A DNA stretch of 64,000 nucleotides from a bacterium (GTDB lineage: Bacteria; Krumholzibacteriota; Krumholzibacteriia; Krumholzibacteriales; Krumholzibacteriaceae), in assembly GCA_020350885.1 (NCBI GenBank), contig CP070727.1, forward strand, positions 344,813 through 408,812, given 5' to 3'. Positions 1 to 64,000 of this stretch are shown in pieces; position 1 is the stretch's first letter, and each line of letters begins with the position of its first letter. The translations under genes were made by a program, and so were the position numbers. The notes beneath the pieces were generated by a model that saw only the letters and a program-made list of their open reading frames with translations, was not told where the DNA came from and ran no database searches.

Positions 1-64
1 CATCCTCCGTTTCCCGACCGCTACCGGAAGCGGATAGGCATCATCCCGTATCTTACGTCCTGTG

Positions 65-1045
65 CTATTCGAACTCATTTGCGATATCCCCAACGATATT
101 TTCCAGTACGTCCTCGAGGGTGACGACTCCCTCTATCTCACCATGCGGGCCCGTGACCACCGCCATATGCATAGCTTCCCGCTTCATCGTTACCAGCAGC
201 TTCTCAGCGGATTCATCCCCCCGAACGCATAAGGGCGGATGCATGACGGATGAGAGCTCTTCACCACCGTCGAGACCGAGCAGATCGAACAGCGAGATGA
301 TTCCGCAGATTCGTCCATCATCCGGTGCGACGATCGGGAAGCGGGAGAAGGTATGTCTGTTCGCCTCCTCGATCACCTCCTCGACGGAGGCTGTGACCGG
401 AAACGAGACGACATGTTCGATCGGTACCATGAGCTCGCGTGCACGCACCCGCTGGAAGCCGAAAACACGATTGATGATCAACCGTTCCCGCCGCTCAACA
501 GAACCTTCCTTCTTGCCTCGCCGGTACAGGTAGATCAATTCCTCACGGGTCGAGAGAAGCTTTGAGCTGTCACGCTGTAAACCCGTAAGCCGCATCAACC
601 CCCGTGCGAGAAGAGTGGCGGGGATCACAAGCGGAATAAGAATATAATAAAAAAGGATCAGGGCGGGGGCCGAAATGATCGAGATGCGGTCCGCATGATA
701 GAGGAATGCCGACTTCGGGATAACTTCTCCGATGATGAGGATCAGGGGCGTCATGACGACAGTCGCAACAACCGAGCCGCTTTCGTGAAAGATATGAACG
801 AAGAGCGCCGTCGCAGCGGCAGTGCATGTAATCACGGCGAGGTTCGTTCCTACAAGAACGACGCTGAAGAAACGTTCTGGTACGGTAAGGAGTTTTTCGA
901 GTGCGCGTGCCCGCCAGGAACCTGCATCCGCCCGGTACCGCAGCCGCACCTTGCTGCACGAGATGACAGCCGTCTCGGAACCGGCGAAGAAAGCGGCCAG
1001 CACGATAGTGACAACGACCACAAGGACTGCTCTACCGGGGGACAT
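65..1045 (-). CDS. CNNM/CorC-type (DUF21-CBS) membrane protein, short form
   Basis: Predicted integral membrane protein of the CNNM/HlyC-CorC family, whose members are linked to Mg2+/Co2+ transport or tolerance. About 326 residues. The N-terminal third is hydrophobic and carries the DUF21 signature AAFFAGSETA near residues 13-22. A CBS pair follows (about 190-320), and the protein stops there without the CorC_HlyC domain usual in longer members. The start is ATG at 1045; an in-frame extension to 1156 would add a polar Ser/Arg-rich leader inside the upstream gene. It overlaps the upstream paralogue by 14 bp, so the two are probably translationally coupled. Transport substrate is not determinable from sequence. 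Confidence 0.88.
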   Translation of the reverse strand: MSPGRAVLVVVVTIVLAAFFAGSETAVISCSKVRLRYRADAGSWRARALEKLLTVPERFFSVVLVGTNLAVITCTAAATALFVHIFHESGSVVATVVMTPLILIIGEVIPKSAFLYHADRISIISAPALILFYYILIPLVIPATLLARGLMRLTGLQRDSSKLLSTREELIYLYRRGKKEGSVERRERLIINRVFGFQRVRARELMVPIEHVVSFPVTASVEEVIEEANRHTFSRFPIVAPDDGRICGIISLFDLLGLDGGEELSSVMHPPLCVRGDESAEKLLVTMKREAMHMAVVTGPHGEIEGVVTLEDVLENIVGDIANEFE

Positions 1046-2330
1046 CGGGCACCTCTCCTTCACCGAGCCGCTCGATCTTGAGTCGATGTACCCTCCTCTG
1101 CTCGGCGGATAGAATGAGAAAACGGAGACCTTCGAGCTCGAACGCTTCACCTTCACGCGGTATCCTCCCCACCATCTCGGTGAGATAACCGGCTATCGTT
1201 TCAACCTCATCGGATTCGAGATCGGTGCGAAAGATCTCGTTGAAGTCCTCGATCCGCATATCACCCTCGGTTACTATGGAGTGTTCATTGAGGAGCATGT
1301 ATTCGTCGACCTTTGGCTCCCGGCGGTCGCGAATTTCTCCGAAGATCTCCTCGAGAATATCTTCCAACGTCACGATACCGGCGAAGGAACCATGCTCGTC
1401 GACGACGATTACCAGATGTTCATGGGACGAAATGAGTTCTCCGAAGAGCTCCCGAATCCGTTTGCTCTCGGGAGTGAATCTGCTCGGGCGCATGATATCC
1501 CGGAGAGAGAGCCTTTCATCACGCTTGTGGCGAAGAAGATCCTTCGCATGCAGCACACCTACGAGATTGTCGGGTTGCCCCTCGTAGAGCGGAACGCGGC
1601 TGAATCCATGACTGCGAACCTGATGCACCGCCTCCATCAACGGTGTCCTGACATCGAGGGCGAACACGTCGACCCGGGGAGTGAGTATCTCGTGCACCGT
1701 AGTCTGGGCAAAGAGAAAGAGGTTGGTAAGTACCTCTTTCTCGAATGCATCGAACAGACCCTGCTGGTAGCCGGTTTCGACCGCTTTTGCGAGCTCGTGG
1801 GCACGGTACTCGACCTGGCTCTCACCGAAAATTTCCCGGCTCTTGTCAACGGCGGCATTGGCGATCGCTTCGAGTATCATCCGGATTGGTGTGAACACGA
1901 CAATGAAGAATCGGATCACCGGGATGGCCGCCACGGAGAACCTATCCGCATTCTTGATCGCCAGGCTCTTGGGTGTTATTTCACCGAACACGAGGATGAG
2001 AAATGTCATGACGGCCACGGCGATTCCGACCCCCTTCTCCCCGAACAGCCCGATTGCTAGGGCGGTCACCAATGCTGTATTGGCGATGTTCACGAGAAGA
2101 TTGCCGAAGAGTATGGTAACAAGAAGCTTGCGTGGTTCACGGAGCAGTGCGGCGATCGCACGCCTGCGGCCGCCGCCGTTTTCCATCTCTGCAACCGCAA
2201 ACCGTGAGAGTGAAAAGAATGCCGTTTCAGTGCCCGAGAAAAATGCCGAAAAGGCGAGGAGAACGATAACGGTTACGATCAGAGAAACGTGTTGACCGAT
2301 GTTCAAAGCCCAGCTCAACCCCTCAGGCAA
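1032..2330 (-). CDS. CNNM/CorC-type hemolysin-family protein (DUF21-CBS-CBS-CorC)
   Basis: Full-length member of the CNNM/CorC family, about 432 residues. It has an N-terminal DUF21 membrane domain (signature AFFSGTETAFFSLS near 27-40), a CBS pair at about 205-325 (DEHGSFAGIVTLEDILEEI in the second) and a C-terminal CorC_HlyC domain at about 340-425. Known family role: divalent cation (Mg2+/Co2+) handling at the inner membrane, with CBS domains sensing nucleotides. The furthest start is TTG at 2330, with AAAGG just upstream; an internal TTG 24 bases further in is also possible. It overlaps the shorter paralogue downstream and follows the Tol-Pal genes. Confidence 0.9.
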   Translation of the reverse strand: MPEGLSWALNIGQHVSLIVTVIVLLAFSAFFSGTETAFFSLSRFAVAEMENGGGRRRAIAALLREPRKLLVTILFGNLLVNIANTALVTALAIGLFGEKGVGIAVAVMTFLILVFGEITPKSLAIKNADRFSVAAIPVIRFFIVVFTPIRMILEAIANAAVDKSREIFGESQVEYRAHELAKAVETGYQQGLFDAFEKEVLTNLFLFAQTTVHEILTPRVDVFALDVRTPLMEAVHQVRSHGFSRVPLYEGQPDNLVGVLHAKDLLRHKRDERLSLRDIMRPSRFTPESKRIRELFGELISSHEHLVIVVDEHGSFAGIVTLEDILEEIFGEIRDRREPKVDEYMLLNEHSIVTEGDMRIEDFNEIFRTDLESDEVETIAGYLTEMVGRIPREGEAFELEGLRFLILSAEQRRVHRLKIERLGEGEVPDVPR

Positions 2331-2389
2331 TGAGCCTTTACTTACCTGTCATGTGGAACGTGCATGTTGCTACAATACCGTGAAACGGC

Positions 2390-3322
2390 TCACTCGTTCA
2401 GCAGATCGGCGAAGCGCTCCTTGGCAGCACTGGCCTCCTCACTGTAGGGATGCTCCCGTATCAAGCGCCTGACGACTCCGGCGGCGATCTCCCGTTCATC
2501 GATCCGCTCGTACGAAACCGCCATCCTGAACAATGCCGCCGGGATCTTCTGCCCGTGTGGATATTTCTGTAGTAGTATGGAGAACTCCTTGATGGCATCG
2601 AAGTATTCGTCCTGCTCCATGAAGCACTCCCCCCTGATCAAACGAACCTCCTCCCCGAGGGGATGGTCCGGGTATCCGCTCAGGAACAGATCCGACTCCT
2701 CGAGTGCAAGCTGGTATTCCCGCCTGCTGAAATCGAGATAGACCTGACGGTGAATCTCATCGGGGGGTGGAACCGTACGGGCGCCCGCATCCCGATCGGA
2801 ATCGGGGGAGCGAATCCCCTCCACATCGGCACCCGGAATGGAATCGGACGGTTCGCTCAATACGCCGGCATCGGAAGCGTCGGCCCTGTCATCGTCTTCC
2901 TCCACCCCCTCATCACTCTCGCCACCCACACGCCCCAACTCACCGAAGGGAACACCTTCACCTGCAGTATCGGGCTTCAATTCCCGCCCCGCCGGTATAG
3001 GGATAGACATACCCGGCACGGCCTCCCTGAGCAACTGCTGCAAGGCGTTGAGCTGATCTTTGAGCTCTTCGAGATCGATCTTGTTCTGTGCACTGACCGA
3101 GCGGTTGTAATCCTGTTGCTTCTTCAGTTCGTTCTCCAGCAGGTAAACCCGTCGCTGGAGGTTCATATTCTCCTTGAGGAGCGAATCCACCTTCGCCGAG
3201 GTGTCGATCGTTTCCCGCGGCATCCTGAAAAACTTGCGCCCCCAACACCCCGTCTCCAGCACCAGCACGGCTAGCAGGAGAAAGAACACTCCCCACGAAA
3301 CCCACACTCGATTCTTCAGCAT
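2390..3322 (-). CDS. CpoB/YbgF-like TPR lipoprotein
   Basis: Predicted lipoprotein of about 310 residues. A hydrophobic N-terminus ends in a lipobox-like LETGC, followed by a coiled-coil stretch (about 45-95; VDSLLKENMNLQRRVYLLE). A low-complexity Asp/Glu/Gly/Pro region spans about 105-190, and a C-terminal TPR-type helical repeat region runs from about 190 to 305. The coiled coil plus TPR order, and a position 4 bp after pal, match CpoB/YbgF, which links Tol-Pal to peptidoglycan synthesis in the periplasm. Unlike E. coli CpoB it looks lipidated. The gene ends a colinear tolQ-R-A-B-pal run and precedes the CNNM genes. Confidence 0.82.
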   Translation of the reverse strand: MLKNRVWVSWGVFFLLLAVLVLETGCWGRKFFRMPRETIDTSAKVDSLLKENMNLQRRVYLLENELKKQQDYNRSVSAQNKIDLEELKDQLNALQQLLREAVPGMSIPIPAGRELKPDTAGEGVPFGELGRVGGESDEGVEEDDDRADASDAGVLSEPSDSIPGADVEGIRSPDSDRDAGARTVPPPDEIHRQVYLDFSRREYQLALEESDLFLSGYPDHPLGEEVRLIRGECFMEQDEYFDAIKEFSILLQKYPHGQKIPAALFRMAVSYERIDEREIAAGVVRRLIREHPYSEEASAAKERFADLLNE

Positions 3323-3326
3323 CGGA

Positions 3327-3839
3327 CTATTTGATCACCATATGCGCTCGGCGGTTCTGGGCCCACGCTTCCTCATTATGGCCGCGGGCGAAGGGGCGTT
3401 CCTCACCGTAACTGATAATGGCAAGACGCCCACTATCAACACCGTACGCGACGTAAAAATCGATGACGGCCCGTGCCCGCCGTTCGCCCAACGAGAGGTT
3501 GTACTCGTTTGTGCCGCGTTCGTCGCAGTGACCTTCGATCGTCAGCTCTATCTCACTATGGGTGAGCAGAACATCGGCATTCGCAGCAAGTACCCCTTTG
3601 AACTCATTTTTTATATTATACTTATCAAAATCGAAGAACACATCGTTCAGTACAATCGGCTCCTCTTCCTCCACCTCGATCGGTTCTTCTTCTTCCTCTT
3701 CGAGCGGCGGTGGCGGCGGGGGCGGCGGAACCTCTTCGACCGGCTCCTCCTCCTTGATAGGCACCGTCTCCTTCTTTGCACATGCCGGAAGGATAAGCAC
3801 CAGTACCAGCAACAAGACCAACCATTTGTAACGAGCCAT
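3327..3839 (-). CDS. pal: Pal, peptidoglycan-associated lipoprotein (OmpA-like)
   Basis: Outer-membrane lipoprotein that anchors to peptidoglycan through an OmpA-like domain and partners with TolB. About 170 residues. It has a signal peptide with lipobox LILPAC, then a linker with an eight-proline run and Glu-rich stretches (about 32-55). The OmpA_C domain follows from about 65, with the signatures FFDFDKYNIKNE, EGHCDERGTNEYN and LGERRA. The ATG at 3839 is preceded by a strong AAGGAGGT ribosome site (3845-3852). An in-frame extension to 3938 lacks a signal sequence and is rejected. The pal-tolB order and spacing are those of a classical Tol operon. Confidence 0.95.
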   Translation of the reverse strand: MARYKWLVLLLVLVLILPACAKKETVPIKEEEPVEEVPPPPPPPPLEEEEEEPIEVEEEEPIVLNDVFFDFDKYNIKNEFKGVLAANADVLLTHSEIELTIEGHCDERGTNEYNLSLGERRARAVIDFYVAYGVDSGRLAIISYGEERPFARGHNEEAWAQNRRAHMVIK

Positions 3840-3980
3840 CCAGGATACCTCCTTATCTATCGCCCGATTCCCGTAAACTCTCGACGGATTTTTCTCGGCC
3901 CTCATCATACCGGCTAGCAATAATAAATGGAACAACAATTTTATAAATTTTTTAGGGTACCCACCGTCCGCCCGGGATCA

Positions 3981-5252
3981 TCACTCTCCTGTACCCGTCC
4001 GTTTCAGGGGGGACCATGCAGGAGCTTCACCCTGAACGAGGCGACGCTTCTCACCCGTGTCGATATCGACTATAACAATCCACGGCTTCCCCCCGTAACG
4101 CACCGTTGTAGCTATATGTCTGCCGTTCGGAGCCCAGGAGGGATCCTCGTAGCTCAAGTAGTCGTCGAAGATGGTTTCTTCGGTGAGTCCGTCCGGCGAA
4201 ATCAACTTCAGTGCGTACCGGGTGCTCTCCCTCGAGACGTAGGTTATCATGTCGCCGTCGGGGGACCATGTCGGGGAGGTATTGTACGACCCGGTTCCCG
4301 AGAGGCGCCGGACGTTACCGCCAAAGCGATCCATGATATAGACCTGGGGGGCACCCGTGCGGTCCGAAACGAATGCAAGCTCCCTCCCGTTCGGCGACCA
4401 CGTGGCGGAGCAGTCGATAGCCCGGTTTCTGGTCAGCCTCCTGATGATCTCACCGGACGAATCTATGGAGTAGATCTCACTGTTTCCCTTCACGCTGAGC
4501 GTGATTGCGATCTCGTCGCCCTCCGGGTAGTAGGAACTGGCCATATTGAGTCCCTTCCGGTGCGATAGGATGGACCGCTTGCCCCGCTCGAGATCGACCA
4601 GGTAGCAATCGGGATTGCCCCTCCGGTAGGATGTGTAGCAGAAACGCATAAAATCGAGCCACACCGGCGAAATGGTCAGCTCACCCTTCGTGATCTTTCG
4701 CTCACCGTGACCGTCGTAATCGATGAGATAGAGATCCTTGTGCTCACCTCCCTTGCGGCAGAAGAGCAGGCGCGTCGTTGCGATACCCTGCTCGCCGACG
4801 AGGAAATAGACGATCTCGTCACAGATATGGTGGGCCACCGTCCGCCTGGCCCGGTCGGTGAAGCTGTAGCGCTTGCTGAAAATGACCTCGCGGCTTGCGA
4901 AATCGAGCAGCTTCGTCTCGAGGGTGAACCGCTGCCCGCTCGAGACCAGCCGCCCCTCGAAGATCGCCGCTGCCGTCATACCCCCCTCGAGCGTATCGGA
5001 CGATTCTACGAAGGCGAGCGGATCGAAGATGCCGGAATATTCAAGATCCTTCCGGAGCACCCCTGAGACATACCGAGCGGTTCCCTCCATATCTCGGGAT
5101 GCCGGTTCGATCGATTGGACGACGATCGGTATCTTCCCGTGACCCGTACGCTCTGTACGCAGGTAGATGTCAGTCTGTGAAAAGGAACCGGAACACACAC
5201 AGGCGAGAATACATACCACAATAACCACAATAAGGAGAAGCCGGAAGCGCAT
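3981..5252 (-). CDS. tolB: TolB, periplasmic beta-propeller of the Tol-Pal system
   Basis: Periplasmic component of the Tol-Pal machine, about 423 residues. A signal peptide (about 1-26, LLLIVVIVVCILACVC core) is followed by the TolB N-terminal domain (about 27-170). A six-bladed propeller of PD40/WD40-like repeats follows, with repeated phrases such as ATWSPNGRELAFVSDRTG and PTWSPDGDMITYVS. The start is ATG at 5252, 2 bp after the stop of the TolA-like gene; the much longer open frame to 5897 overlaps that gene and is not coding. TolB binds Pal and TolA and supports outer-membrane integrity during division. Confidence 0.95.
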   Translation of the reverse strand: MRFRLLLIVVIVVCILACVCSGSFSQTDIYLRTERTGHGKIPIVVQSIEPASRDMEGTARYVSGVLRKDLEYSGIFDPLAFVESSDTLEGGMTAAAIFEGRLVSSGQRFTLETKLLDFASREVIFSKRYSFTDRARRTVAHHICDEIVYFLVGEQGIATTRLLFCRKGGEHKDLYLIDYDGHGERKITKGELTISPVWLDFMRFCYTSYRRGNPDCYLVDLERGKRSILSHRKGLNMASSYYPEGDEIAITLSVKGNSEIYSIDSSGEIIRRLTRNRAIDCSATWSPNGRELAFVSDRTGAPQVYIMDRFGGNVRRLSGTGSYNTSPTWSPDGDMITYVSRESTRYALKLISPDGLTEETIFDDYLSYEDPSWAPNGRHIATTVRYGGKPWIVIVDIDTGEKRRLVQGEAPAWSPLKRTGTGE

Positions 5253-5254
5253 TA

Positions 5255-5887
5255 TCAATCCCTCTGCACGAAGGTGAAGTGGATACCCAGGTACGACTCT
5301 GTAAATGCTCTCGGCAAGGGTGGAAACGGCGATGAGCTCCTCACCGCCCGGAGCGCAGCCCTGTCGTAATAGACATTGCCGGAGCTCTTTTCTATCTGTA
5401 TATCGGCAACACCCCCATTGCGGCGCAAGCGGAAATATACGATGCAGGACAGGCCTTCCCCCTGCCCGGACGCTGCCGAAAACCAGTTCTGGGATACCTT
5501 TCTCTCGATCGCTTGCAGATAGTAGGAGAACGGAAACCGCGGGGCATCGACGGCTACAACCGTTTGTTCCTGTACACCCTGTTCCATTGAAACATCGAGT
5601 GGTTTCTCCTCTTCTTTGGGAGGCTGCTTTGTTTCGGGTTTCTCTACCTTTTTCTTCTTCTCCTTCTTCGGCTTCGCCGGTACGGGTTTCTCGACCTCCT
5701 TCTTTTCCACGGGAGTGTCGACTTTCTTTTCGGGCTCCGTCTTCGGCGCACCGACGATCGGCCGGAGGATCTTCACGGAGTAGATCTTTCTGGGGAGACG
5801 CATCTCGGGGACAATCTGGAATAGATAGAGTAGTGCAGTGAAGAGAACAACGTGCAGCAGCAGCGATATTAATAGGGAAAGCCTCAT
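5255..5887 (-). CDS. TolA/TonB-like energy transducer
   Basis: Inner-membrane-anchored periplasm-spanning protein, about 210 residues. One N-terminal transmembrane helix (about 3-25) is followed by a Lys/Glu/Pro-rich linker (about 45-105; KPKKEKKKKVEKPETKQPPK). The C-terminal TonB/TolA-type domain (about 115-210) contains FRLRRNGGVADIQIEKSSG and ends VRSSSPFPPLP...FTFVQRD. Its place between tolR and tolB makes it the functional TolA, transmitting proton-motive force from TolQR to TolB/Pal, although the C-terminal motif looks more TonB_C-like. The linker is much shorter than in E. coli TolA. Confidence 0.88.
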   Translation of the reverse strand: MRLSLLISLLLHVVLFTALLYLFQIVPEMRLPRKIYSVKILRPIVGAPKTEPEKKVDTPVEKKEVEKPVPAKPKKEKKKKVEKPETKQPPKEEEKPLDVSMEQGVQEQTVVAVDAPRFPFSYYLQAIERKVSQNWFSAASGQGEGLSCIVYFRLRRNGGVADIQIEKSSGNVYYDRAALRAVRSSSPFPPLPRAFTESYLGIHFTFVQRD

Positions 5888-5906
5888 TCTTCCCCACCCA
5901 ACCCGA

Positions 5907-6308
5907 TCACTCGTTGTCTTCCTGTTCGGCGATCAGACCGAGATCCTCGATGCCGAGCATCTTCACCCGTGCGATGACCCGCATGACGGATCCGTACTTG
6001 GTATCCCTGTCAGCCCTGAGGAACACACGCGGTGCGGTGGTCTCGAGGGCCCTGCGGAGGCGGGCCGAGAAATCCTTCCACGCCACCGGATCTTCATCGA
6101 TGTGGATCCCGCCTTCGCGGTCCACCGAGATCGTCACGCCCTCCTTCTCCTCGATCACCTTCGCCTCGGCTTTCGGCAGATTGAGCTTTACACCCGACTG
6201 CAGGAACGGAGCGGTGAGCATGAAGACGATCAGCAGCACCATGGTAACATCGACGAGATTGGTGATATTGATCTCCGCCAATGATGAATATCTCTGCCGT
6301 CTCATCAT
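5907..6308 (-). CDS. tolR: TolR/ExbD biopolymer transport protein
   Basis: ExbD/TolR family protein of about 133 residues: one transmembrane helix near residues 12-35 (INITNLVDVTMVLLIVFMLT) and a periplasmic domain. The Asp in NLVDVTMVLLIVFM sits where the family's proton-conducting Asp is found. It works with TolQ as the proton channel that energises the TolA-like protein. Two adjacent ATGs exist (6308 and 6305); GGAGGGAA spaces better to the second. It lies 21 bp after tolQ and 19 bp before the tolA-like gene. Confidence 0.93.
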   Translation of the reverse strand: MMRRQRYSSLAEINITNLVDVTMVLLIVFMLTAPFLQSGVKLNLPKAEAKVIEEKEGVTISVDREGGIHIDEDPVAWKDFSARLRRALETTAPRVFLRADRDTKYGSVMRVIARVKMLGIEDLGLIAEQEDNE

Positions 6309-6329
6309 TTCCCTCCGTACCAGATTACA

Positions 6330-7076
6330 TTACAGAGAACTGGTGACAACATTATTCCCCGCCTTGTCTTGGGCCGCCTTCGGATCGGAGCCTGGAGCGG
6401 TGTTCGGGTAATCCGCCTCGACAAGGCGGCCGTGCAGCCGTGCGCTGAATGCAACGAGCTGGTCCTCTTTCCGGCGTATGACACGGAGGATATAATTGTA
6501 CCCGATCACGGCAGGAATGGCGGCACCGAGGCCGAATATCGTCGTTATGAGTGCTTCGGCTATACCGGGGCCGACCACGTAAAGGCTGGCTGACCCACGC
6601 ACTCCCATGCTGAGAAACGAGCTCATTATGCCCCATACCGTTCCAAGCAACCCCAGGAAAGGGGATATGGTCGCCGTTGTCGAAAGAAAGATCAGGTACG
6701 ACTCCCACTCGGAAACGATACCGGTTACCTTCGATTCCAGATACTTCTCCAAGAGGCCCGCCGACGTGCATTCTCCCCGCTCGATCCCTCCATGCACCGC
6801 CCTCAGCAGGTTCGCCTCAGCGCTTTCTGAGAGCTTTTCGGTCCCTGTGGCCAGCTCTCCAAGGGAACGGCCGCCGTTGAAGAGGCTCAGAAACCGCTTG
6901 CTCTGCCTGTCGGAACGCCTGAAGAACCTGAACTTTTCGAAGATGATCGTCCACGAAACCACTGAAAGCACCAGGAGGATGATGAGGATCGACTTTGCAA
7001 GGGTTCCCGCGTGAGAAATCAACTCGGAGAAGCTTTCAGATACCTGGAGAAAGATCGGTATGCCCTCTATTCCCAT
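6330..7076 (-). CDS. tolQ: TolQ/ExbB proton-channel protein
   Basis: MotA/TolQ/ExbB family inner-membrane protein, about 248 residues, first gene of the Tol-Pal operon. It has three predicted helices: about 18-40 (AKSILIILLVLSVVSWTIIF), about 125-150 (ISPFLGLLGTVWGIMSSF) and about 165-190 (IAEALITTIFGLGAAIPAVIGYN). The GLLGTVWGIM and GIAEALITT motifs are the TolQ/ExbB signatures. An upstream GTG at 7082 is too close to the ribosome site AAAGGAGA; the ATG at 7076 sits at the proper distance and is chosen. A candidate promoter lies at 7109-7135. Confidence 0.94.
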   Translation of the reverse strand: MGIEGIPIFLQVSESFSELISHAGTLAKSILIILLVLSVVSWTIIFEKFRFFRRSDRQSKRFLSLFNGGRSLGELATGTEKLSESAEANLLRAVHGGIERGECTSAGLLEKYLESKVTGIVSEWESYLIFLSTTATISPFLGLLGTVWGIMSSFLSMGVRGSASLYVVGPGIAEALITTIFGLGAAIPAVIGYNYILRVIRRKEDQLVAFSARLHGRLVEADYPNTAPGSDPKAAQDKAGNNVVTSSL

Positions 7077-7108
7077 ACACACTCTCCTTTCCGGCCACCA
7101 TCGGGCAC

Positions 7109-7135
7109 ATTATCATTGTACTCGTATAGGGTCAA
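7109..7135 (-). promoter_or_regulatory. Candidate promoter of the tol-pal operon
   Basis: On the minus strand, TTGACC (7135-7130) and GATAAT (7114-7109) are separated by 15 bp. Each matches the sigma70 consensus at 5 of 6 positions. The -10 ends about 33 bp before the tolQ ATG. The spacer is shorter than ideal, so the call is tentative. Confidence 0.4.
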
Positions 7136-7330
7136 GATAGTTTCAAATCAAGGAGATGGGGCATGGTCATCCGAGAGGTAGGGTGGTGATACGGCATGGA
7201 AACACCCTCTAAACGCCTGCCCGACCCGGGAGAGAACGATACGGCGGTTGAACCGCCAGACCGGTCGCCCGCCGAATGGGCAGAAAACCCGAATTTGCCA
7301 GAAACCATCGTTTCTCCCCGGACGTATTAC

Positions 7331-7376
7331 TGATAGGGCAACTTCTGTGAAGCCCGGTGAAAGGAGGTGCCTATCA
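7331..7376 (+). repeat. Imperfect inverted repeat with internal hairpin, long intergenic region
   Basis: In the 494-bp gap between tolQ and the DUF4384 gene, TGATAGGGCA (7331-7340) pairs with TGCCTATCA (7368-7376) with one bulged G. Inside, CTTC-TGT-GAAG (7342-7352) can form a small hairpin. The element lies upstream of the candidate + strand promoter at 7449-7477. I recognise no riboswitch class. Apart from this and the promoters, I see nothing firm in 7140-7440; a 45-codon ORF at 7196-7333 is weak. Confidence 0.4.
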
Positions 7377-7448
7377 CATAACGTATTCAATAAAAAAATG
7401 TTACAGGCACAGGGCGGGCGGAGTTCTCATGGGCAGGGAGTCTTTGCC

Positions 7449-7477
7449 TTGTAAAAATGGGGCAAGACGGTTATAAT
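7449..7477 (+). promoter_or_regulatory. Candidate sigma70 promoter for the DUF4384 gene
   Basis: TTGTAA (7449-7454), a 17-bp spacer and a perfect TATAAT (7472-7477) lie about 94 bp upstream of the ATG at 7571. The octamer GAGTTCTC occurs on both sides (7431-7438 and 7490-7497), a possible regulator-site pair. Confidence 0.55.
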
Positions 7478-7570
7478 ATAAGAGGTAACGAGTTCTCCTC
7501 CGCACCGATGGGGGGAAAGAGGTTGATGTGTGTCCCCTGTAGAACCTTCCCCTGAGAAGGAGTGGAAACC

Positions 7571-9373
7571 ATGAAACGCATGCTAACGCTCTGCCTGTTG
7601 GTCTTGGTTTTTCTCGCACTGCTTACCGCACCGGCTTCCTCGGTCGAGTTGAAGAAATCGAGACCGGCGAGCGCCATCGGCCATGGAGACCTTTCCGTAT
7701 CGATCCGACTCATTGGCGGCAAGGGCTCCGTACTCAAGCCGGGGCGAGATATCAGGCTTACCTTTCAAACGGACAGAGACGCGTACGTCGTCGTGTACAA
7801 CATAGACAGCGACGGCTACGTCAACCTGCTCTATCCCGAAGACGGCAATCTCAAGAAGACACGGGGTCGTGAGGTACACTACCTTCCCGAAGAGGGCTCA
7901 GGAATATACTGGGAGGCCGGCGGAAAGACGGGTATTGAATACATCCATACCCTCGCCGTTTCCGATCGAGATCTCCTGAAAGAGGACGAGATCTACTTCC
8001 TGTCCCAGAGCGGGAATCTCGACGATGAAAAACGGTTCAGGGTGGACATGGATCCGTTCATGTCGTTCAACATGATCGATGAGGAGCTTCTCGTCGATAC
8101 GGACGTACCTCTGGCAACCGATTTCACCTACTTCTACGTGAACCGGCGGGTTGACTACCCCCGTTTCCTCTGCGCCAAGTGTCACGGACACGACGAGTTC
8201 CGGGATCCCTACTCGAAGGAATGCCCCGAGATCGTCATTGAGAAGGCCACCTACGAAGAGGATCTCACGTACCCTTACCCCGAACTCTTCGCCATACGGG
8301 ATGTGGACGAAGACTACTACATCTCGAGCAAGTACGCCGATAAGCAAACGGAGGACTGGGACGAATACGACGAGGATCAGACGAAGGTCTACCTCTCGAT
8401 CTATTATTCGGATTGGGACTACCCGTACTGGTATAGCGGGCCGTACTTCAGGTACCATTTCGCTACCTACTTAGATCCCTTCTGGTGGGACTTCGGCTGG
8501 AGCTGGTACTGGTCCGATTACTACTACTACCATTGGCCGTTCTACTCATGGTACTACCCCTACTACTACCACTGGCATGGCTGGTGGAGACACTATGACT
8601 ACTGCTGCTATGACAGGTGGTATGGATACAAACACCGGCCGATATACGCCCGCCGCAGAACGGCAAGGCGGAACCTGAGCTATACCGCCGCAGCGCTGCG
8701 CCGGAACAAAACCAGGACGCTCGCCCAAAGCAGGCTGGTCAAGAGGCGGTTGGACACTGCGAGAAGGCTCGAGAGGACCAGCCTCAAACGGACAGGTATC
8801 GGTTCGAGGATCGCCGATCGAATCTCCAGGGGAACCGGCGCCAGAAGGAGTACGACCAGGGACCGCAGGAGTACGATACGCACCAGGGATGTACAGCGGA
8901 AGATCATCTACGGAAATGAAAGAAAGCAGCGATACAAAGATGCCGATAAGGCCCGCCGGGAGAGGAAAGACAGATCATCGAGGCTCAGGGATAGGATCGA
9001 CCGGAGTAAAGGAAGTGGTGACTCGAAGAGCATCAAGGATCGGCGGGACACACGCAAGCAGCGGTCCGATAAATCAATCAACCGGAAGAGGTCTTCTGAC
9101 TCCTCGAAGAAACGGAGCAGCTCTCGGCCGAAATCGACGATCCGGAAGAAGAGTAGCTCCCCGAAACGCATCGCTCCCCGCCGGGCTCCATCCCCGAGGT
9201 CGCGGTCAGGGAAGAAGAGCTCGAAACCGAGCCGCTCTTCCGGCTCCCGCAAGCGGACGGTGAGCAGGAGCACTCCGAGGAGCAGCCCTGCCAGGCCGGC
9301 ACGGTCGGCGAGCAGATCATCGTCCCGGAGCTCGGGATCGTCCGGTAGATCCGGGAGGAGCCGTAAACGATAG
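7571..9373 (+). CDS. Secreted DUF4384 protein with CxxCH, aromatic-rich block and Arg/Ser-rich tail
   Basis: Unrecognised as a whole; 600 residues. It has a signal peptide (1-24), a DUF4384-like beta domain at about 41-135 (TFQTDRDAYVVVYNIDSDGY, NLLYPEDG) and CAKCH at 201-205 (heme c or zinc motif) with another Cys at about 218. An acidic Tyr-rich stretch follows at 225-275, then a block at about 276-353 that is largely Tyr, Trp and Phe with Asp and His. The tail, 360-600, is almost entirely Arg, Lys, Ser and Thr, resembling an RS domain. The ATG at 7571 follows AAGGAG (7557-7562) at 8 nt; an in-frame GTG at 7562 is overlapped by that site. Monocistronic. DUF4384 often accompanies surface or kinase-linked proteins; no function is assigned here. 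Confidence 0.85.
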   Translation: MKRMLTLCLLVLVFLALLTAPASSVELKKSRPASAIGHGDLSVSIRLIGGKGSVLKPGRDIRLTFQTDRDAYVVVYNIDSDGYVNLLYPEDGNLKKTRGREVHYLPEEGSGIYWEAGGKTGIEYIHTLAVSDRDLLKEDEIYFLSQSGNLDDEKRFRVDMDPFMSFNMIDEELLVDTDVPLATDFTYFYVNRRVDYPRFLCAKCHGHDEFRDPYSKECPEIVIEKATYEEDLTYPYPELFAIRDVDEDYYISSKYADKQTEDWDEYDEDQTKVYLSIYYSDWDYPYWYSGPYFRYHFATYLDPFWWDFGWSWYWSDYYYYHWPFYSWYYPYYYHWHGWWRHYDYCCYDRWYGYKHRPIYARRRTARRNLSYTAAALRRNKTRTLAQSRLVKRRLDTARRLERTSLKRTGIGSRIADRISRGTGARRSTTRDRRSTIRTRDVQRKIIYGNERKQRYKDADKARRERKDRSSRLRDRIDRSKGSGDSKSIKDRRDTRKQRSDKSINRKRSSDSSKKRSSSRPKSTIRKKSSSPKRIAPRRAPSPRSRSGKKSSKPSRSSGSRKRTVSRSTPRSSPARPARSASRSSSRSSGSSGRSGRSRKR

Positions 9374-9440
9374 AGTGACGAAAAAGCGTTTCCACTCCTT
9401 CGCCCCGGGAGGGTCACTGAGCGGGGCACGAAACAGCGAG

Positions 9441-9483
9441 ACGGGCTTTCCAAGTATCCAACCGGCGGATATGGAAAGCCCGT
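9441..9483. terminator. Convergent hairpin terminator candidate
   Basis: ACGGGCTTTCCA (9441-9452) and TGGAAAGCCCGT (9472-9483) are perfect reverse complements, and an inner TATCC/GGATA extends the stem. The hairpin lies between two convergent genes (ends at 9373 and 9496) and could stop transcription from both sides. Neither side has a strong T-tract. Confidence 0.6.
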
Positions 9484-9495
9484 TCCCGTACAGAG

Positions 9496-10668
9496 CTACC
9501 GGGTGAAGGGTTCGAGGAGAAAGGGATACCGCGACCCTCCAGCTGTGTTGAAGATCACGATCCTGGCCGACCGTGCGATCGTGCCAGAGTGCAGGAGTGC
9601 CTTCACACCGGCCCAAGAGGCGGCACCTTCCGGTGAGGGGAAGACACCCTCGGTCGAGGCTATCTCCCTGCATGCCGTGATAATCTCATCGTCACCGACG
9701 GCGACCGCCGCACCATCACTCTCGTACAACACATCGAGTATCAATCGATCCGCACGTGTGGAAGGCACCCGGATGCCGCACGCACAGGTGTGAGGATCCT
9801 CCCACGGTGCGGCCGTTCGCTCGCCCCGCTCGAACGCCCGCACGATCGGGGCACAGCCGGAAGCCTGTACAACGGCGATGTGCGGCTTCGCATGCTCCAG
9901 CCAGCCGAGCTCCTCGAGCTCGCGGTATGCCTTCCAGATCGCCACAACACCGGTTCCTCCTCCCGTTGGAAAGACGATCCAGTCCGGATGTACACCTCTC
10001 GCCTCCGCCTCGATCTCAAAGGCCATCGTCTTCTTGCCCTCGACACGGCACGGCTCCCTGAACGTCGTGAGCCGTACTATGTTCGTTCCCTCGATTATTT
10101 CCTCCATTTTTCGCGCGGCATCCGGAAGAATCCCCTCTACAATCTCGACATCCGCCCCGTATGCACGGCACTCTTGGGCAACTCCATATGGAGTTTCCGA
10201 GGGAATGAAAACGGTCCTGTCGATACCGGCGGCTGCACCATACGCCGCAAGGGCCAAACCCGCATTACCAGCCGAGGGAATGGCAGCCTCGGATATACCG
10301 AGATCATGAAGCCTGGAGACGGCTACGGCCATCCCCCGTGCTTTGAATGATCCGGTGGGATTCATCGACTCATCTTTGATGAAGAGATTCGTAAGCTCGA
10401 TCCCCTTCCCTAAACGTCCGGCACGGAGCAGTGGTGTATTTCCCTCCCCCAGCGTTGTTCTACACGTAGTGGCGGGCAGGAGGGATGCAAACCGCCACAC
10501 TCCCTCTCCGGGTCCGAAGAAGTCGTGCCTGTCGAGATGCCGGCGAAGAAGACCGAGGTCATAGACTCCGAGCAGTGGGCCGGAGCATGCGGGACACTCG
10601 CCGGCCGATGATCCTGCCGGGACCTCCCTTTTACAGAGACCGCAGCGGTACCCCTCAAAATAATGCAC
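9496..10668 (-). CDS. thrC: Threonine synthase (PLP fold type II)
   Basis: Converts O-phosphohomoserine to threonine. About 390 residues. It has an N-terminal zinc-ribbon-like CGLC...CPAC (about 9-30), as in the short ThrC group. The PLP lysine lies in NPTGSFKARG, with the glycine loop PTGGGTGV and a late AAVAVGDDE region. The start is GTG at 10668, preceded by GGAGG at 7 nt; the 50-codon extension to 10818 has no family match and runs across the divergent promoter region. Stand-alone, with no other thr genes nearby. A related 2,4-diamino or cysteate synthase is less likely. Confidence 0.9.
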   Translation of the reverse strand: MHYFEGYRCGLCKREVPAGSSAGECPACSGPLLGVYDLGLLRRHLDRHDFFGPGEGVWRFASLLPATTCRTTLGEGNTPLLRAGRLGKGIELTNLFIKDESMNPTGSFKARGMAVAVSRLHDLGISEAAIPSAGNAGLALAAYGAAAGIDRTVFIPSETPYGVAQECRAYGADVEIVEGILPDAARKMEEIIEGTNIVRLTTFREPCRVEGKKTMAFEIEAEARGVHPDWIVFPTGGGTGVVAIWKAYRELEELGWLEHAKPHIAVVQASGCAPIVRAFERGERTAAPWEDPHTCACGIRVPSTRADRLILDVLYESDGAAVAVGDDEIITACREIASTEGVFPSPEGAASWAGVKALLHSGTIARSARIVIFNTAGGSRYPFLLEPFTR

Positions 10669-10688
10669 GTTCCAACCTCCGAAGGTTC

Positions 10689-10716
10689 TTGAAAAGATAG
10701 CCGGATACAGTATCCT
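10689..10716 (+). promoter_or_regulatory. Candidate promoter of the pgeF-like gene
   Basis: TTGAAA (10689-10694) and TATCCT (10711-10716) with a 16-bp spacer lie 35 bp upstream of the ATG at 10752, in the 83-bp gap between divergent genes. Confidence 0.4.
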
Positions 10717-10751
10717 TGTGCAACCCGGGATCGACAGGAGGGTCTCCGACG

Positions 10752-11534
10752 ATGATTGCGTGGATCGATCGGGCCGGTATCGAGGTCGGCACCTTTCCGG
10801 TCCTCGATGCTCTGGCACCGGAATGCAAGGTCTATATCACCACCCGGTCCGGCGGCGTGAGCACCGGACGGTTTGAGTCACTGAACCTCGGCGAAGGCGT
10901 CGGTGACCGGCGCCGCAATATTATACAAAACAGGCGGAAGCTCTACGCATCACTACAGATCAATCCCTATGCCGTGGCCAGGGCCGTCCAGGTCCATGGC
11001 GCGCGCATCGAGGTCGTAACGAGGGGCGGTGTCTACCGCGGTGTGGACGGTTTCGTGACTTCGGCGAGGGGTCTCACATTGGTCGTGAACACGGCAGACT
11101 GTTTCCCACTCGTAATCTACGCACCGTCCGAAAAGGTTCTCGCTACACTCCACGCCGGCTGGAGCGGTGCATCGCTCGGCATCGTACCCAAGGCATTCGA
11201 GATCCTCAACGGACGATTCTCAATCAACACCGGCCATACGATCGGCCTCATCGGCCCGGGCATCTGCAAGAACTGCTATACTGTACCAAAAGCACGGAGT
11301 GAACGTTTCCCCGAGCAGTTCAAGAAAAGGGGAAAGAGCGGCTGGCATCTCGATCTCCTCTCCTACTGCATCGAGCAACTCACCTCGTGCGGTCTCGAGC
11401 GCAGAAACATCTTTTCTGCGAACCTCTGCACATCGTGTGACCCGGAGCTCTTTTTTTCACACAGGCGTGACGGGGGGCACACGGGGAGACAATGGACGCT
11501 GGCAACGATCGAGAGGAGCCCGCAACCGGTATAG
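10752..11534 (+). CDS. pgeF: PgeF/YfiH laccase-domain (LACC1-type) protein
   Basis: Member of the multicopper-polyphenol-oxidase-like YfiH/LACC1 family, about 260 residues. Known members act on purine nucleosides or as peptidoglycan editing factor PgeF in the cytoplasm. Visible family motifs are VVNTADCFPLVIY, the His-containing LHAGWSG, GPGICKNCY and the C-terminal CTSCDPELFFSHRRDGGHTG. These include the conserved Cys and His residues that bind zinc. The ATG at 10752 follows AGGAGG; an upstream in-frame start at 10716 lies on the -10 element and is rejected. It is convergent with the MTH1187-type gene. Confidence 0.9.
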   Translation: MIAWIDRAGIEVGTFPVLDALAPECKVYITTRSGGVSTGRFESLNLGEGVGDRRRNIIQNRRKLYASLQINPYAVARAVQVHGARIEVVTRGGVYRGVDGFVTSARGLTLVVNTADCFPLVIYAPSEKVLATLHAGWSGASLGIVPKAFEILNGRFSINTGHTIGLIGPGICKNCYTVPKARSERFPEQFKKRGKSGWHLDLLSYCIEQLTSCGLERRNIFSANLCTSCDPELFFSHRRDGGHTGRQWTLATIERSPQPV

Positions 11535-11546
11535 TCTCGATGACCG

Positions 11547-11858
11547 TCATACCTTGCCGCCGAGCTTTCTCTCCACGGATGCGACCTTACCCTTCATGGT
11601 TGTTTCCTTGTCCCTCCGGTCGTCGATGATCAGGGTGGTGAGCAACCGCTTCGCTCCCCCGTCGAACGTCGCACGGTGCAGTTCGGGAACGACACGGAGC
11701 AGCACATCGAGTTCCCCCTCGATAATCGTCGCCATCGGAGTGAGCTGGTACGTTATCCCCTCGAAGTCTTTGAGAACCTCGTGACAACGAGCCACATACG
11801 AACTGACGCTGGTCGAACCGGTTCCAACCGGTACAACCGAAATCGAGCAGACCGCCAT
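11547..11858 (-). CDS. MTH1187/YkoF-type thiamine-binding family protein
   Basis: Small cytoplasmic protein of the MTH1187/YqgV (DUF77) family, about 103 residues. Characterised relatives bind thiamine or its precursors and form tetramers. It opens MAVCSISVVPVG and contains ITYQLTPMATIIEGEL, the family core. The start is ATG at 11858 with a G-rich ribosome site; the in-frame extension to 11903 overlaps a large hairpin at 11879-11918 and is rejected. The gene is transcribed divergently from the aminotransferase, with overlapping promoters at 11958-11995. Confidence 0.85.
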   Translation of the reverse strand: MAVCSISVVPVGTGSTSVSSYVARCHEVLKDFEGITYQLTPMATIIEGELDVLLRVVPELHRATFDGGAKRLLTTLIIDDRRDKETTMKGKVASVERKLGGKV

Positions 11859-11878
11859 TGTTTCATCCCCCCTGAATC

Positions 11879-11918
11879 GGCACCGGTCCCGGATACCGGT
11901 CATACGGATCCCGGTGCC
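11879..11918 (-). promoter_or_regulatory. Strong hairpin in the 5' leader of the MTH1187-type gene
   Basis: GGCACCGG (11879-11886) and CCGGTGCC (11911-11918) are perfect reverse complements, and an inner GGAT(A)CCG/CGGATCC pair lengthens the stem. On the minus strand it sits in the predicted 93-nt leader, just upstream of the ribosome site. It could be an attenuator or protein-binding site. It also contains a CCGGATACCGG 11-mer found elsewhere in the window. Confidence 0.5.
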
Positions 11919-11957
11919 TGCATACCTGTCCCCGAGAGCATTATCCTATACAGGGTA

Positions 11958-11985
11958 ATGATATGATTGACTTTACCATTTTCAA
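11958..11985 (-). promoter_or_regulatory. Candidate promoter of the MTH1187-type gene
   Basis: Minus-strand TTGAAA (11985-11980), a 16-bp spacer and TATCAT (11963-11958). It overlaps the oppositely directed aminotransferase promoter, so the two probably cannot be occupied at once. Confidence 0.5.
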
Positions 11986-11995
11986 GCAGTATCTT
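11967..11995 (+). promoter_or_regulatory. Candidate promoter of the aminotransferase gene
   Basis: TTGACT (11967-11972), a 17-bp spacer and TATCTT (11990-11995), about 31 bp before the GTG start at 12027. It overlaps the divergent promoter at 11958-11985. Confidence 0.55.
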
Positions 11996-12026
11996 CGAGA
12001 CGAGTTTTACCTCAGAAAGGGTGACA

Positions 12027-13178
12027 GTGAGCCACCATGTCCGGGACGAGATAAAACCATTTATCGTGATGGAAGTACTCGAGAGGGCCATCACTCTCGA
12101 GCGCCAGGGACGATCGATAATACATCTCGAGATCGGCGAACCCGACTTTGATACACCGAGGAGAATCGTCGAGGCAGGAATCGAGTCGCTCCGGCAGGGA
12201 GATACGCACTACACGGACAGTAGGGGAATCATAGAGCTTCGGTCCGCAGTGGCCGAATATTACAACCGTCGATACAACACCGCTGTGTCGGAGGAGCAGG
12301 TAATCATCACGATGGGCACCTCACCCGGCCTTCTGCTCGTACTCTCGAATCTGATTACAGAGCCCGGTGATGAGATCATCCTCGGTAATCCGTATTATCC
12401 GTGCTACCCGAACTTTATCCGCTATCTCAAGGGTATTCCCCGCTTCATCGCCACAAGGGAAGAAAACGGCTACCAGCCGAAATCCGAAGATGTGAAGGCT
12501 CTCATCGGACCGCGAACCCGTGCCGTCATTATCAACTCACCGGCGAATCCTACCGGAACACTCATTGCCGAAGACGACATCAGAGAGATCTGTGAGCTCG
12601 GTATCCCCGTGGTAAGCGATGAGATCTACCACGGTCTCGTCTACGGCGAAACGGAACACTCGGCACTCGAATACAACGAGCATGCGTATGTTCTGAACGG
12701 GTTCTCCAAGCTCTATGCGATGACGGGCTGGCGGCTCGGATACATGATCGCACCGGCACAATCGATGCGAACACTTCAGATACTTCAACAGAACTTCTTC
12801 ATCTCACCGAACGCATTCGTACAACATGCAGGTGTGACCGCCCTTACACAGAAACATCCCGAGATCGAGGAGATGAGAAATCGCTACGATGCACGGAGGA
12901 GATACCTTCTCGAGGAATTGCCGAAACTCGGTCTCGACTGCGTAGTCGAACCCCGTGGTGCATTCTACTTCTTCGTCAATACAGCACATCTGGAAGAGGA
13001 CTCGTACAAACTCGCCTTCGATGTCTTGGAACATGTCGGTGTTGCTCTCACGCCCGGCATCGATTTCGGCGACCGGGGGGAAGGACATCTCCGTATTTCC
13101 TATGCGAATTCGCTGGAGCACATCATAGAGGGAATGAAACGCTTGAAGACGTATATCGAGGAAAGGGGCGGCTCCTGA
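12027..13178 (+). CDS. PLP-dependent aminotransferase, class I/II
   Basis: Fold type I aminotransferase, about 383 residues. It has IHLEIGEPDFDTP near the N-terminus, NPANPTGT-like SPANPTGT, VVSDEIYHGLVYG, and the PLP lysine in NGFSKLYAMTGWRLGY. The C-terminal LRISYANS contains the substrate-carboxylate Arg. The pattern fits the aspartate/aromatic or alanine aminotransferase group; substrate unknown. The start is GTG at 12027 (VSHHVRDEIKPF...), with AGAAAGG 6 nt upstream. The longer frame to 11967 would begin on the -35 element and is rejected. The barrel protein follows 70 bp later. Confidence 0.9.
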   Translation: MSHHVRDEIKPFIVMEVLERAITLERQGRSIIHLEIGEPDFDTPRRIVEAGIESLRQGDTHYTDSRGIIELRSAVAEYYNRRYNTAVSEEQVIITMGTSPGLLLVLSNLITEPGDEIILGNPYYPCYPNFIRYLKGIPRFIATREENGYQPKSEDVKALIGPRTRAVIINSPANPTGTLIAEDDIREICELGIPVVSDEIYHGLVYGETEHSALEYNEHAYVLNGFSKLYAMTGWRLGYMIAPAQSMRTLQILQQNFFISPNAFVQHAGVTALTQKHPEIEEMRNRYDARRRYLLEELPKLGLDCVVEPRGAFYFFVNTAHLEEDSYKLAFDVLEHVGVALTPGIDFGDRGEGHLRISYANSLEHIIEGMKRLKTYIEERGGS

Positions 13179-13248
13179 GACCACGCGCGACGTGCGATAC
13201 GTAACTCCCCGCAGACGGAGGGCCATACACGTACGGGAGGAAGCAGGA

Positions 13249-13926
13249 ATGTCGAAAATAGTTCTCGCAATGCTTTTCGTTGCAGTGCTTGCGATCACGT
13301 CCGCCGATCTGGCGGCATTTCCGCTGGGAATATCGGTGAAAGGCGGCATCGGACTGGGATACTACTCGATGGACGCATTAAACGACAATCTGAGGATCGC
13401 CAGCCAGCAAACCGGTGCCTTCTTCGATGATCTCTCAAAGGGTATCAATGTGGCATTGCAGGGACGAGTATGGTTTCTCGGGCGGTACGGCGTGCATCTC
13501 GGATACCAGCATTACTGGGGAGAATCATCGGCAGCAAGCGGGGGACTTGAATATACCTACAAGACACCGGCCGATGTGTATGCAATCGGTGGTGTCCTCA
13601 ATATCCTATCGTTTCCCGTCCTGTTCGATATAAACGCCGGCGCGAACTGGTGTCACGTCCGCTCCATATTCGGTACCAACGTCCGCACCACCTCATTCCT
13701 CCAGGAATACAAGGGCAACGACAACGGCTTCGAGCTCTACGCAGAGGTGGTAACGAATTTCGTACGCCCCGTCGATATCGGGATCCAGTTCGGGTACCGC
13801 GGTCTCACGGTCAAGAGCCTCGAGAACAAGTTCAAAGAGGAGGCGCGCTTTCCGATCTCCGAGACCAAGGTGGAGCTCGAATACAGCGGTGTGTTCTTCT
13901 TCTTCACTGCGGGGATCAGGTTGTAG
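13249..13926 (+). CDS. Predicted outer-membrane beta-barrel protein
   Basis: No specific family recognised. About 225 residues, with a signal peptide (1-22; IVLAMLFVAVLAITSADLAAF). Alternating hydrophobic/polar strands rich in Gly and aromatics follow (GGIGLGYYSMDALNDN, YGVHLGYQHYWGESSA, DIGIQFGYRGLTVKS). The terminal strand ends GVFFFFTAGIRL, typical of small 8-stranded barrels of the OmpA/OmpW kind. The ATG at 13249 follows GGGAGG at 8 nt. It lies downstream of the aminotransferase and could be cotranscribed; a promoter for the next unit follows it. Confidence 0.75.
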   Translation: MSKIVLAMLFVAVLAITSADLAAFPLGISVKGGIGLGYYSMDALNDNLRIASQQTGAFFDDLSKGINVALQGRVWFLGRYGVHLGYQHYWGESSAASGGLEYTYKTPADVYAIGGVLNILSFPVLFDINAGANWCHVRSIFGTNVRTTSFLQEYKGNDNGFELYAEVVTNFVRPVDIGIQFGYRGLTVKSLENKFKEEARFPISETKVELEYSGVFFFFTAGIRL

Positions 13927-13933
13927 GAACAGT

Positions 13934-13962
13934 TTGACACCAGTGAACTTTTCCACTACCTT
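13934..13962 (+). promoter_or_regulatory. Candidate promoter of the EIIA-CBS-permease unit
   Basis: A perfect TTGACA (13934-13939), a 17-bp spacer and a weak TACCTT (13957-13962) lie 30 bp upstream of the EIIA ATG. Confidence 0.42.
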
Positions 13963-13992
13963 TCCATCCTGATGCGAGGGAACAGGTAGATT

Positions 13993-14457
13993 ATGCTGCT
14001 GTCGAAGCTAATCAAGAAAAACGCTATCCTGATGGACATGAAAGCCTCGACGAAGGACGAGGCGCTGCGTGAACTGGTCGATCTCCTGTGCTCAGCCCAC
14101 AAGCTCAAAGATCGGGAGACCATTCTCGGAGCGATCATCAAGCGGGAACAGCAAAAGAGTACCGGTGTCGGCATGGGGCTGGCTGTCCCGCACGCCAAGA
14201 CACCCGTCGTGAGCAAGCTCCATGTGGCCTTCGGACGTTCGGTCCGGGGCATCGATTTCGAATCAGAGGACGGTGAAAAGGCCACTATCTTCTTCATTCT
14301 CGTATCCCCCCGTGACGTATCAGGTCCACACATCAAGGCCCTCGCAGGCATCTCACGCCTCATCAAGCACGAGGATTTCAGAAAATCCGTGATCGAGTGT
14401 GCCGATGAGAAGGAGTACATCGAGTTGGTGAAGAAGGCGGAAGAGAGATACCTGTAA
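13993..14457 (+). CDS. PTS EIIA domain protein (fructose/PtsN type)
   Basis: About 154 residues, a single PTS EIIA type-2 domain. The phospho-accepting His is in GLAVPHAKTP (about residue 69). The domain continues with VAFGRSVRGIDFESEDGEKA and FFILVSPRDVSGPHIKAL. No EIIB or EIIC is adjacent, so a regulatory role like PtsN (nitrogen/K+ PTS) is more likely than sugar import. Next come a CBS-pair protein and an ion or carboxylate permease, apparently one operon; spacing to the CBS gene is 27 bp. Confidence 0.87.
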   Translation: MLLSKLIKKNAILMDMKASTKDEALRELVDLLCSAHKLKDRETILGAIIKREQQKSTGVGMGLAVPHAKTPVVSKLHVAFGRSVRGIDFESEDGEKATIFFILVSPRDVSGPHIKALAGISRLIKHEDFRKSVIECADEKEYIELVKKAEERYL

Positions 14458-14484
14458 CCCTCTTCCCTCCGGGGAGGAGACCCT

Positions 14485-14940
14485 GTGAAGATCAAAGACT
14501 ACATGAAGAAGGATTTCAGGACGGTGTCCCCGCATACATCGATGCACGAGGTGGCGCGTCTCTTCTTCGAAACGGGCGAGTCTGTGCTTCCGGTCACGGA
14601 GAGCGACGGCACACTGGTGGGGCTCATCCTGATAGACGATTTCATCCTGATATTCCTGCCCCACTATATAGATCTCATCAGAAATCTCGATTTCATTCAC
14701 GATTTCGGCGCCCTCGAGAGATCCTCGTTTTCAGTCGAGGAAAAGCTTTTCGTCGCCGAAGATCTCATGAAAGAAGACGTGCCGGTGCTCGATGAGGAAG
14801 ATAGCGTACTGAAGGCCGCCGCCGTTCTGCACAAACTGGATCTGCCGAGAATCCCCATCACGAGGGATAAACAGCTGGTCGGGATGATGAGCAAGAACGA
14901 CGTTTGCAGGGCTATCTACGATATGGAAGGTCATCAGTGA
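14485..14940 (+). CDS. CBS-domain pair protein
   Basis: About 151 residues, two tandem CBS domains: 1-60 (MKKDFRTVSPHTSMHEVARL, VTESDGTLVGLILIDD) and 85-150 (LMKEDVPVLDEEDSVLKAA, ITRDKQLVGMMSKND). CBS pairs bind adenosine nucleotides and often gate transporters. The start is GTG at 14485 after GGGGAGGAG. Its TGA overlaps the GTG of the permease (GTGA), so regulator and transporter are translationally coupled. Confidence 0.88.
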   Translation: MKIKDYMKKDFRTVSPHTSMHEVARLFFETGESVLPVTESDGTLVGLILIDDFILIFLPHYIDLIRNLDFIHDFGALERSSFSVEEKLFVAEDLMKEDVPVLDEEDSVLKAAAVLHKLDLPRIPITRDKQLVGMMSKNDVCRAIYDMEGHQ

Positions 14941-16265
14941 CAGCACAGGCGGTCATTGCACTCGTCATATTTGTCCTCGCCTACATTCTTATCGTTACAG
15001 AACGTATTCACCGGACGAAGATCGCCATCATGGGCGGAATCCTGTTGGTCGTTTTCCGCGTCATGCCGCAGTGGGAAGCCTTTGCCTTCATAGACTTCAA
15101 CACGATCGGACTCCTTACCGGCATGATGATCCTCATCAGCGTCATCAAGGAAACCGGTCTCTTCAGCTACGTTGCGATCAGAATAGCCAAGACGACGAAG
15201 GGGAACAGCTGGAGGATTCTGCTGTGGTTCTCGGTATTTACGGCAGTCGCCTCGGCGCTCCTCGATAACGTCACCACGGTGCTGCTAATCGCCCCGATAA
15301 CGATCCTCATCGCCGAGATGCTCGACATCTCACCGTTTCCCTTTCTGATCGCCGAAATACTCGCCTCGAACATCGGCGGTATGGCAACCCTGATCGGCGA
15401 TCCACCGAATATCCTCATCGGAAGCGCTACGGATCTCTCCTTTCTCGACTTTGCCGTTCACATGGGACCGGCGGCCGTTGCAATCCTCCTCGGGACCCTG
15501 CTCACGCTGAAGGTCATCTTCAGGAAGGAGCTGAATACACGCGCTGCCGACTACCAAAGAATCGTCGAGGGGATGGACGAAACCAAGGTGATCAAGGACA
15601 CGGTACTGCTTCGCCGCAGTCTCATCGTGCTCGGCCTCACGATCATCGGATTCGTCGTTCACGATCTCCTGGATCTCAAGCCCGCCACCGTAGCCCTCGC
15701 CGGGGGCGGGGCCTTGCTCATCTGGAGCAAAACCGATATCGAGAAGCGACTGGAGGAGATCGAATGGCCGACGCTCTTTTTCTTTATGGGCCTCTTCGTG
15801 CTCGTCGGAGGGCTCGAAAAGGTCGGCCTCCTCGAAAGGCTCGCCACGGCGATTCTGGGAGTGAGTGACAGTATCGTTATTCTCTCACTCTGCATCCTAT
15901 GGGTCTCGGCCGTTGCATCCTCGTTTTTGGACAATATCCCGTTCGTCGCTGCAATGATCCCGCTGCTGCTCAGGATCAGCACGTATCTCTTTCCGAACAC
16001 GGAGGGGCTCGACGAGGCGGCCTACAAGCTCTACTATATGAAGGAGTCACTGCCGCTCTGGTGGAGCCTTGCGCTGGGCGCCTGTCTGGGTGGAAACGGA
16101 ACCATTATCGGTGCCTCGGCAAACGTCGTCATTGCGGGATTCAGCGAAAAGACCAAGAGCCCCCTCACCTTCAGCAACTACATCCGCTATGGATTTCCCC
16201 TGATGCTCTTCTCGATCACGCTGGCGAGCATCTACATCCTCATCCGCTACCTCATCTTCCGGTAG
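14937..16265 (+). CDS. ArsB/NhaD-like (ion transporter superfamily) permease
   Basis: About 442 residues with roughly 11-12 hydrophobic segments. Paired reentrant-type motifs SALLDNVTTVLLIAPITI (first half) and SSFLDNIPFVAAMIPLL (second half) are hallmarks of the ArsB/NhaD/CitM ion-transporter superfamily. NGTIIGASANVV follows near the end. The substrate could be Na+/H+, arsenite, phosphate or a carboxylate, and sequence alone does not decide. The start is GTG at 14937, overlapping the CBS stop, with GGAAGG upstream. CBS and EIIA partners suggest allosteric and PTS control. Confidence 0.85.
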   Translation: MTAQAVIALVIFVLAYILIVTERIHRTKIAIMGGILLVVFRVMPQWEAFAFIDFNTIGLLTGMMILISVIKETGLFSYVAIRIAKTTKGNSWRILLWFSVFTAVASALLDNVTTVLLIAPITILIAEMLDISPFPFLIAEILASNIGGMATLIGDPPNILIGSATDLSFLDFAVHMGPAAVAILLGTLLTLKVIFRKELNTRAADYQRIVEGMDETKVIKDTVLLRRSLIVLGLTIIGFVVHDLLDLKPATVALAGGGALLIWSKTDIEKRLEEIEWPTLFFFMGLFVLVGGLEKVGLLERLATAILGVSDSIVILSLCILWVSAVASSFLDNIPFVAAMIPLLLRISTYLFPNTEGLDEAAYKLYYMKESLPLWWSLALGACLGGNGTIIGASANVVIAGFSEKTKSPLTFSNYIRYGFPLMLFSITLASIYILIRYLIFR

Positions 16266-16317
16266 CCCGTCCGCATGTGCCTCAATGGTCGAGTCCGCTA
16301 CATGCGGCCTGCGATAC

Positions 16318-16344
16318 AAAAAGGGGGAGGAATTCTCCTCCCCC
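16318..16344 (-). terminator. Intrinsic terminator of the double-ECF operon
   Basis: Minus strand: GGGGGAGGA (16344-16336) pairs with TCCTCCCCC (16331-16323) over a 4-nt loop, followed by TTTTT (16322-16318). It lies 40 bp after the last gene of the run (stop at 16384). For the convergent permease gene, CCGCATGT (16271-16278) and ACATGCGG (16300-16307) form a second inverted repeat. Confidence 0.85.
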
Positions 16345-16383
16345 CAGGTGGGATCTCACCGACAAGGCGTTGCGATCCCCCGG

Positions 16384-16947
16384 TTATTTCCGTCCGTACT
16401 TGCGGTGGCGCCTACCGCCATAGTCAAGGCATCCCCCGCCATCTTCATCCTCCCCACCACCATGCATACAGACGTGGCCTCCATACATACCGCGACACCC
16501 CCGCATCCCGTGATTCGGTATGCCTTTGCCATCTCTGCCGCGCAACCTGTGCCGGCCCTTGTTCCAATGGTGTCTAATGAACTTCTTCCACTGCTCGGGC
16601 GTCAGTATCTCCTTAGCTGCAAAAAGATGATCGATCCGACTCCGTTGCATCTCCTCCCTGATCGATGCAATCTTGCTCAGGATCAGATCGATTTCCTTGC
16701 GGCTGGGATCATCCTTCATGAACTCCATCCGCATCTGCAGCCGGAGCTTGCGGAGTGTCGCCGCACGGTCGATATTCTCGAGCCGGTGCTCGAGGTGCAG
16801 CTTTTCCATCTTCGCCTGCTGCTCGTCATTGAGCTCGAGACCCTTCATGCACTTGCCCTCCTCCGATGCACCGCCCCGGGCAACGAGCATGGCCGGGAAA
16901 GCCACTACGAGCACCAAGACCAAAGCGATTATAATCCGTCGTTTCAT
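16384..16947 (-). CDS. Spy/CpxP-like periplasmic protein with His/Cys/Met-rich tail
   Basis: About 187 residues with a signal peptide (1-24; ending PAMLVARGG). A helical LTxxQ-type core follows at about 30-125: LELNDEQQAKMEKLHLEHRL and EILTPEQWKKFI each match the Spy repeat idea. The C-terminal 50 residues are rich in Gly, His, Met and Cys (NHGMRGCRGMYGGHVCMHGG), suggesting metal binding. It is the last gene of an eight-gene run controlled by two ECF sigma factors and overlaps the preceding gene by 4 bp (ATGA). The likely role is a periplasmic chaperone or metal sensor; substrate unknown. Confidence 0.8.
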   Translation of the reverse strand: MKRRIIIALVLVLVVAFPAMLVARGGASEEGKCMKGLELNDEQQAKMEKLHLEHRLENIDRAATLRKLRLQMRMEFMKDDPSRKEIDLILSKIASIREEMQRSRIDHLFAAKEILTPEQWKKFIRHHWNKGRHRLRGRDGKGIPNHGMRGCRGMYGGHVCMHGGGEDEDGGGCLDYGGRRHRKYGRK

Positions 16948-17528
16948 AAGGCACCTCCGCCTTCTTCATGGGGATGGCCCACACTATCGTTCTCCTCGTG
17001 CCGGTACCCCCCGTCTCTGTCGTGCCGACGACCCGGGGGACCAGGATGTCCGGGATGCCAGCGTTTCATTCTCCGCATGAGGAGATGGGAGAGCCGCTCC
17101 CGCTCCTCCTGGTCGAGGATTGCGTGGGTACGAAGGAGCCCCCGTATCAGGACCTTCTCGAGCTCTCCCTGCAGCCTGGATATCTCCTGAACCTTCTCCA
17201 TGACCGTCCCCTCGTCCGGTTCGTCCTCCCGGAGAAGATCTATGAGTTCACCGCGTGCCTTGTGAAGCTCCTCTCTGAAAACCTCGGCCTCGCCGTGTGA
17301 TTCGTCGAATATCGCCTCGAGCCGCTCGGTTTTCTCCGGTGAGAGGTTCAGGTGCCGGGCAAAACGCCGCCCCCTGCCCCTGAAGGGACCATGTCGATCC
17401 TTGCGGAACATCCTTTGCTCAACCCCGCGAGGGTGCTGCCGCACCCACCCGTAGGTGAGCGCCGCCAATACCGCGAGGTTGAAGGCGAGCGACACTACCA
17501 AGGCTATTTTCAGCCTACCGTTCTTCAT
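16944..17528 (-). CDS. Membrane-anchored Spy/CnrX-like periplasmic sensor
   Basis: About 194 residues. An N-terminal uncleaved helix (about 6-28; IALVVSLAFNLAVLAALTYGWV) is followed by an Arg/Phe-rich stretch and a long four-helix-type core (about 55-150). HLNLSPEKTERLEAIFDESH matches the LTxxQ-like motif of heavy-metal-resistance/CnrX proteins. The tail is rich in His, Pro and Gly (RWHPGHPGPPGRRHDRDGG). The ATG at 17528 follows GGAAGGAGG. It overlaps the anti-sigma gene by 14 bp, as CnrX-type sensors do next to their anti-sigma partners, so it may tune sigma release. Confidence 0.78.
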   Translation of the reverse strand: MKNGRLKIALVVSLAFNLAVLAALTYGWVRQHPRGVEQRMFRKDRHGPFRGRGRRFARHLNLSPEKTERLEAIFDESHGEAEVFREELHKARGELIDLLREDEPDEGTVMEKVQEISRLQGELEKVLIRGLLRTHAILDQEERERLSHLLMRRMKRWHPGHPGPPGRRHDRDGGYRHEENDSVGHPHEEGGGAL

Positions 17529-17964
17529 CGCCGCCTCCTTCCGATGCCATGACGAGAACGTCACCGAACGAGCCCGGTGGATACTCGTCGAGGTATTCCA
17601 GCTCGATAACCGCTACTTCATCACCCTGTTGCGGAGGAACAAAGGTCTCCGTCAGGAATCCGCCCACCTGCAGGCCGAGCAGAACGATGAGCGCTGCGGC
17701 AGGTACGGCCACCTTGAGCCATCCGCGTACCCACCACGCAGGCTCCGGCTCCTCGATGGCTGCCATGACGGAGGGAACGATGGAAGGGGGTGGTGACACC
17801 TCGATCAGACTCTTATGAATCGATACCGTCTCACCGAACGATTCCAGACACCGGCGACAGGCATCGCAAACCTTGAGATGCCGCTCGAGCTTCTCGAGCT
17901 CCGCATCACCGAGCTCACCGTCGAGCCTCCTGGAGATCATCTTGCGGAATCCATCACAGTCCAT
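17515..17964 (-). CDS. zf-HC2 anti-sigma factor (pair 1)
   Basis: About 149 residues. The N-terminal zinc-binding anti-sigma domain has the HC2 pattern HLKVCDACRRC (about residues 29-39). A Pro-rich segment and a single transmembrane helix near 80-105 (WLKVAVPAAALIVLLGLQVGGFL) follow, with a short acidic periplasmic tail. It should hold the ECF sigma factor encoded just upstream. A 101-bp gap, unusual for such pairs, separates the genes and contains a 30-codon ORF at 17954-18046. AAGGAG lies 6 nt before the ATG. Confidence 0.87.
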   Translation of the reverse strand: MDCDGFRKMISRRLDGELGDAELEKLERHLKVCDACRRCLESFGETVSIHKSLIEVSPPPSIVPSVMAAIEEPEPAWWVRGWLKVAVPAAALIVLLGLQVGGFLTETFVPPQQGDEVAVIELEYLDEYPPGSFGDVLVMASEGGGDEER

Positions 17965-18046
17965 ACACGGCTCCTTCCCTCATTATGTATGAACGCATCA
18001 TTGTGGAATATCTTGCTGAGAAAAAATCTTTTTCGAATATACGCAT
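17954..18046 (-). CDS. Candidate 30-residue small protein between sigma and anti-sigma
   Basis: Unrecognised. The ORF starts at ATG 18046 and begins MRIFEKDFFSARYSTM, ending MREGAVYGL. It fills the gap between sigma factor 1 and anti-sigma 1. An AAGGAG ribosome site (18062-18057) lies 10 nt upstream; this site belongs to the second copy of a short tandem duplication (AAGGAGTAG twice) at the sigma stop codon. Its own stop overlaps the anti-sigma start by 11 bp. The geometry suggests translational coupling or a leader peptide, but short ORFs arise by chance and no homologue is known to me. Confidence 0.4.
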   Translation of the reverse strand: MRIFEKDFFSARYSTMMRSYIMREGAVYGL

Positions 18047-18065
18047 CCCGGCTCTACTCCTTGAC

Positions 18066-18626
18066 CTACTCCTTGAACGGTTCGAGTTTCTCCGCGAGGC
18101 GCTCACGTGCCCGGAACAGGATCGATTCGACGGCCGACACACTCTTACCCATAACCTGGGCGATCTCTTTGTACGAAAGCTGCCGCCCGACCCTGAGCTC
18201 AACGGCTGTTCGCCAATCGGCGGGAAGCTCTGCAAGTGCAGCGAGATACGCCTCCTCGAGCTCCGACCACTCGGCCCCCGCCGCCGGATCGTCGTGAAGA
18301 CGGTGACGTGGTGGCTCGCGCCCTTCATCAAGCATCTGATCGAGTGAGACACCGTCCCGCCGGTGACGGCTCCGTGCGAAACTCACGGCCAAATTGGAGG
18401 CGATGCGGTACATGAAGGTACGAAACGAGGCCGTGGGCTTGTACCGCCCCGCCGATCGGTATAGATTGATAAATAGCTGTTGGGTGAGGTCTTCGGCGTC
18501 CTCGGGATGCCCCGTCGTTCGAAGAAAGAAATTATAGACAGACTGCTGGTGGCGCTCGACGAGCGAGCGGAAGGCCTTACGATCGCCCCGGGAAGCACGG
18601 AGCATCAGGGAAACATCATCACTCAT
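18066..18626 (-). CDS. ECF-family RNA polymerase sigma factor (pair 1)
   Basis: About 186 residues with sigma region 2 at about 20-90 (EDAEDLTQQLFINLYRSAGRY, FRTFMYRIASNLAVSFAR) and region 4 at about 125-180 (LPADWRTAVELRVGRQLSYKEIAQVMG, VSAVESILFRARERL). It directs RNA polymerase to envelope or metal-stress promoters and is presumably held by the zf-HC2 protein downstream. It begins 3 bp after the MBL hydrolase stop, inside a continuous run, so it may be transcribed both from its own and from the upstream ECF promoter. Confidence 0.93.
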   Translation of the reverse strand: MSDDVSLMLRASRGDRKAFRSLVERHQQSVYNFFLRTTGHPEDAEDLTQQLFINLYRSAGRYKPTASFRTFMYRIASNLAVSFARSRHRRDGVSLDQMLDEGREPPRHRLHDDPAAGAEWSELEEAYLAALAELPADWRTAVELRVGRQLSYKEIAQVMGKSVSAVESILFRARERLAEKLEPFKE

Positions 18627-18629
18627 GGT

Positions 18630-19481
18630 TTACCTGATATCGATCTCCTCGGATATTTCGAAGCGTTCTGTTTCGGCCGCCTGTCTTCGGATGCGGCACG
18701 CCGGTATCACCGGATCGTGCTCGAAGAAGAGGATCCATCCCTCATCTGCCGCCCGTCCGATCAGCCGTCTCTTCTCCTCCAAGGTACTCAGGGGAAAGTG
18801 ATCGTAGGCCATGATGTAGGGGAGGTTCAGATGTGAGGCGAGGGGCACGAGATCGGCGCAGTAGAGGAGACTCCCTTCGTCTGTCGTGATCAGGACGACC
18901 TGGTGACCCGGTGTGTGACCGTCAGTCGGAATAAGGCTCACACCGGGGAAGATCTCCTCTTCTCCGTCAATCAGGCGCAGCATCCCCGCCTGCTCTATGG
19001 GTACGTAATTATCGGGAAAGAAGCTCGCCCGGTCCTTGGCATTCGGCTCAACCGCCGCCGTCCACTGCCTGCGCTGGATATAGTGTTCGGCACGGGGGAG
19101 CGTCAAATGCAGATCTCCGCTATGATCGCGGTAAGTGAAACCGCCGACATGATCGAAGTGCAGATGAGTGGCAACCGCATCGGTTATGGTATGCGGATCA
19201 ATCCCTTCCCGTCTGAGGGCCTCCCCCAGCCCCTCGGTCTCGATCGAATAGATCCGGATCATCTTATCGTCGAGCTTCGTACCGGATCCGCTGTCTATGA
19301 CGAGCCTGCGGCCGTTCCCCTCGACGAAGAGCACCCGCATCGCCATCGAGATCCTGTTACTCTCATCGGCCGGATTGGTGCGGCTCCAGAGGACCTTTGG
19401 CACCACCCCAAACATCGCCCCCCCATCGAGCCTGAATATACCTGTCTCGATCGCCTTCAGCGTAAAGCCGCCCAACCTCAT
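18630..19481 (-). CDS. MBL-fold metallohydrolase
   Basis: About 283 residues, metallo-beta-lactamase fold. Metal motif HLHFDHVGG (about 107-115), a downstream His in DGHTPGHQ, an Asp in LLYCADL, and a late His in YDHFPL/FEHDP. The family resembles AHL-lactonase/AttM-like and other quinolone- or glyoxalase-type hydrolases, but the substrate cannot be assigned. It overlaps YbjQ by 4 bp and precedes sigma factor 1 by 3 bp, so it is embedded in the double-ECF operon. Confidence 0.85.
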   Translation of the reverse strand: MRLGGFTLKAIETGIFRLDGGAMFGVVPKVLWSRTNPADESNRISMAMRVLFVEGNGRRLVIDSGSGTKLDDKMIRIYSIETEGLGEALRREGIDPHTITDAVATHLHFDHVGGFTYRDHSGDLHLTLPRAEHYIQRRQWTAAVEPNAKDRASFFPDNYVPIEQAGMLRLIDGEEEIFPGVSLIPTDGHTPGHQVVLITTDEGSLLYCADLVPLASHLNLPYIMAYDHFPLSTLEEKRRLIGRAADEGWILFFEHDPVIPACRIRRQAAETERFEISEEIDIR

Positions 19482-19801
19482 GCATCGTCCTCCACGACGA
19501 CAGCCGTTCCGTAGGCGAGCAGCTCCGCCGCATTTTCCATCATCGACGCCGTCGTAAACCGAAGAGCGACAATGGCATTCGCCCCGCGAGCCTCAGCCTC
19601 GGCAACCATCCGGTCCAGGGCCTGCTCCCGGGACTCTGCGATCATCTTCGTGTATTCTACAATCTCTCCCCCCGTGATGTTCCTGAGTGATGCCATGATA
19701 TCACGCCCGATATGACGGGCGCGAATCGTATTGCCCCGTACCATGCCGAGTACCTTCGTGATACGTTTCCCGGGTATCTCATCAGCGGTTACGATCAACA
19801 T
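19478..19801 (-). CDS. YbjQ/UPF0145 family protein
   Basis: About 107 residues, a single YbjQ (DUF74) domain: ADEIPGKRITKVLGMVRGNT at the start, then ALDRMVAEAEARGANAIVALRF, the family signature. Structures of relatives are pentameric; a heavy-metal-binding role has been proposed but the function is unknown. It is coupled to the MBL hydrolase through a 4-bp ATGA overlap and lies 35 bp after the second anti-sigma gene. Confidence 0.9.
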   Translation of the reverse strand: MLIVTADEIPGKRITKVLGMVRGNTIRARHIGRDIMASLRNITGGEIVEYTKMIAESREQALDRMVAEAEARGANAIVALRFTTASMMENAAELLAYGTAVVVEDDA

Positions 19802-19836
19802 AGCATTACCTGCCTTTCTACGATACGGTTACCGGT

Positions 19837-20271
19837 TCAACGCTCGATATCCTTGTACTTGTCGACCTTGTAGTGATGCACCCGCTCCCTGATCACCGAG
19901 ATCAAGAGCAGGACGAATCCAACGAAGAGCACGACAAGGGCAAATTTCTCAAACGTGATCTCGCCGAAGTGCCGTATCACCTGATAGAGCTCGTACCCGA
20001 GGAAGAGTGCGGCCCCGGCGATCACGAATATCCAGGCCACCCGCCGCTCGAGACGGCGGTAGAGACTCTTCCAGTAGCCCTCCCAGAATTCATCCGTCGG
20101 ATCTCTCATCTTGATCCTCCCCGTGAACGCCCGGAGCTTGCCGAATTCATTCAGCACCGTGCGGCAGTCGCTGCACTGTTCGAGATGCTTCTCGAAAGCC
20201 GCCCGTTCCTCTTCACCCATCTCCCCATCCAGATATCGCATCCCGTCGTTCTGTATCCGGTCGCAGGCCAT
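19837..20271 (-). CDS. zf-HC2 anti-sigma factor (pair 2)
   Basis: About 144 residues. N-terminal zinc finger HLEQCSDCRTVL (about 29-40) of the HC2 anti-sigma type. Two hydrophobic segments follow, near 79-97 (WIFVIAGAALFLGYELY) and 107-128 (FEKFALVVLFVGFVLLLISVI), ending in a short basic cytoplasmic tail. Two helices differ from the single-helix anti-sigma of pair 1. It lies 4 bp after its cognate sigma gene. Confidence 0.85.
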   Translation of the reverse strand: MACDRIQNDGMRYLDGEMGEEERAAFEKHLEQCSDCRTVLNEFGKLRAFTGRIKMRDPTDEFWEGYWKSLYRRLERRVAWIFVIAGAALFLGYELYQVIRHFGEITFEKFALVVLFVGFVLLLISVIRERVHHYKVDKYKDIER

Positions 20272-20275
20272 ACCC

Positions 20276-20860
20276 CTATCCCCCCTCTCCGAACGGTTCG
20301 ACGCCTGCTTTTTTCAAAGCATCATGCAGTGCCTTTCGTGCATAGTAGAGACGTGACATAACGGTGCCCTCTGCGATGTCGAGCATGCTTGAGATCTCCT
20401 GGTATGAGAGCTCCTGAAACTCTCGGAGCACGATAATCTCCCGATGTTCCGGCGATAACGTGAACAGAACCTTCCACAATGTCTCCTTCTGCTCCCTGCG
20501 GATCAGTGCGATCTCCGGCGAGACGGTCCGGTCGGCCCGCTCGACAAGCACGTCGAGCGAAACTTCCCTTCGCCGCTTCCGCCGTTCGATGAAGTTCAGG
20601 CACCGGTTCCGTAGGATCCGGTAGAACCATGGGAAGAAGGGCCTGTCGATATCGAAGCTCCTGCGGGCCTTGTGCGCCGCCATGTAACATTCCTGCGATA
20701 GATCCCATGCATCCTCCACATTCCCCACGATTCCGAGTGCAACTGCAAAGGCACGTTGCATCGTTGCTTTCACGATCGTCTCGAACGCCCTGACGCTGCC
20801 CCTTTTCCAGGCAGCCAACGTCTGCCTATCGATGTCGACCGTCTGTTCAAGTTCCGTCAT
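20276..20860 (-). CDS. ECF-family RNA polymerase sigma factor (pair 2)
   Basis: About 194 residues. Region 2 at about 25-95 (NVEDAWDLSQECYMAAHKARRS, FFPWFYRILRNRCLNFIERR) and region 4 at about 130-180 (LSPEHREIIVLREFQELSYQEISSMLDI, TVMSRLYYARKAL). First gene of the eight-gene run ending at the terminator near 16330. Upstream (20861-21059) I see TATAAC and GTGACA-like boxes at poor spacing and a 12-bp palindrome, but no secure promoter. Confidence 0.93.
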   Translation of the reverse strand: MTELEQTVDIDRQTLAAWKRGSVRAFETIVKATMQRAFAVALGIVGNVEDAWDLSQECYMAAHKARRSFDIDRPFFPWFYRILRNRCLNFIERRKRRREVSLDVLVERADRTVSPEIALIRREQKETLWKVLFTLSPEHREIIVLREFQELSYQEISSMLDIAEGTVMSRLYYARKALHDALKKAGVEPFGEGG

Positions 20861-21013
20861 AACGAAATACAGTTCACCTGCTCCGAATATTCAAAAAAAC
20901 TGCACCCCACCGTCTGGGCCATTCTCGGCAGCACCGGAGGCCTCAGTTATAGCAGGTTGCTCGAATGTCACTGGGTACAAATATACGGATTACCGGCTGA
21001 TCGGTCTAGTCCA

Positions 21014-21025
21014 CATACCGGTATG
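21014..21025. promoter_or_regulatory. 12-bp perfect palindrome upstream of the double-ECF operon
   Basis: CATACCGGTATG is a perfect palindrome in the 199-bp gap between the DUF4870 gene and sigma factor 2, about 155 bp upstream of the sigma start. It could be an operator; regulator unknown. Confidence 0.35.
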
Positions 21026-21059
21026 GATTCACCGTCCCCGGCCGTGATGCCGTTTGGTG

Positions 21060-21425
21060 CTACTTCTCCTCTTTTTGTTCCTCTTCTGCATGCTCCTCAG
21101 TGCCCAGTACCTGGCGCCGTGCGTACTTTCCGATCACAGGGAGCTCATACATCTTCTCCATCAATGCCTGGTACATGATAAAGATCCAGACGATGAGAAC
21201 AAAGAGGTAGAGCAGGATATTGATGACGGGAATCCACGCAAAAATCACACTAATGACAATAAAGAATATCCAGAGCAGAATGGACTGCACAGCGTGGAAA
21301 CGCACCAGCTTGTTTTCCTTCTCGAGAAAGAGAAAGAGCAGGCCACCGAAAAACGGGATGAAGTAGGTCAAGAGACCGGCGATACCGGCAGGCACCGCCG
21401 TGCTCTGTTTTTCTTTTTCCTCCAT
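21060..21425 (-). CDS. DUF4870-type small membrane protein
   Basis: About 121 residues with three or four hydrophobic helices. The pattern LTYFIPFFGGLLFLFLEKEN, RFHAVQSILLW, then IPVINILLYLFVLIVWIFIMYQAL is that of the DUF4870 (TIC20-like) family. N- and C-terminal tails are acidic and charged (ends EEHAEEEQKEEK). Function of the family is not established. It is separated by 117 bp from the DUF4097 gene upstream. Confidence 0.85.
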   Translation of the reverse strand: MEEKEKQSTAVPAGIAGLLTYFIPFFGGLLFLFLEKENKLVRFHAVQSILLWIFFIVISVIFAWIPVINILLYLFVLIVWIFIMYQALMEKMYELPVIGKYARRQVLGTEEHAEEEQKEEK

Positions 21426-21542
21426 CGTGTAACCCCCTTATTTTCGATTATAGATGAGTTCGGATGACGTTGAAACCAAAAAAAGCATGTGCGACAAGGC
21501 GATCGGCTCCTCCCGCCCGTAACAGCACAGCAGAGCGGGGAG

Positions 21543-22337
21543 TTACAGTTCCTCGAGCTCTATATTGCCGTTGACCGTTCTGAGTTGGATCTTTCCCCCT
21601 CCCTTGCCGATGACACCCCGTACAGAGCTTCGCTTGACCCTGATCCTGTCGCTGAGCTCAAACTCGAGCTCTATCTTTCCGTTTATGGTCTTTGCATCGA
21701 GCCTGCCGCCGGCATCCTCCGGAAGCCACAGATGAATGCTGCCATTGACCGCCTTCAGGCTGAGATCACCGCCGGCGGGAAACTCCTCGATCTCGCAATC
21801 GACGGAACCGTTCGTCGTGTGCGCCTCGCCCTCGCCCCGCATCGCACCGAGCTCGATCCCTCCGTTCACGGTGTGCACCTCGAAGGTCCCGGTGACTCCT
21901 AAGGCGGCGATACCTCCATTCACGGCTCCGAGATCGAGATCCGTCCGCTGAGGAACCTTCACCGTGTAATGAATGGTGATTGAGCTCCGGTCGCCGCCGG
22001 AGAAGATCCAGAAACGGCTCTGCCTGATCTTCGGGAGATCCGCCTTGATCGAGACCCGCCTCCTGCTTGCGTCGACGTCGAAGTCCAGTTTTTCATAGAT
22101 CTTCCGGGCTTCATTTTTACTCGGGGCCTTGATCTTTATCTCTGCAAAGACCTCGATCTCATTACGTCCCCAACTCTCTATGTCGATGGATCCGTTCACG
22201 TTGCTGAGAGTGAGGCGTGCCCCTTCGTCGACCGCGAAGCTCCTCTGCCAGGTCTCCTTGAGCCGGTAGGCCTCACCGGAAACAGGAATAATCAGCAGAG
22301 AGACGAGGACTATGAGTGCTGGATGCAACCGTCTCAT
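21543..22337 (-). CDS. Secreted DUF4097-type beta-repeat protein
   Basis: About 264 residues with a signal peptide (1-22; HPALIVLVSLLIIPVSG). A repetitive beta region carries recurrent Asn-Gly phrases: LSNVNGSIDIESWG, GAVNGGIAALG, HTVNGGIELGAM, KAVNGSIHLWLP, KTINGKIELEF and RTVNGNIELEEL. This is the DUF4097 right-handed beta-solenoid-like fold. Function unknown; surface or periplasmic scaffold likely. The ATG at 22337 follows GAGGGGG; an upstream GTG at 22346 abuts that site. Confidence 0.83.
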   Translation of the reverse strand: MRRLHPALIVLVSLLIIPVSGEAYRLKETWQRSFAVDEGARLTLSNVNGSIDIESWGRNEIEVFAEIKIKAPSKNEARKIYEKLDFDVDASRRRVSIKADLPKIRQSRFWIFSGGDRSSITIHYTVKVPQRTDLDLGAVNGGIAALGVTGTFEVHTVNGGIELGAMRGEGEAHTTNGSVDCEIEEFPAGGDLSLKAVNGSIHLWLPEDAGGRLDAKTINGKIELEFELSDRIRVKRSSVRGVIGKGGGKIQLRTVNGNIELEEL

Positions 22338-22519
22338 CTCATACACCCCCTCGATAATCGGTACTATGCATATTCTTCCATATGGTTATTGCTACTCTAA
22401 ATAACGAATTACACCGGTAAAATGTTTCGAGGCACTACCAGAAAGTGGATAGGCAGGGACATACGAGAAGCTTGGACATGAGCGAAAATTACTGTTCTGC
22501 TATCCCATGCAGGTGCCCG

Positions 22520-23623
22520 TTAGCCTTTCCGCACCTTGAACTGCTTATCAATCCTCTTAAGACGCTCGACGATGCCGCCGTATTCGAGCTCGCTGTAGCC
22601 GAGCATGGCGGGGCCGCTGAAACCCTGATCCCTGATATCGATCGCTTTGCGCGATACCTTGTCCCGGACGTGATCCCAGAAGGGATGGTCGAAGGTATCG
22701 GCGGCCTCGGTGAGCTTTCCCTCGTGTACGCAGAAGGCGGCACAACTGACGACCGGCGGTCCGTCGAAGTATGATATCGTCGCGTTCTGCTTCACGGGCA
22801 TGAGGGGGCCGTGGTGGCTGCCGCGCATGAATCCCGCCACGAGGTGGCCCTTGACGTAGGGGGAGAGCGCTTCGCCGGCGGCGGGGAATTCGCCCTGTAC
22901 GCGGATGAGCATGATCGGATCGTCCTTGCCAGTGTAGGTGCCGGCGATGTTGTGAAGCCTTGTTGTGCTCACGCTCGCGGCGATCTCGCCCGTGGTTCTG
23001 GAGTAGATACGCTCCACGACGAAGCGTTGATTGTCCCTGAGCAGTGCTGCGATATCGTAGATATCTTCGGGCGAATTCAGCGAGATCACACGGTCGCCTT
23101 CCGTGTACTCCACATCCATGATGTTGAAGCGGAATCCATCAGCCATCTTCGGGCTCAATGTGAGACCGCTGCAGAACATCGGATCGATGAAGCCGAGGTA
23201 GAGAGGCAGGTTGTACGCACCTGGATCCGTCTTATCCGCGGCGAAGAAGAGAAACGGCTCGTTCGGCCGCTCCTCGAACTCCATCTCGGCTACCGCCGGG
23301 CCCAATCCCTTCACGTTGCCGCTGAAGGCGTCCTTCAGGAGATCCTGGCCGGCCCCGTAGAGCCCCATCTCCTTGGCGAGATCGGTCCCCGCCTTGAAGG
23401 CATCCCAGGCAAGCTTGTGTATCTCGCTGTCCCCCTCCCCGCGACTGTGACAGAGGAGAATGGCGATATCGTCACCGGTGGAGCTGAGGTAGTAATCGTG
23501 CACCAGCTTCGTTCCCTTGTCCTCGATGTAATCCTTGACACGTGCCTTCAGCCGCTCCCCCGGCTTGATATGGCCGCCGATCGATCCGATGTCAGCCTTG
23601 ATCACACTCAGAGTCACTCGCAT
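22520..23623 (-). CDS. Fructose-1,6-bisphosphate aldolase/phosphatase (archaeal type V)
   Basis: Bifunctional gluconeogenic enzyme condensing triose phosphates to FBP and dephosphorylating it to fructose 6-phosphate. About 367 residues, the family's usual size. Signatures: VIKADIGSIGGHIKPGE at the N-terminus, HDYYLSSTGDDIAILLCHSRGE, FFAADKTDPGAYN and YVKGHLVAGFMRGSHHGPLMPV-type motif (about 264-285). The ATG at 23623 follows GAAGGAGG; a 20-residue extension upstream has no family match. Common in archaea and deep-branching bacteria, and a one-way committed step complementing the class II aldolase at 53430. Confidence 0.93.
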   Translation of the reverse strand: MRVTLSVIKADIGSIGGHIKPGERLKARVKDYIEDKGTKLVHDYYLSSTGDDIAILLCHSRGEGDSEIHKLAWDAFKAGTDLAKEMGLYGAGQDLLKDAFSGNVKGLGPAVAEMEFEERPNEPFLFFAADKTDPGAYNLPLYLGFIDPMFCSGLTLSPKMADGFRFNIMDVEYTEGDRVISLNSPEDIYDIAALLRDNQRFVVERIYSRTTGEIAASVSTTRLHNIAGTYTGKDDPIMLIRVQGEFPAAGEALSPYVKGHLVAGFMRGSHHGPLMPVKQNATISYFDGPPVVSCAAFCVHEGKLTEAADTFDHPFWDHVRDKVSRKAIDIRDQGFSGPAMLGYSELEYGGIVERLKRIDKQFKVRKG

Positions 23624-23679
23624 CGAACTCTCCTCCTTCTTCCCGCAAGGTTCCTTCTCCACCCTGCCTGGTTTTCCGT

Positions 23680-24441
23680 TCAAAGATCGATGGTCATGCC
23701 GTCACTGGCAACGACCACCGGGCCGTTGTAATGTTTCCGTACGCTTGCGGCCGGGTCGGAGTCGCCGAATCTCGGGTACATATGGACCAGTACCACCCCT
23801 CCGACACCGGCCTTGGATGCCAGGCTCCCTACCCCCCCTGGGGTCAGGTGCCCGGGAACGGCCTGATCGTCGGGAAACGAGCATTCCGTCACCAGGAGAT
23901 CCGCCTCACGGGCGAACTCGACCAGCCGCTCGGTATAGGCGGTATCGCCCGTATACACGAAACTGACACCGCCATGATCCATCCGGTAGGAGAGGGCGGT
24001 CCGCTCGCCGTGATCCGCCCGGACCGCACCGATGCGGCTCTCCCCCTCGATAGTCAGTGCACCCTCATCGATCTCCACCAATCGTAGGTAGTCGCTCTTC
24101 ATGACCAGGGAGCGATAGAGCATGTCGAGTCGTTCCATGAACTCCTCGAGACCGCGCGGCCCGTACAGCACCAGCTGTGCAGACTCGAAGCGGTCCCGGT
24201 CGTTGTTGATGGCAGAGAGCAGGTGGCCGATCCCCAGTGTATGATCCGGATGGTAGTGGGTTATAAAGATCCTCTCGAGCGAATGGAACGAGGTTCCCGC
24301 CTCCTCGAGCGCCTCGAGCACGCACGGACCACAATCGAAGAGGAAGCGTTGCTCTCCCGTTTCTACGAGCAGGGCCGTCGCCCTCCGTTCGAGTGAGGGT
24401 ATGATGGTGCCCGAACCGAGGATCGTGACACGCAGTGGCAT
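23680..24441 (-). CDS. RNase Z-like MBL-fold hydrolase
   Basis: About 253 residues. It starts VTILGSGTIIPS, then THYHPDHTLG (metal motif, about 60-69), YTGDTAYTERL, TECSFPDDQ and HLTPGG with a late HMYPRFGD. This matches the ribonuclease Z/arylsulfatase-like MBL group. The long flexible arm of true tRNase Z is not evident, so a phosphodiesterase or other ElaC-like activity is possible. It overlaps the SAM hydrolase stop by 1 base (TAATG). Confidence 0.85.
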   Translation of the reverse strand: MPLRVTILGSGTIIPSLERRATALLVETGEQRFLFDCGPCVLEALEEAGTSFHSLERIFITHYHPDHTLGIGHLLSAINNDRDRFESAQLVLYGPRGLEEFMERLDMLYRSLVMKSDYLRLVEIDEGALTIEGESRIGAVRADHGERTALSYRMDHGGVSFVYTGDTAYTERLVEFAREADLLVTECSFPDDQAVPGHLTPGGVGSLASKAGVGGVVLVHMYPRFGDSDPAASVRKHYNGPVVVASDGMTIDL

Positions 24442-25295
24442 TACCGCTTATTCCCTGCTTTCGGTTCCCGTGAGATGAAGAATATCTCCAGAGATTTCTT
24501 TTCCTTCAAGCCGAGATGCTGGAATGCGCTCCCCCTGTTGATGGCAATCTCGAGAAACCCCCAACTATTTATGAGCGCCATGAGCTTTCCCCGGTCTCCC
24601 TGCGCATAGTACCGCTTCAATCCCCTGATACTCTTCCCGCCGACACGGATGGTACACTCCTCCCACGGAATGCCGTTGGCGTAGACCGAGGAGAGATACT
24701 CCTCATCGATGTTCGTGATGATATTACCGAAGGTATCGACATAGACGGCCCGGCCGGCCACCTGTCCCTCCCTGTTCACAAACGGTTTCTCCGCCGGCAC
24801 GGTAAGCACCGAGGTGAGCTCTTCCCCCATCTCGGAAGGCGGCACGCCGACCGACAGGTGTGCGGCGATGGGTGCAAAGATATCCCGCCCCAAGAATGTC
24901 CTGCCGCGAAGATCGAGCGTATAGCTGCCGGGGCGCACGTGGTAAACCTTCTTCACCCTTCCCTTCTCGAATATCGATGAGAGGATGCCGTTATCGGGGG
25001 CAACGAAGTAATGCAGCTCGGTCTGGACGATGAGATTCTTCCGCTTACCTCCGACTCCCGGATCAACGACGCACAGGAAGATCGTTCCCTCCGGAAAATA
25101 GGCGAAGCTGTTGCCGAGTATGAAACTGCCCTCACGCACATCCTGGCTCGATACATCATGACTCAGATCGACGATGCGCGCATCCGGATTTATCCCCAGG
25201 ACTACACCCTTCATCACACCTATGTACCAGTTGTGCCAGCTGAAATCCGTGAGAAGAGCGATAATGGCCTGTTTCGATACCTTCCGCTTCGCCAT
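24441..25295 (-). CDS. SAM hydroxide adenosyltransferase (DUF62 SAM hydrolase)
   Basis: Hydrolyses S-adenosylmethionine to adenosine and methionine. About 284 residues. The family catalytic triad appears intact: Asp78 and Arg85 in VVDPGVGGKR, and His146 in FAPIAAHL. The N-terminal motif reads LTDFSWHNWYIGVMKG where most members have TDFG..D, so Gly to Ser and Asp to Asn changes sit near the ribose site. No clear ribosome site precedes the ATG at 25295; a hairpin lies 20-41 bp upstream. Confidence 0.88.
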   Translation of the reverse strand: MAKRKVSKQAIIALLTDFSWHNWYIGVMKGVVLGINPDARIVDLSHDVSSQDVREGSFILGNSFAYFPEGTIFLCVVDPGVGGKRKNLIVQTELHYFVAPDNGILSSIFEKGRVKKVYHVRPGSYTLDLRGRTFLGRDIFAPIAAHLSVGVPPSEMGEELTSVLTVPAEKPFVNREGQVAGRAVYVDTFGNIITNIDEEYLSSVYANGIPWEECTIRVGGKSIRGLKRYYAQGDRGKLMALINSWGFLEIAINRGSAFQHLGLKEKKSLEIFFISREPKAGNKR

Positions 25296-25314
25296 TGTAC
25301 CATCGAAACGTTAC

Positions 25315-25336
25315 ATACCCGGATTTTTCCGGGTAT
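25315..25336. repeat. Perfect inverted repeat upstream of the SAM hydrolase gene
   Basis: ATACCCGG (25315-25322) and CCGGGTAT (25329-25336) flank a 6-nt loop. It lies between the patatin stop and the SAM hydrolase start on the same strand. No T-tract follows on the minus strand, so it may be a leader hairpin or operator rather than a terminator. Confidence 0.45.
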
Positions 25337-25421
25337 CATCTGGATACAGGGACGACGATTCCTTGCCGATCAGTCTAGCAGAAGACCGAATACCTGTATA
25401 TGAATAATTGAATGGTTTCCC

Positions 25422-26255
25422 CTACCGCGGATGCCTGTTGCGCAGGCCGAACCGCCGCTTCAACCGGTTCCAGGAGGATCCGTACCGCCGCAAGGCCGCA
25501 TGCAACTCATTGAGATGTCTCACTGTTTCACGATATCCCTCCTCGATGATGACGGGGGCCTTATCGAGGGCGAAGGGGCTGAAACGCTCGAGGGGCGGAC
25601 GGATGACGAAGTCTGCGAGCCCCTCTGAAATCCGGGCGTTCTGCTGTGCGACGAAGCCGGTGACCTGCATGACGACCTCGAGAAGATGGCGGGGCTTCTT
25701 CCGCAGGCCCTCGCTCAGCCCGAGATTGATACCGATCATGAACATCTCTCCCATCGAGGCGAGGGCGGAGACCGGGAGATACTCGATCAGGCCGCCGTCG
25801 ACGAATAGATGACCGTCGATCTCGACAGGAGAGTATATCTGCGGGATACTGCTGCTTGCCTGGCATGCAAGGGCGACACTACCTTCCCCGACAATCCGCT
25901 TCGTCCCTGTCGTGAGATCCGCAACCACAACGGTCATAGGGATAGAGAGATCCTTGAAATCGATGTCGCCTATCGCCCCGATCACGAACTCCCGGATCTT
26001 ATCCCCGGACAGGAGGCCGAGCTTGGGCAGCGTGAGGCCCGCGAGCTTCCTCCAACCCATACCGCTTGCGAGCTCCGTCATCTGGTCGACCGACATTCCG
26101 GCCGCATACAGTGCCGCAACGATCGATCCGCCGCTCGTACCGCTCAGGTAGCGCACCTCGATGCCCGCCTCATGGAGGGCCTTGATAACGCCGATATGCG
26201 CCACGCTCTTTGCGGTACCACCGCTGAGCGCCAATCCGATAGGAACTTTTCCCAT
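25422..26255 (-). CDS. Patatin-like phospholipase (RssA type)
   Basis: About 278 residues. Ser-Asp dyad lipid acyl hydrolase: nucleophile elbow GTSGGS (about 41-46) and Asp in FVDGGLIEYLPV (about 153). The oxyanion loop reads LSGGTAKSVAHIGVIKAL where most members have SGGG.[RK]G, so the third Gly is Thr and the last is Ser. The ATG at 26255 follows GGGAG at the right distance; an adjacent TTG at 26258 is less likely. No partner gene is evident. Confidence 0.87.
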   Translation of the reverse strand: MGKVPIGLALSGGTAKSVAHIGVIKALHEAGIEVRYLSGTSGGSIVAALYAAGMSVDQMTELASGMGWRKLAGLTLPKLGLLSGDKIREFVIGAIGDIDFKDLSIPMTVVVADLTTGTKRIVGEGSVALACQASSSIPQIYSPVEIDGHLFVDGGLIEYLPVSALASMGEMFMIGINLGLSEGLRKKPRHLLEVVMQVTGFVAQQNARISEGLADFVIRPPLERFSPFALDKAPVIIEEGYRETVRHLNELHAALRRYGSSWNRLKRRFGLRNRHPR

Positions 26256-26402
26256 CAACCGCTCCCAATCGTTCTGAACAGCTACATCCGGTTACGGTGC
26301 GGCCGAATATCGCCCTATTCTCTCATAACTACGTCTGTGTTACAAACAATTGTCCCGGGAACAGGAACGCTACGGCAGGGGTATGTTTCACGGAACAGGA
26401 AT

Positions 26403-28232
26403 TCAGCGTGTGGTGAGATCGGCAGGTGCCGCTTTCTCGATCATTCCGTTCCCCTCTTCGATCCGGCTCAGCTTTTCCCGGATCCGTCCGAGGTTCACAT
26501 GGAAGCTAATGTTCGAGGGCTCCAGCTCGACCGCCCTGGAAAAGAGGGATGCAGCCTCCTTGTACTCGTACCGGTTCGCCAGCAGGCAACCGAGGGCGTT
26601 GTACGCCGCCCCGTAGGAACACTCCCGGCCGATGACGTCCCTGAGGATGCGCTCGGCATCATCGACTTTGCCGAGCTTCTCCAAAATGATTCCGAGGTTC
26701 ACCCCGATCCTGGAGTTGCCGGGTGCAAGGTGCAGTGCTGCGCGAATGCTGTTGGCTGCCTTTTCGAGCTTACCGATCCGTTCGTAGACACACCCGAGAC
26801 TGTTGAGGGCATCCGTATTTTCGGGTTCAAGGGCGAGAAACCGGCGGTAGAACTGGATTGCCTTTCCATTGTTGCGTCCCAGCTCGTGTATCTTGCCCAT
26901 AAGCAACATGAGTTTTCTGTTCCCCGGATAGGCACCCTGCGCCTTCTCTGCGACGTCGATTGCCTTCTCGATCTTGTTCATCCGTACATAGAGCTGTATC
27001 ACCTTGAGAAACACCTTCAGTGGTGTCTCACGTAAAAACCTGATCGTATCCAGCGCCTGCATCGCCAGATCCCGCTCACCGCAGTGATGCAGTATCTCCG
27101 CATGGATAGCATGCGACTGCGCAGCGTACGGATCGAGTGACAGTGAATGTGTGATACTATCGAATGCATCCTCCACATTGCCCAGAAGCAGATGTGCCGA
27201 TGCGGCGTTACGGAACAGATCGGCGCTCTCGCCATCGAGGGTAATCCCCCGCTCGAAGCACCGAATGGCGCCGCGGTAGTCCCAGCGTTCCATGAAGACA
27301 ACACCGAGATTGTTGTGAAGATCGGGTATGCTCCCGTCGACATCGATAGCCCTCATCAGGTAGCGTTCCGCTTCTTCGTGCCGTGCCCGCTTGAGGTGAA
27401 CCAGCCCCAGGAGGTTGAGAAGCTCCCAGTTGTTCGGCTCCACGGTAAGGCCGAGCTCCGCCTGCTCGGCGGCCCTGTCTATATATCCGAGATCGAGAAG
27501 CTGTACGGCAATCTCGAAGAGATATCTCGAATTCCTGGAGTAACGCATCCTGACGCTGTCATACCCCGTCAGGTACAATCGTGTCTTGCGGTACACACGC
27601 CCCGAGCTCTCGAGTCTGCCGAGATGATGGATGGCGCACCCGGCTCTATGAGGTTTGATGCACGCTTCCCGCAGGGAGGATTCGACCTCCTCGTGGATCG
27701 CACCGCGGTAGTGGATCCCGGTCCTTCTTCTGAAGAGCCTCACCTGTTCCGAGCGGATATAGCCGGTCGCATCTCTGAACGGCCCCGCACACCGGCTCAC
27801 CGGAATCAAACCGAATGCACGCCTGGCATTCGAATAGGTAAGCTGGTCGAAGAGAAATGCCGAGGCGTCACCGCCGAGAACGAGTGAGAGGATACGGGTA
27901 TGATCGGCCGTATCGATCATCTCGTCCGCATCCAGCACGAGGATCCATTCCTTCGTTGCCTTCGATATGGCGAAGTTCCGTGCCTCGCTGAAATCGTTGT
28001 ACCAGTTGCTGTGGAATACCCTCGCACCACACCGCCTGGCCTCGACGGGGGTTCCATCCCTGGATCCTGTATCAACAACGATCACCTCATCGGCCAGTTC
28101 CCTAACACTTTCCAGTGCGGTTGCGATACAGTCTTCCTCGTCGCGGGCGATCATGCAACAGCTGATCCCGCTACGGTGGCTTCCCGTAATCTGTTGTAAA
28201 TCAATGATTTTTCGGGCTTTTCCGGATGGCAT
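26403..28232 (-). CDS. Family 2 glycosyltransferase fused to TPR repeats
   Basis: About 609 residues. A GT-A domain at about 20-240 begins ISCCMIARDEEDCIATALES. The nucleotide-sugar motifs are ADEVIVVDTGSRDGT and LVLDADEMID, and it includes HSNWYNDFSEARNFAI; it belongs to the SunS/YibD-like group acting on peptides or glycans. The C-terminal 370 residues are TPR repeats (LHNNLGVVFMERWDYRGAI, NSLGCVYERIGKLEKA, NLGIILEKLGKVDDAERIL). The fusion resembles O-linked or S-linked glycosyltransferases. GGAG lies 11 nt before the ATG. Confidence 0.9.
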   Translation of the reverse strand: MPSGKARKIIDLQQITGSHRSGISCCMIARDEEDCIATALESVRELADEVIVVDTGSRDGTPVEARRCGARVFHSNWYNDFSEARNFAISKATKEWILVLDADEMIDTADHTRILSLVLGGDASAFLFDQLTYSNARRAFGLIPVSRCAGPFRDATGYIRSEQVRLFRRRTGIHYRGAIHEEVESSLREACIKPHRAGCAIHHLGRLESSGRVYRKTRLYLTGYDSVRMRYSRNSRYLFEIAVQLLDLGYIDRAAEQAELGLTVEPNNWELLNLLGLVHLKRARHEEAERYLMRAIDVDGSIPDLHNNLGVVFMERWDYRGAIRCFERGITLDGESADLFRNAASAHLLLGNVEDAFDSITHSLSLDPYAAQSHAIHAEILHHCGERDLAMQALDTIRFLRETPLKVFLKVIQLYVRMNKIEKAIDVAEKAQGAYPGNRKLMLLMGKIHELGRNNGKAIQFYRRFLALEPENTDALNSLGCVYERIGKLEKAANSIRAALHLAPGNSRIGVNLGIILEKLGKVDDAERILRDVIGRECSYGAAYNALGCLLANRYEYKEAASLFSRAVELEPSNISFHVNLGRIREKLSRIEEGNGMIEKAAPADLTTR

Positions 28233-28252
28233 CGCGGATGCTTCTCCTCATC

Positions 28253-28281
28253 AGCGATCGGTGCTTCGTTGACCGATCGCT
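28253..28281. repeat. Perfect 10-bp inverted repeat between cutA and the GT2-TPR gene
   Basis: AGCGATCGGT (28253-28262) and ACCGATCGCT (28272-28281) flank a 9-nt loop, 21 bp upstream of the glycosyltransferase start. A second pair, GGCACC/GGTGCC (28316-28321, 28339-28344), overlaps the cutA stop. They may be terminator hairpins or an operator; there is no T-tract. Confidence 0.45.
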
Positions 28282-28343
28282 AACGGTAAGCATCAAGAGC
28301 CATGCCATGTATACCGGCACCCTCAGCCGGCCGGTCCAGGTGC

Positions 28344-28667
28344 CTAATCGGTACGCAGAAATCCTTTGAGGTAGGTGGAATATTTCCTGGAGGCCTCGAC
28401 GAGCGGAAGCGAGATGATCTCCGGGACATCGTACGAATGGTTCTTCTCGATGATTGCAACAAGTTCGGAGAAGAGAGCGCGTCTGCTTTTTATTATCATG
28501 AGCACTTCATCATCCTTGTGTATCTCTTGCTTCCACTGGTATATCGATCGACACGAGGAGATGATGTTCACACACGGCGCTAGCCCGGATCCTATCAGCT
28601 GCAAAGCGATACGCTCCACCTCTTCCATGCTAGAGGCTGTGACCAATACAACAATGTAATCATCCAC
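28344..28667 (-). CDS. cutA: CutA1 divalent cation tolerance protein
   Basis: About 107 residues, a single CutA1 domain: IVVLVTASSMEEVERIA at the start, LAPCVNIIS, SIYQWKQEIHKDDEV, and the C-terminal SYDVPEIISLPL. Forms trimers related to PII proteins; linked to copper tolerance in E. coli, but the biochemical role is open. GGAGG lies 10 nt before the ATG. Confidence 0.93.
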   Translation of the reverse strand: MDDYIVVLVTASSMEEVERIALQLIGSGLAPCVNIISSCRSIYQWKQEIHKDDEVLMIIKSRRALFSELVAIIEKNHSYDVPEIISLPLVEASRKYSTYLKGFLRTD

Positions 28668-28772
28668 GTAGAACCTCCATTCGTTTTTTCAGAGACATCC
28701 TGTAATGGTAAGAACGTGCAGAACCGTGATAATTGTACCATGTCCATTACTCCTCGAGAATGGAATTGATGG

Positions 28773-29075
28773 TTACTTGATCTCGACGGAGACGGCATCC
28801 TCCATCGGATCCCTGAACGGGACTTCGATTGTGAGGAGACCATTCTTGTAATGCGCATCTGCCTTCTCGGCATTCACGGGGCAGCAGAAAGAAAGAGCCG
28901 TTACATACTCTATATCCCGGTGAGGAGCGGAAAGAGAGAAGCTGTCCGCATGCATCTTGAGAGATATATCACCTTTCTCGACGCCCGGAATCTTGACCTC
29001 GACCGTAAGAAACGTGTGATCATCATCGACATATGAACAAATCTCGGGTGCTACTTTGATTCTTTCTGCCGACAT
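28773..29075 (-). CDS. Hsp20/alpha-crystallin small heat-shock protein
   Basis: About 100 residues, little more than the alpha-crystallin domain: DDHTFLTVEVKIPGVEKGDI, then the signature KNGLLTIEVPF. There is no clear C-terminal IxI tail (ends VSVEIK) and two adjacent Cys (SFCCPV), so oligomerisation may differ from classical Hsp20. GGAGGGGGG precedes the ATG. A possible small Cys-rich gene lies just upstream. Confidence 0.85.
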   Translation of the reverse strand: MSAERIKVAPEICSYVDDDHTFLTVEVKIPGVEKGDISLKMHADSFSLSAPHRDIEYVTALSFCCPVNAEKADAHYKNGLLTIEVPFRDPMEDAVSVEIK

Positions 29076-29093
29076 GGCATACCCCCCTCCGGC

Positions 29094-29312
29094 TCAACAG
29101 GAATCATCGATCTCGAGGACGATTGCACGGCGCCGATGGACAATTCGTCCGATCCTACCGCAACACTGTATAACAGCTGGATTGTCCGAGGCCCGAACAG
29201 GGCCTTTGCCGCGTATGACCTCTTCCCTGCACACAGTACATACGTACGATGCCCTCTGTAAATAGAAATTGTCCTTGTCCGTTACCGCCGGTGGATGTAC
29301 CGTATACGCCAT
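29094..29312 (-). CDS. Possible small Cys-containing (zinc-ribbon-like) protein
   Basis: Unrecognised ORF of about 72 codons in the 279-bp gap upstream of hsp20. It contains CTVC near residue 24 and CC near 48 (VIQCCGRIGRI), a spacing seen in small zinc-binding proteins, and ends 18 bp before the hsp20 start. No convincing ribosome site precedes ATG 29312; a longer frame to 29453 overlaps the divergent phosphodiesterase. Coding status is uncertain. Confidence 0.35.
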   Translation of the reverse strand: MAYTVHPPAVTDKDNFYLQRASYVCTVCREEVIRGKGPVRASDNPAVIQCCGRIGRIVHRRRAIVLEIDDSC

Positions 29313-29354
29313 GACAGATACATGGGGGCAATACACGGGAGGAGAGAGAACCGG

Positions 29355-29843
29355 ATGAAGTTGGCTGTCATGAGCGATACGCACGACCATCTGGAGAACC
29401 TCGAACGGGCGTTGAAAAAGATCAACAGACAAAAACCCGATGCCCTCGTCCATTGCGGCGATCTCTGTTCACCATTCGTCGTGGACCGGCTCGCCGGGTT
29501 CAGGGGAGCCGTCCATGTGGTCTTCGGCAACAACGAGGGCGACCGGTTTACGATCGACCGTGCAGCCCGCAGGTTTGAACACATAGCGATCCACGGTGAG
29601 TTCGGATTCATCGAAACCGGGGAAGGTGTGGCAGCCTTTACACACCGGCCGGAGTTCGCAGAGGGATTCGCAACGACCGGTAGATACAAGGCCGTCTTCT
29701 ACGGGCATACCCACCGGCACAAAGCCGAGCGCATCGGTGACACCTGGCTCATCAATCCGGGGGAGCTGTTGGGATTCATTGAGAGACCGCGTTACATCAT
29801 ATTCGACCTGGCGCAAGGTACCTTTCGGTCGATCGATATATAG
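29355..29843 (+). CDS. YfcE/MJ0936-type metallophosphoesterase
   Basis: About 162 residues, calcineurin-like phosphoesterase of the MJ0936/YfcE family. Metal motifs in order: MSDTHDH, HCGDL, VFGNNE, and the late GHTHRHKAERIG with INPGE. The family hydrolyses phosphodiesters in vitro; the physiological substrate is unknown. The ATG at 29355 follows GGGAGGAG; the frame to 29295 is an overlong extension. Convergent with the PfkB gene. Confidence 0.92.
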   Translation: MKLAVMSDTHDHLENLERALKKINRQKPDALVHCGDLCSPFVVDRLAGFRGAVHVVFGNNEGDRFTIDRAARRFEHIAIHGEFGFIETGEGVAAFTHRPEFAEGFATTGRYKAVFYGHTHRHKAERIGDTWLINPGELLGFIERPRYIIFDLAQGTFRSIDI

Positions 29844-29917
29844 GCCGAGCGGGCAGTGAAGCGGGTACGTCCCCCCGAGATCCTTGCTATGCGATGTTCA
29901 TCTCTGGATTCGATCCC

Positions 29918-30898
29918 CTACGCATCGCCGTCGGTACAATCGAACGAGAGCCGGGGCACCCTCTCCTCGAGAAATACGAGAGCCTCGGTAATATCCGGAA
30001 TCCCCGCGCGTCCCCCGAGGCGACGGCACTTGAGCGCCGCTACGGCATTTGCGAAGACACACATCTCGTAGAGGTTCCATCCCTGCAGTACCGCAAAGAG
30101 AAAGGCGCCGTGGAAGACATCCCCCGCCCCCGTCGTGTCCACGGCCTCGACGGTGAATCCCTCGGCTTCGATTGTATCGGTGCCGTCGAAGGCGACACAC
30201 CCCGCCCTTCCCCGTGTCACAACCACCGCCTTCGGGCCGAACGAGTAGAGGCGCTCCAGGGCCTCCGATACGTCGATTCCCCCCGCGATCTGCGCGGCGA
30301 AGACCTCGCTTGCGACGATGTAATCACACAGGGGCAGGAGCTCTCGCACGCCGCTGCGCAGTGAGCCGGCATCTATCAGTACAGGGATTCCCTTTCCTCT
30401 GGCCGTACGGGCCGCGACGGCGGCGGCCTCCGGCTCCAGGTCGTCGATGAGAAGAGCGCGCGCCGATGTGATAAGGTGTGTATCGACCTCGTCGGCTCTG
30501 ATTCCCGACACGCTTCCCCTCGTCCAGAGAATGGTCCGATCGGCCGTCGTTTCATCCACCATGATGAACGCGAATTGGGAGTCGGCGCCCGGTTCGACGA
30601 GTACACCGGCGGTATCGACACCTTCGGCCGCAAGTTCCTCGATCATCCGTTTCCCGAAACCGTCATCACCTACCTTGCCGATATAGGCGGAGGAGAGGCC
30701 GAGTCGGCGTACCGTCACCATCGCGGTTGCAGTCGGTCCGCCACCCTGTATCAGAAACCGCTTCAGTTCGAGCTTGCGATCCCGCTCGGGTAAGTGCGGG
30801 ACGATACCGAGGTAGTCGAGGGCGGTATACCCGAGTCCGACGACATCGAAGATGCCTTTTTTCTTTCCCTTACGCTGCACCGTCCGTCCCGTTCGCAT
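29918..30898 (-). CDS. PfkB-family carbohydrate/nucleoside kinase
   Basis: About 326 residues, ribokinase fold. It starts FDVVGLGYTALDYLGIVP, has GGGPTATAMVTVRRLG (substrate-lid Gly motif) and ends with the PfkB signature VDTTGAGDVFHGAFLFA, containing the catalytic Asp and anion hole. Substrate unknown (sugar or nucleoside). The start is uncertain: ATG 30898 overlaps the CstA stop by 29 bp, while GTG 30880 overlaps it by 11 bp. Co-directional with CstA, so probably one operon. Confidence 0.88.
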   Translation of the reverse strand: MRTGRTVQRKGKKKGIFDVVGLGYTALDYLGIVPHLPERDRKLELKRFLIQGGGPTATAMVTVRRLGLSSAYIGKVGDDGFGKRMIEELAAEGVDTAGVLVEPGADSQFAFIMVDETTADRTILWTRGSVSGIRADEVDTHLITSARALLIDDLEPEAAAVAARTARGKGIPVLIDAGSLRSGVRELLPLCDYIVASEVFAAQIAGGIDVSEALERLYSFGPKAVVVTRGRAGCVAFDGTDTIEAEGFTVEAVDTTGAGDVFHGAFLFAVLQGWNLYEMCVFANAVAALKCRRLGGRAGIPDITEALVFLEERVPRLSFDCTDGDA

Positions 30899-32531
30899 GG
30901 CGCCTGAATGCAATGATCGACTCGACCACAAGCCAGGCGACGAGTATCAGGATAATGGCGCCGATAACCAGCAGCGTCCAATGGCGGGAGTTGAAATTGG
31001 CGCGAAGCTTGAGGATCATGGCCGTGACCGTGATGATCATCATGATGATCATTGGTATCAGGGTGTACCGGATCGGTTTCCCCATTCGGTAAAGAAAGAG
31101 GGAAACGGCAAGCAGTCCGAGGGCGGCCAAAATCTGGTTTGTCGTGCCGAAGAGCTCCCAGAGCGTGAGTCCGACCGGTTTGCCCTTCACGGTCATGAGG
31201 CCGAAGTAGGAGATGCCGAGGATAGCGACGAATGCGGCGAGAAAGCGGTTCGTGAGCGGCTTGATCCGGAGGCTTTCTCCGATCTCCTCGAGGTTGTACC
31301 GGAGCAGACGCGTACCTGAGTCGAGTGTTGTCATCGCAAAACCAACCGCCATCACGACGATAAAACTCTTTGCCAATCCCAGAGGAATTCCGATCTTGGA
31401 GATGAAGTTACCGGCGCCCTGCACGAACGCCTCCATCTTCGCCCCCAGCCCCGATGCGGCCTGCCATGATTCGTAGTGTCCGTACCACTCGGTGCGTGTG
31501 ACGCCGGAGGTGCACGCCAGGACCACCACCATCGCAAGTGCCCCTTCAGCGAGCATCGCACCGTACCCGATCGATCGGGCATCGGGCTCGACGGCGAGCT
31601 GCTTCGATGTCGTCCCTGTGGCCACCAGATTGTGGAAACCGGAGATCGCCCCACAGGCGACCGTGATGAAGAGAAACGGGAAAAGGGACGGGGCGCCCGA
31701 AGGCGCATGGTTCACCGGTGGCGCGGAAATCGACGGATGGAAGACGAAGAGGCCGGCATACATCAGAACCATGCCGATCACGAGTTGGTAGGCATTGAGA
31801 TAATCCCGGGGCTGCAGCAGCAGCCAGACGGGAAGAACAGAGGCGATATAGGCGTACGTGATCAGGATATAGACCCAATGGGATTGGCCTACACCGGTTA
31901 TCGGGACCCTGATACCGAGCCAGATCGTAAAGAACATGATCACAAGCGCAACGATCGTGACCGGCGCGATCCTCGCACCATGCCGGTAGACGAGAACACC
32001 GACGACCACGGCCAGAAACACCAGGGTAAAGACCGGCAATACCGATTCCGGATGGAAGGCATCGGTGAAGAGCGTGGCGATGATCCGTACAAAGGTTCCC
32101 ATGACGAGAGAGAGCGTGAAGAAGATCAGGATGAGAAAGAGGAGCCGCGCCCGCGGACCGACGAGCGTGCGGGTCACATCGCCGATCGAGCGTCCCCTGT
32201 TTCTAAGCGAGATGAATATCGTGGACATATCATGCACGCACCCGAGAAAGATCGATCCCAGAAGGATCCAGAGGACCGCAGGGAGCCAGCCCCAGATCAC
32301 GGCGATGGCGGGGCCGAGAATCGGCCCCAGTCCCGCGATGGAGGCGAAATGGTGACCGAAGAGGATGATCCTGTTGGTCGGCACGAAATCCACACCGTCC
32401 TCGAACTCATGGGCGGGAGTTCTACGAACGGGGTCGAGTGTAAGTACCCTGGTTCCTATGAACCGCGCATAGTACCGGTACGCGAAGAAATAGACAATCA
32501 GGGTCAGGACGGCTATGAGAAGTGCATTCAT
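30870..32531 (-). CDS. cstA: CstA-family peptide/pyruvate transporter (short form)
   Basis: About 553 residues, about 14 hydrophobic segments. Family signatures: RYYARFIG near the start, FGHHFASIAGLGPILGPAIAVIWGW, GAISGFHNLVATGTTSKQ and TTLDSGTRLLRYNLEEIG. E. coli CstA (about 700 residues) has an extra C-terminal region missing here; short members occur in other phyla. Known members take up peptides or pyruvate during carbon starvation. The ATG at 32531 follows GAGGAG; the 69-residue in-frame extension upstream has no family match. Confidence 0.92.
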   Translation of the reverse strand: MNALLIAVLTLIVYFFAYRYYARFIGTRVLTLDPVRRTPAHEFEDGVDFVPTNRIILFGHHFASIAGLGPILGPAIAVIWGWLPAVLWILLGSIFLGCVHDMSTIFISLRNRGRSIGDVTRTLVGPRARLLFLILIFFTLSLVMGTFVRIIATLFTDAFHPESVLPVFTLVFLAVVVGVLVYRHGARIAPVTIVALVIMFFTIWLGIRVPITGVGQSHWVYILITYAYIASVLPVWLLLQPRDYLNAYQLVIGMVLMYAGLFVFHPSISAPPVNHAPSGAPSLFPFLFITVACGAISGFHNLVATGTTSKQLAVEPDARSIGYGAMLAEGALAMVVVLACTSGVTRTEWYGHYESWQAASGLGAKMEAFVQGAGNFISKIGIPLGLAKSFIVVMAVGFAMTTLDSGTRLLRYNLEEIGESLRIKPLTNRFLAAFVAILGISYFGLMTVKGKPVGLTLWELFGTTNQILAALGLLAVSLFLYRMGKPIRYTLIPMIIMMIITVTAMILKLRANFNSRHWTLLVIGAIILILVAWLVVESIIAFRRHANGTDGAA

Positions 32532-32727
32532 TGGATCCGGCTCCTCTCCGGAGGTGGAGTTAGAGCACATAGTACACGAATCAATAACCTCCATCAACGG
32601 TAAAGGGATACAGTCCTGGATGCGTTCCTGCGGACTCGGCCGCATGCAACGGACCGTCTCGAACTCAGGCCTTGCGGACCGGAGGGGCTGTGATGTAAGG
32701 TTCATGAGGCTGAGCTGGAGTGGAGTC

Positions 32728-33234
32728 ATGGAGAGCACGAAACGGTACTGTCCGTACTGCGGCGCATCCCTCGGGACGAAGGTGGAAGAGGGACGCCAGC
32801 GGCTCTATTGCAACGATGAAGAACGGTTCGTGTACGAGAACCCGATACCCGCATCCACCGGGCTGCTCCTCGACGAACAGGGCAGGATCCTCCTCGTGCT
32901 TCGGAACCGGGAGCCCGGTCTCAATAAATGGGCCCTGCCGGGCGGCTTCGTCGAGAACGGGGAAAGCCCGGTTGATGCAGCCAGACGCGAGCTCGAGGAG
33001 GAGGCGGGTGTCAAGGTGTCAGAACCTTCACTGATCGATATCATCTACCAGGAAAGTGAGTTCTACAAGACCTCACTACTCATCATCGGCTACCACTTCA
33101 CCCGCTTCGAGGGAGAGATTCGTGCCGGTGACGATGCAGAGGAAGTCCAGTTCTTCGATCGCCGGCGGTTGCCGGATCTCGCATTCGACAGCCACCGGAC
33201 ACTCATCGATACATACTTTGAAAAAACTGAATAA
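32728..33234 (+). CDS. Nudix hydrolase with N-terminal zinc ribbon
   Basis: About 168 residues. The N-terminal ribbon CPYCG...YCND (about 7-28) is followed by a Nudix domain with a full box: GGFVENGESPVDAARRELEEE plus AG. Hydrolyses nucleoside diphosphates linked to another moiety; the zinc ribbon plus Nudix order resembles NudC-like or ADP-ribose/NADH pyrophosphatase relatives. The ATG at 32728 follows GGAG. A 196-bp gap separates it from the divergent cstA; I see no secure promoter there. Confidence 0.9.
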   Translation: MESTKRYCPYCGASLGTKVEEGRQRLYCNDEERFVYENPIPASTGLLLDEQGRILLVLRNREPGLNKWALPGGFVENGESPVDAARRELEEEAGVKVSEPSLIDIIYQESEFYKTSLLIIGYHFTRFEGEIRAGDDAEEVQFFDRRRLPDLAFDSHRTLIDTYFEKTE

Positions 33235-33247
33235 CGATTGAATCTCA

Positions 33248-33289
33248 CGGTACCGGATATCCACGGACACCGGATCAGATCCGGTACCG
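33248..33289. terminator. Convergent inverted repeat/terminator candidate
   Basis: CGGTACCGGAT (33248-33258) and ATCCGGTACCG (33279-33289) are an 11-bp perfect inverted repeat with a 20-nt loop, between the convergent Nudix and PP-loop genes. It overlaps the PP-loop stop codon. A second nested repeat, ACCGGATC/GATCCGGT, lies at 33269-33285. Confidence 0.5.
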
Positions 33290-34312
33290 GCCGATCTCGT
33301 CGTCCCCCGCAGGTATGACGGTGAGGATCTCTTCGGTTCCGTCCTTTCGGACGACGACCCTGACCTGCGGCTGCCGTTTCGCATCACTGTAGCGGGCGGT
33401 AATAGATGCCGCCAGGACTATATCTTCGCCGGAGGGATCACCCTGAATCAGCGTCGTGGGACCAGGATAATCGATTGTGGTGGCGAGCGGGGAATCGCTC
33501 CAGTAGCGCTCGAGATACATATTCTCTCCCTTGTCCCTTCCGACGACGATCTTCACGTTCCGGTTGATCCTGAGATGCCTTCCGATCGAGAGCAGCACCG
33601 TCTCCTCCCGGGTCACCGACGGGGGCTCCCGGGAACCGACAAGATCCCGGAACCTGCGTGCGTAGTTGTCGTCCGTCAGTGTGCATCCCCCCGCCGGCTG
33701 GGCGTAGTCCGTAATACCAAGCCCGGCGGCAAGCTCGATCTGTCTTCGCCTCGAGCGCCCCTGTATATCGAGAAGCTCCTCGCGCCGCACCCACCCCTCC
33801 CGCTCCGGCAGGGAAGGCTTCAAGAGTTTGGCACACAGGGGACGAACGAGTAAGTCCTTGAGCCCGCTCCTGCGTTCGACCAGCTCCATCGCCTGACGGT
33901 GCTGGGACATCGGCCGCTGCCCGAGCACCTCACCGGTAAAGATAAAGTGCGCCCCTTCACGCTCCATTCGAACCTTGGCCTTCTTCAGCATGAAGATCCT
34001 GCAATCGATGCACGGATTCACATTGGCGCCGTACCCGTGGCGAGGTGCGAGCAGAAGCCCGAGGTATTCCTCGGAGACATCAATAACCTCTACCGGGATG
34101 CCGAGGATTTCCGAGAGTTCCTGTGCCGTTTGTGCCTGCCGCTCTCTTTCCTCATCGCGGGCCAGAGCGAGACGCTGCAGCATGCCCGAACTGAAACCGT
34201 TCAGGAAATGAATACCGAGCATCTCGATACCCTGCCGTTTGAGCACAGCCACGGCAAGGGTGCTGTCGAGCCCCCCGGAAACCAGACCGATTGCCTTGAT
34301 CCGTCCTTCCAT
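33275..34312 (-). CDS. PP-loop ATPase, MnmA/ThiI-like tRNA-thiolation family
   Basis: About 345 residues. The PP-loop SGGLDST lies at about 12-18 of IGLVSGGLDSTLAVAVLKRQ; NPCIDCRIFMLKKAK (about 100-114) is a CxxC placed as in MnmA-like enzymes, and GGCTLTDDNYARRFRDL follows. A C-terminal domain of about 110 residues (IVVGRDKGENMYLERYW) is not MnmA-like. It probably adenylates and thiolates tRNA or another sulfur acceptor; target unknown. The ATG at 34312 is chosen because the family begins here; an extension to 34396 would code across a CCGGATACCGG palindrome. Confidence 0.8.
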   Translation of the reverse strand: MEGRIKAIGLVSGGLDSTLAVAVLKRQGIEMLGIHFLNGFSSGMLQRLALARDEERERQAQTAQELSEILGIPVEVIDVSEEYLGLLLAPRHGYGANVNPCIDCRIFMLKKAKVRMEREGAHFIFTGEVLGQRPMSQHRQAMELVERRSGLKDLLVRPLCAKLLKPSLPEREGWVRREELLDIQGRSRRRQIELAAGLGITDYAQPAGGCTLTDDNYARRFRDLVGSREPPSVTREETVLLSIGRHLRINRNVKIVVGRDKGENMYLERYWSDSPLATTIDYPGPTTLIQGDPSGEDIVLAASITARYSDAKRQPQVRVVVRKDGTEEILTVIPAGDDEIGRYRI

Positions 34313-34447
34313 GACCGTTTGACCCTGTACCGTAATTACGTCTCTCGAACGGGGACCGGATACCGGGACAAAGGGTACACGCAGATCGGTCTTCATGCAA
34401 GTGGTTACCCTTCGACGCTGTAAGTGAAGATGTCGGTACGAAAGTGA

Positions 34448-35353
34448 TTATACCGTTTCATGCCCTCTGTGTCCGAGCGCATAACGCAGCCCCTCGCTCA
34501 CATAGTGTATACAGAGGCATGTGATGCATATCATGAATCCCGGTGCAAACGCCGCCAGGGGGGTCTTCCGGAGAAAGATCTGTGCGTTTTGCAGCATGTT
34601 TCCCCAGGTGGGAAGTGGCGGTTGGACACCGTATCCGAGAAAGCTCAGTGCACTCTCGATGAGCATCGCCTGTGCGAATCCGACCGTGGCCGCCACGATC
34701 ACCGGTGAGAGGGCGTGCGGGAGCATGTGTTTGAAGATGAGTGATACGGCGTTGACACCCATCGATCGTGCGGCCTCGACAAACTCTTCTCCCTTGAGCG
34801 AGAGGAACTCTGCCCTCACCAGCCTCGCCGTTTCCATCCATGAGGTCGCACCGATGATGAGGGGGATTGTCCAGAGCCGTCCGCCGCTGAACGAGGCGGC
34901 AAGAAGGAGAACGAGAAAGACAGGTATCGAAAGAAAGAGATCTACGGCTCCGGAGACGAGATGATCGGCGAAACCGCCGATATACCCCGCAAGGGTGCCG
35001 AGCGTGAGGCCGATCACGGTGGCGATGGCAACCGAAACGAAGGCGACGAGAAGTGTGAACCGGCCACCGAAGATGAGCCTCGTCAAAAGATCCCTGCCGA
35101 GCTCGTCGGTTCCGAGAATGTGCTGGGGCGACGGCCCCGTAAGGATGTGATCGAGATCGATCGTATCCCTTCCGTATGGGGTCACGAGCGGTGCCAGGAG
35201 CGAGACAGCAACGATGAGGAAAATTAGCACGAGTGCAAAGAAGACCGGTTTCGGTACAGTACATCGGGAGAAGAAGTCGATCCTGCGTCTTTGCATCGAC
35301 GGCAGGGATGGATCGATCCCCCATATACGTCCCTGTAATCCTGCCTCGGCCAT
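34448..35353 (-). CDS. Peptide ABC transporter permease (DppC/OppC-like)
   Basis: Inner-membrane permease of the peptide/nickel ABC family, about 301 residues with six predicted helices. The conserved EAA loop reads EFVEAARSMGVNAVSLIFKHMLPHALSPVIV, typical of OppC/DppC, and the N-terminal OppC_N segment is present. The ATG at 35353 follows GGAGG at 9 nt; an ATG at 35374 (7 codons longer) is the alternative. It follows the partner permease by about 22 bp. No ATPase gene is adjacent. Confidence 0.9.
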   Translation of the reverse strand: MAEAGLQGRIWGIDPSLPSMQRRRIDFFSRCTVPKPVFFALVLIFLIVAVSLLAPLVTPYGRDTIDLDHILTGPSPQHILGTDELGRDLLTRLIFGGRFTLLVAFVSVAIATVIGLTLGTLAGYIGGFADHLVSGAVDLFLSIPVFLVLLLAASFSGGRLWTIPLIIGATSWMETARLVRAEFLSLKGEEFVEAARSMGVNAVSLIFKHMLPHALSPVIVAATVGFAQAMLIESALSFLGYGVQPPLPTWGNMLQNAQIFLRKTPLAAFAPGFMICITCLCIHYVSEGLRYALGHRGHETV

Positions 35354-35375
35354 TCCGGTTTGCCTCCGTTTCATC

Positions 35376-36389
35376 TTACACGGGAGCTCCCGCCGCAGTC
35401 TTCCGTGTGCACACCCCCGCCCCCCGCTCGAACCGATGGGGTGAAATTCGGGGATCGATCACCATGCTCAGGACATCCCCGATCGTATTGAAGAGGACGA
35501 TCAGCAGTGAGGCTATCACCACGACTCCGAGTATCCGCGTGTAATCGTGACGCTGCAGCCCTTCGTAGAACATTCTCCCCATCCCCGGCCACGAAAAGAC
35601 CGTCTCGGTTATGACCGCACCGGTAAATATGGTTGGAACCTGCATGACGACGACTGTAAGAACGGGAAGCACGGCATTTCTCAATGCATGTTTGAACACC
35701 ACAATCCCCTCGCCGAGCCCCTTGGCCCGGGCCGTCCTGATGAAATCGCCCCGGAACGCTTCGAGGAGACCCACCCGCATATAGCGGCTCCAAACGGAGA
35801 GATACGCCAGGGAAAGTATTGCCGCCGGAAGAACGAGGTGTCTCAGGTGGCCGATTACGTCCTTCCCCGCCCCGAGCTCACTTCTGCCGCCTGCGGGAAG
35901 CAGGCCGAGCTTCAGGGAAAAGACCGTGATCGCCATCAATCCGAGCCAGAAGACCGGTACGGACATCCCCACGGTGGAAATGATGGAGAAGACATCGTCA
36001 ATCAGTGTTCCCCGCTTGAGTGCGGCCACGGTTCCGATCATCACGCCCAGGAGGACGGCGATGGCAAAGGCGGCCCCCATGAGTTCGAGCGTGGCGGGAA
36101 GCCGCTGTAGGATCATCTCGGAGACCGGCCTCCCGGTTACATAACTCTTCCCGAAATCGAATCGGAGGAAGACCTGGCGGAACCAGTACAGATATTGCAG
36201 TGGCAACGGCTTGTCCAACCCGAAGTTCTCCCTGATCCTGGCGAGATCCGTCTCCGTGACCTTCGGGTTTCCCGAGATGACGCCGACGGGGCCGCCGGGG
36301 GCTAGATGGAGACATGCAAAGGCGGCCACCGAAATGAGAATCACGGTGGGAACCGCTCGTGCGAACCGCCTCACAAGAAAAGCCGTCAT
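35376..36389 (-). CDS. Peptide ABC transporter permease (DppB/OppB-like)
   Basis: About 337 residues, six predicted helices. Family features: N-terminal LVRRFARAVPTVILISVAAF, HLAPGGP, and the EAA loop FIRTARAKGLGEGIVVFKHALRNAVLPV. Forms the transmembrane pore with the OppC-like protein. The gene is 21 bp after a beta-CASP MBL gene, which is a surprising neighbour for a transporter. Confidence 0.92.
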   Translation of the reverse strand: MTAFLVRRFARAVPTVILISVAAFACLHLAPGGPVGVISGNPKVTETDLARIRENFGLDKPLPLQYLYWFRQVFLRFDFGKSYVTGRPVSEMILQRLPATLELMGAAFAIAVLLGVMIGTVAALKRGTLIDDVFSIISTVGMSVPVFWLGLMAITVFSLKLGLLPAGGRSELGAGKDVIGHLRHLVLPAAILSLAYLSVWSRYMRVGLLEAFRGDFIRTARAKGLGEGIVVFKHALRNAVLPVLTVVVMQVPTIFTGAVITETVFSWPGMGRMFYEGLQRHDYTRILGVVVIASLLIVLFNTIGDVLSMVIDPRISPHRFERGAGVCTRKTAAGAPV

Positions 36390-36410
36390 CGCTTCGTTAC
36401 CGCCCGTCGT

Positions 36411-37994
36411 TTAGCTGATCCATGCCTGCATGGATATCTCATCACATAAGGCGTACGGGATCGGGGCGCATCCATACACCGTACCGTGGTGCACCGCTGC
36501 ACCTGCCGCCTGATGCGGAACGAGAATAACACGTTCTCCCCGCTTCGGAATCACGACTTCGAGACCGTACTCCAGCCGGATCGCCTCGGCGAGGGCACGG
36601 GCCTGCTCGAGCTCTCCGTGGACGAGAAAGACCTTCTCGGCTCCCTGTATACCCCCGAGCCACTCGAGCAACCCCAGCTGATCTGCATGTCCCGAAAAGG
36701 AATCGATCCGCCGCACTTCGAGCACCGGAGATATCCATTCCCGTTTGAATCTCTTTCCATCCCGGTGCCGTACCATCACGGAGCTCTCACCCGCCGCCAG
36801 CCGTGCCCCGAGGGACAACGGTGCAAGCCAGCCAACGAAACAGACCAGATTCCGCGGGTCCCCGTAGAGCCGCATGAGATGCCTCGGCGAGCTGGCATGT
36901 TCGAGATCTCCGCTCGAGGAGACGAATACGACCGGCTCGTGCCTGCGCGCATGTACCTTGAGCGATGTCTTGCTCCTGACCTCGCGCAGGCCTCCCGAGT
37001 CAAGGATGCTCTCCCCGTAGAACTCCCTCGCCCAGCGAGAGAGCTCATGGGGGAAACGCCGGTAGACACGGCTGATGCTGCGGGCGCTGGGGCTGTCGAC
37101 ATAGACCTCCGTACCGGATGGGATGATTCCCCGTTTCCTATAGAGATCGATCGTCGCGCACACCTCCTGCGTCCTTCCGAGCGCAAACGCCGGTATCAGG
37201 ACATCACCCCCCCGTTCGAGGGCGGCACCGACAGCCTCGGCGAAGCAGCGGTGCCTCTCGCCTGCACCTTCACCCGTGACCGTGCGAATCGTGCCGCCGT
37301 ATGTCGATTCCATGACAACGTACTCACCCCGTTCCGGTGTGTCGAGCGGCGGCAGCAGGAGCGAGCTCCCGGAACCGAGATCCCCCGAGATCACAATGTT
37401 CACCGGACCGTCCGGTGTGGCGATGGCACATTCGACGAATACGGCCCCGAGGAGGTGTCCCGCGTGTTTCAGGGTAAACGAGATCCCCTGAACGGTTACC
37501 GTGGAATCGAATGGTACGGGAGTGCATCCGGCGACCGCTCTGTCGAAGGCCGCACGGGACACCTTCTCACGGGAAAGTCCCCGCTGCATACCGAGCATTA
37601 TGGGTACGAGCTCGGCCGTCGGGGCGGTGCAGTAGATCTCACCATGGAAACCACCGGCGTAAAGCTCCGGGATGAGTCCGCAGTGATCCAGGTGGGCGTG
37701 GGTGAGAACGACGAAGGAGATCGACTCGGGCTCCGGCGGAAGCACCCTCCGCCCCTGTGAGCCGAACACACCGCAATCCACGACGAACCTCGTTTCACCG
37801 GTTTCGACCAGGAGAGACGATCCGCCGACCTCCCGGGCCGCCCCGCAAAACGTAAGGGCGACTTCCCCGGACTCCCGGCCCATCTGCCGCTCCGCGAGCC
37901 ACACGGCGAGAACAGCGAAAACGATAACGGGTATCGTCCATCCGAGACGGCGCACGATACGCTCACGGAACTTCTTTGCGCTCTCATTCTTCAT
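36411..37994 (-). CDS. Membrane-anchored MBL-fold beta-CASP metallohydrolase
   Basis: About 527 residues. One N-terminal helix (about 19-35, WTIPVIVFAVLAVWLAE) follows a basic segment (KKFRERIVRR), so by the positive-inside rule the catalytic part should face the periplasm. The MBL/beta-CASP core is complete: HAHLDH (99-104), HAGH (177-180), SGDLG (203-207), Glu229 in MEST, SGHAD (434-438) and VHGE (458-461). The motif near 360 is SSSGDLEHASSP rather than the usual SGM..GG. Known relatives are RNA nucleases (RNase J, CPSF73). The ATG at 37994 overlaps the binding-protein stop by 11 bp. Confidence 0.85.
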   Translation of the reverse strand: MKNESAKKFRERIVRRLGWTIPVIVFAVLAVWLAERQMGRESGEVALTFCGAAREVGGSSLLVETGETRFVVDCGVFGSQGRRVLPPEPESISFVVLTHAHLDHCGLIPELYAGGFHGEIYCTAPTAELVPIMLGMQRGLSREKVSRAAFDRAVAGCTPVPFDSTVTVQGISFTLKHAGHLLGAVFVECAIATPDGPVNIVISGDLGSGSSLLLPPLDTPERGEYVVMESTYGGTIRTVTGEGAGERHRCFAEAVGAALERGGDVLIPAFALGRTQEVCATIDLYRKRGIIPSGTEVYVDSPSARSISRVYRRFPHELSRWAREFYGESILDSGGLREVRSKTSLKVHARRHEPVVFVSSSGDLEHASSPRHLMRLYGDPRNLVCFVGWLAPLSLGARLAAGESSVMVRHRDGKRFKREWISPVLEVRRIDSFSGHADQLGLLEWLGGIQGAEKVFLVHGELEQARALAEAIRLEYGLEVVIPKRGERVILVPHQAAGAAVHHGTVYGCAPIPYALCDEISMQAWIS

Positions 37995-39687
37995 CCAGCC
38001 ACCATTCGTTCGCATTCCAGCTGTCGCCCGACTGCGTCGGATTGGGTCGGTACCCGTTGAGACGCTGCGGCATCGCATCGAGCTGTGTCACCCAGAGAAG
38101 GGGAATCATCGGTACCTCCGTAGCGAGTATCTCGTCAATGCGCTCGTAGATGGGTTTGCGTTCATCGAACAGCACCAGGCGACTCCCGCGGGCGAGCAAT
38201 TCGGAGAGCTCGTCATGATTGATCCGCGAGAAGTTCTGCCCGACCGGTGGCAGGAAATCCCTTGAATAGCTCCCCTCCTTCGTGGAGGGATCCGGCGGCG
38301 TGAGGATCGCATACAACGCGATATCGAACTTCCCCCGCTTGAGCACCCCGCCCTCGTCGTAACTCGCATACATCACGGTCGGATGAAAATTGCGGATAGT
38401 GAGATCGACGCCAATCTTCCGATACTGCTCCTTGAGTACGAGCTGGGTTCGCTCCCTGTTCAGCATTCCGGCCGTGGTCATGATCGAGAACGTAAGCGGT
38501 TCGCCCTCCCGCTCGCGTAGTCCGTCACCGTCCGTATCGATCCATCCCGCCTCCGTAAGCAGCCTGCGGGCGGCATCGGGATCATACCCATTCATGTGTT
38601 CCCACGTATCCGTATGGTACGGGGAGCTCGGATGCTCGTCGGAAAAAGCCGGTATCCACACATTCTCGTATATCTTCTCTGAGATCTCACGGCGATCGGT
38701 GGCGCGGGCCAGGGCCCGGCGCACTCGCCGGTCCCCGAGGATGTCATCCTCACAGTTCAGATCGAGATGCTCGTTGAAGAGGGCGGGATTCCTGTAAAGC
38801 CTGATACCGGCTACCGATTCGAGTACTGAAAGCAGCTCGTTCGGAGCGTTATCGATTGCCGTGACACCACCCGTTTCGAGCTGCAGGAGCAAAGCGTTTT
38901 CATCCGGCACAAACCGTATCATGATCTCATCAAGGTACGGTCCCTCACCGTAATAATCCTCGTTGGCCCGTACCGTCAGATGTGATCCCGGTACCCACTC
39001 ACCGAACACGAACGGGCCCGACCCGACGGGTTGCCGGTGGAAACCGGCACTCTGGAAGTCGGGACCGAGCTTGTCGGAGAGCAGGTGCTCCGGCAGCACC
39101 GATTCATCGTAGAAGCAGTCGCCGACGAAGTTTGCATAGACCTCACGCAGGTGAAAGACAACCGTGTGATCATCGGGGGTTTCGAGGCGATCGATGACCT
39201 CCCACCCCTGGCGGGTCTCAACATTGATCTCCGGGTGCATCATGAGCTCGTACGTGAACCTGACATCGGCCGAGGTGACCGGCGCACCGTCGTGCCACCG
39301 GGCATCCGGCCGGAGATGGTATGTATAGGTGAGATAATCTCTCGAGATACCACCGTTCTCCACACTCGGCACCTCAGTGATGATATCGCACACGAGCTCC
39401 ATCCGTTCGTTGTGCTTGACGAACTTGCTGAAGATGAAATTGCAAACGTAGACACCGGTGACCATGGTGTTTACAGCCTCATTGAGGATCTCGGGCTCCT
39501 GCTGCATCCCGATGACGAGCCGACCGCCCCGGCGCGGCACGGTCCCGTTCCCCCCGCCGTCCCGGCCCGTCCCGATGCCGACATCCCCCAGAGCGCCGCC
39601 CGAATCCCCACCGGCATCCCCGCTGCAACCAATGACACCCGTGTACATTACCAGCAACAAAATCAGGCATATACGCCTCGGTAGCAT
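37984..39687 (-). CDS. Peptide-binding lipoprotein (OppA/DppA, SBP family 5)
   Basis: Extracellular solute-binding protein family 5, about 567 residues. A lipobox VIGC ends the signal peptide at about residue 21, then a Gly/Asp-rich linker leads into the lobes (GGRLVIGMQQEPEILNEAV). Mid-protein phrases YTYHLRPDARWHDGAPVTSADV and ARATDRREISEKI are typical. GGGAGGATAC precedes the ATG, and an AT-rich stretch lies upstream (39755-39785). It delivers peptides (or another ligand) to the permeases at 34448-36389; the ATPases are not encoded nearby. Confidence 0.92.
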   Translation of the reverse strand: MLPRRICLILLLVMYTGVIGCSGDAGGDSGGALGDVGIGTGRDGGGNGTVPRRGGRLVIGMQQEPEILNEAVNTMVTGVYVCNFIFSKFVKHNERMELVCDIITEVPSVENGGISRDYLTYTYHLRPDARWHDGAPVTSADVRFTYELMMHPEINVETRQGWEVIDRLETPDDHTVVFHLREVYANFVGDCFYDESVLPEHLLSDKLGPDFQSAGFHRQPVGSGPFVFGEWVPGSHLTVRANEDYYGEGPYLDEIMIRFVPDENALLLQLETGGVTAIDNAPNELLSVLESVAGIRLYRNPALFNEHLDLNCEDDILGDRRVRRALARATDRREISEKIYENVWIPAFSDEHPSSPYHTDTWEHMNGYDPDAARRLLTEAGWIDTDGDGLREREGEPLTFSIMTTAGMLNRERTQLVLKEQYRKIGVDLTIRNFHPTVMYASYDEGGVLKRGKFDIALYAILTPPDPSTKEGSYSRDFLPPVGQNFSRINHDELSELLARGSRLVLFDERKPIYERIDEILATEVPMIPLLWVTQLDAMPQRLNGYRPNPTQSGDSWNANEWWLDEE

Positions 39688-39804
39688 TGTATCCTCCCGT
39701 GATTATGAATTCAGACACACCGACCCGTACTTCTTCATGCATGCTGCATGCCAGTAAATTAGATTAATAAATAATACATTAGGGGATTCACATGACGGTC
39801 ATGG

Positions 39805-39819
39805 ACCCGGTATCCGGGT
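39805..39819. repeat. Short perfect inverted repeat, third CCGGATACCGG copy
   Basis: ACCCGG-TAT-CCGGGT, a 6-bp stem with a 3-nt loop, lies between the nitroreductase and OppA-type genes. Its reverse complement contains CCGGATACCGG, also at 11889-11899 and 34356-34366. Confidence 0.45.
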
Positions 39820-39879
39820 AAGCCAGCCTGCCTCCGTTTTAAACCGGACCGGCCACCCGAGAGGCGTAATGGGCGGATG

Positions 39880-40428
39880 CTAGCTAACGATACGAACGAA
39901 TTCATCGACCGGGAGACGCTCCGGCCGCCGCCCCTCGGTCTCGGTCTGCTTCTGCGACAGGTTCGGTGTCGGCGAAGCGGCGTGTCTACCGACCATGACG
40001 AGTGTGATGACCTTCATCTCATCCGGAATGGCAAGGATCTTCTTCACAGCTTCCTCGTCGAAGCCGGCAATCGGATGTGCCACGAGGCCGAGCTCGGTTG
40101 CCCGCATTATCATCAACCCGACGGAGAGACCCGTGTCAAAGAGGTAGTACTCCCTCCCGGTAATCTCACAATCATAATCGTGTCTGCTGTACACGGCGAC
40201 GATCAGCGAGGCGTCCCGGCACCATTCGTTTCCCTTCGAAAGGGCATCATGAAGCTCGGCGAGACGATTGCTTCCGAATACGAAGACGTAGCGCCATGGC
40301 TGTTTATTGAAACAGGAAGGGGCGAGGGACGAACACGTTGCGAGATCATGAACCAGATCGGTCGTGATCTCTACGGGCTCGAGCGATCGATAGGCCCTTC
40401 GCCTTTGAATTGCTACATGTACATCCAT
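39880..40428 (-). CDS. Nitroreductase-family (FMN) oxidoreductase
   Basis: About 182 residues, flavin-dependent nitroreductase fold: IQRRRAYRSLEPVEI at the start (phosphate-binding Arg cluster), SCFNKQPWRYVFV, FDTGLSVGLMIMRATELGL, and HPIAGFDEEAVKKIL. Short members reduce nitro compounds, quinones or flavins. The ATG at 40428 follows GGAG; an open frame to 40656 runs into ccsB and is rejected. The gene lies just after the cytochrome c assembly pair. Confidence 0.9.
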   Translation of the reverse strand: MDVHVAIQRRRAYRSLEPVEITTDLVHDLATCSSLAPSCFNKQPWRYVFVFGSNRLAELHDALSKGNEWCRDASLIVAVYSRHDYDCEITGREYYLFDTGLSVGLMIMRATELGLVAHPIAGFDEEAVKKILAIPDEMKVITLVMVGRHAASPTPNLSQKQTETEGRRPERLPVDEFVRIVS

Positions 40429-40454
40429 CTGTACCCGTCTCCTTTCTGCCGGTC

Positions 40455-41264
40455 TTAGATATAGGCGTGAAGTCCCCCGAAGAATAGATTCCCCACGAAC
40501 GAGATCACGAAGATCACAAACCCGACGATGGCACAGACGGCAAGCGCGCGCCCGCGCCACTTCCCGCGTATATCCTGGTGTAGAACCAGTGTATAGAAGA
40601 GCCATATCACCAGTGAGCCGGTCTCCTTTGGATCCCAGCTCCAGAATGATCCCCACGCCGACTGAGCCCAGATCGCACCGGCAAAGAGCGCACCGATCGT
40701 AAAGAGCGGATATCCTATACGGATCGAGCGTGAGATGAACTCCTCGAGAAAATCACGTGACGGGTAGAAGTCGGCCCCATCACCACCCCTATACCGGATC
40801 AGGTATACGATCCCTCCGCCCGCTGCTATGATAAATGCACCTTCGGCCAGGGCGGCCATCACCACGTGTATGTAAAACCAGTAGCTCTGCAAGGCCGGCA
40901 TGAGTTGCTTCGACGCTTCCTTGGGAAGCAGCGATGCTATGACGAGTACGATCAGCAGGATCGGAGTGATGATGACCCCGAACACCATCCGGCGAAACCT
41001 CGCGAGGATAACTACAAAGGCCACAGCGACGAGCCACGACATGGTGAGTGCATACTCGAACATCGTCGAGAAGGGAGGATGCGTGCTGATCCACCATCGT
41101 GCAATAAGGCCTGCGGTATGAAAGGCCAATGCGACACAGAAGAGTACGGTGGCCATGATACCGATACTCCGTCTCTTCAGGGAGACGAAGACGGTGTAGG
41201 CGAGAAACGATACCAGGTAACACCAGAAGCTGGTCCAGAAGAAATCGATATCGGCTGCATGCAT
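40455..41264 (-). CDS. CcsB/CcsA cytochrome c assembly protein
   Basis: About 269 residues, eight or so transmembrane helices. The tryptophan-rich WWD motif WGSFWSWDPKET (about 213-224) binds heme for ligation to apocytochrome c on the outside of the inner membrane. His-containing helices flank it. Partner of ResB, whose gene ends 21 bp upstream; together they form the system II heme-ligation machine. No CcmG-type thioredoxin is adjacent. Confidence 0.93.
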   Translation of the reverse strand: MHAADIDFFWTSFWCYLVSFLAYTVFVSLKRRSIGIMATVLFCVALAFHTAGLIARWWISTHPPFSTMFEYALTMSWLVAVAFVVILARFRRMVFGVIITPILLIVLVIASLLPKEASKQLMPALQSYWFYIHVVMAALAEGAFIIAAGGGIVYLIRYRGGDGADFYPSRDFLEEFISRSIRIGYPLFTIGALFAGAIWAQSAWGSFWSWDPKETGSLVIWLFYTLVLHQDIRGKWRGRALAVCAIVGFVIFVISFVGNLFFGGLHAYI

Positions 41265-41285
41265 TACACATCAACTCCCAACATA

Positions 41286-42761
41286 TCAGTGCAAACGGCT
41301 GCCGGCGATCGTCCCCCGCAGCTCGTCCTGTAATGCTCCCTTCAATCTCCCCAGCTCGCGCTCGAGACCGACTTTCCACCGGTACTCGATTCCCGCTATG
41401 ACGAGGCCTTCCGGACCGACGGCTCCCGAGATCAGGCGGTAGTTGAACAGTAAGAGAACGATCAAGCCTATCGTGGCGATGGCAATACCTCCAAGGAACA
41501 CGGACGATCCGGGATTGGTACCGATCTGGAGCCCCGTGAGGAGGACCGGCTCGATATCAGTGAGCACGAAGCTGCCAGTTTTCTCGAAACGGCTGTTGAA
41601 CCGCCGGTGGTGCAGAAAGAGCCATCCGCGCTCGGGCGCCCCTCCGCTCTGCACCTCGATCTCCAGCGCCGGGTTCGCCATCGTAGCACTCGCCGAATAC
41701 GGCCCCTGTGCCCCCACCCTGAAATCAGGTAGGAACCTCAGGGCGGAAAGCACCGCATCGCCCCCGGGTAGCTGAATCTCGTGCCCCGGCCTGACGGTAA
41801 GCGGTACCGTCCCCAGCCTGCCCTTTGCTGCGAACTCGATCCGGGCCCACCTGAATTCATCCTCATCCACGTAGTAGGAGCTCTGGTGAATGTCGAATTC
41901 CTTATAGTGCAGAGGATGATTGACCTCGATATCCGCGACGAGCACGGTATTACCCTCTTCGTTTATAACAGAAACCCTGGAGATATAGTCCCGTATCTCC
42001 AAACGCCCGGTTGTTATAATCCGGAAATCCTCGATACGAAGCGACTCGGAGCCTTCACCGAGGGGCAGGAGATCACCCGCCCGCCCGTAGAGCACCTCCG
42101 TCCACCCCCAGATACCCCCGATCACACCACCCACTGTGATGATGAGAATGCCGATATGAAAGAGAAAATTCCCCACGAACCGCCACCGTCCCCCCACAGC
42201 CGAGAAGAGGATCCCCCCCTCCCCGTCCCGTGAAGCCACACGGTACCCCTTGCGGGAGAGGACCGTTCTGACCCCCGCAAAGAGTGATTGCATGGTATCA
42301 TCGTCCGCCCGCTCATGGCGCCCGTATTTTTTCCCGTAATGGGTGAGCACATCACGCCCACCGCCCCGTGCTGCTGAGAGATCGCTCCAGGCGAACTCGA
42401 TGCGGGGAAGTTTCTTCGAGAGCGCCTTCGTACCGGCGGGTATTTTGATGCGGAAAGAACGAATGATGAATCGATTCCAGCGGGTTATCAAACAGAGTAG
42501 CAGAACGACAAAGAAGAGGGCAAGAACGGCGGTATACCAGAAGGAGTGGAACGGATCGTAGAGCCCGAAGAGATCAACCAACCACACCGCGGTCTTCCCC
42601 CAGAGCTTCACGTACATATCGCGCCGGTGCTCGAAATCCGCCGGAAAGACCTCGCTGCATATCCATCCGGCCGCGCTCGCGCCAAGCAGGACCGCAATGA
42701 CGGCTACGGCGAACCGGTAGGTTACGAGGTCTTCCCTGATTCTCTGTGCAAGATTCCGCAA
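41286..42761 (-). CDS. resB: ResB-family cytochrome c biogenesis protein
   Basis: About 491 residues. Three N-terminal helices (about 15-35, 67-92 and 190-215) and a long periplasmic region rich in beta structure are as in ResB. A last helix (about 415-440) precedes a charged C-terminus. Motifs: YDPFHSFWYTAVLALFF, VGNFLFHIGILIITVGGVIGG, and DIEVNHPLHYKEFDIHQSSYYV. The start is TTG at 42761, with AAAGG 7 nt upstream. It works with CcsB. A promoter with an operator-like repeat lies upstream (42785-42814). Confidence 0.91.
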   Translation of the reverse strand: MRNLAQRIREDLVTYRFAVAVIAVLLGASAAGWICSEVFPADFEHRRDMYVKLWGKTAVWLVDLFGLYDPFHSFWYTAVLALFFVVLLLCLITRWNRFIIRSFRIKIPAGTKALSKKLPRIEFAWSDLSAARGGGRDVLTHYGKKYGRHERADDDTMQSLFAGVRTVLSRKGYRVASRDGEGGILFSAVGGRWRFVGNFLFHIGILIITVGGVIGGIWGWTEVLYGRAGDLLPLGEGSESLRIEDFRIITTGRLEIRDYISRVSVINEEGNTVLVADIEVNHPLHYKEFDIHQSSYYVDEDEFRWARIEFAAKGRLGTVPLTVRPGHEIQLPGGDAVLSALRFLPDFRVGAQGPYSASATMANPALEIEVQSGGAPERGWLFLHHRRFNSRFEKTGSFVLTDIEPVLLTGLQIGTNPGSSVFLGGIAIATIGLIVLLLFNYRLISGAVGPEGLVIAGIEYRWKVGLERELGRLKGALQDELRGTIAGSRLH

Positions 42762-42784
42762 TCCGACACCTTTCTGTCTGCGCT

Positions 42785-42814
42785 ATAGTAAACTGGAACG
42801 GATGTTCCATGCAA
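42785..42814 (-). promoter_or_regulatory. Candidate resB-ccsB promoter with operator-like repeat in the spacer
   Basis: Minus strand: TTGCAT (42814-42809), an 18-bp spacer and TACTAT (42790-42785). Between them lies the inverted repeat TGGAAC-GGAT-GTTCCA (42794-42809), the usual place for a repressor or redox regulator site. Confidence 0.45.
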
Positions 42815-42916
42815 GGGGCGAGCTGAAGTGAATTCTATTTGCCCCTCGCACCATAAAAGGTTATAAACGTATGATGATCGATCCGTTCCGTACATCGATC
42901 GTTTACGATCCGACAC

Positions 42917-44617
42917 GTGGCGGGAAAGGTGATCACCGGAAAAAGATTCATACGTTGCTCGATATGCATCCTGCTTGCGCTTGTGCTCGGCATGTGCGGC
43001 GGGAAGGGTGAGGATCCCCAGAGTGAGGCCCGGTATGCAGAGTTCGAGCGGAAAATCGTAGACCTGTACTGCGATCTTCATCCACTCGTCAGCTCGAGGC
43101 TCGGACTCTACCGGGCCGATTCACTCCTCTTCACTTTCTCGGAGCGAGAGCTCGTCGAGGCTGCGCATCGCCTGAACGGCCTGCTCGACGATCTCGATGG
43201 ATTCGATCTCTCGGCTCTTGCACCTCATCGCATCGATAACCTCGAGTTGCTCGCCAACTGGATCAAGGGTGAGCTCTTTGCACTGGAGACCGTCCGGAAT
43301 CATCGGAGGAACCCATTGCTCTACTGCTGGATGATCGAGGAGGCCCTCTGCGGCCCATGCACGAGGATCGATGCCCCCTACGACGGAGAGCGTGCCGCCT
43401 ACGAAAAGCGTATCGCCCGGATTCCCGCACTTTGTGCACATGCCAGGGACCACCTTACTGATCCTGCGCAGCCACACGTGAGGCTGTCGATCGATCTCCT
43501 CGACCGGCTCCTCACCTTATTTGCAGAGATCGAGGCCCGTGCATCGAGACGGTATGGCTCGCCGATCGGACCGATCGACGAAGTGAGAAGTGCCGTCGAA
43601 GAATTCCTTGACTACATCGAATATGACCTCTCGCAGTATGCGTTCGGGCGCTTGATACTCGGCTCCGAAAACCTCTCCAAGATCCTGATTTACGACGAGC
43701 TCCTCGACATCGATGTGAACAAGATGGTACAAGAGGCGGAACGGGCGATCCGCAAGCTCGAGAGCCAGGCCCTGTCTCTCGAGAAGAGCCTGGAGAGCAT
43801 TGCCGTGCCCGGGGAAGACATGCTCTGCACCGGGATGCCGATCGACTCGTGCATCAAGGAGCTCATCTCAGAGATCGACACCAGGAGTTACGAAGGAAAA
43901 CTGATTGAGCGTATTGAGGAGGAAAGAATAGAAATTGTATTCAACGGGTGCCGGGATGCCTCCGGTGAGCTGCCCGCAAATCCCTATCTCACGATACCGC
44001 CACCGGACGAACCGTTCTCGTTCGCGGTATTCACACCGCCCTTCTCGGGACGGGACGCTGCCACCTCCCTCTACATGCCGCGTAATCTTCCGGATGATAC
44101 GGATACACTGCTCTACCAGCTTCTATCCGCTTCTGCAATCGTACGATCGATCGGATTCGAACGGATAGAGAGGGGGGACACGTTGCGCACCATCGTCGGC
44201 GGGCAGACGTTTCGTATAGCCTGGAGGATCCACAACCTGATGGATTGTATCGAGACCTTCCCCGAAAAAAGGCTCCTGTTGCAGTCGATATTCATGCGGG
44301 AGAAGATCCACGCCCTTGCACGGATGATCGTCGTCTTCAAACTGCATGCAGGAACATTCACCTCCGAGTCCGCCATCGAGTACCTGTCCACCACGGCCGG
44401 TGTGTCCATGCGACGTGCCGGGTACGAGGTCACCCTCGCCGCTTCTTCCCCTTCACTGGCCTACAGTGGATTATGCATCCTCATGCTCGAAGAGATGGTA
44501 AAGAAAGCCGGCCTGGCAAGGGGCAGAAAGAAACCGCATCGGTTCGTACGGCAACTCCTCCTCGACAATCTCGACCTGCCGCTCCCTATGATCCAAAACA
44601 GAATTCCCGGGAAGTGA
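42917..44617 (+). CDS. DUF885-family lipoprotein lacking the HExxH motif
   Basis: About 566 residues. A lipobox-like LGMCG ends the leader (about 27). The middle and C-terminal parts match DUF885 peptidase-like proteins, including the tail RMIVVFKLHAGTF...AIEYLS and SPSLAYSGLCILMLEEM. The family's catalytic HEa.PGHH motif is absent from the whole protein; the region where it should lie reads SASAIVRSIGFERIERGD. I infer a catalytically dead, possibly scaffolding or binding, descendant. The start GTG 42917 has no clear ribosome site; GTG 42929 is an alternative. Confidence 0.78.
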   Translation: MAGKVITGKRFIRCSICILLALVLGMCGGKGEDPQSEARYAEFERKIVDLYCDLHPLVSSRLGLYRADSLLFTFSERELVEAAHRLNGLLDDLDGFDLSALAPHRIDNLELLANWIKGELFALETVRNHRRNPLLYCWMIEEALCGPCTRIDAPYDGERAAYEKRIARIPALCAHARDHLTDPAQPHVRLSIDLLDRLLTLFAEIEARASRRYGSPIGPIDEVRSAVEEFLDYIEYDLSQYAFGRLILGSENLSKILIYDELLDIDVNKMVQEAERAIRKLESQALSLEKSLESIAVPGEDMLCTGMPIDSCIKELISEIDTRSYEGKLIERIEEERIEIVFNGCRDASGELPANPYLTIPPPDEPFSFAVFTPPFSGRDAATSLYMPRNLPDDTDTLLYQLLSASAIVRSIGFERIERGDTLRTIVGGQTFRIAWRIHNLMDCIETFPEKRLLLQSIFMREKIHALARMIVVFKLHAGTFTSESAIEYLSTTAGVSMRRAGYEVTLAASSPSLAYSGLCILMLEEMVKKAGLARGRKKPHRFVRQLLLDNLDLPLPMIQNRIPGK

Positions 44618-44711
44618 TGGTATACGGTGGGCCTCCCGCAGGGTAGCCGGTCACGGGGTCATCCGGTTCGGCCGGTCTCGAAACGAGTGGGAAGGGAAGG
44701 TGCGAAATCGC

Positions 44712-46442
44712 CTACCTGTTCCGGCCAAACGGTGCATCGGGCGCCTCGAAGACGATCTCACCGCCCAGGATCGTGGCCAGCACCCGTATATCCGGTATCC
44801 TTTCCGGCTCAATACGCATGATGTCCTCCGAGAGGACGATGAAATCTGCGAGTTTGCCTGGTGTAATGGTGCCGCGCAGGTCCTCCTCATGGGCGGCGTA
44901 GGCCGCATCGATGGAAAACGCCCGCACCGCCTCATCGACCGTCAGGCACTGATCGGGTATCCATCCACCCGGCGGACTCCCCCCGCGGTCCATTCGTGTC
45001 ACCGCCGCATATATCCCCAGCAGCGGATCTATCGATTCGACCGGGAAATCAGAACCGCCGGGAATTCTGCAGCCGGAGGAGACGAGGGAACGCCACGCGT
45101 AGGCGCCGGCCAGCCGTTGCTCGCCGAGGCGCGCACCCGCCCACGGCATGTCGGATGTGCAGTGCGTGAATTGCATGGATGGTAGAACGCCGAGCCGGGC
45201 GAACCGGCCTATATCCTCCGGTGCGATCACCTGGGCATGCTCTACCCGGTGCCGCATATCGGAGGCGGGATACTCGGCGAGAATCCGCTCCAGTATATCG
45301 AGCATCATTCTGTTGCCGCCATCACCGATGGCATGAGTCGCCGTCTGGAACCCCTTCCGGTGACATCTCATGATCCTGCGATACAGCGTCTCGGGGTCCT
45401 CCACCACGATGCCCCTGTTACCGGGATCGTCGGAATAATCCTCGAGCAAAGCGGCGCTCCGCGCCCCCAGTGAACCATCGGCGTAGAATTTCACACCGAC
45501 GACCGAAAGGCGGTTATCGGCGTATCCCCTGAGCGGCCCGGCGGCGAGAAGGCTGTCGAGATCCTCCTCGTCATTACTGAAATAGAGTGTGAGCCTGAAC
45601 GGCAGCTCCTCCCGATCGAACAGCTCGCGGTAGATTGAAATCGTCTCACTCCCGACACCCATCTCGTGCACACCGACGAGCCCGGTGGAGAGGCATTCAC
45701 GGGCCGCCTGCCGTATAAGCAGCCTCTTCTGCTGGCGTGTCAGGGTCGGTACCGCGTCGCTGACAAGGTCGATGGCGTTATCGATGAGCAGGCCTGTCGG
45801 TACTCCGTTTCCATCCCGCACGATCTTCCCGCCCCCCGGGTCGATCGTGGTTCCTGTAATTCCGGCCAGACGCAGAGCCTCGGAGTTCGCAACGGCCGCA
45901 TGTCCGCACACCCTGACCAGAAACACCGGATTATTCGGGGCCAGTGAGTCGAGCGCACCCTTCCCGGGGAAGTGCGGATCAGGCCAGTCATTCTGATCCC
46001 AGCCACGCCCGACGATCCATGCACCCTCACCGGCCGACCGCAATCGATCGGTGAGCCTGTCGAGCACCTCGGTAAACGATTTGGTTCCAACCAGATCAAC
46101 CTTCTCTTTCACCTTGGCATAACCCATGAAATGAGCATGCGCATCGATGAGTCCCGGTATGACCGTCTTTTGGCCGAGGTCGAACCGTTGGGCCTGCGGA
46201 CCGCAGGTAGCGAGGAGCTCGCGTGAGTCCCCGACCGTTACGATGCGGCCGCCCCCGACGGCGACCGCCTCGGCACGGGGCAGTTCTGCATCCAAGGTAT
46301 ACAGTTTTCCGTTGTAGAACACGGCCTCCACTCTCGCACGTCCCTTAATCTCCGCTGCAGCGCCCCCACGACCGCCGGACCATGTCATCGCCACGATACA
46401 CGCTGCCAAGAGTAACAGGCAGATAACCGTTTCCCGGTTCAT
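44712..46442 (-). CDS. Amidohydrolase (YtcJ/Amidohydro_3 type), exported
   Basis: About 576 residues with a hydrophobic N-terminus (about 6-22; ICLLLLAACIVAMTW), probably a signal peptide. The metal-dependent hydrolase signature IPGLIDAHAHFMG (about 96-108) is followed by an N-terminal composite beta domain and HRVEHAQVI, with a late PGGSDFPVESIDP containing the catalytic Asp. TLDAELPRAEAVAVGGGRI opens the fold. The YtcJ/NfdA group acts on amides or formamides; substrate unknown. Confidence 0.9.
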   Translation of the reverse strand: MNRETVICLLLLAACIVAMTWSGGRGGAAAEIKGRARVEAVFYNGKLYTLDAELPRAEAVAVGGGRIVTVGDSRELLATCGPQAQRFDLGQKTVIPGLIDAHAHFMGYAKVKEKVDLVGTKSFTEVLDRLTDRLRSAGEGAWIVGRGWDQNDWPDPHFPGKGALDSLAPNNPVFLVRVCGHAAVANSEALRLAGITGTTIDPGGGKIVRDGNGVPTGLLIDNAIDLVSDAVPTLTRQQKRLLIRQAARECLSTGLVGVHEMGVGSETISIYRELFDREELPFRLTLYFSNDEEDLDSLLAAGPLRGYADNRLSVVGVKFYADGSLGARSAALLEDYSDDPGNRGIVVEDPETLYRRIMRCHRKGFQTATHAIGDGGNRMMLDILERILAEYPASDMRHRVEHAQVIAPEDIGRFARLGVLPSMQFTHCTSDMPWAGARLGEQRLAGAYAWRSLVSSGCRIPGGSDFPVESIDPLLGIYAAVTRMDRGGSPPGGWIPDQCLTVDEAVRAFSIDAAYAAHEEDLRGTITPGKLADFIVLSEDIMRIEPERIPDIRVLATILGGEIVFEAPDAPFGRNR

Positions 46443-46499
46443 CGCTCCTAGCTCCCCTGCACCGGACGATCTGTCACGGGCATTGGCGTCAAGTCATTG

Positions 46500-46616
46500 C
46501 GGTTGCCACCGCCCGCCTTCCTGCGGAAAACGGTCTACGTGTGCCGGGCAACCGGAAGTGAAACTACCACACAATTTCCATACAGTCGAGGTAAAAAGGA
46601 TTGTTCTTCGGTTGCC
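46500..46616. repeat. Three copies of octamer CGGTTGCC in a divergent promoter region
   Basis: CGGTTGCC occurs at 46500-46507 and 46609-46616, and as its reverse complement GGCAACCG at 46547-46554. The first two can pair as a long-loop hairpin. The last overlaps a candidate -35 (TTGCCT 46612-46617) followed 16 bp later by TTATCA (46634-46639) for the rhomboid gene. They could be regulator sites. Confidence 0.4.
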
Positions 46617-46673
46617 TGATATCGGACAATTCATTATCATCTTAGGGATCAGGTTGGAATGCAAAGGAAACGT

Positions 46674-47492
46674 ATGATGCAGTACTACTACCGGCAATCG
46701 GGGAATCCGTTCGTGAATGTATGGCGTCGAAGCCTGGTCAACAAGATCATCTTCATCAACGTCGCCGTCTTTATAGTCCTGCTGTTCCTCGATCGCTCGA
46801 TCACCATGCCAGCATTCAGCCTCGTTCCGAGATTTGTCGTGACGAAAGGGTATGTCTGGCAGCTCGTCACCTACATGTTCATTCACTATGATTTTATCCA
46901 TATCGCACTAAACATGTTCGTCATCTGGATGTTTGGAACCATCCTCGAAAGCAGCTGGGGAAGCAGTCGGTTCTTGCGGTTCTATCTATTCTGCGGTCTC
47001 GGTGGTGCCGTCTTGAGCTTCCTTCCTCCGTCCTTCAACTCCTTCATTTACGGTGCCTCCGGAGCCGCCTACGGTGCCCTTGCCGCGTTCGCGGTTCTCT
47101 ATCCCTACAACGAAATCTATTTTCTGGGGATCTTCCCCGTGAAAGCCCGTACACTCGTCATCGTATTCGTTGCAATCGAGCTGCTCCTCGGATTCAGCGG
47201 AGGAACGGGGATAGCCCATCTCGCACATCTCGGCGGCATGGTTGCGGGGGTACTGTACACGAGGCGTGATCACCGGGGGTGGTGGTTCTGGTCGAAGATC
47301 GATGCGCTCGTACCGAAACTTCCGGTTCGCATATCATTCGACCGGGATGCCCAATCGCAGAACGATGATATCGATGATCCGGGGAAGATCGACTCGATAC
47401 TCGATAAGATCGCCGCAAAGGGATACGAAAATCTCACCGAGACCGAAAAGCGGATACTGGAGAATTATTCACGGAAAACGCAGAAGCATTAG
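46674..47492 (+). CDS. Rhomboid-family intramembrane serine protease
   Basis: About 272 residues, six-helix rhomboid core plus a hydrophilic C-terminal tail. Catalytic Ser in GASGAAYGALAAF and His in AHLAHLGG, with HYDFIHIALNMFVIWMFG upstream (the HxxxN-type helix). Cleaves transmembrane substrates within the bilayer. The start is ATG 46674 or 46677, since AAAGGA lies just upstream; ATG 46659 is the longer option. The tail (about 215-272) carries charged residues DDIDDPGKID, perhaps for substrate or partner binding. Confidence 0.9.
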   Translation: MMQYYYRQSGNPFVNVWRRSLVNKIIFINVAVFIVLLFLDRSITMPAFSLVPRFVVTKGYVWQLVTYMFIHYDFIHIALNMFVIWMFGTILESSWGSSRFLRFYLFCGLGGAVLSFLPPSFNSFIYGASGAAYGALAAFAVLYPYNEIYFLGIFPVKARTLVIVFVAIELLLGFSGGTGIAHLAHLGGMVAGVLYTRRDHRGWWFWSKIDALVPKLPVRISFDRDAQSQNDDIDDPGKIDSILDKIAAKGYENLTETEKRILENYSRKTQKH

Positions 47493-47558
47493 CCCCATCG
47501 ACGCCCTACAGCTCCTCCGGGGCAGCGCCAATGCTACATCCACGCCGGGACCCGTACG

Positions 47559-48113
47559 CTACCCGTCCAAACCGCCGGATGCGCTCTCGTAGGCTTCCTT
47601 CTCCTCCTCGCTCAGATCACGAGACGGGATGCCGTCACGTACATCGAGGGCGTACCCCCTCGTCGAGTTCCTCCCGACGAGATTGGTCAGGATGAAACCG
47701 TTCTTTTCCTTTGTGAGCATACAGAGGGAATAGCTCTGCATTCCGCCGACATCCTCGAAGGCGTTGTACTTGACGAGCCCCACACCGGTGTAGCAGTTGT
47801 CGAGGCGCTTCCGAACGGCCCTGAGCTCTTCGGCATGACCCTGTAGGTATGCCCGATTCTCATCGACACCCCTCAGCAGCTCCTCGAGAGCCCGCTCTGC
47901 GCCCTTCTCCGCATAGATTTCAGACATGCCTCGGAAGGGTTGCCTCAACCGTCGTACATCCCTTGCGATGAAGACGATCGCCACGACGGCCGCCACAGCA
48001 AGCACGAGGGATACGATAATCAGGACGTGTCCGTAGGTAGCAATAAACCCGCTCAAATCCAGGAAGACCGACCCCCTTTCCTCTGTCGAACGGGATTCAG
48101 GGTAAAAAAACAC
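47559..48113 (-). CDS. DUF4446-family membrane-associated protein
   Basis: About 184 residues. One N-terminal helix (about 27-50; VLIIVSLVLAVAAVVAIVFIA), a coiled-coil stretch, then the DUF4446 signature VGLVKYNAFEDVGGMQSYSL and ILTNLVGRNSTRGYALDV, ending LSEEEKEAYESA. The family is best known from Firmicutes, often near chromosome partition genes; its function is not established. The GTG at 48113 has no good ribosome site; a TTG near codon 20 may be the true start. Confidence 0.83.
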   Translation of the reverse strand: MFFYPESRSTEERGSVFLDLSGFIATYGHVLIIVSLVLAVAAVVAIVFIARDVRRLRQPFRGMSEIYAEKGAERALEELLRGVDENRAYLQGHAEELRAVRKRLDNCYTGVGLVKYNAFEDVGGMQSYSLCMLTKEKNGFILTNLVGRNSTRGYALDVRDGIPSRDLSEEEKEAYESASGGLDG

Positions 48114-48140
48114 ACGTTCCGTGTAAAGTAATTTTTCGTG

Positions 48141-49547
48141 CTACCTGATACGGACACGGTATGTGAGAAGGGACGAACCCTCCGCCTTGACCGGAATGAA
48201 GAAGTGCACCATGTGCGCGGAGACCTTCTTCGGCTCGTGCGACGAGGAGAGCACCTCCCAGTCCCCCGGCACCTGTTCGATCACCTTGACGGTTACATCC
48301 TCTTTTTTTGCATTCCGGATGGTGATCTTGTATTCGTACTCGTACACCTTTCCTCTGGAGATGACCTCGTAATCGACCTGTACGCGCTCCGCCGTGATGT
48401 CGAACGCCTCCCCGAGCTGGAGCGAGACCTTCTCGCCCCGGGGGGTATGGTCGATGCGGTCTTCCCCGACAAGCTGGAGGCTCCCTTCGGAATCTGCCTT
48501 GTACATACGAAAGATCCCGGCGGGCAGCGGCTCGCCGAGATTGTTCTCTTTCGAGTTCTCGAAGTGCACCATTACCGTTATATGCTCCTTGACCGTCTCT
48601 CCCATGCGCGAACGGCGGTCGAACCACATCCTCCCGGCGGGAAGAACGTATTCCTTGTCTATTCCGACATCGTGCGCCTTGAGGAGCTCCACCTGCTTTG
48701 TCTGCCGGTCCTTGAGTGTGGTGCGCCGCCTGAGCGTGTAGAGATGGTACTCGAAGAACTCCTCCTCAACGACACCAGCCTTCAGGGCGAGTGCATCGTA
48801 TTCGGCCTGCGTCCGTCTCGGCATACGTTTCCTCTCACGGTGAATCGTGCCGGCCACGAGCTTCAGTTTCGCGTTCTCGAACCCGGCGCCACTCGTATTG
48901 GTGAGAGTCACCCAGCCGGTAAGATTCATCGTGCGATCGTCCGCATCGAGGACGGCCACGTAGTCCGCCTTCCAATTCATACCGGAGGTCAGATATGAGA
49001 CCTCTACTCGGCCGTCACCGCCTCTGGAATCGAGCAACCACACGAGTGTCGGCCGTGCGATGAGATTCTCCGGCAACTCCGGCAGGACGACACGCCCGGG
49101 ATAGCCGACGTGTATCTCCTCCCCTATTCTGTATACGGGCCCTCCGCTGGTACTGAGAAGCGTCGCTGCAACCCTCCGCTCTTCACCCGTCTGTGGGTGC
49201 TTTACGTAGAGATCGACCTGGCGACCCACATATTTCTCCATGAGCTTTTCGGGGCTGATGAGATCGTACTCGTAATTCTGCTCGAGAACCATGAAATCAC
49301 GCAGCCCTCCGAGAACAGAGACGCTCACCGACGTCGGATCGATTCCCGCCGTGACATCCTCGAACCGCAGCGATACGGTCCCCCGGGGGATTGTGAGTGA
49401 TCTCACTTCACGGACGAGTCCGAGGTTCTGGTTGTAGATCGTGACCGACACATCGTGACGGTCCGATGCGGTACTTTCTCTGACTTCGGCCTGGACACCG
49501 AAGGATACAGACACGGCCAGTGCGATCAGGAGAAAACGTTTCAGCAT
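48141..49547 (-). CDS. DUF4139-domain secreted protein
   Basis: About 468 residues with a signal peptide (about 1-21; FLLIALAVSVSFGVQA). The DUF4139 beta-rich body contains VTIYNQNLGLVREVRSL, YLTSGMNWKADYVAVLD (a strong family signature) and ends in a beta-sandwich (YEYEYKITIRNAKKEDVTV). Related to mucoidy-inhibitor-like proteins; function unknown. The ATG at 49547 is 7 nt after AAGGAGG. An open frame continuing to 49751 crosses the tRNA-Leu gene and is not coding. Confidence 0.87.
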   Translation of the reverse strand: MLKRFLLIALAVSVSFGVQAEVRESTASDRHDVSVTIYNQNLGLVREVRSLTIPRGTVSLRFEDVTAGIDPTSVSVSVLGGLRDFMVLEQNYEYDLISPEKLMEKYVGRQVDLYVKHPQTGEERRVAATLLSTSGGPVYRIGEEIHVGYPGRVVLPELPENLIARPTLVWLLDSRGGDGRVEVSYLTSGMNWKADYVAVLDADDRTMNLTGWVTLTNTSGAGFENAKLKLVAGTIHRERKRMPRRTQAEYDALALKAGVVEEEFFEYHLYTLRRRTTLKDRQTKQVELLKAHDVGIDKEYVLPAGRMWFDRRSRMGETVKEHITVMVHFENSKENNLGEPLPAGIFRMYKADSEGSLQLVGEDRIDHTPRGEKVSLQLGEAFDITAERVQVDYEVISRGKVYEYEYKITIRNAKKEDVTVKVIEQVPGDWEVLSSSHEPKKVSAHMVHFFIPVKAEGSSLLTYRVRIR

Positions 49548-49614
49548 CACCATGCCTCCTTCAAAGCTGAACCCTGAGATAAGTCGATTCTCGGGAACCT
49601 TTCGGCTCCACCTC

Positions 49615-49620
49615 ATTATA
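49615..49620 (-). promoter_or_regulatory. Candidate -10 element of the DUF4139 gene
   Basis: A perfect TATAAT on the minus strand lies 68 bp upstream of the start codon. No convincing -35 box is visible at 16-18 bp. Confidence 0.3.
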
Positions 49621-49674
49621 CAACGGGATGTCTCGGTGTGATGCGCGAAAGATGAGCCGCCCGGGGCAGCCTTA

Positions 49675-49698
49675 ATAAAAAAGGGGCTTTCCAGCCCC
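49675..49698 (-). terminator. Intrinsic terminator after tRNA-Leu
   Basis: Minus strand: GGGGCT-GGAA-AGCCCC stem-loop (49698-49683), then a run of T (49682-49677). It ends the long run from radC through secG and tRNA-Leu. Confidence 0.9.
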
Positions 49699-49710
49699 TC
49701 TGTATCGAAA

Positions 49711-49794
49711 TGCCGGGAGCGGGACTCGAACCCGCACAGGTTTTCACCCACTACCCCCTCAAAGTAGCGTGTCTACCAGTTCCACCATCCCGGC
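49711..49794 (-). tRNA. tRNA-Leu (anticodon GAG)
   Basis: Read on the minus strand, GCCGGGA starts the acceptor stem and pairs with TCCCGGC; the anticodon stem-loop CTACT-TTGAGGG-GGTAG gives anticodon GAG (codon CUC). A D-arm (GTGGAACTGGTAGACAC), a variable arm and the T-arm GCGGGTTCGAGTCCCGC follow. The gene is 84 nt; CCA is not encoded (the discriminator A is followed by TTTCG). It lies 24 bp after secG, the same linkage as secG-leuU in E. coli. Confidence 0.95.
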
Positions 49795-49818
49795 TAAACC
49801 CGGTATTCGAGATTCGAA

Positions 49819-50238
49819 TTATTGCTGTTCGGGCTTTCCGGTCTCCTGCTCTTGAGTCCCGGCAGCCTCCTCCTGACCCTCTTGTACGGGTTCGGGGACA
49901 TTCCCGAGGATATCGTTCACATTCTTCTGCTCCTCGGGTACGACCGTTCCCCATTGCTGCCGCTGGGCCGCCCTCCTGAGGGCGCTCTCCTGCTCCTGTC
50001 CACCCCTGCCGGCCGAGAGGAATGCCAGTGAGAGGGATGTAACCATAAAAAGAACAGCGAGATACGTCGTCGCCTTGCTCAAGAAGGTGGCGGTTTCCCG
50101 CCCACCGAAGACCGTCTGTCCTCCACCCCCCCCGAACGCACCCGAGAGCCCTCCTCCCTTGCTCGACTGCATGAGCACAACGACGATGAGGAGAAAACAG
50201 GTAATTACATGAATCGTTACAAATACATTAAATAGCAT
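49819..50238 (-). CDS. secG: SecG, preprotein translocase subunit
   Basis: About 139 residues with two helices (about 2-25 and 55-75). The Gly-rich loop between them, LMQSSKGGGLSGAFGGGGGQTVFG, is the SecG signature. The C-terminal 60 residues are a polar Glu/Gln-rich tail, longer than in E. coli. It assists SecYE in protein export. It follows tpiA and precedes tRNA-Leu. Confidence 0.93.
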   Translation of the reverse strand: MLFNVFVTIHVITCFLLIVVVLMQSSKGGGLSGAFGGGGGQTVFGGRETATFLSKATTYLAVLFMVTSLSLAFLSAGRGGQEQESALRRAAQRQQWGTVVPEEQKNVNDILGNVPEPVQEGQEEAAGTQEQETGKPEQQ

Positions 50239-50327
50239 TCCAATACCATCCTTCTACAAATGAGAAGTTTAATTTAAAAAACTGCCCCAGTCAAATGAAT
50301 TATACCGCCCGGGAGCCTTTCCGGCCC

Positions 50328-51086
50328 CTAGGGGGAAGGAAAGATGATACCGAGAAAAGTCGATGCGGTAAGTGAGGCGCCGCCGACGAGAACGCCATCG
50401 ATCTCCTCTTCGGCCATAAGCTCTGCAGCGTTACCGGGTTTTACACTCCCACCATACAGGATCACGGTTGACTCTGCTAGCTCGGGCGTGAAAAGATCCT
50501 CGAGAACCGTGCGAATCCCCGAATGCATCTCTGCCGCATCCTGTGGCGTGGCAGTCCTTCCGGTGCCGATCGCCCATACGGGTTCGTAGGCGACGACGGT
50601 TGTGGCGATCTCGTCCCGGGAAAGTCCCGCAAGCACCTCCTGGATCTGGGCTGCAACCACTGCGGCCGCATCTCCGGCCTCCCGCTGCTCGAGCACCTCA
50701 CCGACACAGAAGATCGGCACAAGGCCCGCCTTCAGGGCCGCCCGGAGCTTCTTCGCAAGCAGATCGCCTCGTTCCCCGAGAATGTGCCGTCTCTCCGAAT
50801 GACCGACCAGGACATAGGTGCAGCCGAGTGACTTCAGCATCCGTGCCGAGATCTCCCCGGTAAAAGCCCCTTCATCCTCGTAGTAGAGGTCCTGGCCGCC
50901 GGTCTTGACGATGCTGCCCCGGGTCACATCGGTCACGGCCGGTAGTGTTGTAAAGGGCGGAATAAGTACTACCTCGCTCGCAGGCTCGGTACCCTCGAGC
51001 CCCGCCAGAATCTCCCGTGCAAGACCCGCCCCCTCGGTATGATCCTTGTGCATCTTCCAGTTCCCGGCTACGATCGATCGCCTCAT
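50328..51086 (-). CDS. tpiA: Triosephosphate isomerase
   Basis: About 252 residues, the usual TIM-barrel length. Catalytic residues are visible: Lys in AGNWKMHK, His in VGHSERRH, and Glu in AYEPVWAIGTG; the phosphate loop ends YGGSVKPGN. The ATG at 51086 follows GAGAGG at 7 nt; a GC-rich in-frame extension to 51131 has no family match. It interconverts dihydroxyacetone phosphate and glyceraldehyde 3-phosphate in the glycolytic run here. Confidence 0.96.
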   Translation of the reverse strand: MRRSIVAGNWKMHKDHTEGAGLAREILAGLEGTEPASEVVLIPPFTTLPAVTDVTRGSIVKTGGQDLYYEDEGAFTGEISARMLKSLGCTYVLVGHSERRHILGERGDLLAKKLRAALKAGLVPIFCVGEVLEQREAGDAAAVVAAQIQEVLAGLSRDEIATTVVAYEPVWAIGTGRTATPQDAAEMHSGIRTVLEDLFTPELAESTVILYGGSVKPGNAAELMAEEEIDGVLVGGASLTASTFLGIIFPSP

Positions 51087-51153
51087 TGCAGGACCTCTCT
51101 GTAATAAACCACCAATAATCCAGTTACTCAAACTGTAACGGGAATTCGAGCCA

Positions 51154-52362
51154 TCAGCCGCTATCGTTCAGCACCTCGACGCCGGGGAGCTTCTTGCCCT
51201 CGAGAAGCTCGAGGGATGCGCCCCCGCCGGTCGAGACATGTGTCACCTTGTCGGCCAGATGAAGCTGGTTCAGGGCGGCGACACTGTCACCTCCGCCGAC
51301 GACCGTCATTACACCCTCTTCGGTGATATCGGCGATCACCTTGGCGATCTTCCTCGTGCCGCCCGCATAGTTCGGCATCTCGAATATGCCCATGGGGCCG
51401 TTCCAGAAGACCGTTCTCGCACGCACGAGCTCTTCCTTGAAGACCTCGATGGTCTTCTCACCTATATCGACCCCTATCCAGTCCTCCGGGATGTCGCCGG
51501 TGGAGACGGTCTTGTGTGGAACATCGTTGTCGGCCTCACTGGCTACGATACAGTCCACCGGGAGGAAGATCTGGCGTTCTTTGCCGCTGCCCGCCTTCTC
51601 CATCAGCTCCCTGCAGAGCGGGATGTACTCCTCGTCAACGAGGGATCTCCCTACCTCGAGCCCGACCGCCTTGAAGAAGGTATAGGCCATTCCCCCGCCG
51701 ATGACGATACGGTCGACCCGATCGAGGAGATTCTTCACGAGGCCGATCTTACCCGAGACCTTCGCTCCACCCAGAACCGCCACGAACGGGCGCTCCGGCT
51801 CTGCGAGCAGCCCCTCGAGCACCTCGAGCTCACGCTCCATGAGAAAACCCGCAACACGATCGTCGAATAGGTGTGCCACACCTTCCGTCGAGGCGTGCGC
51901 CCTGTGGGCCGTACCGAATGCATCGTTGGAGAAGCAGTCGCCGAGGCGCGCGAGCTGGCGGGCGAATACCTGGTCGTTTTTCGTCTCACCCTCGTAGAAC
52001 CTCACGTTTTCGAGCAGCAGTACCTCGCCGGGCGCCAGGGAAGCGGCCTTCTTCTCTACCTCTTCTCCGATACACGCCTCGATGAACCTGACCGGGTGGG
52101 AGATCAGTTCGCCGAGCCGATAGGCCACGACCTTCAGACTCAAGGCAGGATCAACAGCGCCCTTTGGTCTTCCGAGATGCGACATGAGGATGACCGACGC
52201 CCCCTTCTTCGCTGCGAAGTCGATGCTCTCGAGGGCGGCCCTGATCCTTGTATCATCGGCGATATCCCCGTCCTTTGTAAGGGGCACGTTGAAATCGACG
52301 CGCATCAGTATCTTCCGGCCGGCGATCTCTATATCCCTGAGCGTCTTCTTTCTCAAGGCCAT
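51154..52362 (-). CDS. pgk: Phosphoglycerate kinase
   Basis: About 402 residues, two-domain kinase: N-terminal [10 protein letters not shown] and SHLGRPKG, then [21 protein letters not shown], and the C-terminal nucleotide site [13 protein letters not shown], ending [15 protein letters not shown]. It makes ATP from 1,3-bisphosphoglycerate. The ATG at 52362 is only 2 nt from AGGAGG; a TTG two codons in (52356) is better spaced, so the true start could be there. Confidence 0.96.
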
Positions 52363-52389
52363 ATCCTCCTGTCTTCTTTCACAACCGCA

Positions 52390-53391
52390 TCAGCTGGCGA
52401 TCTTCTTCAATAGATCTACCATCCTCAACGCATAGGCGTACTCGTTATCGTACCAGGCAAGGACCTTAAAGACCCGCGGTGCTATCTGCATCGTCGAGAG
52501 GCTGTCGAAGACCGATGAATGCGTATTCCCGACGATATCGATTGAGACGATCGGATCCTTGCAGTATTCCACGATGCCATTCATCGATGTCTTGGCCGCC
52601 TTGCTGACGGCTGCGTTTACCGCCTCGACGGTCGCGCTCTTCTTGAGGTTCACGACGAGGTCGACGAGGGAACCGTTGGCGACGGGCACACGGACCGCAA
52701 GACCGTTCAACTTTCCCGCGAGTTCCGGCATCACGACGCCGACCGCCTTGGCGGCCCCCGTGGTCGTCGGAATCATCGATACGGCGGCGGCGCGGGCCCT
52801 GCGCAGGTCCTTGTGCGGGAAATCGAGAATCCGCTGGTCGTTTGTATAGGCATGAATGGTTGTCATGAGCCCGTTGACGATGCCGAACGAGTCATGCAGG
52901 ATCTTGGCGATCGGAGCGAGGCAGTTCGTCGTGCACGACGCATTCGAGATGATGTGATGCTTCTTCTTCCTGTACAGACCGTCGTTTACTCCCATTACGA
53001 TCATGATATCCGGATCCGGGGATGGAGCCGATATGATAACCTTCTTTGCCCCGGCCGCCAGGTGCTTGGCCGCATCGACGTGTTTTCTGAAAACTCCGGT
53101 CGATTCGATGACGAAATCCACGCCGAGCTTTTTCCACGGCAGAGCGGCACAGTCCCGCTCCGAGAAGACCTTGATCTTCCTCGCACCCACAACTAACGAA
53201 CCATCCTTCCCTACAGTGACCTTCCCGGGGAAGACACCGTGCACGGAATCATATTTGAACAGGTGCGCCATCGTTGCCGCATCGGTCAGATCGTTCATCG
53301 CGACGATATTGATACGCTTATCGTTGATCGCATGTCGAAGAACGAGTCTCCCGATACGCCCGAAACCGTTGATGCCTAACTGTATCGCCAT
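52390..53391 (-). CDS. gap: Glyceraldehyde-3-phosphate dehydrogenase
   Basis: About 333 residues. NAD-binding NGFGRIGRLVLR, the catalytic Cys in SNASCTTNCLAPI, the His site in TTIHAYTNDQ, and the C-terminal WYDNEYAYALRMVDL. The residue after the second strand is Asn-Asp (MNDLTD), which favours NAD+. Located between fba and pgk. Confidence 0.96.
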   Translation of the reverse strand: MAIQLGINGFGRIGRLVLRHAINDKRINIVAMNDLTDAATMAHLFKYDSVHGVFPGKVTVGKDGSLVVGARKIKVFSERDCAALPWKKLGVDFVIESTGVFRKHVDAAKHLAAGAKKVIISAPSPDPDIMIVMGVNDGLYRKKKHHIISNASCTTNCLAPIAKILHDSFGIVNGLMTTIHAYTNDQRILDFPHKDLRRARAAAVSMIPTTTGAAKAVGVVMPELAGKLNGLAVRVPVANGSLVDLVVNLKKSATVEAVNAAVSKAAKTSMNGIVEYCKDPIVSIDIVGNTHSSVFDSLSTMQIAPRVFKVLAWYDNEYAYALRMVDLLKKIAS

Positions 53392-53429
53392 CTCCTCCTC
53401 CTTGTCACAGAGAGATTCCTGGCAACCGA

Positions 53430-54350
53430 TTATCCCTTCCCCGCACTTCCGAACAGCTTTATCTTCGCTCGCACGACCTTCGCCACCGCCTCCCGCCCGG
53501 ACCCAAGGTACGAGCGGGGATCGATGCCTTCCGGCTTCTCGCTGAGACTCTGCCTGACGGCGGCAAGAAAGGCAATCCGCATGTCTGTATCGATATTTAC
53601 CTTACAGATACCGAGCCGAACCGCCCGGACGACCGCATCATCCGGAACGCCCTTGGTGCCCGCAAGCTTAGCGCCGAACTCGTTCGCCAGCGCTACATGC
53701 GTCTGATTGACCCCGGAGGCGCCATGAAGGACGAGCGGTATCGATATCCCTCCGGCGATCTCCTCGATCCGATCGAAGGCGAGCCGCGGTTCCCCCTTGA
53801 ACTTGTATGCCCCATGGGATGTGCCGACCGCAATGGCGAGCGAGTCCACACCGGTCCGTTCGACAAATTCCACGGCCTCCACCGGATCCGTAAGAAGGGC
53901 ATCGCGCTCCTCCACGGAGATGTTGTCCTCGATACCGGCGAGGCGTCCGAGTTCCCCCTCGACCGATACACCCTTCGGTTTCGCCCTCTCGACAACCTCC
54001 CTTGTGACGGCGATATTCTCTTCGAAGGGAAGGTGGGAACCGTCGATCATGACCGAGGTGAATCCCCCGCCGATGCAGCGATCGATTACGGCCATATCCC
54101 TGCCGTGATCGAGGTGCAGGGAGAGTGGAATGGACCGTTCACGGGCCGCCAACCGCACGAGATCCACGATATAATCGAACCCCGCGTACTTGATGGCCCC
54201 TTCGGAAACTGCAATGATAACCGGACTCCTGAGCTCTTCGGCGGCGGTCGTGATCGCCTGGACGAACTCCATGTTGTTGACGTTGAAGGCACCGACTGCA
54301 TACACGCCCGCCTTCGCCGCATCGAGAAGTTCCTTGTTGGTAACCAGCAA
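53430..54350 (-). CDS. fba: Class II fructose-bisphosphate aldolase
   Basis: About 306 residues, the usual class II length when the TTG at 54350 is taken as start (GGAG lies 5 nt upstream; family members begin LVTNKEL-like). An open frame to 54518 adds residues without family match. Zinc and substrate motifs: HLDHGRD, FTSVMIDGSHLPFEENI, EGELG, GTSHGAYKFKG, VLHGASG and KVNIDTD. It cleaves FBP in glycolysis; the reverse gluconeogenic step can also be done by the enzyme at 22520. Confidence 0.93.
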   Translation of the reverse strand: MLVTNKELLDAAKAGVYAVGAFNVNNMEFVQAITTAAEELRSPVIIAVSEGAIKYAGFDYIVDLVRLAARERSIPLSLHLDHGRDMAVIDRCIGGGFTSVMIDGSHLPFEENIAVTREVVERAKPKGVSVEGELGRLAGIEDNISVEERDALLTDPVEAVEFVERTGVDSLAIAVGTSHGAYKFKGEPRLAFDRIEEIAGGISIPLVLHGASGVNQTHVALANEFGAKLAGTKGVPDDAVVRAVRLGICKVNIDTDMRIAFLAAVRQSLSEKPEGIDPRSYLGSGREAVAKVVRAKIKLFGSAGKG

Positions 54351-54429
54351 CCCAGCTCCTATCGTGCAAAAGTCCGATTCCTCGATATCAAGAACCATAT
54401 ATTTACCAAAAACCGGGCCCATGTCAAGT

Positions 54430-55314
54430 TTACAATCTACAAGCCCTTCGGCGGCTTCTCGCCTGAAGATCCCGGGCGCTGCCAGCGGCCAGCACCACCA
54501 CTGACGATGGACGGGCACCGTTGAGTGCCTGAATGCATGCCCCGATCGTATTGCCTGTGGTTACGATATCATCGACCAGAACGAGATCCCTTCCCTCGAG
54601 CGGTCCGGGGAAATCGAGCCCGAACGCCCCGCTGACGTTCTCGACTCTTCGTGATGTCTCGAGCTTCGATTGGGGCTTAGTTCTTCTGACCCGCCTGAGT
54701 GTATCGCTCTCGACCGACAGACCGAGTGCGGCCGCGACCTCCCGGGCGAGAAGCGCAGCCTGATTGAATCCTCGCTTGCGCTGCCTTGACGGATGGAGGG
54801 GAACGGGGACCAACAGGGCCTTGGATCGCCGCGGGCGCACACACCGAGTCAGGTGTCGGGCGAGGCTTTGAGCCATCCACCAGCCGAGTGACGGAACGGC
54901 CGTCTTCCCACCGGAGAACTTGAGAAACCTGATGAGTGCAAGAAGCTGGTCGTTGAGCACGAATGGGGTTACGAGAGGAATATCCAGCCGGTCGCTTGTA
55001 CCTCCGCCATCGGACGGTCGTTTTGCGCTTTGTAGAGCCTGGATTGGTGTTCCGGCCGTATCCGCAAAGGCGGCCGTGCCTCCCGATGGTTCGAGTGTCA
55101 GCCAGCAGGAGGGGCAGAGCACCCTCGCCGGGATCATGATACCGCCGAGGAGGGGCAGCACAAAATCACGCTCGAAGAATGCAAGGGTCTCCGGTGGCCA
55201 CCCGGGCGGAAGTGCAACCGGCACAGGCGGTAGCCGTTCGATTTCCGTTTCACAGACAACACAGAGGGAGGAGGCGAATTGATCGATGAGAGCGGAAACA
55301 AACCCACGAACCAC
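54430..55314 (-). CDS. ComF-family phosphoribosyltransferase-like protein
   Basis: About 294 residues. N-terminal zinc ribbon (CVVC...CPSC, about 18-70) and C-terminal PRTase fold with the PRPP-loop VLVDDIVTTGNTIG (about 245-258) and VPVPLHPSRQRKRGFNQA, the ComF signature. ComF is needed for DNA uptake in competent bacteria, where it may act with a helicase; no other com genes are near. The start is GTG at 55314. Confidence 0.9.
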   Translation of the reverse strand: MVRGFVSALIDQFASSLCVVCETEIERLPPVPVALPPGWPPETLAFFERDFVLPLLGGIMIPARVLCPSCWLTLEPSGGTAAFADTAGTPIQALQSAKRPSDGGGTSDRLDIPLVTPFVLNDQLLALIRFLKFSGGKTAVPSLGWWMAQSLARHLTRCVRPRRSKALLVPVPLHPSRQRKRGFNQAALLAREVAAALGLSVESDTLRRVRRTKPQSKLETSRRVENVSGAFGLDFPGPLEGRDLVLVDDIVTTGNTIGACIQALNGARPSSVVVLAAGSARDLQARSRRRACRL

Positions 55315-55399
55315 AACCCCACAACCCCTCTCCGATACATCGACTTACCGGCCGCTTCGGCCGGTGGAGTGCCGGGCTCGGCCGGCATATGATCCCGAC

Positions 55400-56194
55400 T
55401 CACATATCCGCCCGGCCGGGCTTGTTCCCGGGGAGCCGGGGGAGCACGACGAGCAGAAGGACTCCTGCGAGAACAAGAGCCAGGCTCGTGACCTGGCTCA
55501 CCGTGATGAAATCTCCGACCATCGAAGTGCTCTCGTAGAACCTGAAGAAGTCGACGATGAATCTGGCGATCCCGTACAGGATGCAAAGCAATGAAAAGGT
55601 GAATCCATCGAATCTGTTCCATCTATCCAGGACCATAAGCAGGCCGAATATCACGAGCCCGTAAAAGGAGGAGTAGAGCTGCGTGGGATGAATGTGCGTA
55701 TCACTGAAGGTATAACCGGCCGGTGAATGATTCGGGAATACCAACCCGAGGACACACTCCGTCGGTCGCCCGAAGCAGCATCCACTGAGAAAACAACCGA
55801 CACGCGTGAGAAAAACACCGAGCGCGATGGATGGGGCGCAGATATCGGCCACGCGGAAAAAGGGGATCCGTTTCCTTCTGACGAAGACGACGGCACAGAT
55901 GATGGCCAGCACGAGTCCGCCGTAATAGGTGGCCCCGCCCTGCCAGAGTGCTACGATATCCAAAAGACTGTGATAGTGATCCCGGTGCGTGATGATATAG
56001 AGGCCGCGGGAGCCTATCACCGATGCTATGACGAGGATGATGCAGAGATCGAAGAGGATCTCCTTTTCGATTCCCCGCCGTTCGGCGCGCCGGGAGGCCA
56101 ACAGGATACCGATGAAAAAACTCAGGGCAAGCATGAGGCCATACGAGTAAACCCTCAGTTTGCCGAGCTCGACTAAAACGGGATGCACTTCCAC
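55400..56194 (-). CDS. lgt: Lgt, prolipoprotein diacylglyceryl transferase
   Basis: About 264 residues, seven hydrophobic segments. Transfers diacylglycerol from phosphatidylglycerol to the lipobox Cys. Signatures: YSYGLMLALSFFIGILLASRRA, the His loop RDHYH, GGATYYGGL, GCFLSGCCFGRPTE, and HPTQLYSSFYGL with RFIVDFFR. It processes the Pal, CpoB-like and OppA-like lipoproteins in this window. Confidence 0.95.
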   Translation of the reverse strand: MEVHPVLVELGKLRVYSYGLMLALSFFIGILLASRRAERRGIEKEILFDLCIILVIASVIGSRGLYIITHRDHYHSLLDIVALWQGGATYYGGLVLAIICAVVFVRRKRIPFFRVADICAPSIALGVFLTRVGCFLSGCCFGRPTECVLGLVFPNHSPAGYTFSDTHIHPTQLYSSFYGLVIFGLLMVLDRWNRFDGFTFSLLCILYGIARFIVDFFRFYESTSMVGDFITVSQVTSLALVLAGVLLLVVLPRLPGNKPGRADM

Positions 56195-56198
56195 CTCC

Positions 56199-57527
56199 TT
56201 ATGTTCCGCTGATACTCATGCCGTCGATCCGGATGGCCGGCGATCCGTACGGTCCGATAAAGATCGAGTCCTTTCCCACTTCCCGGATCCCTGCGAGCAG
56301 ATCGAGCACATTACCGCTCATCATCATCTCACTGATCGGCACCCTGTCTCCCCCGGAACGGACATGGTAGCCGCTGATCCCAACCGAGAAATCACCGGAT
56401 ATGTGATCGGCGGTATGCATCCCCATGACATCCAGCACGTATATTCCCGGGATTAGATCGTCGACCATCTCGGCTGTGCTCCGCGCACCCGGAAGCAGGA
56501 AGAGGTTCGTGGGACCCGGCTCGGGAAGATCCTTGAAGGTGGCCCTCACGGCGTTGGCGGCAACCGGAACACCGAGCTTCCTGGCCGAGAACGCGTTATG
56601 GAGATATCCCCGCAGCGAGCCTGATTCTACGACAACGCGGCGCTCGGTCGGCGCTCCCTCGCCGTCGAACGCCGCATTATTACAACCCGCCTCGAGAAAT
56701 GGGTCATCGATAACGGTAACGTACTCCGGTGCAATCTGCGATCCCTTCCTTCCGGCGAGCACGGATGCGCCTTTTACGACCATCTCACCGGAGAGGGCCC
56801 GCTTGAGCAATCCCAGGAAACTGGTCACCGCACTACCATCGAGAACCACCGGGTACCGTCTCGTCTCGATCCTCCTGCTGCCAACCAGTCCGACGGCACG
56901 TGCTGCGGCTTCGCGGCCGGTCGATGCGAAATCGAGATCCCCGCAGTCGAGCCCCTGGGCATGAAACCAGCCGCTCCTGATCTCATCCCCCTGTTTCGCA
57001 ATGGCCTGAATGGAGCAGGAGCAGAATCCTCGCTCCTCGGTCCGAAAGAATCCCCGCGTGCTCGCAACGAAAACCTCGCCGACGGATTCGGTGTAGCTGG
57101 CCCCCTCCGTATTGACGATCCGTGGATCGTGTGACAGGCATGCCTCCTCCATGGTTCGTACGCCTGCAATCTTTACCTGGTTCCCCCCGGCCGAAGGAAG
57201 CTTCGGATAGAGGCCCTCACGTATCGACTCTTTGCGATACGGTGCCAGTATATCCACATCAACCGGAGTGCTGTTGGAGGCGCACTCCAGAGCCTTCTGA
57301 AAGGCTGCACTCAAGCCGTCGGGTGAAAGATCGCTCGTAGAGACATGGCCTACACGTCCCTCATGTACGAGGCGGATTGCGATCCCGGCGTCCCGGCTGC
57401 TCTCGATGGACTCGATCTTCCGGCGGTGCATCTCCACCCTGTATCTACGCACCCGCTCTCCGTACACCTCGCATTCACACTTCCCGACGGAAGCGAAATC
57501 CAGTATGCTGTTGATACTCGATTCCAC
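56199..57527 (-). CDS. TldD/PmbA-family metalloprotease subunit (PmbA/TldE-like)
   Basis: About 442 residues, TldD/TldE fold: an N-terminal domain with ESIESSRDAGIAIRLVHEGRVGH and a C-terminal beta domain (SVLAGRKGSQIAPEYVTVIDDP, YLHNAFSARKLGV, FSVGISGYHVRSG). The HExxxH of catalytic TldD is not present, so this is the PmbA/TldE type, normally paired with a TldD. Their known roles are microcin maturation and peptide removal. No TldD gene is adjacent. Confidence 0.9.
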   Translation of the reverse strand: MESSINSILDFASVGKCECEVYGERVRRYRVEMHRRKIESIESSRDAGIAIRLVHEGRVGHVSTSDLSPDGLSAAFQKALECASNSTPVDVDILAPYRKESIREGLYPKLPSAGGNQVKIAGVRTMEEACLSHDPRIVNTEGASYTESVGEVFVASTRGFFRTEERGFCSCSIQAIAKQGDEIRSGWFHAQGLDCGDLDFASTGREAAARAVGLVGSRRIETRRYPVVLDGSAVTSFLGLLKRALSGEMVVKGASVLAGRKGSQIAPEYVTVIDDPFLEAGCNNAAFDGEGAPTERRVVVESGSLRGYLHNAFSARKLGVPVAANAVRATFKDLPEPGPTNLFLLPGARSTAEMVDDLIPGIYVLDVMGMHTADHISGDFSVGISGYHVRSGGDRVPISEMMMSGNVLDLLAGIREVGKDSIFIGPYGSPAIRIDGMSISGT

Positions 57528-57537
57528 CGTTACCCAC

Positions 57538-58806
57538 CTAGTATTCGTAAAAACGTGCGCTGAAGTTCAGCAGGGTACCGGCCATAAAACAGCTTATGAC
57601 CATCGAGCTGCCGCCGTGGCTAAGGAAGGGAAGCGGCAGGCCCGTCACCGGTGCCAGGCCGATCGTCATCCCGATATTGACAATGACGTGAAATGCGAAG
57701 TAGGCACAGACGCCGACGGCGGCGATCGATGCGAACCGGTTCTTCACGTTGATCGCCAAATAGAGCCCGCGGACGATCATGACGGCAAAGAGGAGGAGCA
57801 CGACAACGGCACCTATATACCCCAGCTCCTCCGAGAGAACGGAGTAGATGAAATCGGAGTGTTTCTCCGGCAGAAAGGCTAGAAGCTTCTGCGTTCCGTG
57901 AAGATACCCCTTCCCGATAAAGCCCCCCGAGCCGATGGCCACCTTTGACTGGTACACCTGCCAGCCCGTTCCCAGGATATCAGACTCCGGACGCAGAAAG
58001 GCAAGGATCCGTTTCTGCTGGTAGAGCTGCAACCTGTTCCAGAGGTTAGGCACGATCAGCATGACACCGAGATTCAGTCCCACCAGCAAGACACCCTGCA
58101 CGATATCACGCCGTCGGCGGTAGGCGAGGATGAGGATGACGAGCAGAAAGATCAGGAGTGGATAGGGATAGGTGCCCCGTCCGAGCGTGCGTTCACTGTA
58201 AATCGTAAGGAAGGCACTTATAAGCGGTGTGATAAAGAGAACGAGGATATTCTCATTGAGCCCCCGCCAGTAAAGGATCGTAAAGAGAAGGGCGGGAAAG
58301 ACGAGGGAGGTCCCGAGATCCGGCTGCTTCACCACGAGGAGAAAGGGTATCGTAACAATCAGGAAGGAGAGGGCGAGCACCCTGAGTTTGTTCGGATCGT
58401 TCCGCTTCTCGGCGAGCACGCGCGCCAGGAGGAAGATCACGGCGACCTTCATGAACTCACTGGGCTGAAACCGGAAACCGCCAAGCACAATCCAGCGGCT
58501 CGCCTTCTGCGAGGGCTCGAGAACGAGGACGACAATGAGAAGTCCCACACCTGCAAGGTAGAGAAGAACCGCCAAGCTCTCGTAGTACCTGAATGGAACG
58601 ATGGTTGCGAAGATCAGAACGCCGATCCCGATCAGGAACCAGATGACCTGACGGTGGAAGAATGAGCTCTCACCGGATTGAAACGTCCTACCCAGATCAT
58701 CGGGTACGTGACCGATGGAGTAGAGGGTCAGCAGTCCGAACCCGATGAGCAACAGGACCGGCAAGAGGATCAACCAGTCGAGGTTATGTAAGAATCTATC
58801 TCCCAC
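57538..58806 (-). CDS. rodA: RodA, SEDS peptidoglycan glycosyltransferase
   Basis: About 422 residues, roughly ten hydrophobic segments. Family signatures: LDWLILLPVLLLIGFGLLTLYSI near the start, FQPSEFMKVAVIFLLARV, KQPDLGTSLVFPALL, the catalytic-region KVAIGSGGFIGKGYLHGTQ, FLPEKHSDFIYSVLSEELG, and LPLPFLSHGGSSM. Polymerises lipid II during rod elongation together with PBP2, encoded just upstream. Confidence 0.96.
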   Translation of the reverse strand: MGDRFLHNLDWLILLPVLLLIGFGLLTLYSIGHVPDDLGRTFQSGESSFFHRQVIWFLIGIGVLIFATIVPFRYYESLAVLLYLAGVGLLIVVLVLEPSQKASRWIVLGGFRFQPSEFMKVAVIFLLARVLAEKRNDPNKLRVLALSFLIVTIPFLLVVKQPDLGTSLVFPALLFTILYWRGLNENILVLFITPLISAFLTIYSERTLGRGTYPYPLLIFLLVILILAYRRRRDIVQGVLLVGLNLGVMLIVPNLWNRLQLYQQKRILAFLRPESDILGTGWQVYQSKVAIGSGGFIGKGYLHGTQKLLAFLPEKHSDFIYSVLSEELGYIGAVVVLLLFAVMIVRGLYLAINVKNRFASIAAVGVCAYFAFHVIVNIGMTIGLAPVTGLPLPFLSHGGSSMVISCFMAGTLLNFSARFYEY

Positions 58807-58859
58807 TGCTCTCCCTTATTACCCGCCGCTGTCCGATCGCCGGGACACGGCGGGTTCCC

Positions 58860-60740
58860 TCATCGATTCGGCCCCGCTACCCGGTCGACGTCGAGAACAC
58901 CATACTGATATCCGCCTTCGAGGCCGGCAACGGTCGAGAAATACTCCGCCAGGATCTCGCGGGCAAGCGGGGCCGCCATTGCGCCGCCGTGCCCTGCGTT
59001 TTCCATTACGATCGTAAGAACGACCTCCGGGGCGTCGACGGGCGCATACGCCACGAAGAGGGCATGATCCTCACCGTGAGGATTCTGGGCCGTTCCCGTT
59101 TTTCCTGCTATCCGAAAATCGGCGAGTGCGGCCGCCCGCCCGGTTCCCGACTCCCCCGAGACGACGCCTTCCATGGCACTCTTGATAATCGGAAGCTCCC
59201 TCCTGTCGATCCCCTGTATGGCAACCGACATCCCACCGGGGCGGTAGACGACCTTTCCGTCGGTGTCCACGATCTTCAGCACGACGTGCGGCCGAACCAT
59301 CGTACCGCCGTTGGCGAAGATCGCAGCCATGAAGCAGAGTTGCATAGGTGTTGCCAGAAGCTCTCCCTGGCCGATGGAGTAGTTGAGCAAATGCCCCTTG
59401 GTCCACTTGCGCTTACCGAACCGTCGATCGAAGTATGCATGATCGGGACAGTTACCGACGACTTCACCCGGCAGATCGATCCCGGTCACTCGTCCGAACC
59501 CGAAGAGGCGGCCGGCGGCGGCGAACTGGTCGGCCGTCAGCATTTCCCCGACCTGGTAGAAATAGACGTCACAGGATTCCACGATGGCGCCGTAGAGCGA
59601 GAGTGTCCCGTGCCCCTCGGGCTTCCAGCACCCGAAATATCTGTTCCCGAACTTGTAGGCGCCGAGACACGGTACGAGGTGCTGCCCGCGTCTGATCACA
59701 TCCTCCCTGAGTCCCGCATATGCCGTTATCAGCTTGAAGATCGATCCGGGCGGGTACGTTGCCTGCACCGTCCGGTTGAAAAGGGGCTTTGCAGGATCGC
59801 TGTTCAGCTTGCTCCACTGCTGCTCGCTCACACCAACGAGAAAGATATTCGGATCGTAGGTCGGGCGGCTGATGGCGGCGATGATCTCACCATTGCGGGG
59901 ATCAATCATCACGACACTGCCGCGCTCCCAGTCGAAGATGCGTTCGACGGCACGCTGCAGTCTGAGATCGATCGTGAGATAGACATCGTTTCCCGGTATA
60001 GGAGGTTGCGAGCTGATGAATTCCGCCCCATCACGTGCATCGAGTATGTTTTCGATCTCACCTATCCTGATCCCCTCCGCACTGATCTCCACCACACGGA
60101 TCCCTTCCTGGCCCTTGAGGAACCCCTCGTAGCGATATTCGACGCCCGTCCGCCCGATGATATCACCCGGTTGCAGGTTCTGGGCCCACTTGAGATCATC
60201 GTCTGTCACTTCACCGACGTAACCGAGCACATGGGCAGCCAGGGAGCCTTCAGGGTACTGCCTCCGGGGTTTCATCTCGAGCTTGAAGAAGGGAAAGAGA
60301 TCCCGGTTCTCCATCAGTATCGAGATCTGGCGCTTGTTTGCCGTCCCTACCGCGGTCATCTCCCTACCGTCGGGGTAACGCTTTTGCCACTCGGAGAGAT
60401 TGTGTCTCAGCTTTTCCTCGTCTATCTGTAACCACTCACAGGCGAGCTGCAAGCGGCCCTCCCGTCCCTGCACCTTTCCCGGTAATACACTGATCTGATA
60501 CACGGGAACATTGACGACGAGCTTTGAGCCTTCACGGTCGCGGATAATGCCGCGCGGGGCGAGCACCCGCTCACGTTGGATCCGGTTGGAAAGTGCCAGC
60601 TTGCTGTAATAATCGTTACGAATGACCTGCAAGTAGAACAGGCGAATACCGAGGATGACAAAGATGGAGAGCAGAACGATGAGCACTTTGTTCAACCGCG
60701 CCCCCAGTACGACCCTATCCCTCTGGTCAATAGCCGCCAC
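58860..60740 (-). CDS. mrdA: PBP2 (MrdA), elongation transpeptidase
   Basis: About 626 residues. N-terminal membrane helix (about 16-38), a dimerisation domain, and a C-terminal transpeptidase domain with ATYPPGSIFKLITAY (SxxK), the SxN-type ESCDVYFYQVG and KTGTAQNPHGE (KTG). It crosslinks peptidoglycan with RodA under MreBCD. The start is GTG at 60740, overlapping mreD by 14 bp. Confidence 0.96.
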   Translation of the reverse strand: MAAIDQRDRVVLGARLNKVLIVLLSIFVILGIRLFYLQVIRNDYYSKLALSNRIQRERVLAPRGIIRDREGSKLVVNVPVYQISVLPGKVQGREGRLQLACEWLQIDEEKLRHNLSEWQKRYPDGREMTAVGTANKRQISILMENRDLFPFFKLEMKPRRQYPEGSLAAHVLGYVGEVTDDDLKWAQNLQPGDIIGRTGVEYRYEGFLKGQEGIRVVEISAEGIRIGEIENILDARDGAEFISSQPPIPGNDVYLTIDLRLQRAVERIFDWERGSVVMIDPRNGEIIAAISRPTYDPNIFLVGVSEQQWSKLNSDPAKPLFNRTVQATYPPGSIFKLITAYAGLREDVIRRGQHLVPCLGAYKFGNRYFGCWKPEGHGTLSLYGAIVESCDVYFYQVGEMLTADQFAAAGRLFGFGRVTGIDLPGEVVGNCPDHAYFDRRFGKRKWTKGHLLNYSIGQGELLATPMQLCFMAAIFANGGTMVRPHVVLKIVDTDGKVVYRPGGMSVAIQGIDRRELPIIKSAMEGVVSGESGTGRAAALADFRIAGKTGTAQNPHGEDHALFVAYAPVDAPEVVLTIVMENAGHGGAMAAPLAREILAEYFSTVAGLEGGYQYGVLDVDRVAGPNR

Positions 60741-61224
60741 GCCTGCTCACCACCCTTCGTGTTGTCGCACCGACGAATCCAAGCACGACCACTCCGACCA
60801 CCGCCGTATACAGTGCGGATAGCAGTGAGTACCGAAAAAAGGATGCGAGCATGTCGGTGATGGTGAAGGACGTAATGATAATGAGGCTTATGATATCATT
60901 GATGAGCACGGCCAAGAGGATCAGCACGCCCCTGAAGAGGGAACTCTCCGGAAACAGGCCGATGCCGATACGGGAAACACCGTAGGCGATAATCGACTTG
61001 GCGAGAGCATTCATCCCGAGGAAATCGGCGTTACCCAGATCCTGCAGAAATCCGAGACAGAATCCGATCGCAACCGCCGCAACCGGTCCCCTGTCGAGAA
61101 CGAGCGCAACGAGAAGAATGATCATGAGATCGGGCGCGACACCACCGATGGCTATGTGATGAATAACCGTCATCTGCAGGACCAAGAATATCAGCGCTAT
61201 GAGCACGATGCGTAGTACGTACAC
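60727..61224 (-). CDS. mreD: MreD, rod-shape-determining membrane protein
   Basis: About 165 residues with five or six helices. The pattern VLDRGPVAAVAIGFCLGFLQDLGNADFLGMNALAKSI is typical of MreD. Start GTG at 61224. It lies 11 bp after mreC and overlaps mrdA; part of the elongasome. Confidence 0.9.
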   Translation of the reverse strand: MYVLRIVLIALIFLVLQMTVIHHIAIGGVAPDLMIILLVALVLDRGPVAAVAIGFCLGFLQDLGNADFLGMNALAKSIIAYGVSRIGIGLFPESSLFRGVLILLAVLINDIISLIIITSFTITDMLASFFRYSLLSALYTAVVGVVVLGFVGATTRRVVSRRGGY

Positions 61225-61235
61225 GGTTCGCTCCT

Positions 61236-62081
61236 TCAGCGCTCCTTAACCTCGATCTCCTCGAGCTGATCGTACAGATCCTCGTTATCCCAGCCACGCC
61301 CACCGATTACTACGAAGAGTTCTTCGAGGGCGTTGAGGTCGACCATCGAGACGACACCGACCTTGCGCGATAGCCCTCCCTTCTCTTCCGTAACCTGAAA
61401 TGCGGTACCGACCAAAAATCCCTTCGGGAAGAGCCTTCCGAGACCGCTCGTGACCAGCGTATCGCCCACCTCCACATCCTCCTCCTTGCCGATATACTCT
61501 AGCCGGAAGAGATTTCCGCGCTCCCATTCAAGAATGCCCACAACACGGCTTCGCTTGACGAGACAGCTCACCGAAATGGCCTTGTTGTTCAAGAGAAGTA
61601 TCCGTGAGAAGTCGGGAAAGACCTGGCTGACGCGCCCCGCGAGCCCCCTGCACCCGACCACCGCCATGCCGACTCTCACACCGTCCCGGCTTCCCCGGTC
61701 GACCGTGATCGAGTGATGGAAACGGGAGGATGATCGTGCACTCACCTCGCACGGGAGAAACCGGTAAAAGGAATCCTCGCGCATGTCAAGCAGCTTTCGT
61801 AGGCGGTTTCGCTCGTCCTTGAACTGGAGCAGCCGTTCCCGCTCGTGAGAGAGCGTGGCCACGAGCTCCCTGAGGTTTCTGTTCTCCCCCTGGAGTTTCT
61901 CGATTCTCGTGAAATAGTCTTCCGCACGTTCGAGGGGATAGAGCAGGAAGGAAGAGACAGCACGGGCGGTGGCAACCTTGCTATTTTCCTCCCGTGTCAG
62001 CAGCACGACCGAGACGGCGATGGCGATGGCGAGCACCGATTTATCGAGATGTTTATCGAAGAGGAATGATAGAAATTGCAT
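61236..62081 (-). CDS. mreC: MreC, rod-shape-determining protein
   Basis: About 281 residues. One N-terminal helix (about 12-28), a coiled coil (about 45-95; ENRNLRELVATLSHERERLLQFKDERNRLRKL), then beta-barrel domains with STHHHS-like SSRFHHSITVDRGSRDGV, VGRVSQVFP-like AGRVSQVFPDFSRILLL, and TSGLGRLFPKGFLVG. It bridges MreB and the PBP2-RodA complex. The gene is 2 bp after mreB. Confidence 0.93.
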   Translation of the reverse strand: MQFLSFLFDKHLDKSVLAIAIAVSVVLLTREENSKVATARAVSSFLLYPLERAEDYFTRIEKLQGENRNLRELVATLSHERERLLQFKDERNRLRKLLDMREDSFYRFLPCEVSARSSSRFHHSITVDRGSRDGVRVGMAVVGCRGLAGRVSQVFPDFSRILLLNNKAISVSCLVKRSRVVGILEWERGNLFRLEYIGKEEDVEVGDTLVTSGLGRLFPKGFLVGTAFQVTEEKGGLSRKVGVVSMVDLNALEELFVVIGGRGWDNEDLYDQLEEIEVKER

Positions 62082-62083
62082 TC

Positions 62084-63806
<1,723 letters not shown>

Positions 63807-63897
63807 ACCTCTCGCACCTCACCACCCCGCACCCTGGCTGAAAGCTAACAGAAGCCCCTATCCAATTCAAGATATTTCCATCTATCTGCAACTCCCC

Positions 63898-64000
63898 TCA
63901 TACTTCATCGCACCCTTCGGGATCAAGCACGATTTGTGCCCGCCCGAGGCGGTCCATCTCGTGCTGCGCAAAATCAACCCAGCAGGCCTGTGGATAGTCG
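63898..64000 (-). CDS. 3' end of an unidentified gene (cut by window edge)
   Basis: An open frame without a stop runs from the window edge to a TGA at 63898-63900, giving about 33 C-terminal residues (contains ACWVDFAQHEMDRL and IVLDPEGCDEV). No family recognised. 91 bp separate its stop from the radC start codon. Confidence 0.4.
   Translation of the reverse strand, partial: DYPQACWVDFAQHEMDRLGRAQIVLDPEGCDEV

Follow-up and report, generated by a model that had tools for sequence, protein, structure and literature searches.

We describe a gene of Candidatus Krumholzibacteriota (host assigned from named relatives), a phylum known almost solely from metagenomes, that encodes a beta-CASP hydrolase with intact catalytic residues and a conserved N-terminal anchor and that lies in a conserved ABC-transporter operon. 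Our proposal, which we regard as evenly balanced, is that the protein is an exported, membrane-anchored beta-CASP metallo-phosphodiesterase, most likely of the RNase type, whose product is imported by the co-encoded transporter. The beta-CASP family (CPSF73, Integrator, RNase J, FttA, and Artemis) is known for processing nucleic acids within the cell, and a search of the open-access literature found no exported beta-CASP protein, only ComEC, which has no beta-CASP domain. If the proposal is true, an order-wide, outward-facing member in a nutrient-import operon would place the family in a new compartment, perhaps with new chemistry.

The following features belong to the window, that is, the whole stretch of 64,000 nucleotides that was analysed.

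37984..39687, minus strand: SBP_bac_5 substrate-binding lipoprotein (SBP) with lipobox VIGC, first gene of the operon, overlapping the hydrolase start by 11 nt
36411..37994, minus strand: beta-CASP hydrolase gene, 527 aa, MBL/beta-CASP/RMMBL, assigned from its domains, its homologs, its structural model, and the fold matches of that model
37878..37994, minus strand: basic stretch and predicted signal-anchor helix, about residues 1-39, with hydrophobicity and charge bias but not sequence conserved in orthologs
36885..36920, minus strand: altered motif SSSGDLEHASSP, residues 359-370, in place of canonical SxSGM..GGR, from ortholog and canonical alignments
35376..36389, minus strand: OppB-type permease, separated by 21 nt from the hydrolase gene upstream of it
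34448..35374, minus strand: OppC-type permease, after OppB
33275..34396, minus strand: HUP (ThiI/MnmA-like) and NFACT-R_2 protein, conserved downstream neighbour

The hydrolase and its N-terminal anchor

The hydrolase matches the Pfam families Lactamase_B (5.6e-12), Beta-Casp (PF10996, 1.1e-18), and RMMBL (PF07521, 3.8e-16). An earlier note on this DNA had claimed that the MBL/beta-CASP metal and catalytic motifs are all kept, and this is borne out: MBL motifs 1 (D73), 2 (H99/H101/D103/H104), 3 (H180), and 4 (D205) and beta-CASP motifs A (E229), B (H436), and C (H459), named by homology to MTH1203 (PMC3095777), are all present, their residues are invariant in 20 orthologs, and the metal and catalytic positions are conserved to at least 90% in 88 canonical homologs. 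The closest solved proteins by sequence are the aCPSF1-type 2ycb (7e-51) and TTHA0252 2dkf (1.5e-48), and FttA, Cas14, INTS11, and CPSF73 are further solved relatives. An AlphaFold2 model built from 20 orthologs (mean pLDDT 84, pTM 0.81) shows the predicted fold, with a single continuous helix (residues 4-39), a globular part from residue 45 to about 491, and a low-confidence tail (496-527); its top PDB matches are the RNases FttA and TTHA0252. Among viral structural relatives, one putative phage exonuclease has the whole fold, which says nothing on location.

Translation starts at the ATG at 37994. A longer open reading frame call (38078) would put the start within the upstream gene, and the start was set at the short basic N-terminus because orthologs place it there. 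The basic segment followed by one transmembrane helix that the earlier note had described is readily recognized: helix LGWTIPVIVFAVLAVWLA has a Kyte-Doolittle value of 1.97 over 19 residues, carries a charge of +5 before it and -1 after it, and corresponds to the helix of the model. Each of the 22 orthologs whose N-terminus is visible has a short basic stretch there together with a hydrophobic segment, whereas of 88 canonical beta-CASP homologs, drawn from many phyla, none has a credible N-terminal helix; these cytosolic-type homologs begin right at the first MBL strand, and the moderately hydrophobic stretch of one of them (L051) lies upstream of its probable start. Judged by this sequence comparison, the hydrophobic segment is not a chance feature.

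Net charge is higher before the helix than after it in 19 of the 20 orthologs analysed, equal in one (L042), and lower in none, with a mean difference of +3.6, so that no ortholog has a charge bias favouring a cytoplasmic C-terminus. Two proteins of the same genome serve as controls: the cytosolic beta-CASP paralog has no helix, and in RNase Y, the catalytic part of which is cytosolic, the charge pattern around the helix is reversed relative to the hydrolase. Outward topology is supported because helix and charge bias are conserved despite sequence drift and because these two controls differ; the predicted arrangement is N-in/C-out, and the hydrolase would very probably lie outside the cytoplasmic membrane. 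The extracytoplasmic location that the earlier note had derived from the positive-inside rule is thereby strengthened, while still being a prediction. A simple pattern search found no signal peptidase I-like site in the window protein, so its anchor is likely retained; the same kind of pattern gave AxA-like sites in several orthologs, and these orthologs might be cleaved. Omp85 proteins are encoded in the genome as well, which leads us to expect an outer membrane and a periplasm.

Operon context and distribution

The earlier note, supported on these points, had overlooked one feature of context, namely that the hydrolase gene sits in an ABC-transporter operon, as the second cistron of an oligopeptide-type arrangement of lipoprotein SBP, hydrolase, OppB, and OppC. 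The order SBP, beta-CASP, OppB, OppC, and HUP/NFACT-R-type gene is kept wherever contigs are readable, in both families of the order. This conservation extends past the operon limits, and synteny by itself therefore overstates functional linkage; a functional link of the HUP/NFACT-R_2 protein to the hydrolase is doubtful. Two outgroup families (f7 and f8) have the orthologous operon (identities of 49-53% for OppB and 50-55% for SBP) with no gene between SBP and OppB, which are separated by about 20-200 bp. Since the transporter operon exists there without the beta-CASP gene, the gene was either inserted at this place or lost, and it was kept throughout the order.

The nearest solved relative of the SBP is the oligopeptide-binding AppA. 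Known ligands of SBP_bac_5 proteins are chiefly peptides, nickel, and sugars or opines, and relatives include the agrocinopine-binding AccA, the ligand of which is a sugar phosphodiester. The genome's two oligo_HPY ATPases are sited elsewhere, beside another OppBC pair. Genome-wide, the OppBC pairs number three and the SBP_bac_5 genes four, against only one oligo_HPY ATPase pair (G000:C1 1186369-1190127, L169; 413943-416210, L171). One ATPase pair for three OppBC pairs suggests shared ATPases, and the importer presumably uses OppDF-type ATPases encoded elsewhere. A promoter and terminator scan gave sites no more numerous than in shuffles, and a search for a defence link gave no PADLOC match.

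Several further observations concern the surroundings. The genes immediately upstream of that for the SBP (39880-42761, minus strand) encode ResB, CcsB-type (cytochrome c system II), and nitroreductase-like proteins; ResB and CcsB occur at this place as a conserved pair throughout the order. On the other side (33275-34396, minus strand), the ThiI/MnmA-like HUP domain is fused to an NFACT-R_2 RNA-binding domain, and this gene follows OppC in the order and in outgroup f7 and, by gene order, also in genomes G040 and G033. Elsewhere in the window, two more MBL-fold proteins are encoded, both without a beta-CASP domain (18630-19481 and 23680-24441, minus strand), and a SAM hydroxide adenosyltransferase (SAM_HAT) gene (24441-25295, minus strand) adjoins a patatin-like phospholipase gene; similar-looking genes occur downstream of Opp operons at three outgroup loci (L173, L174, and L176).

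When 80 genomes of the phylum were searched with a profile, strong matches (best match 420-824 bits) came from 24 of the 25 that belong to the window's order; the one without such a match is 61% complete. Orthologs are 49-53% identical over the full alignment. The remaining genomes of the phylum gave only weaker matches, of at most 291 bits, and the six examined closely are canonical. The canonical paralog of the same genome, near 2.76 Mb, is 29% identical to the hydrolase. A maximum-likelihood tree, the root of which is arbitrary, unites the anchored proteins in a single clade (support 100/100, stem length 1.15). In the same arbitrarily rooted tree this clade lies apart from most canonical Krumholzibacteriota copies, and a recent duplication of the cytosolic paralog is not supported.

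The limited survey outside the phylum included two sets of 396 genomes and plasmid matches, so exported relatives may exist elsewhere. In the search for members outside the order, a scan of genome contigs gave no match. With profile A1 at E <= 1e-92, no match was obtained in the 396 genomes of the phylum to which a Flavobacteriales locus belongs, and the two obtained in the 396 genomes of the phylum to which an Acidobacteria locus belongs were rejected, both being of the canonical SGM type without an anchor. Roseovarius plasmid matches with apparent N-terminal coverage were also rejected, as the extension enters an overlapping DUF5676 gene and the annotated MBL gene starts later. On the conjugative plasmid of Roseovarius sp. 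AK1035 (L184, 1238-2982), a canonical-type MBL-fold gene overlaps a small DUF5676 membrane-protein gene, is followed by a thymidine phosphorylase gene, and is perhaps a separate membrane-linked beta-CASP module.

Altered residues, substrate, and alternative readings

The anchored group reads SSSGDLxHANSPRHL where canonical homologs read SxSGM..GGRxxHHL. The Met of SGM, a Gly, and the Asp at position 136, each present in 100% of the 88 canonical homologs, are replaced in the anchored group by D or N, by Ala, and by Met, respectively; canonical Arg235 and His237 are also mostly replaced, the latter by Arg. Group-specific invariants include R337, E338, H348, R350, H352, P370, R371, C385, W420, and P423, and none of the replaced or group-specific residues is a metal ligand. 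The hydrolase likewise departs from the canonical YSH1/TTHA0252 signature (SxSGM..GGRxxHHL block, STYGNRxH). The suggestion of the earlier note that the altered motif may mark a new substrate group survives with a correction: the alteration is real, conserved in the group, and co-varies with other invariants, but it does not lie in a metal motif. As the motif is altered lineage-wide together with other canonical invariants, a shifted substrate fits, and the residue pattern is consistent with a retained reaction at a changed substrate site.

Histidine in motif C denotes the RNA type and valine the DNA type (PMC3095777). H459 is of the RNA type and invariant among orthologs, which makes RNase activity probable, and the predicted chemistry of the hydrolase is likely that of a phosphodiesterase. 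RNase fold matches and a more positive beta-CASP domain (charge +5.2 in the anchored group vs -0.4 in canonical homologs) also favour our main reading. However, the substrate may be something other than ordinary RNA, since the replacements affect several canonical invariants close to the substrate side, and we give ordinary nucleic acid an even chance. In the proposed mechanism, the signal-anchor helix (N-in/C-out) would keep the two-metal active site periplasmic and near the inner membrane, where the hydrolase would cut a phosphodiester-bearing compound, RNA or oligonucleotides by family precedent. The lipoprotein SBP and the OppBC permease, with OppDF-type ATPases from elsewhere in the genome, would then import a product. 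Functional coupling of hydrolase and transporter is fairly likely.

A variant of this proposal keeps the periplasmic, anchored phosphodiesterase and its Opp-type importer and has them act on something other than ordinary nucleic acid, for example on small phosphodiesters that the importer handles, nucleotide-peptide conjugates among them. We judge it the less likely of the two: replacement of canonical invariants by group-specific ones, the presence of AccA among the SBP_bac_5 relatives, and the embedding of the gene in an importer operon speak for it, but the motif-C His and every catalytic residue are retained, the beta-CASP domain is more positive, as for polyanion binding, and there is no direct sign of such a substrate. 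If it is true, the beta-CASP family would gain its first enzyme with a nutritional or signalling role outside the cytoplasm.

Two other explanations keep the enzyme inside the cell. The group has invariant cysteines (C74, C122, and C385), and the core of the orthologs holds 4-10 Cys, which is unusual for a periplasmic protein unless the cysteines are paired. This Cys-rich core would suit a membrane-tethered cytosolic RNase (N-out/C-in), for which RNase Y, with a single N-terminal helix tethering a cytosolic RNase, is a precedent and with which the cytosolic location of the rest of the beta-CASP family agrees. Such an arrangement is nevertheless unlikely, given the charge bias opposite to that of the same-genome RNase Y in 19 of 20 proteins, the RNase Y already present in the genome, and the operon shared with an exported SBP. 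An ordinary cytosolic beta-CASP enzyme, with the start codon misassigned or the hydrophobic residues incidental, is highly improbable: the frame is indeed open upstream of the chosen start, but the anchor is common to 22 orthologs despite its drifting sequence, the lineage stands apart as a supported clade, and canonical relatives lack any such extension before the first MBL strand. A start-codon artefact was rejected on the evidence of the ortholog N-termini.

Comparison with known systems

The ComEC nuclease domain is an MBL-fold nuclease outside the cytoplasmic membrane (PMC12455585); unlike the hydrolase, it has no beta-CASP domain and is located on a DNA-uptake channel. TTHA0252-type bacterial RNases (YSH1/CPSF73-like) share the MBL/beta-CASP/RMMBL core and all metal motifs, with about 32% identity over the fold, but this canonical group lacks the N-terminal helix present in 22 of 22 proteins of the hydrolase group, has SGM..GGR where the hydrolase has SGD..HANSPR, and has no gene in an ABC operon at the loci examined. 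Archaeal aCPSF1/FttA gives the best sequence and fold matches and shares the motif-C His, although it has N-terminal KH domains where the hydrolase has its anchor; against profile TIGR03675, the hydrolase scores 251.4 bits, below the curated cut-off of 580.2, and matches from profile position 170. Cas14 of type VII CRISPR-Cas also has the MBL/beta-CASP core, but the score against its profile NF045584 is 228.5 bits (cut-off 800), and the hydrolase operon has no CRISPR context. Finally, RNase Y, the catalytic fold of which is unrelated to beta-CASP, is likewise an RNase with one N-terminal membrane helix, but the charges flanking that helix are opposite to those of the hydrolase.
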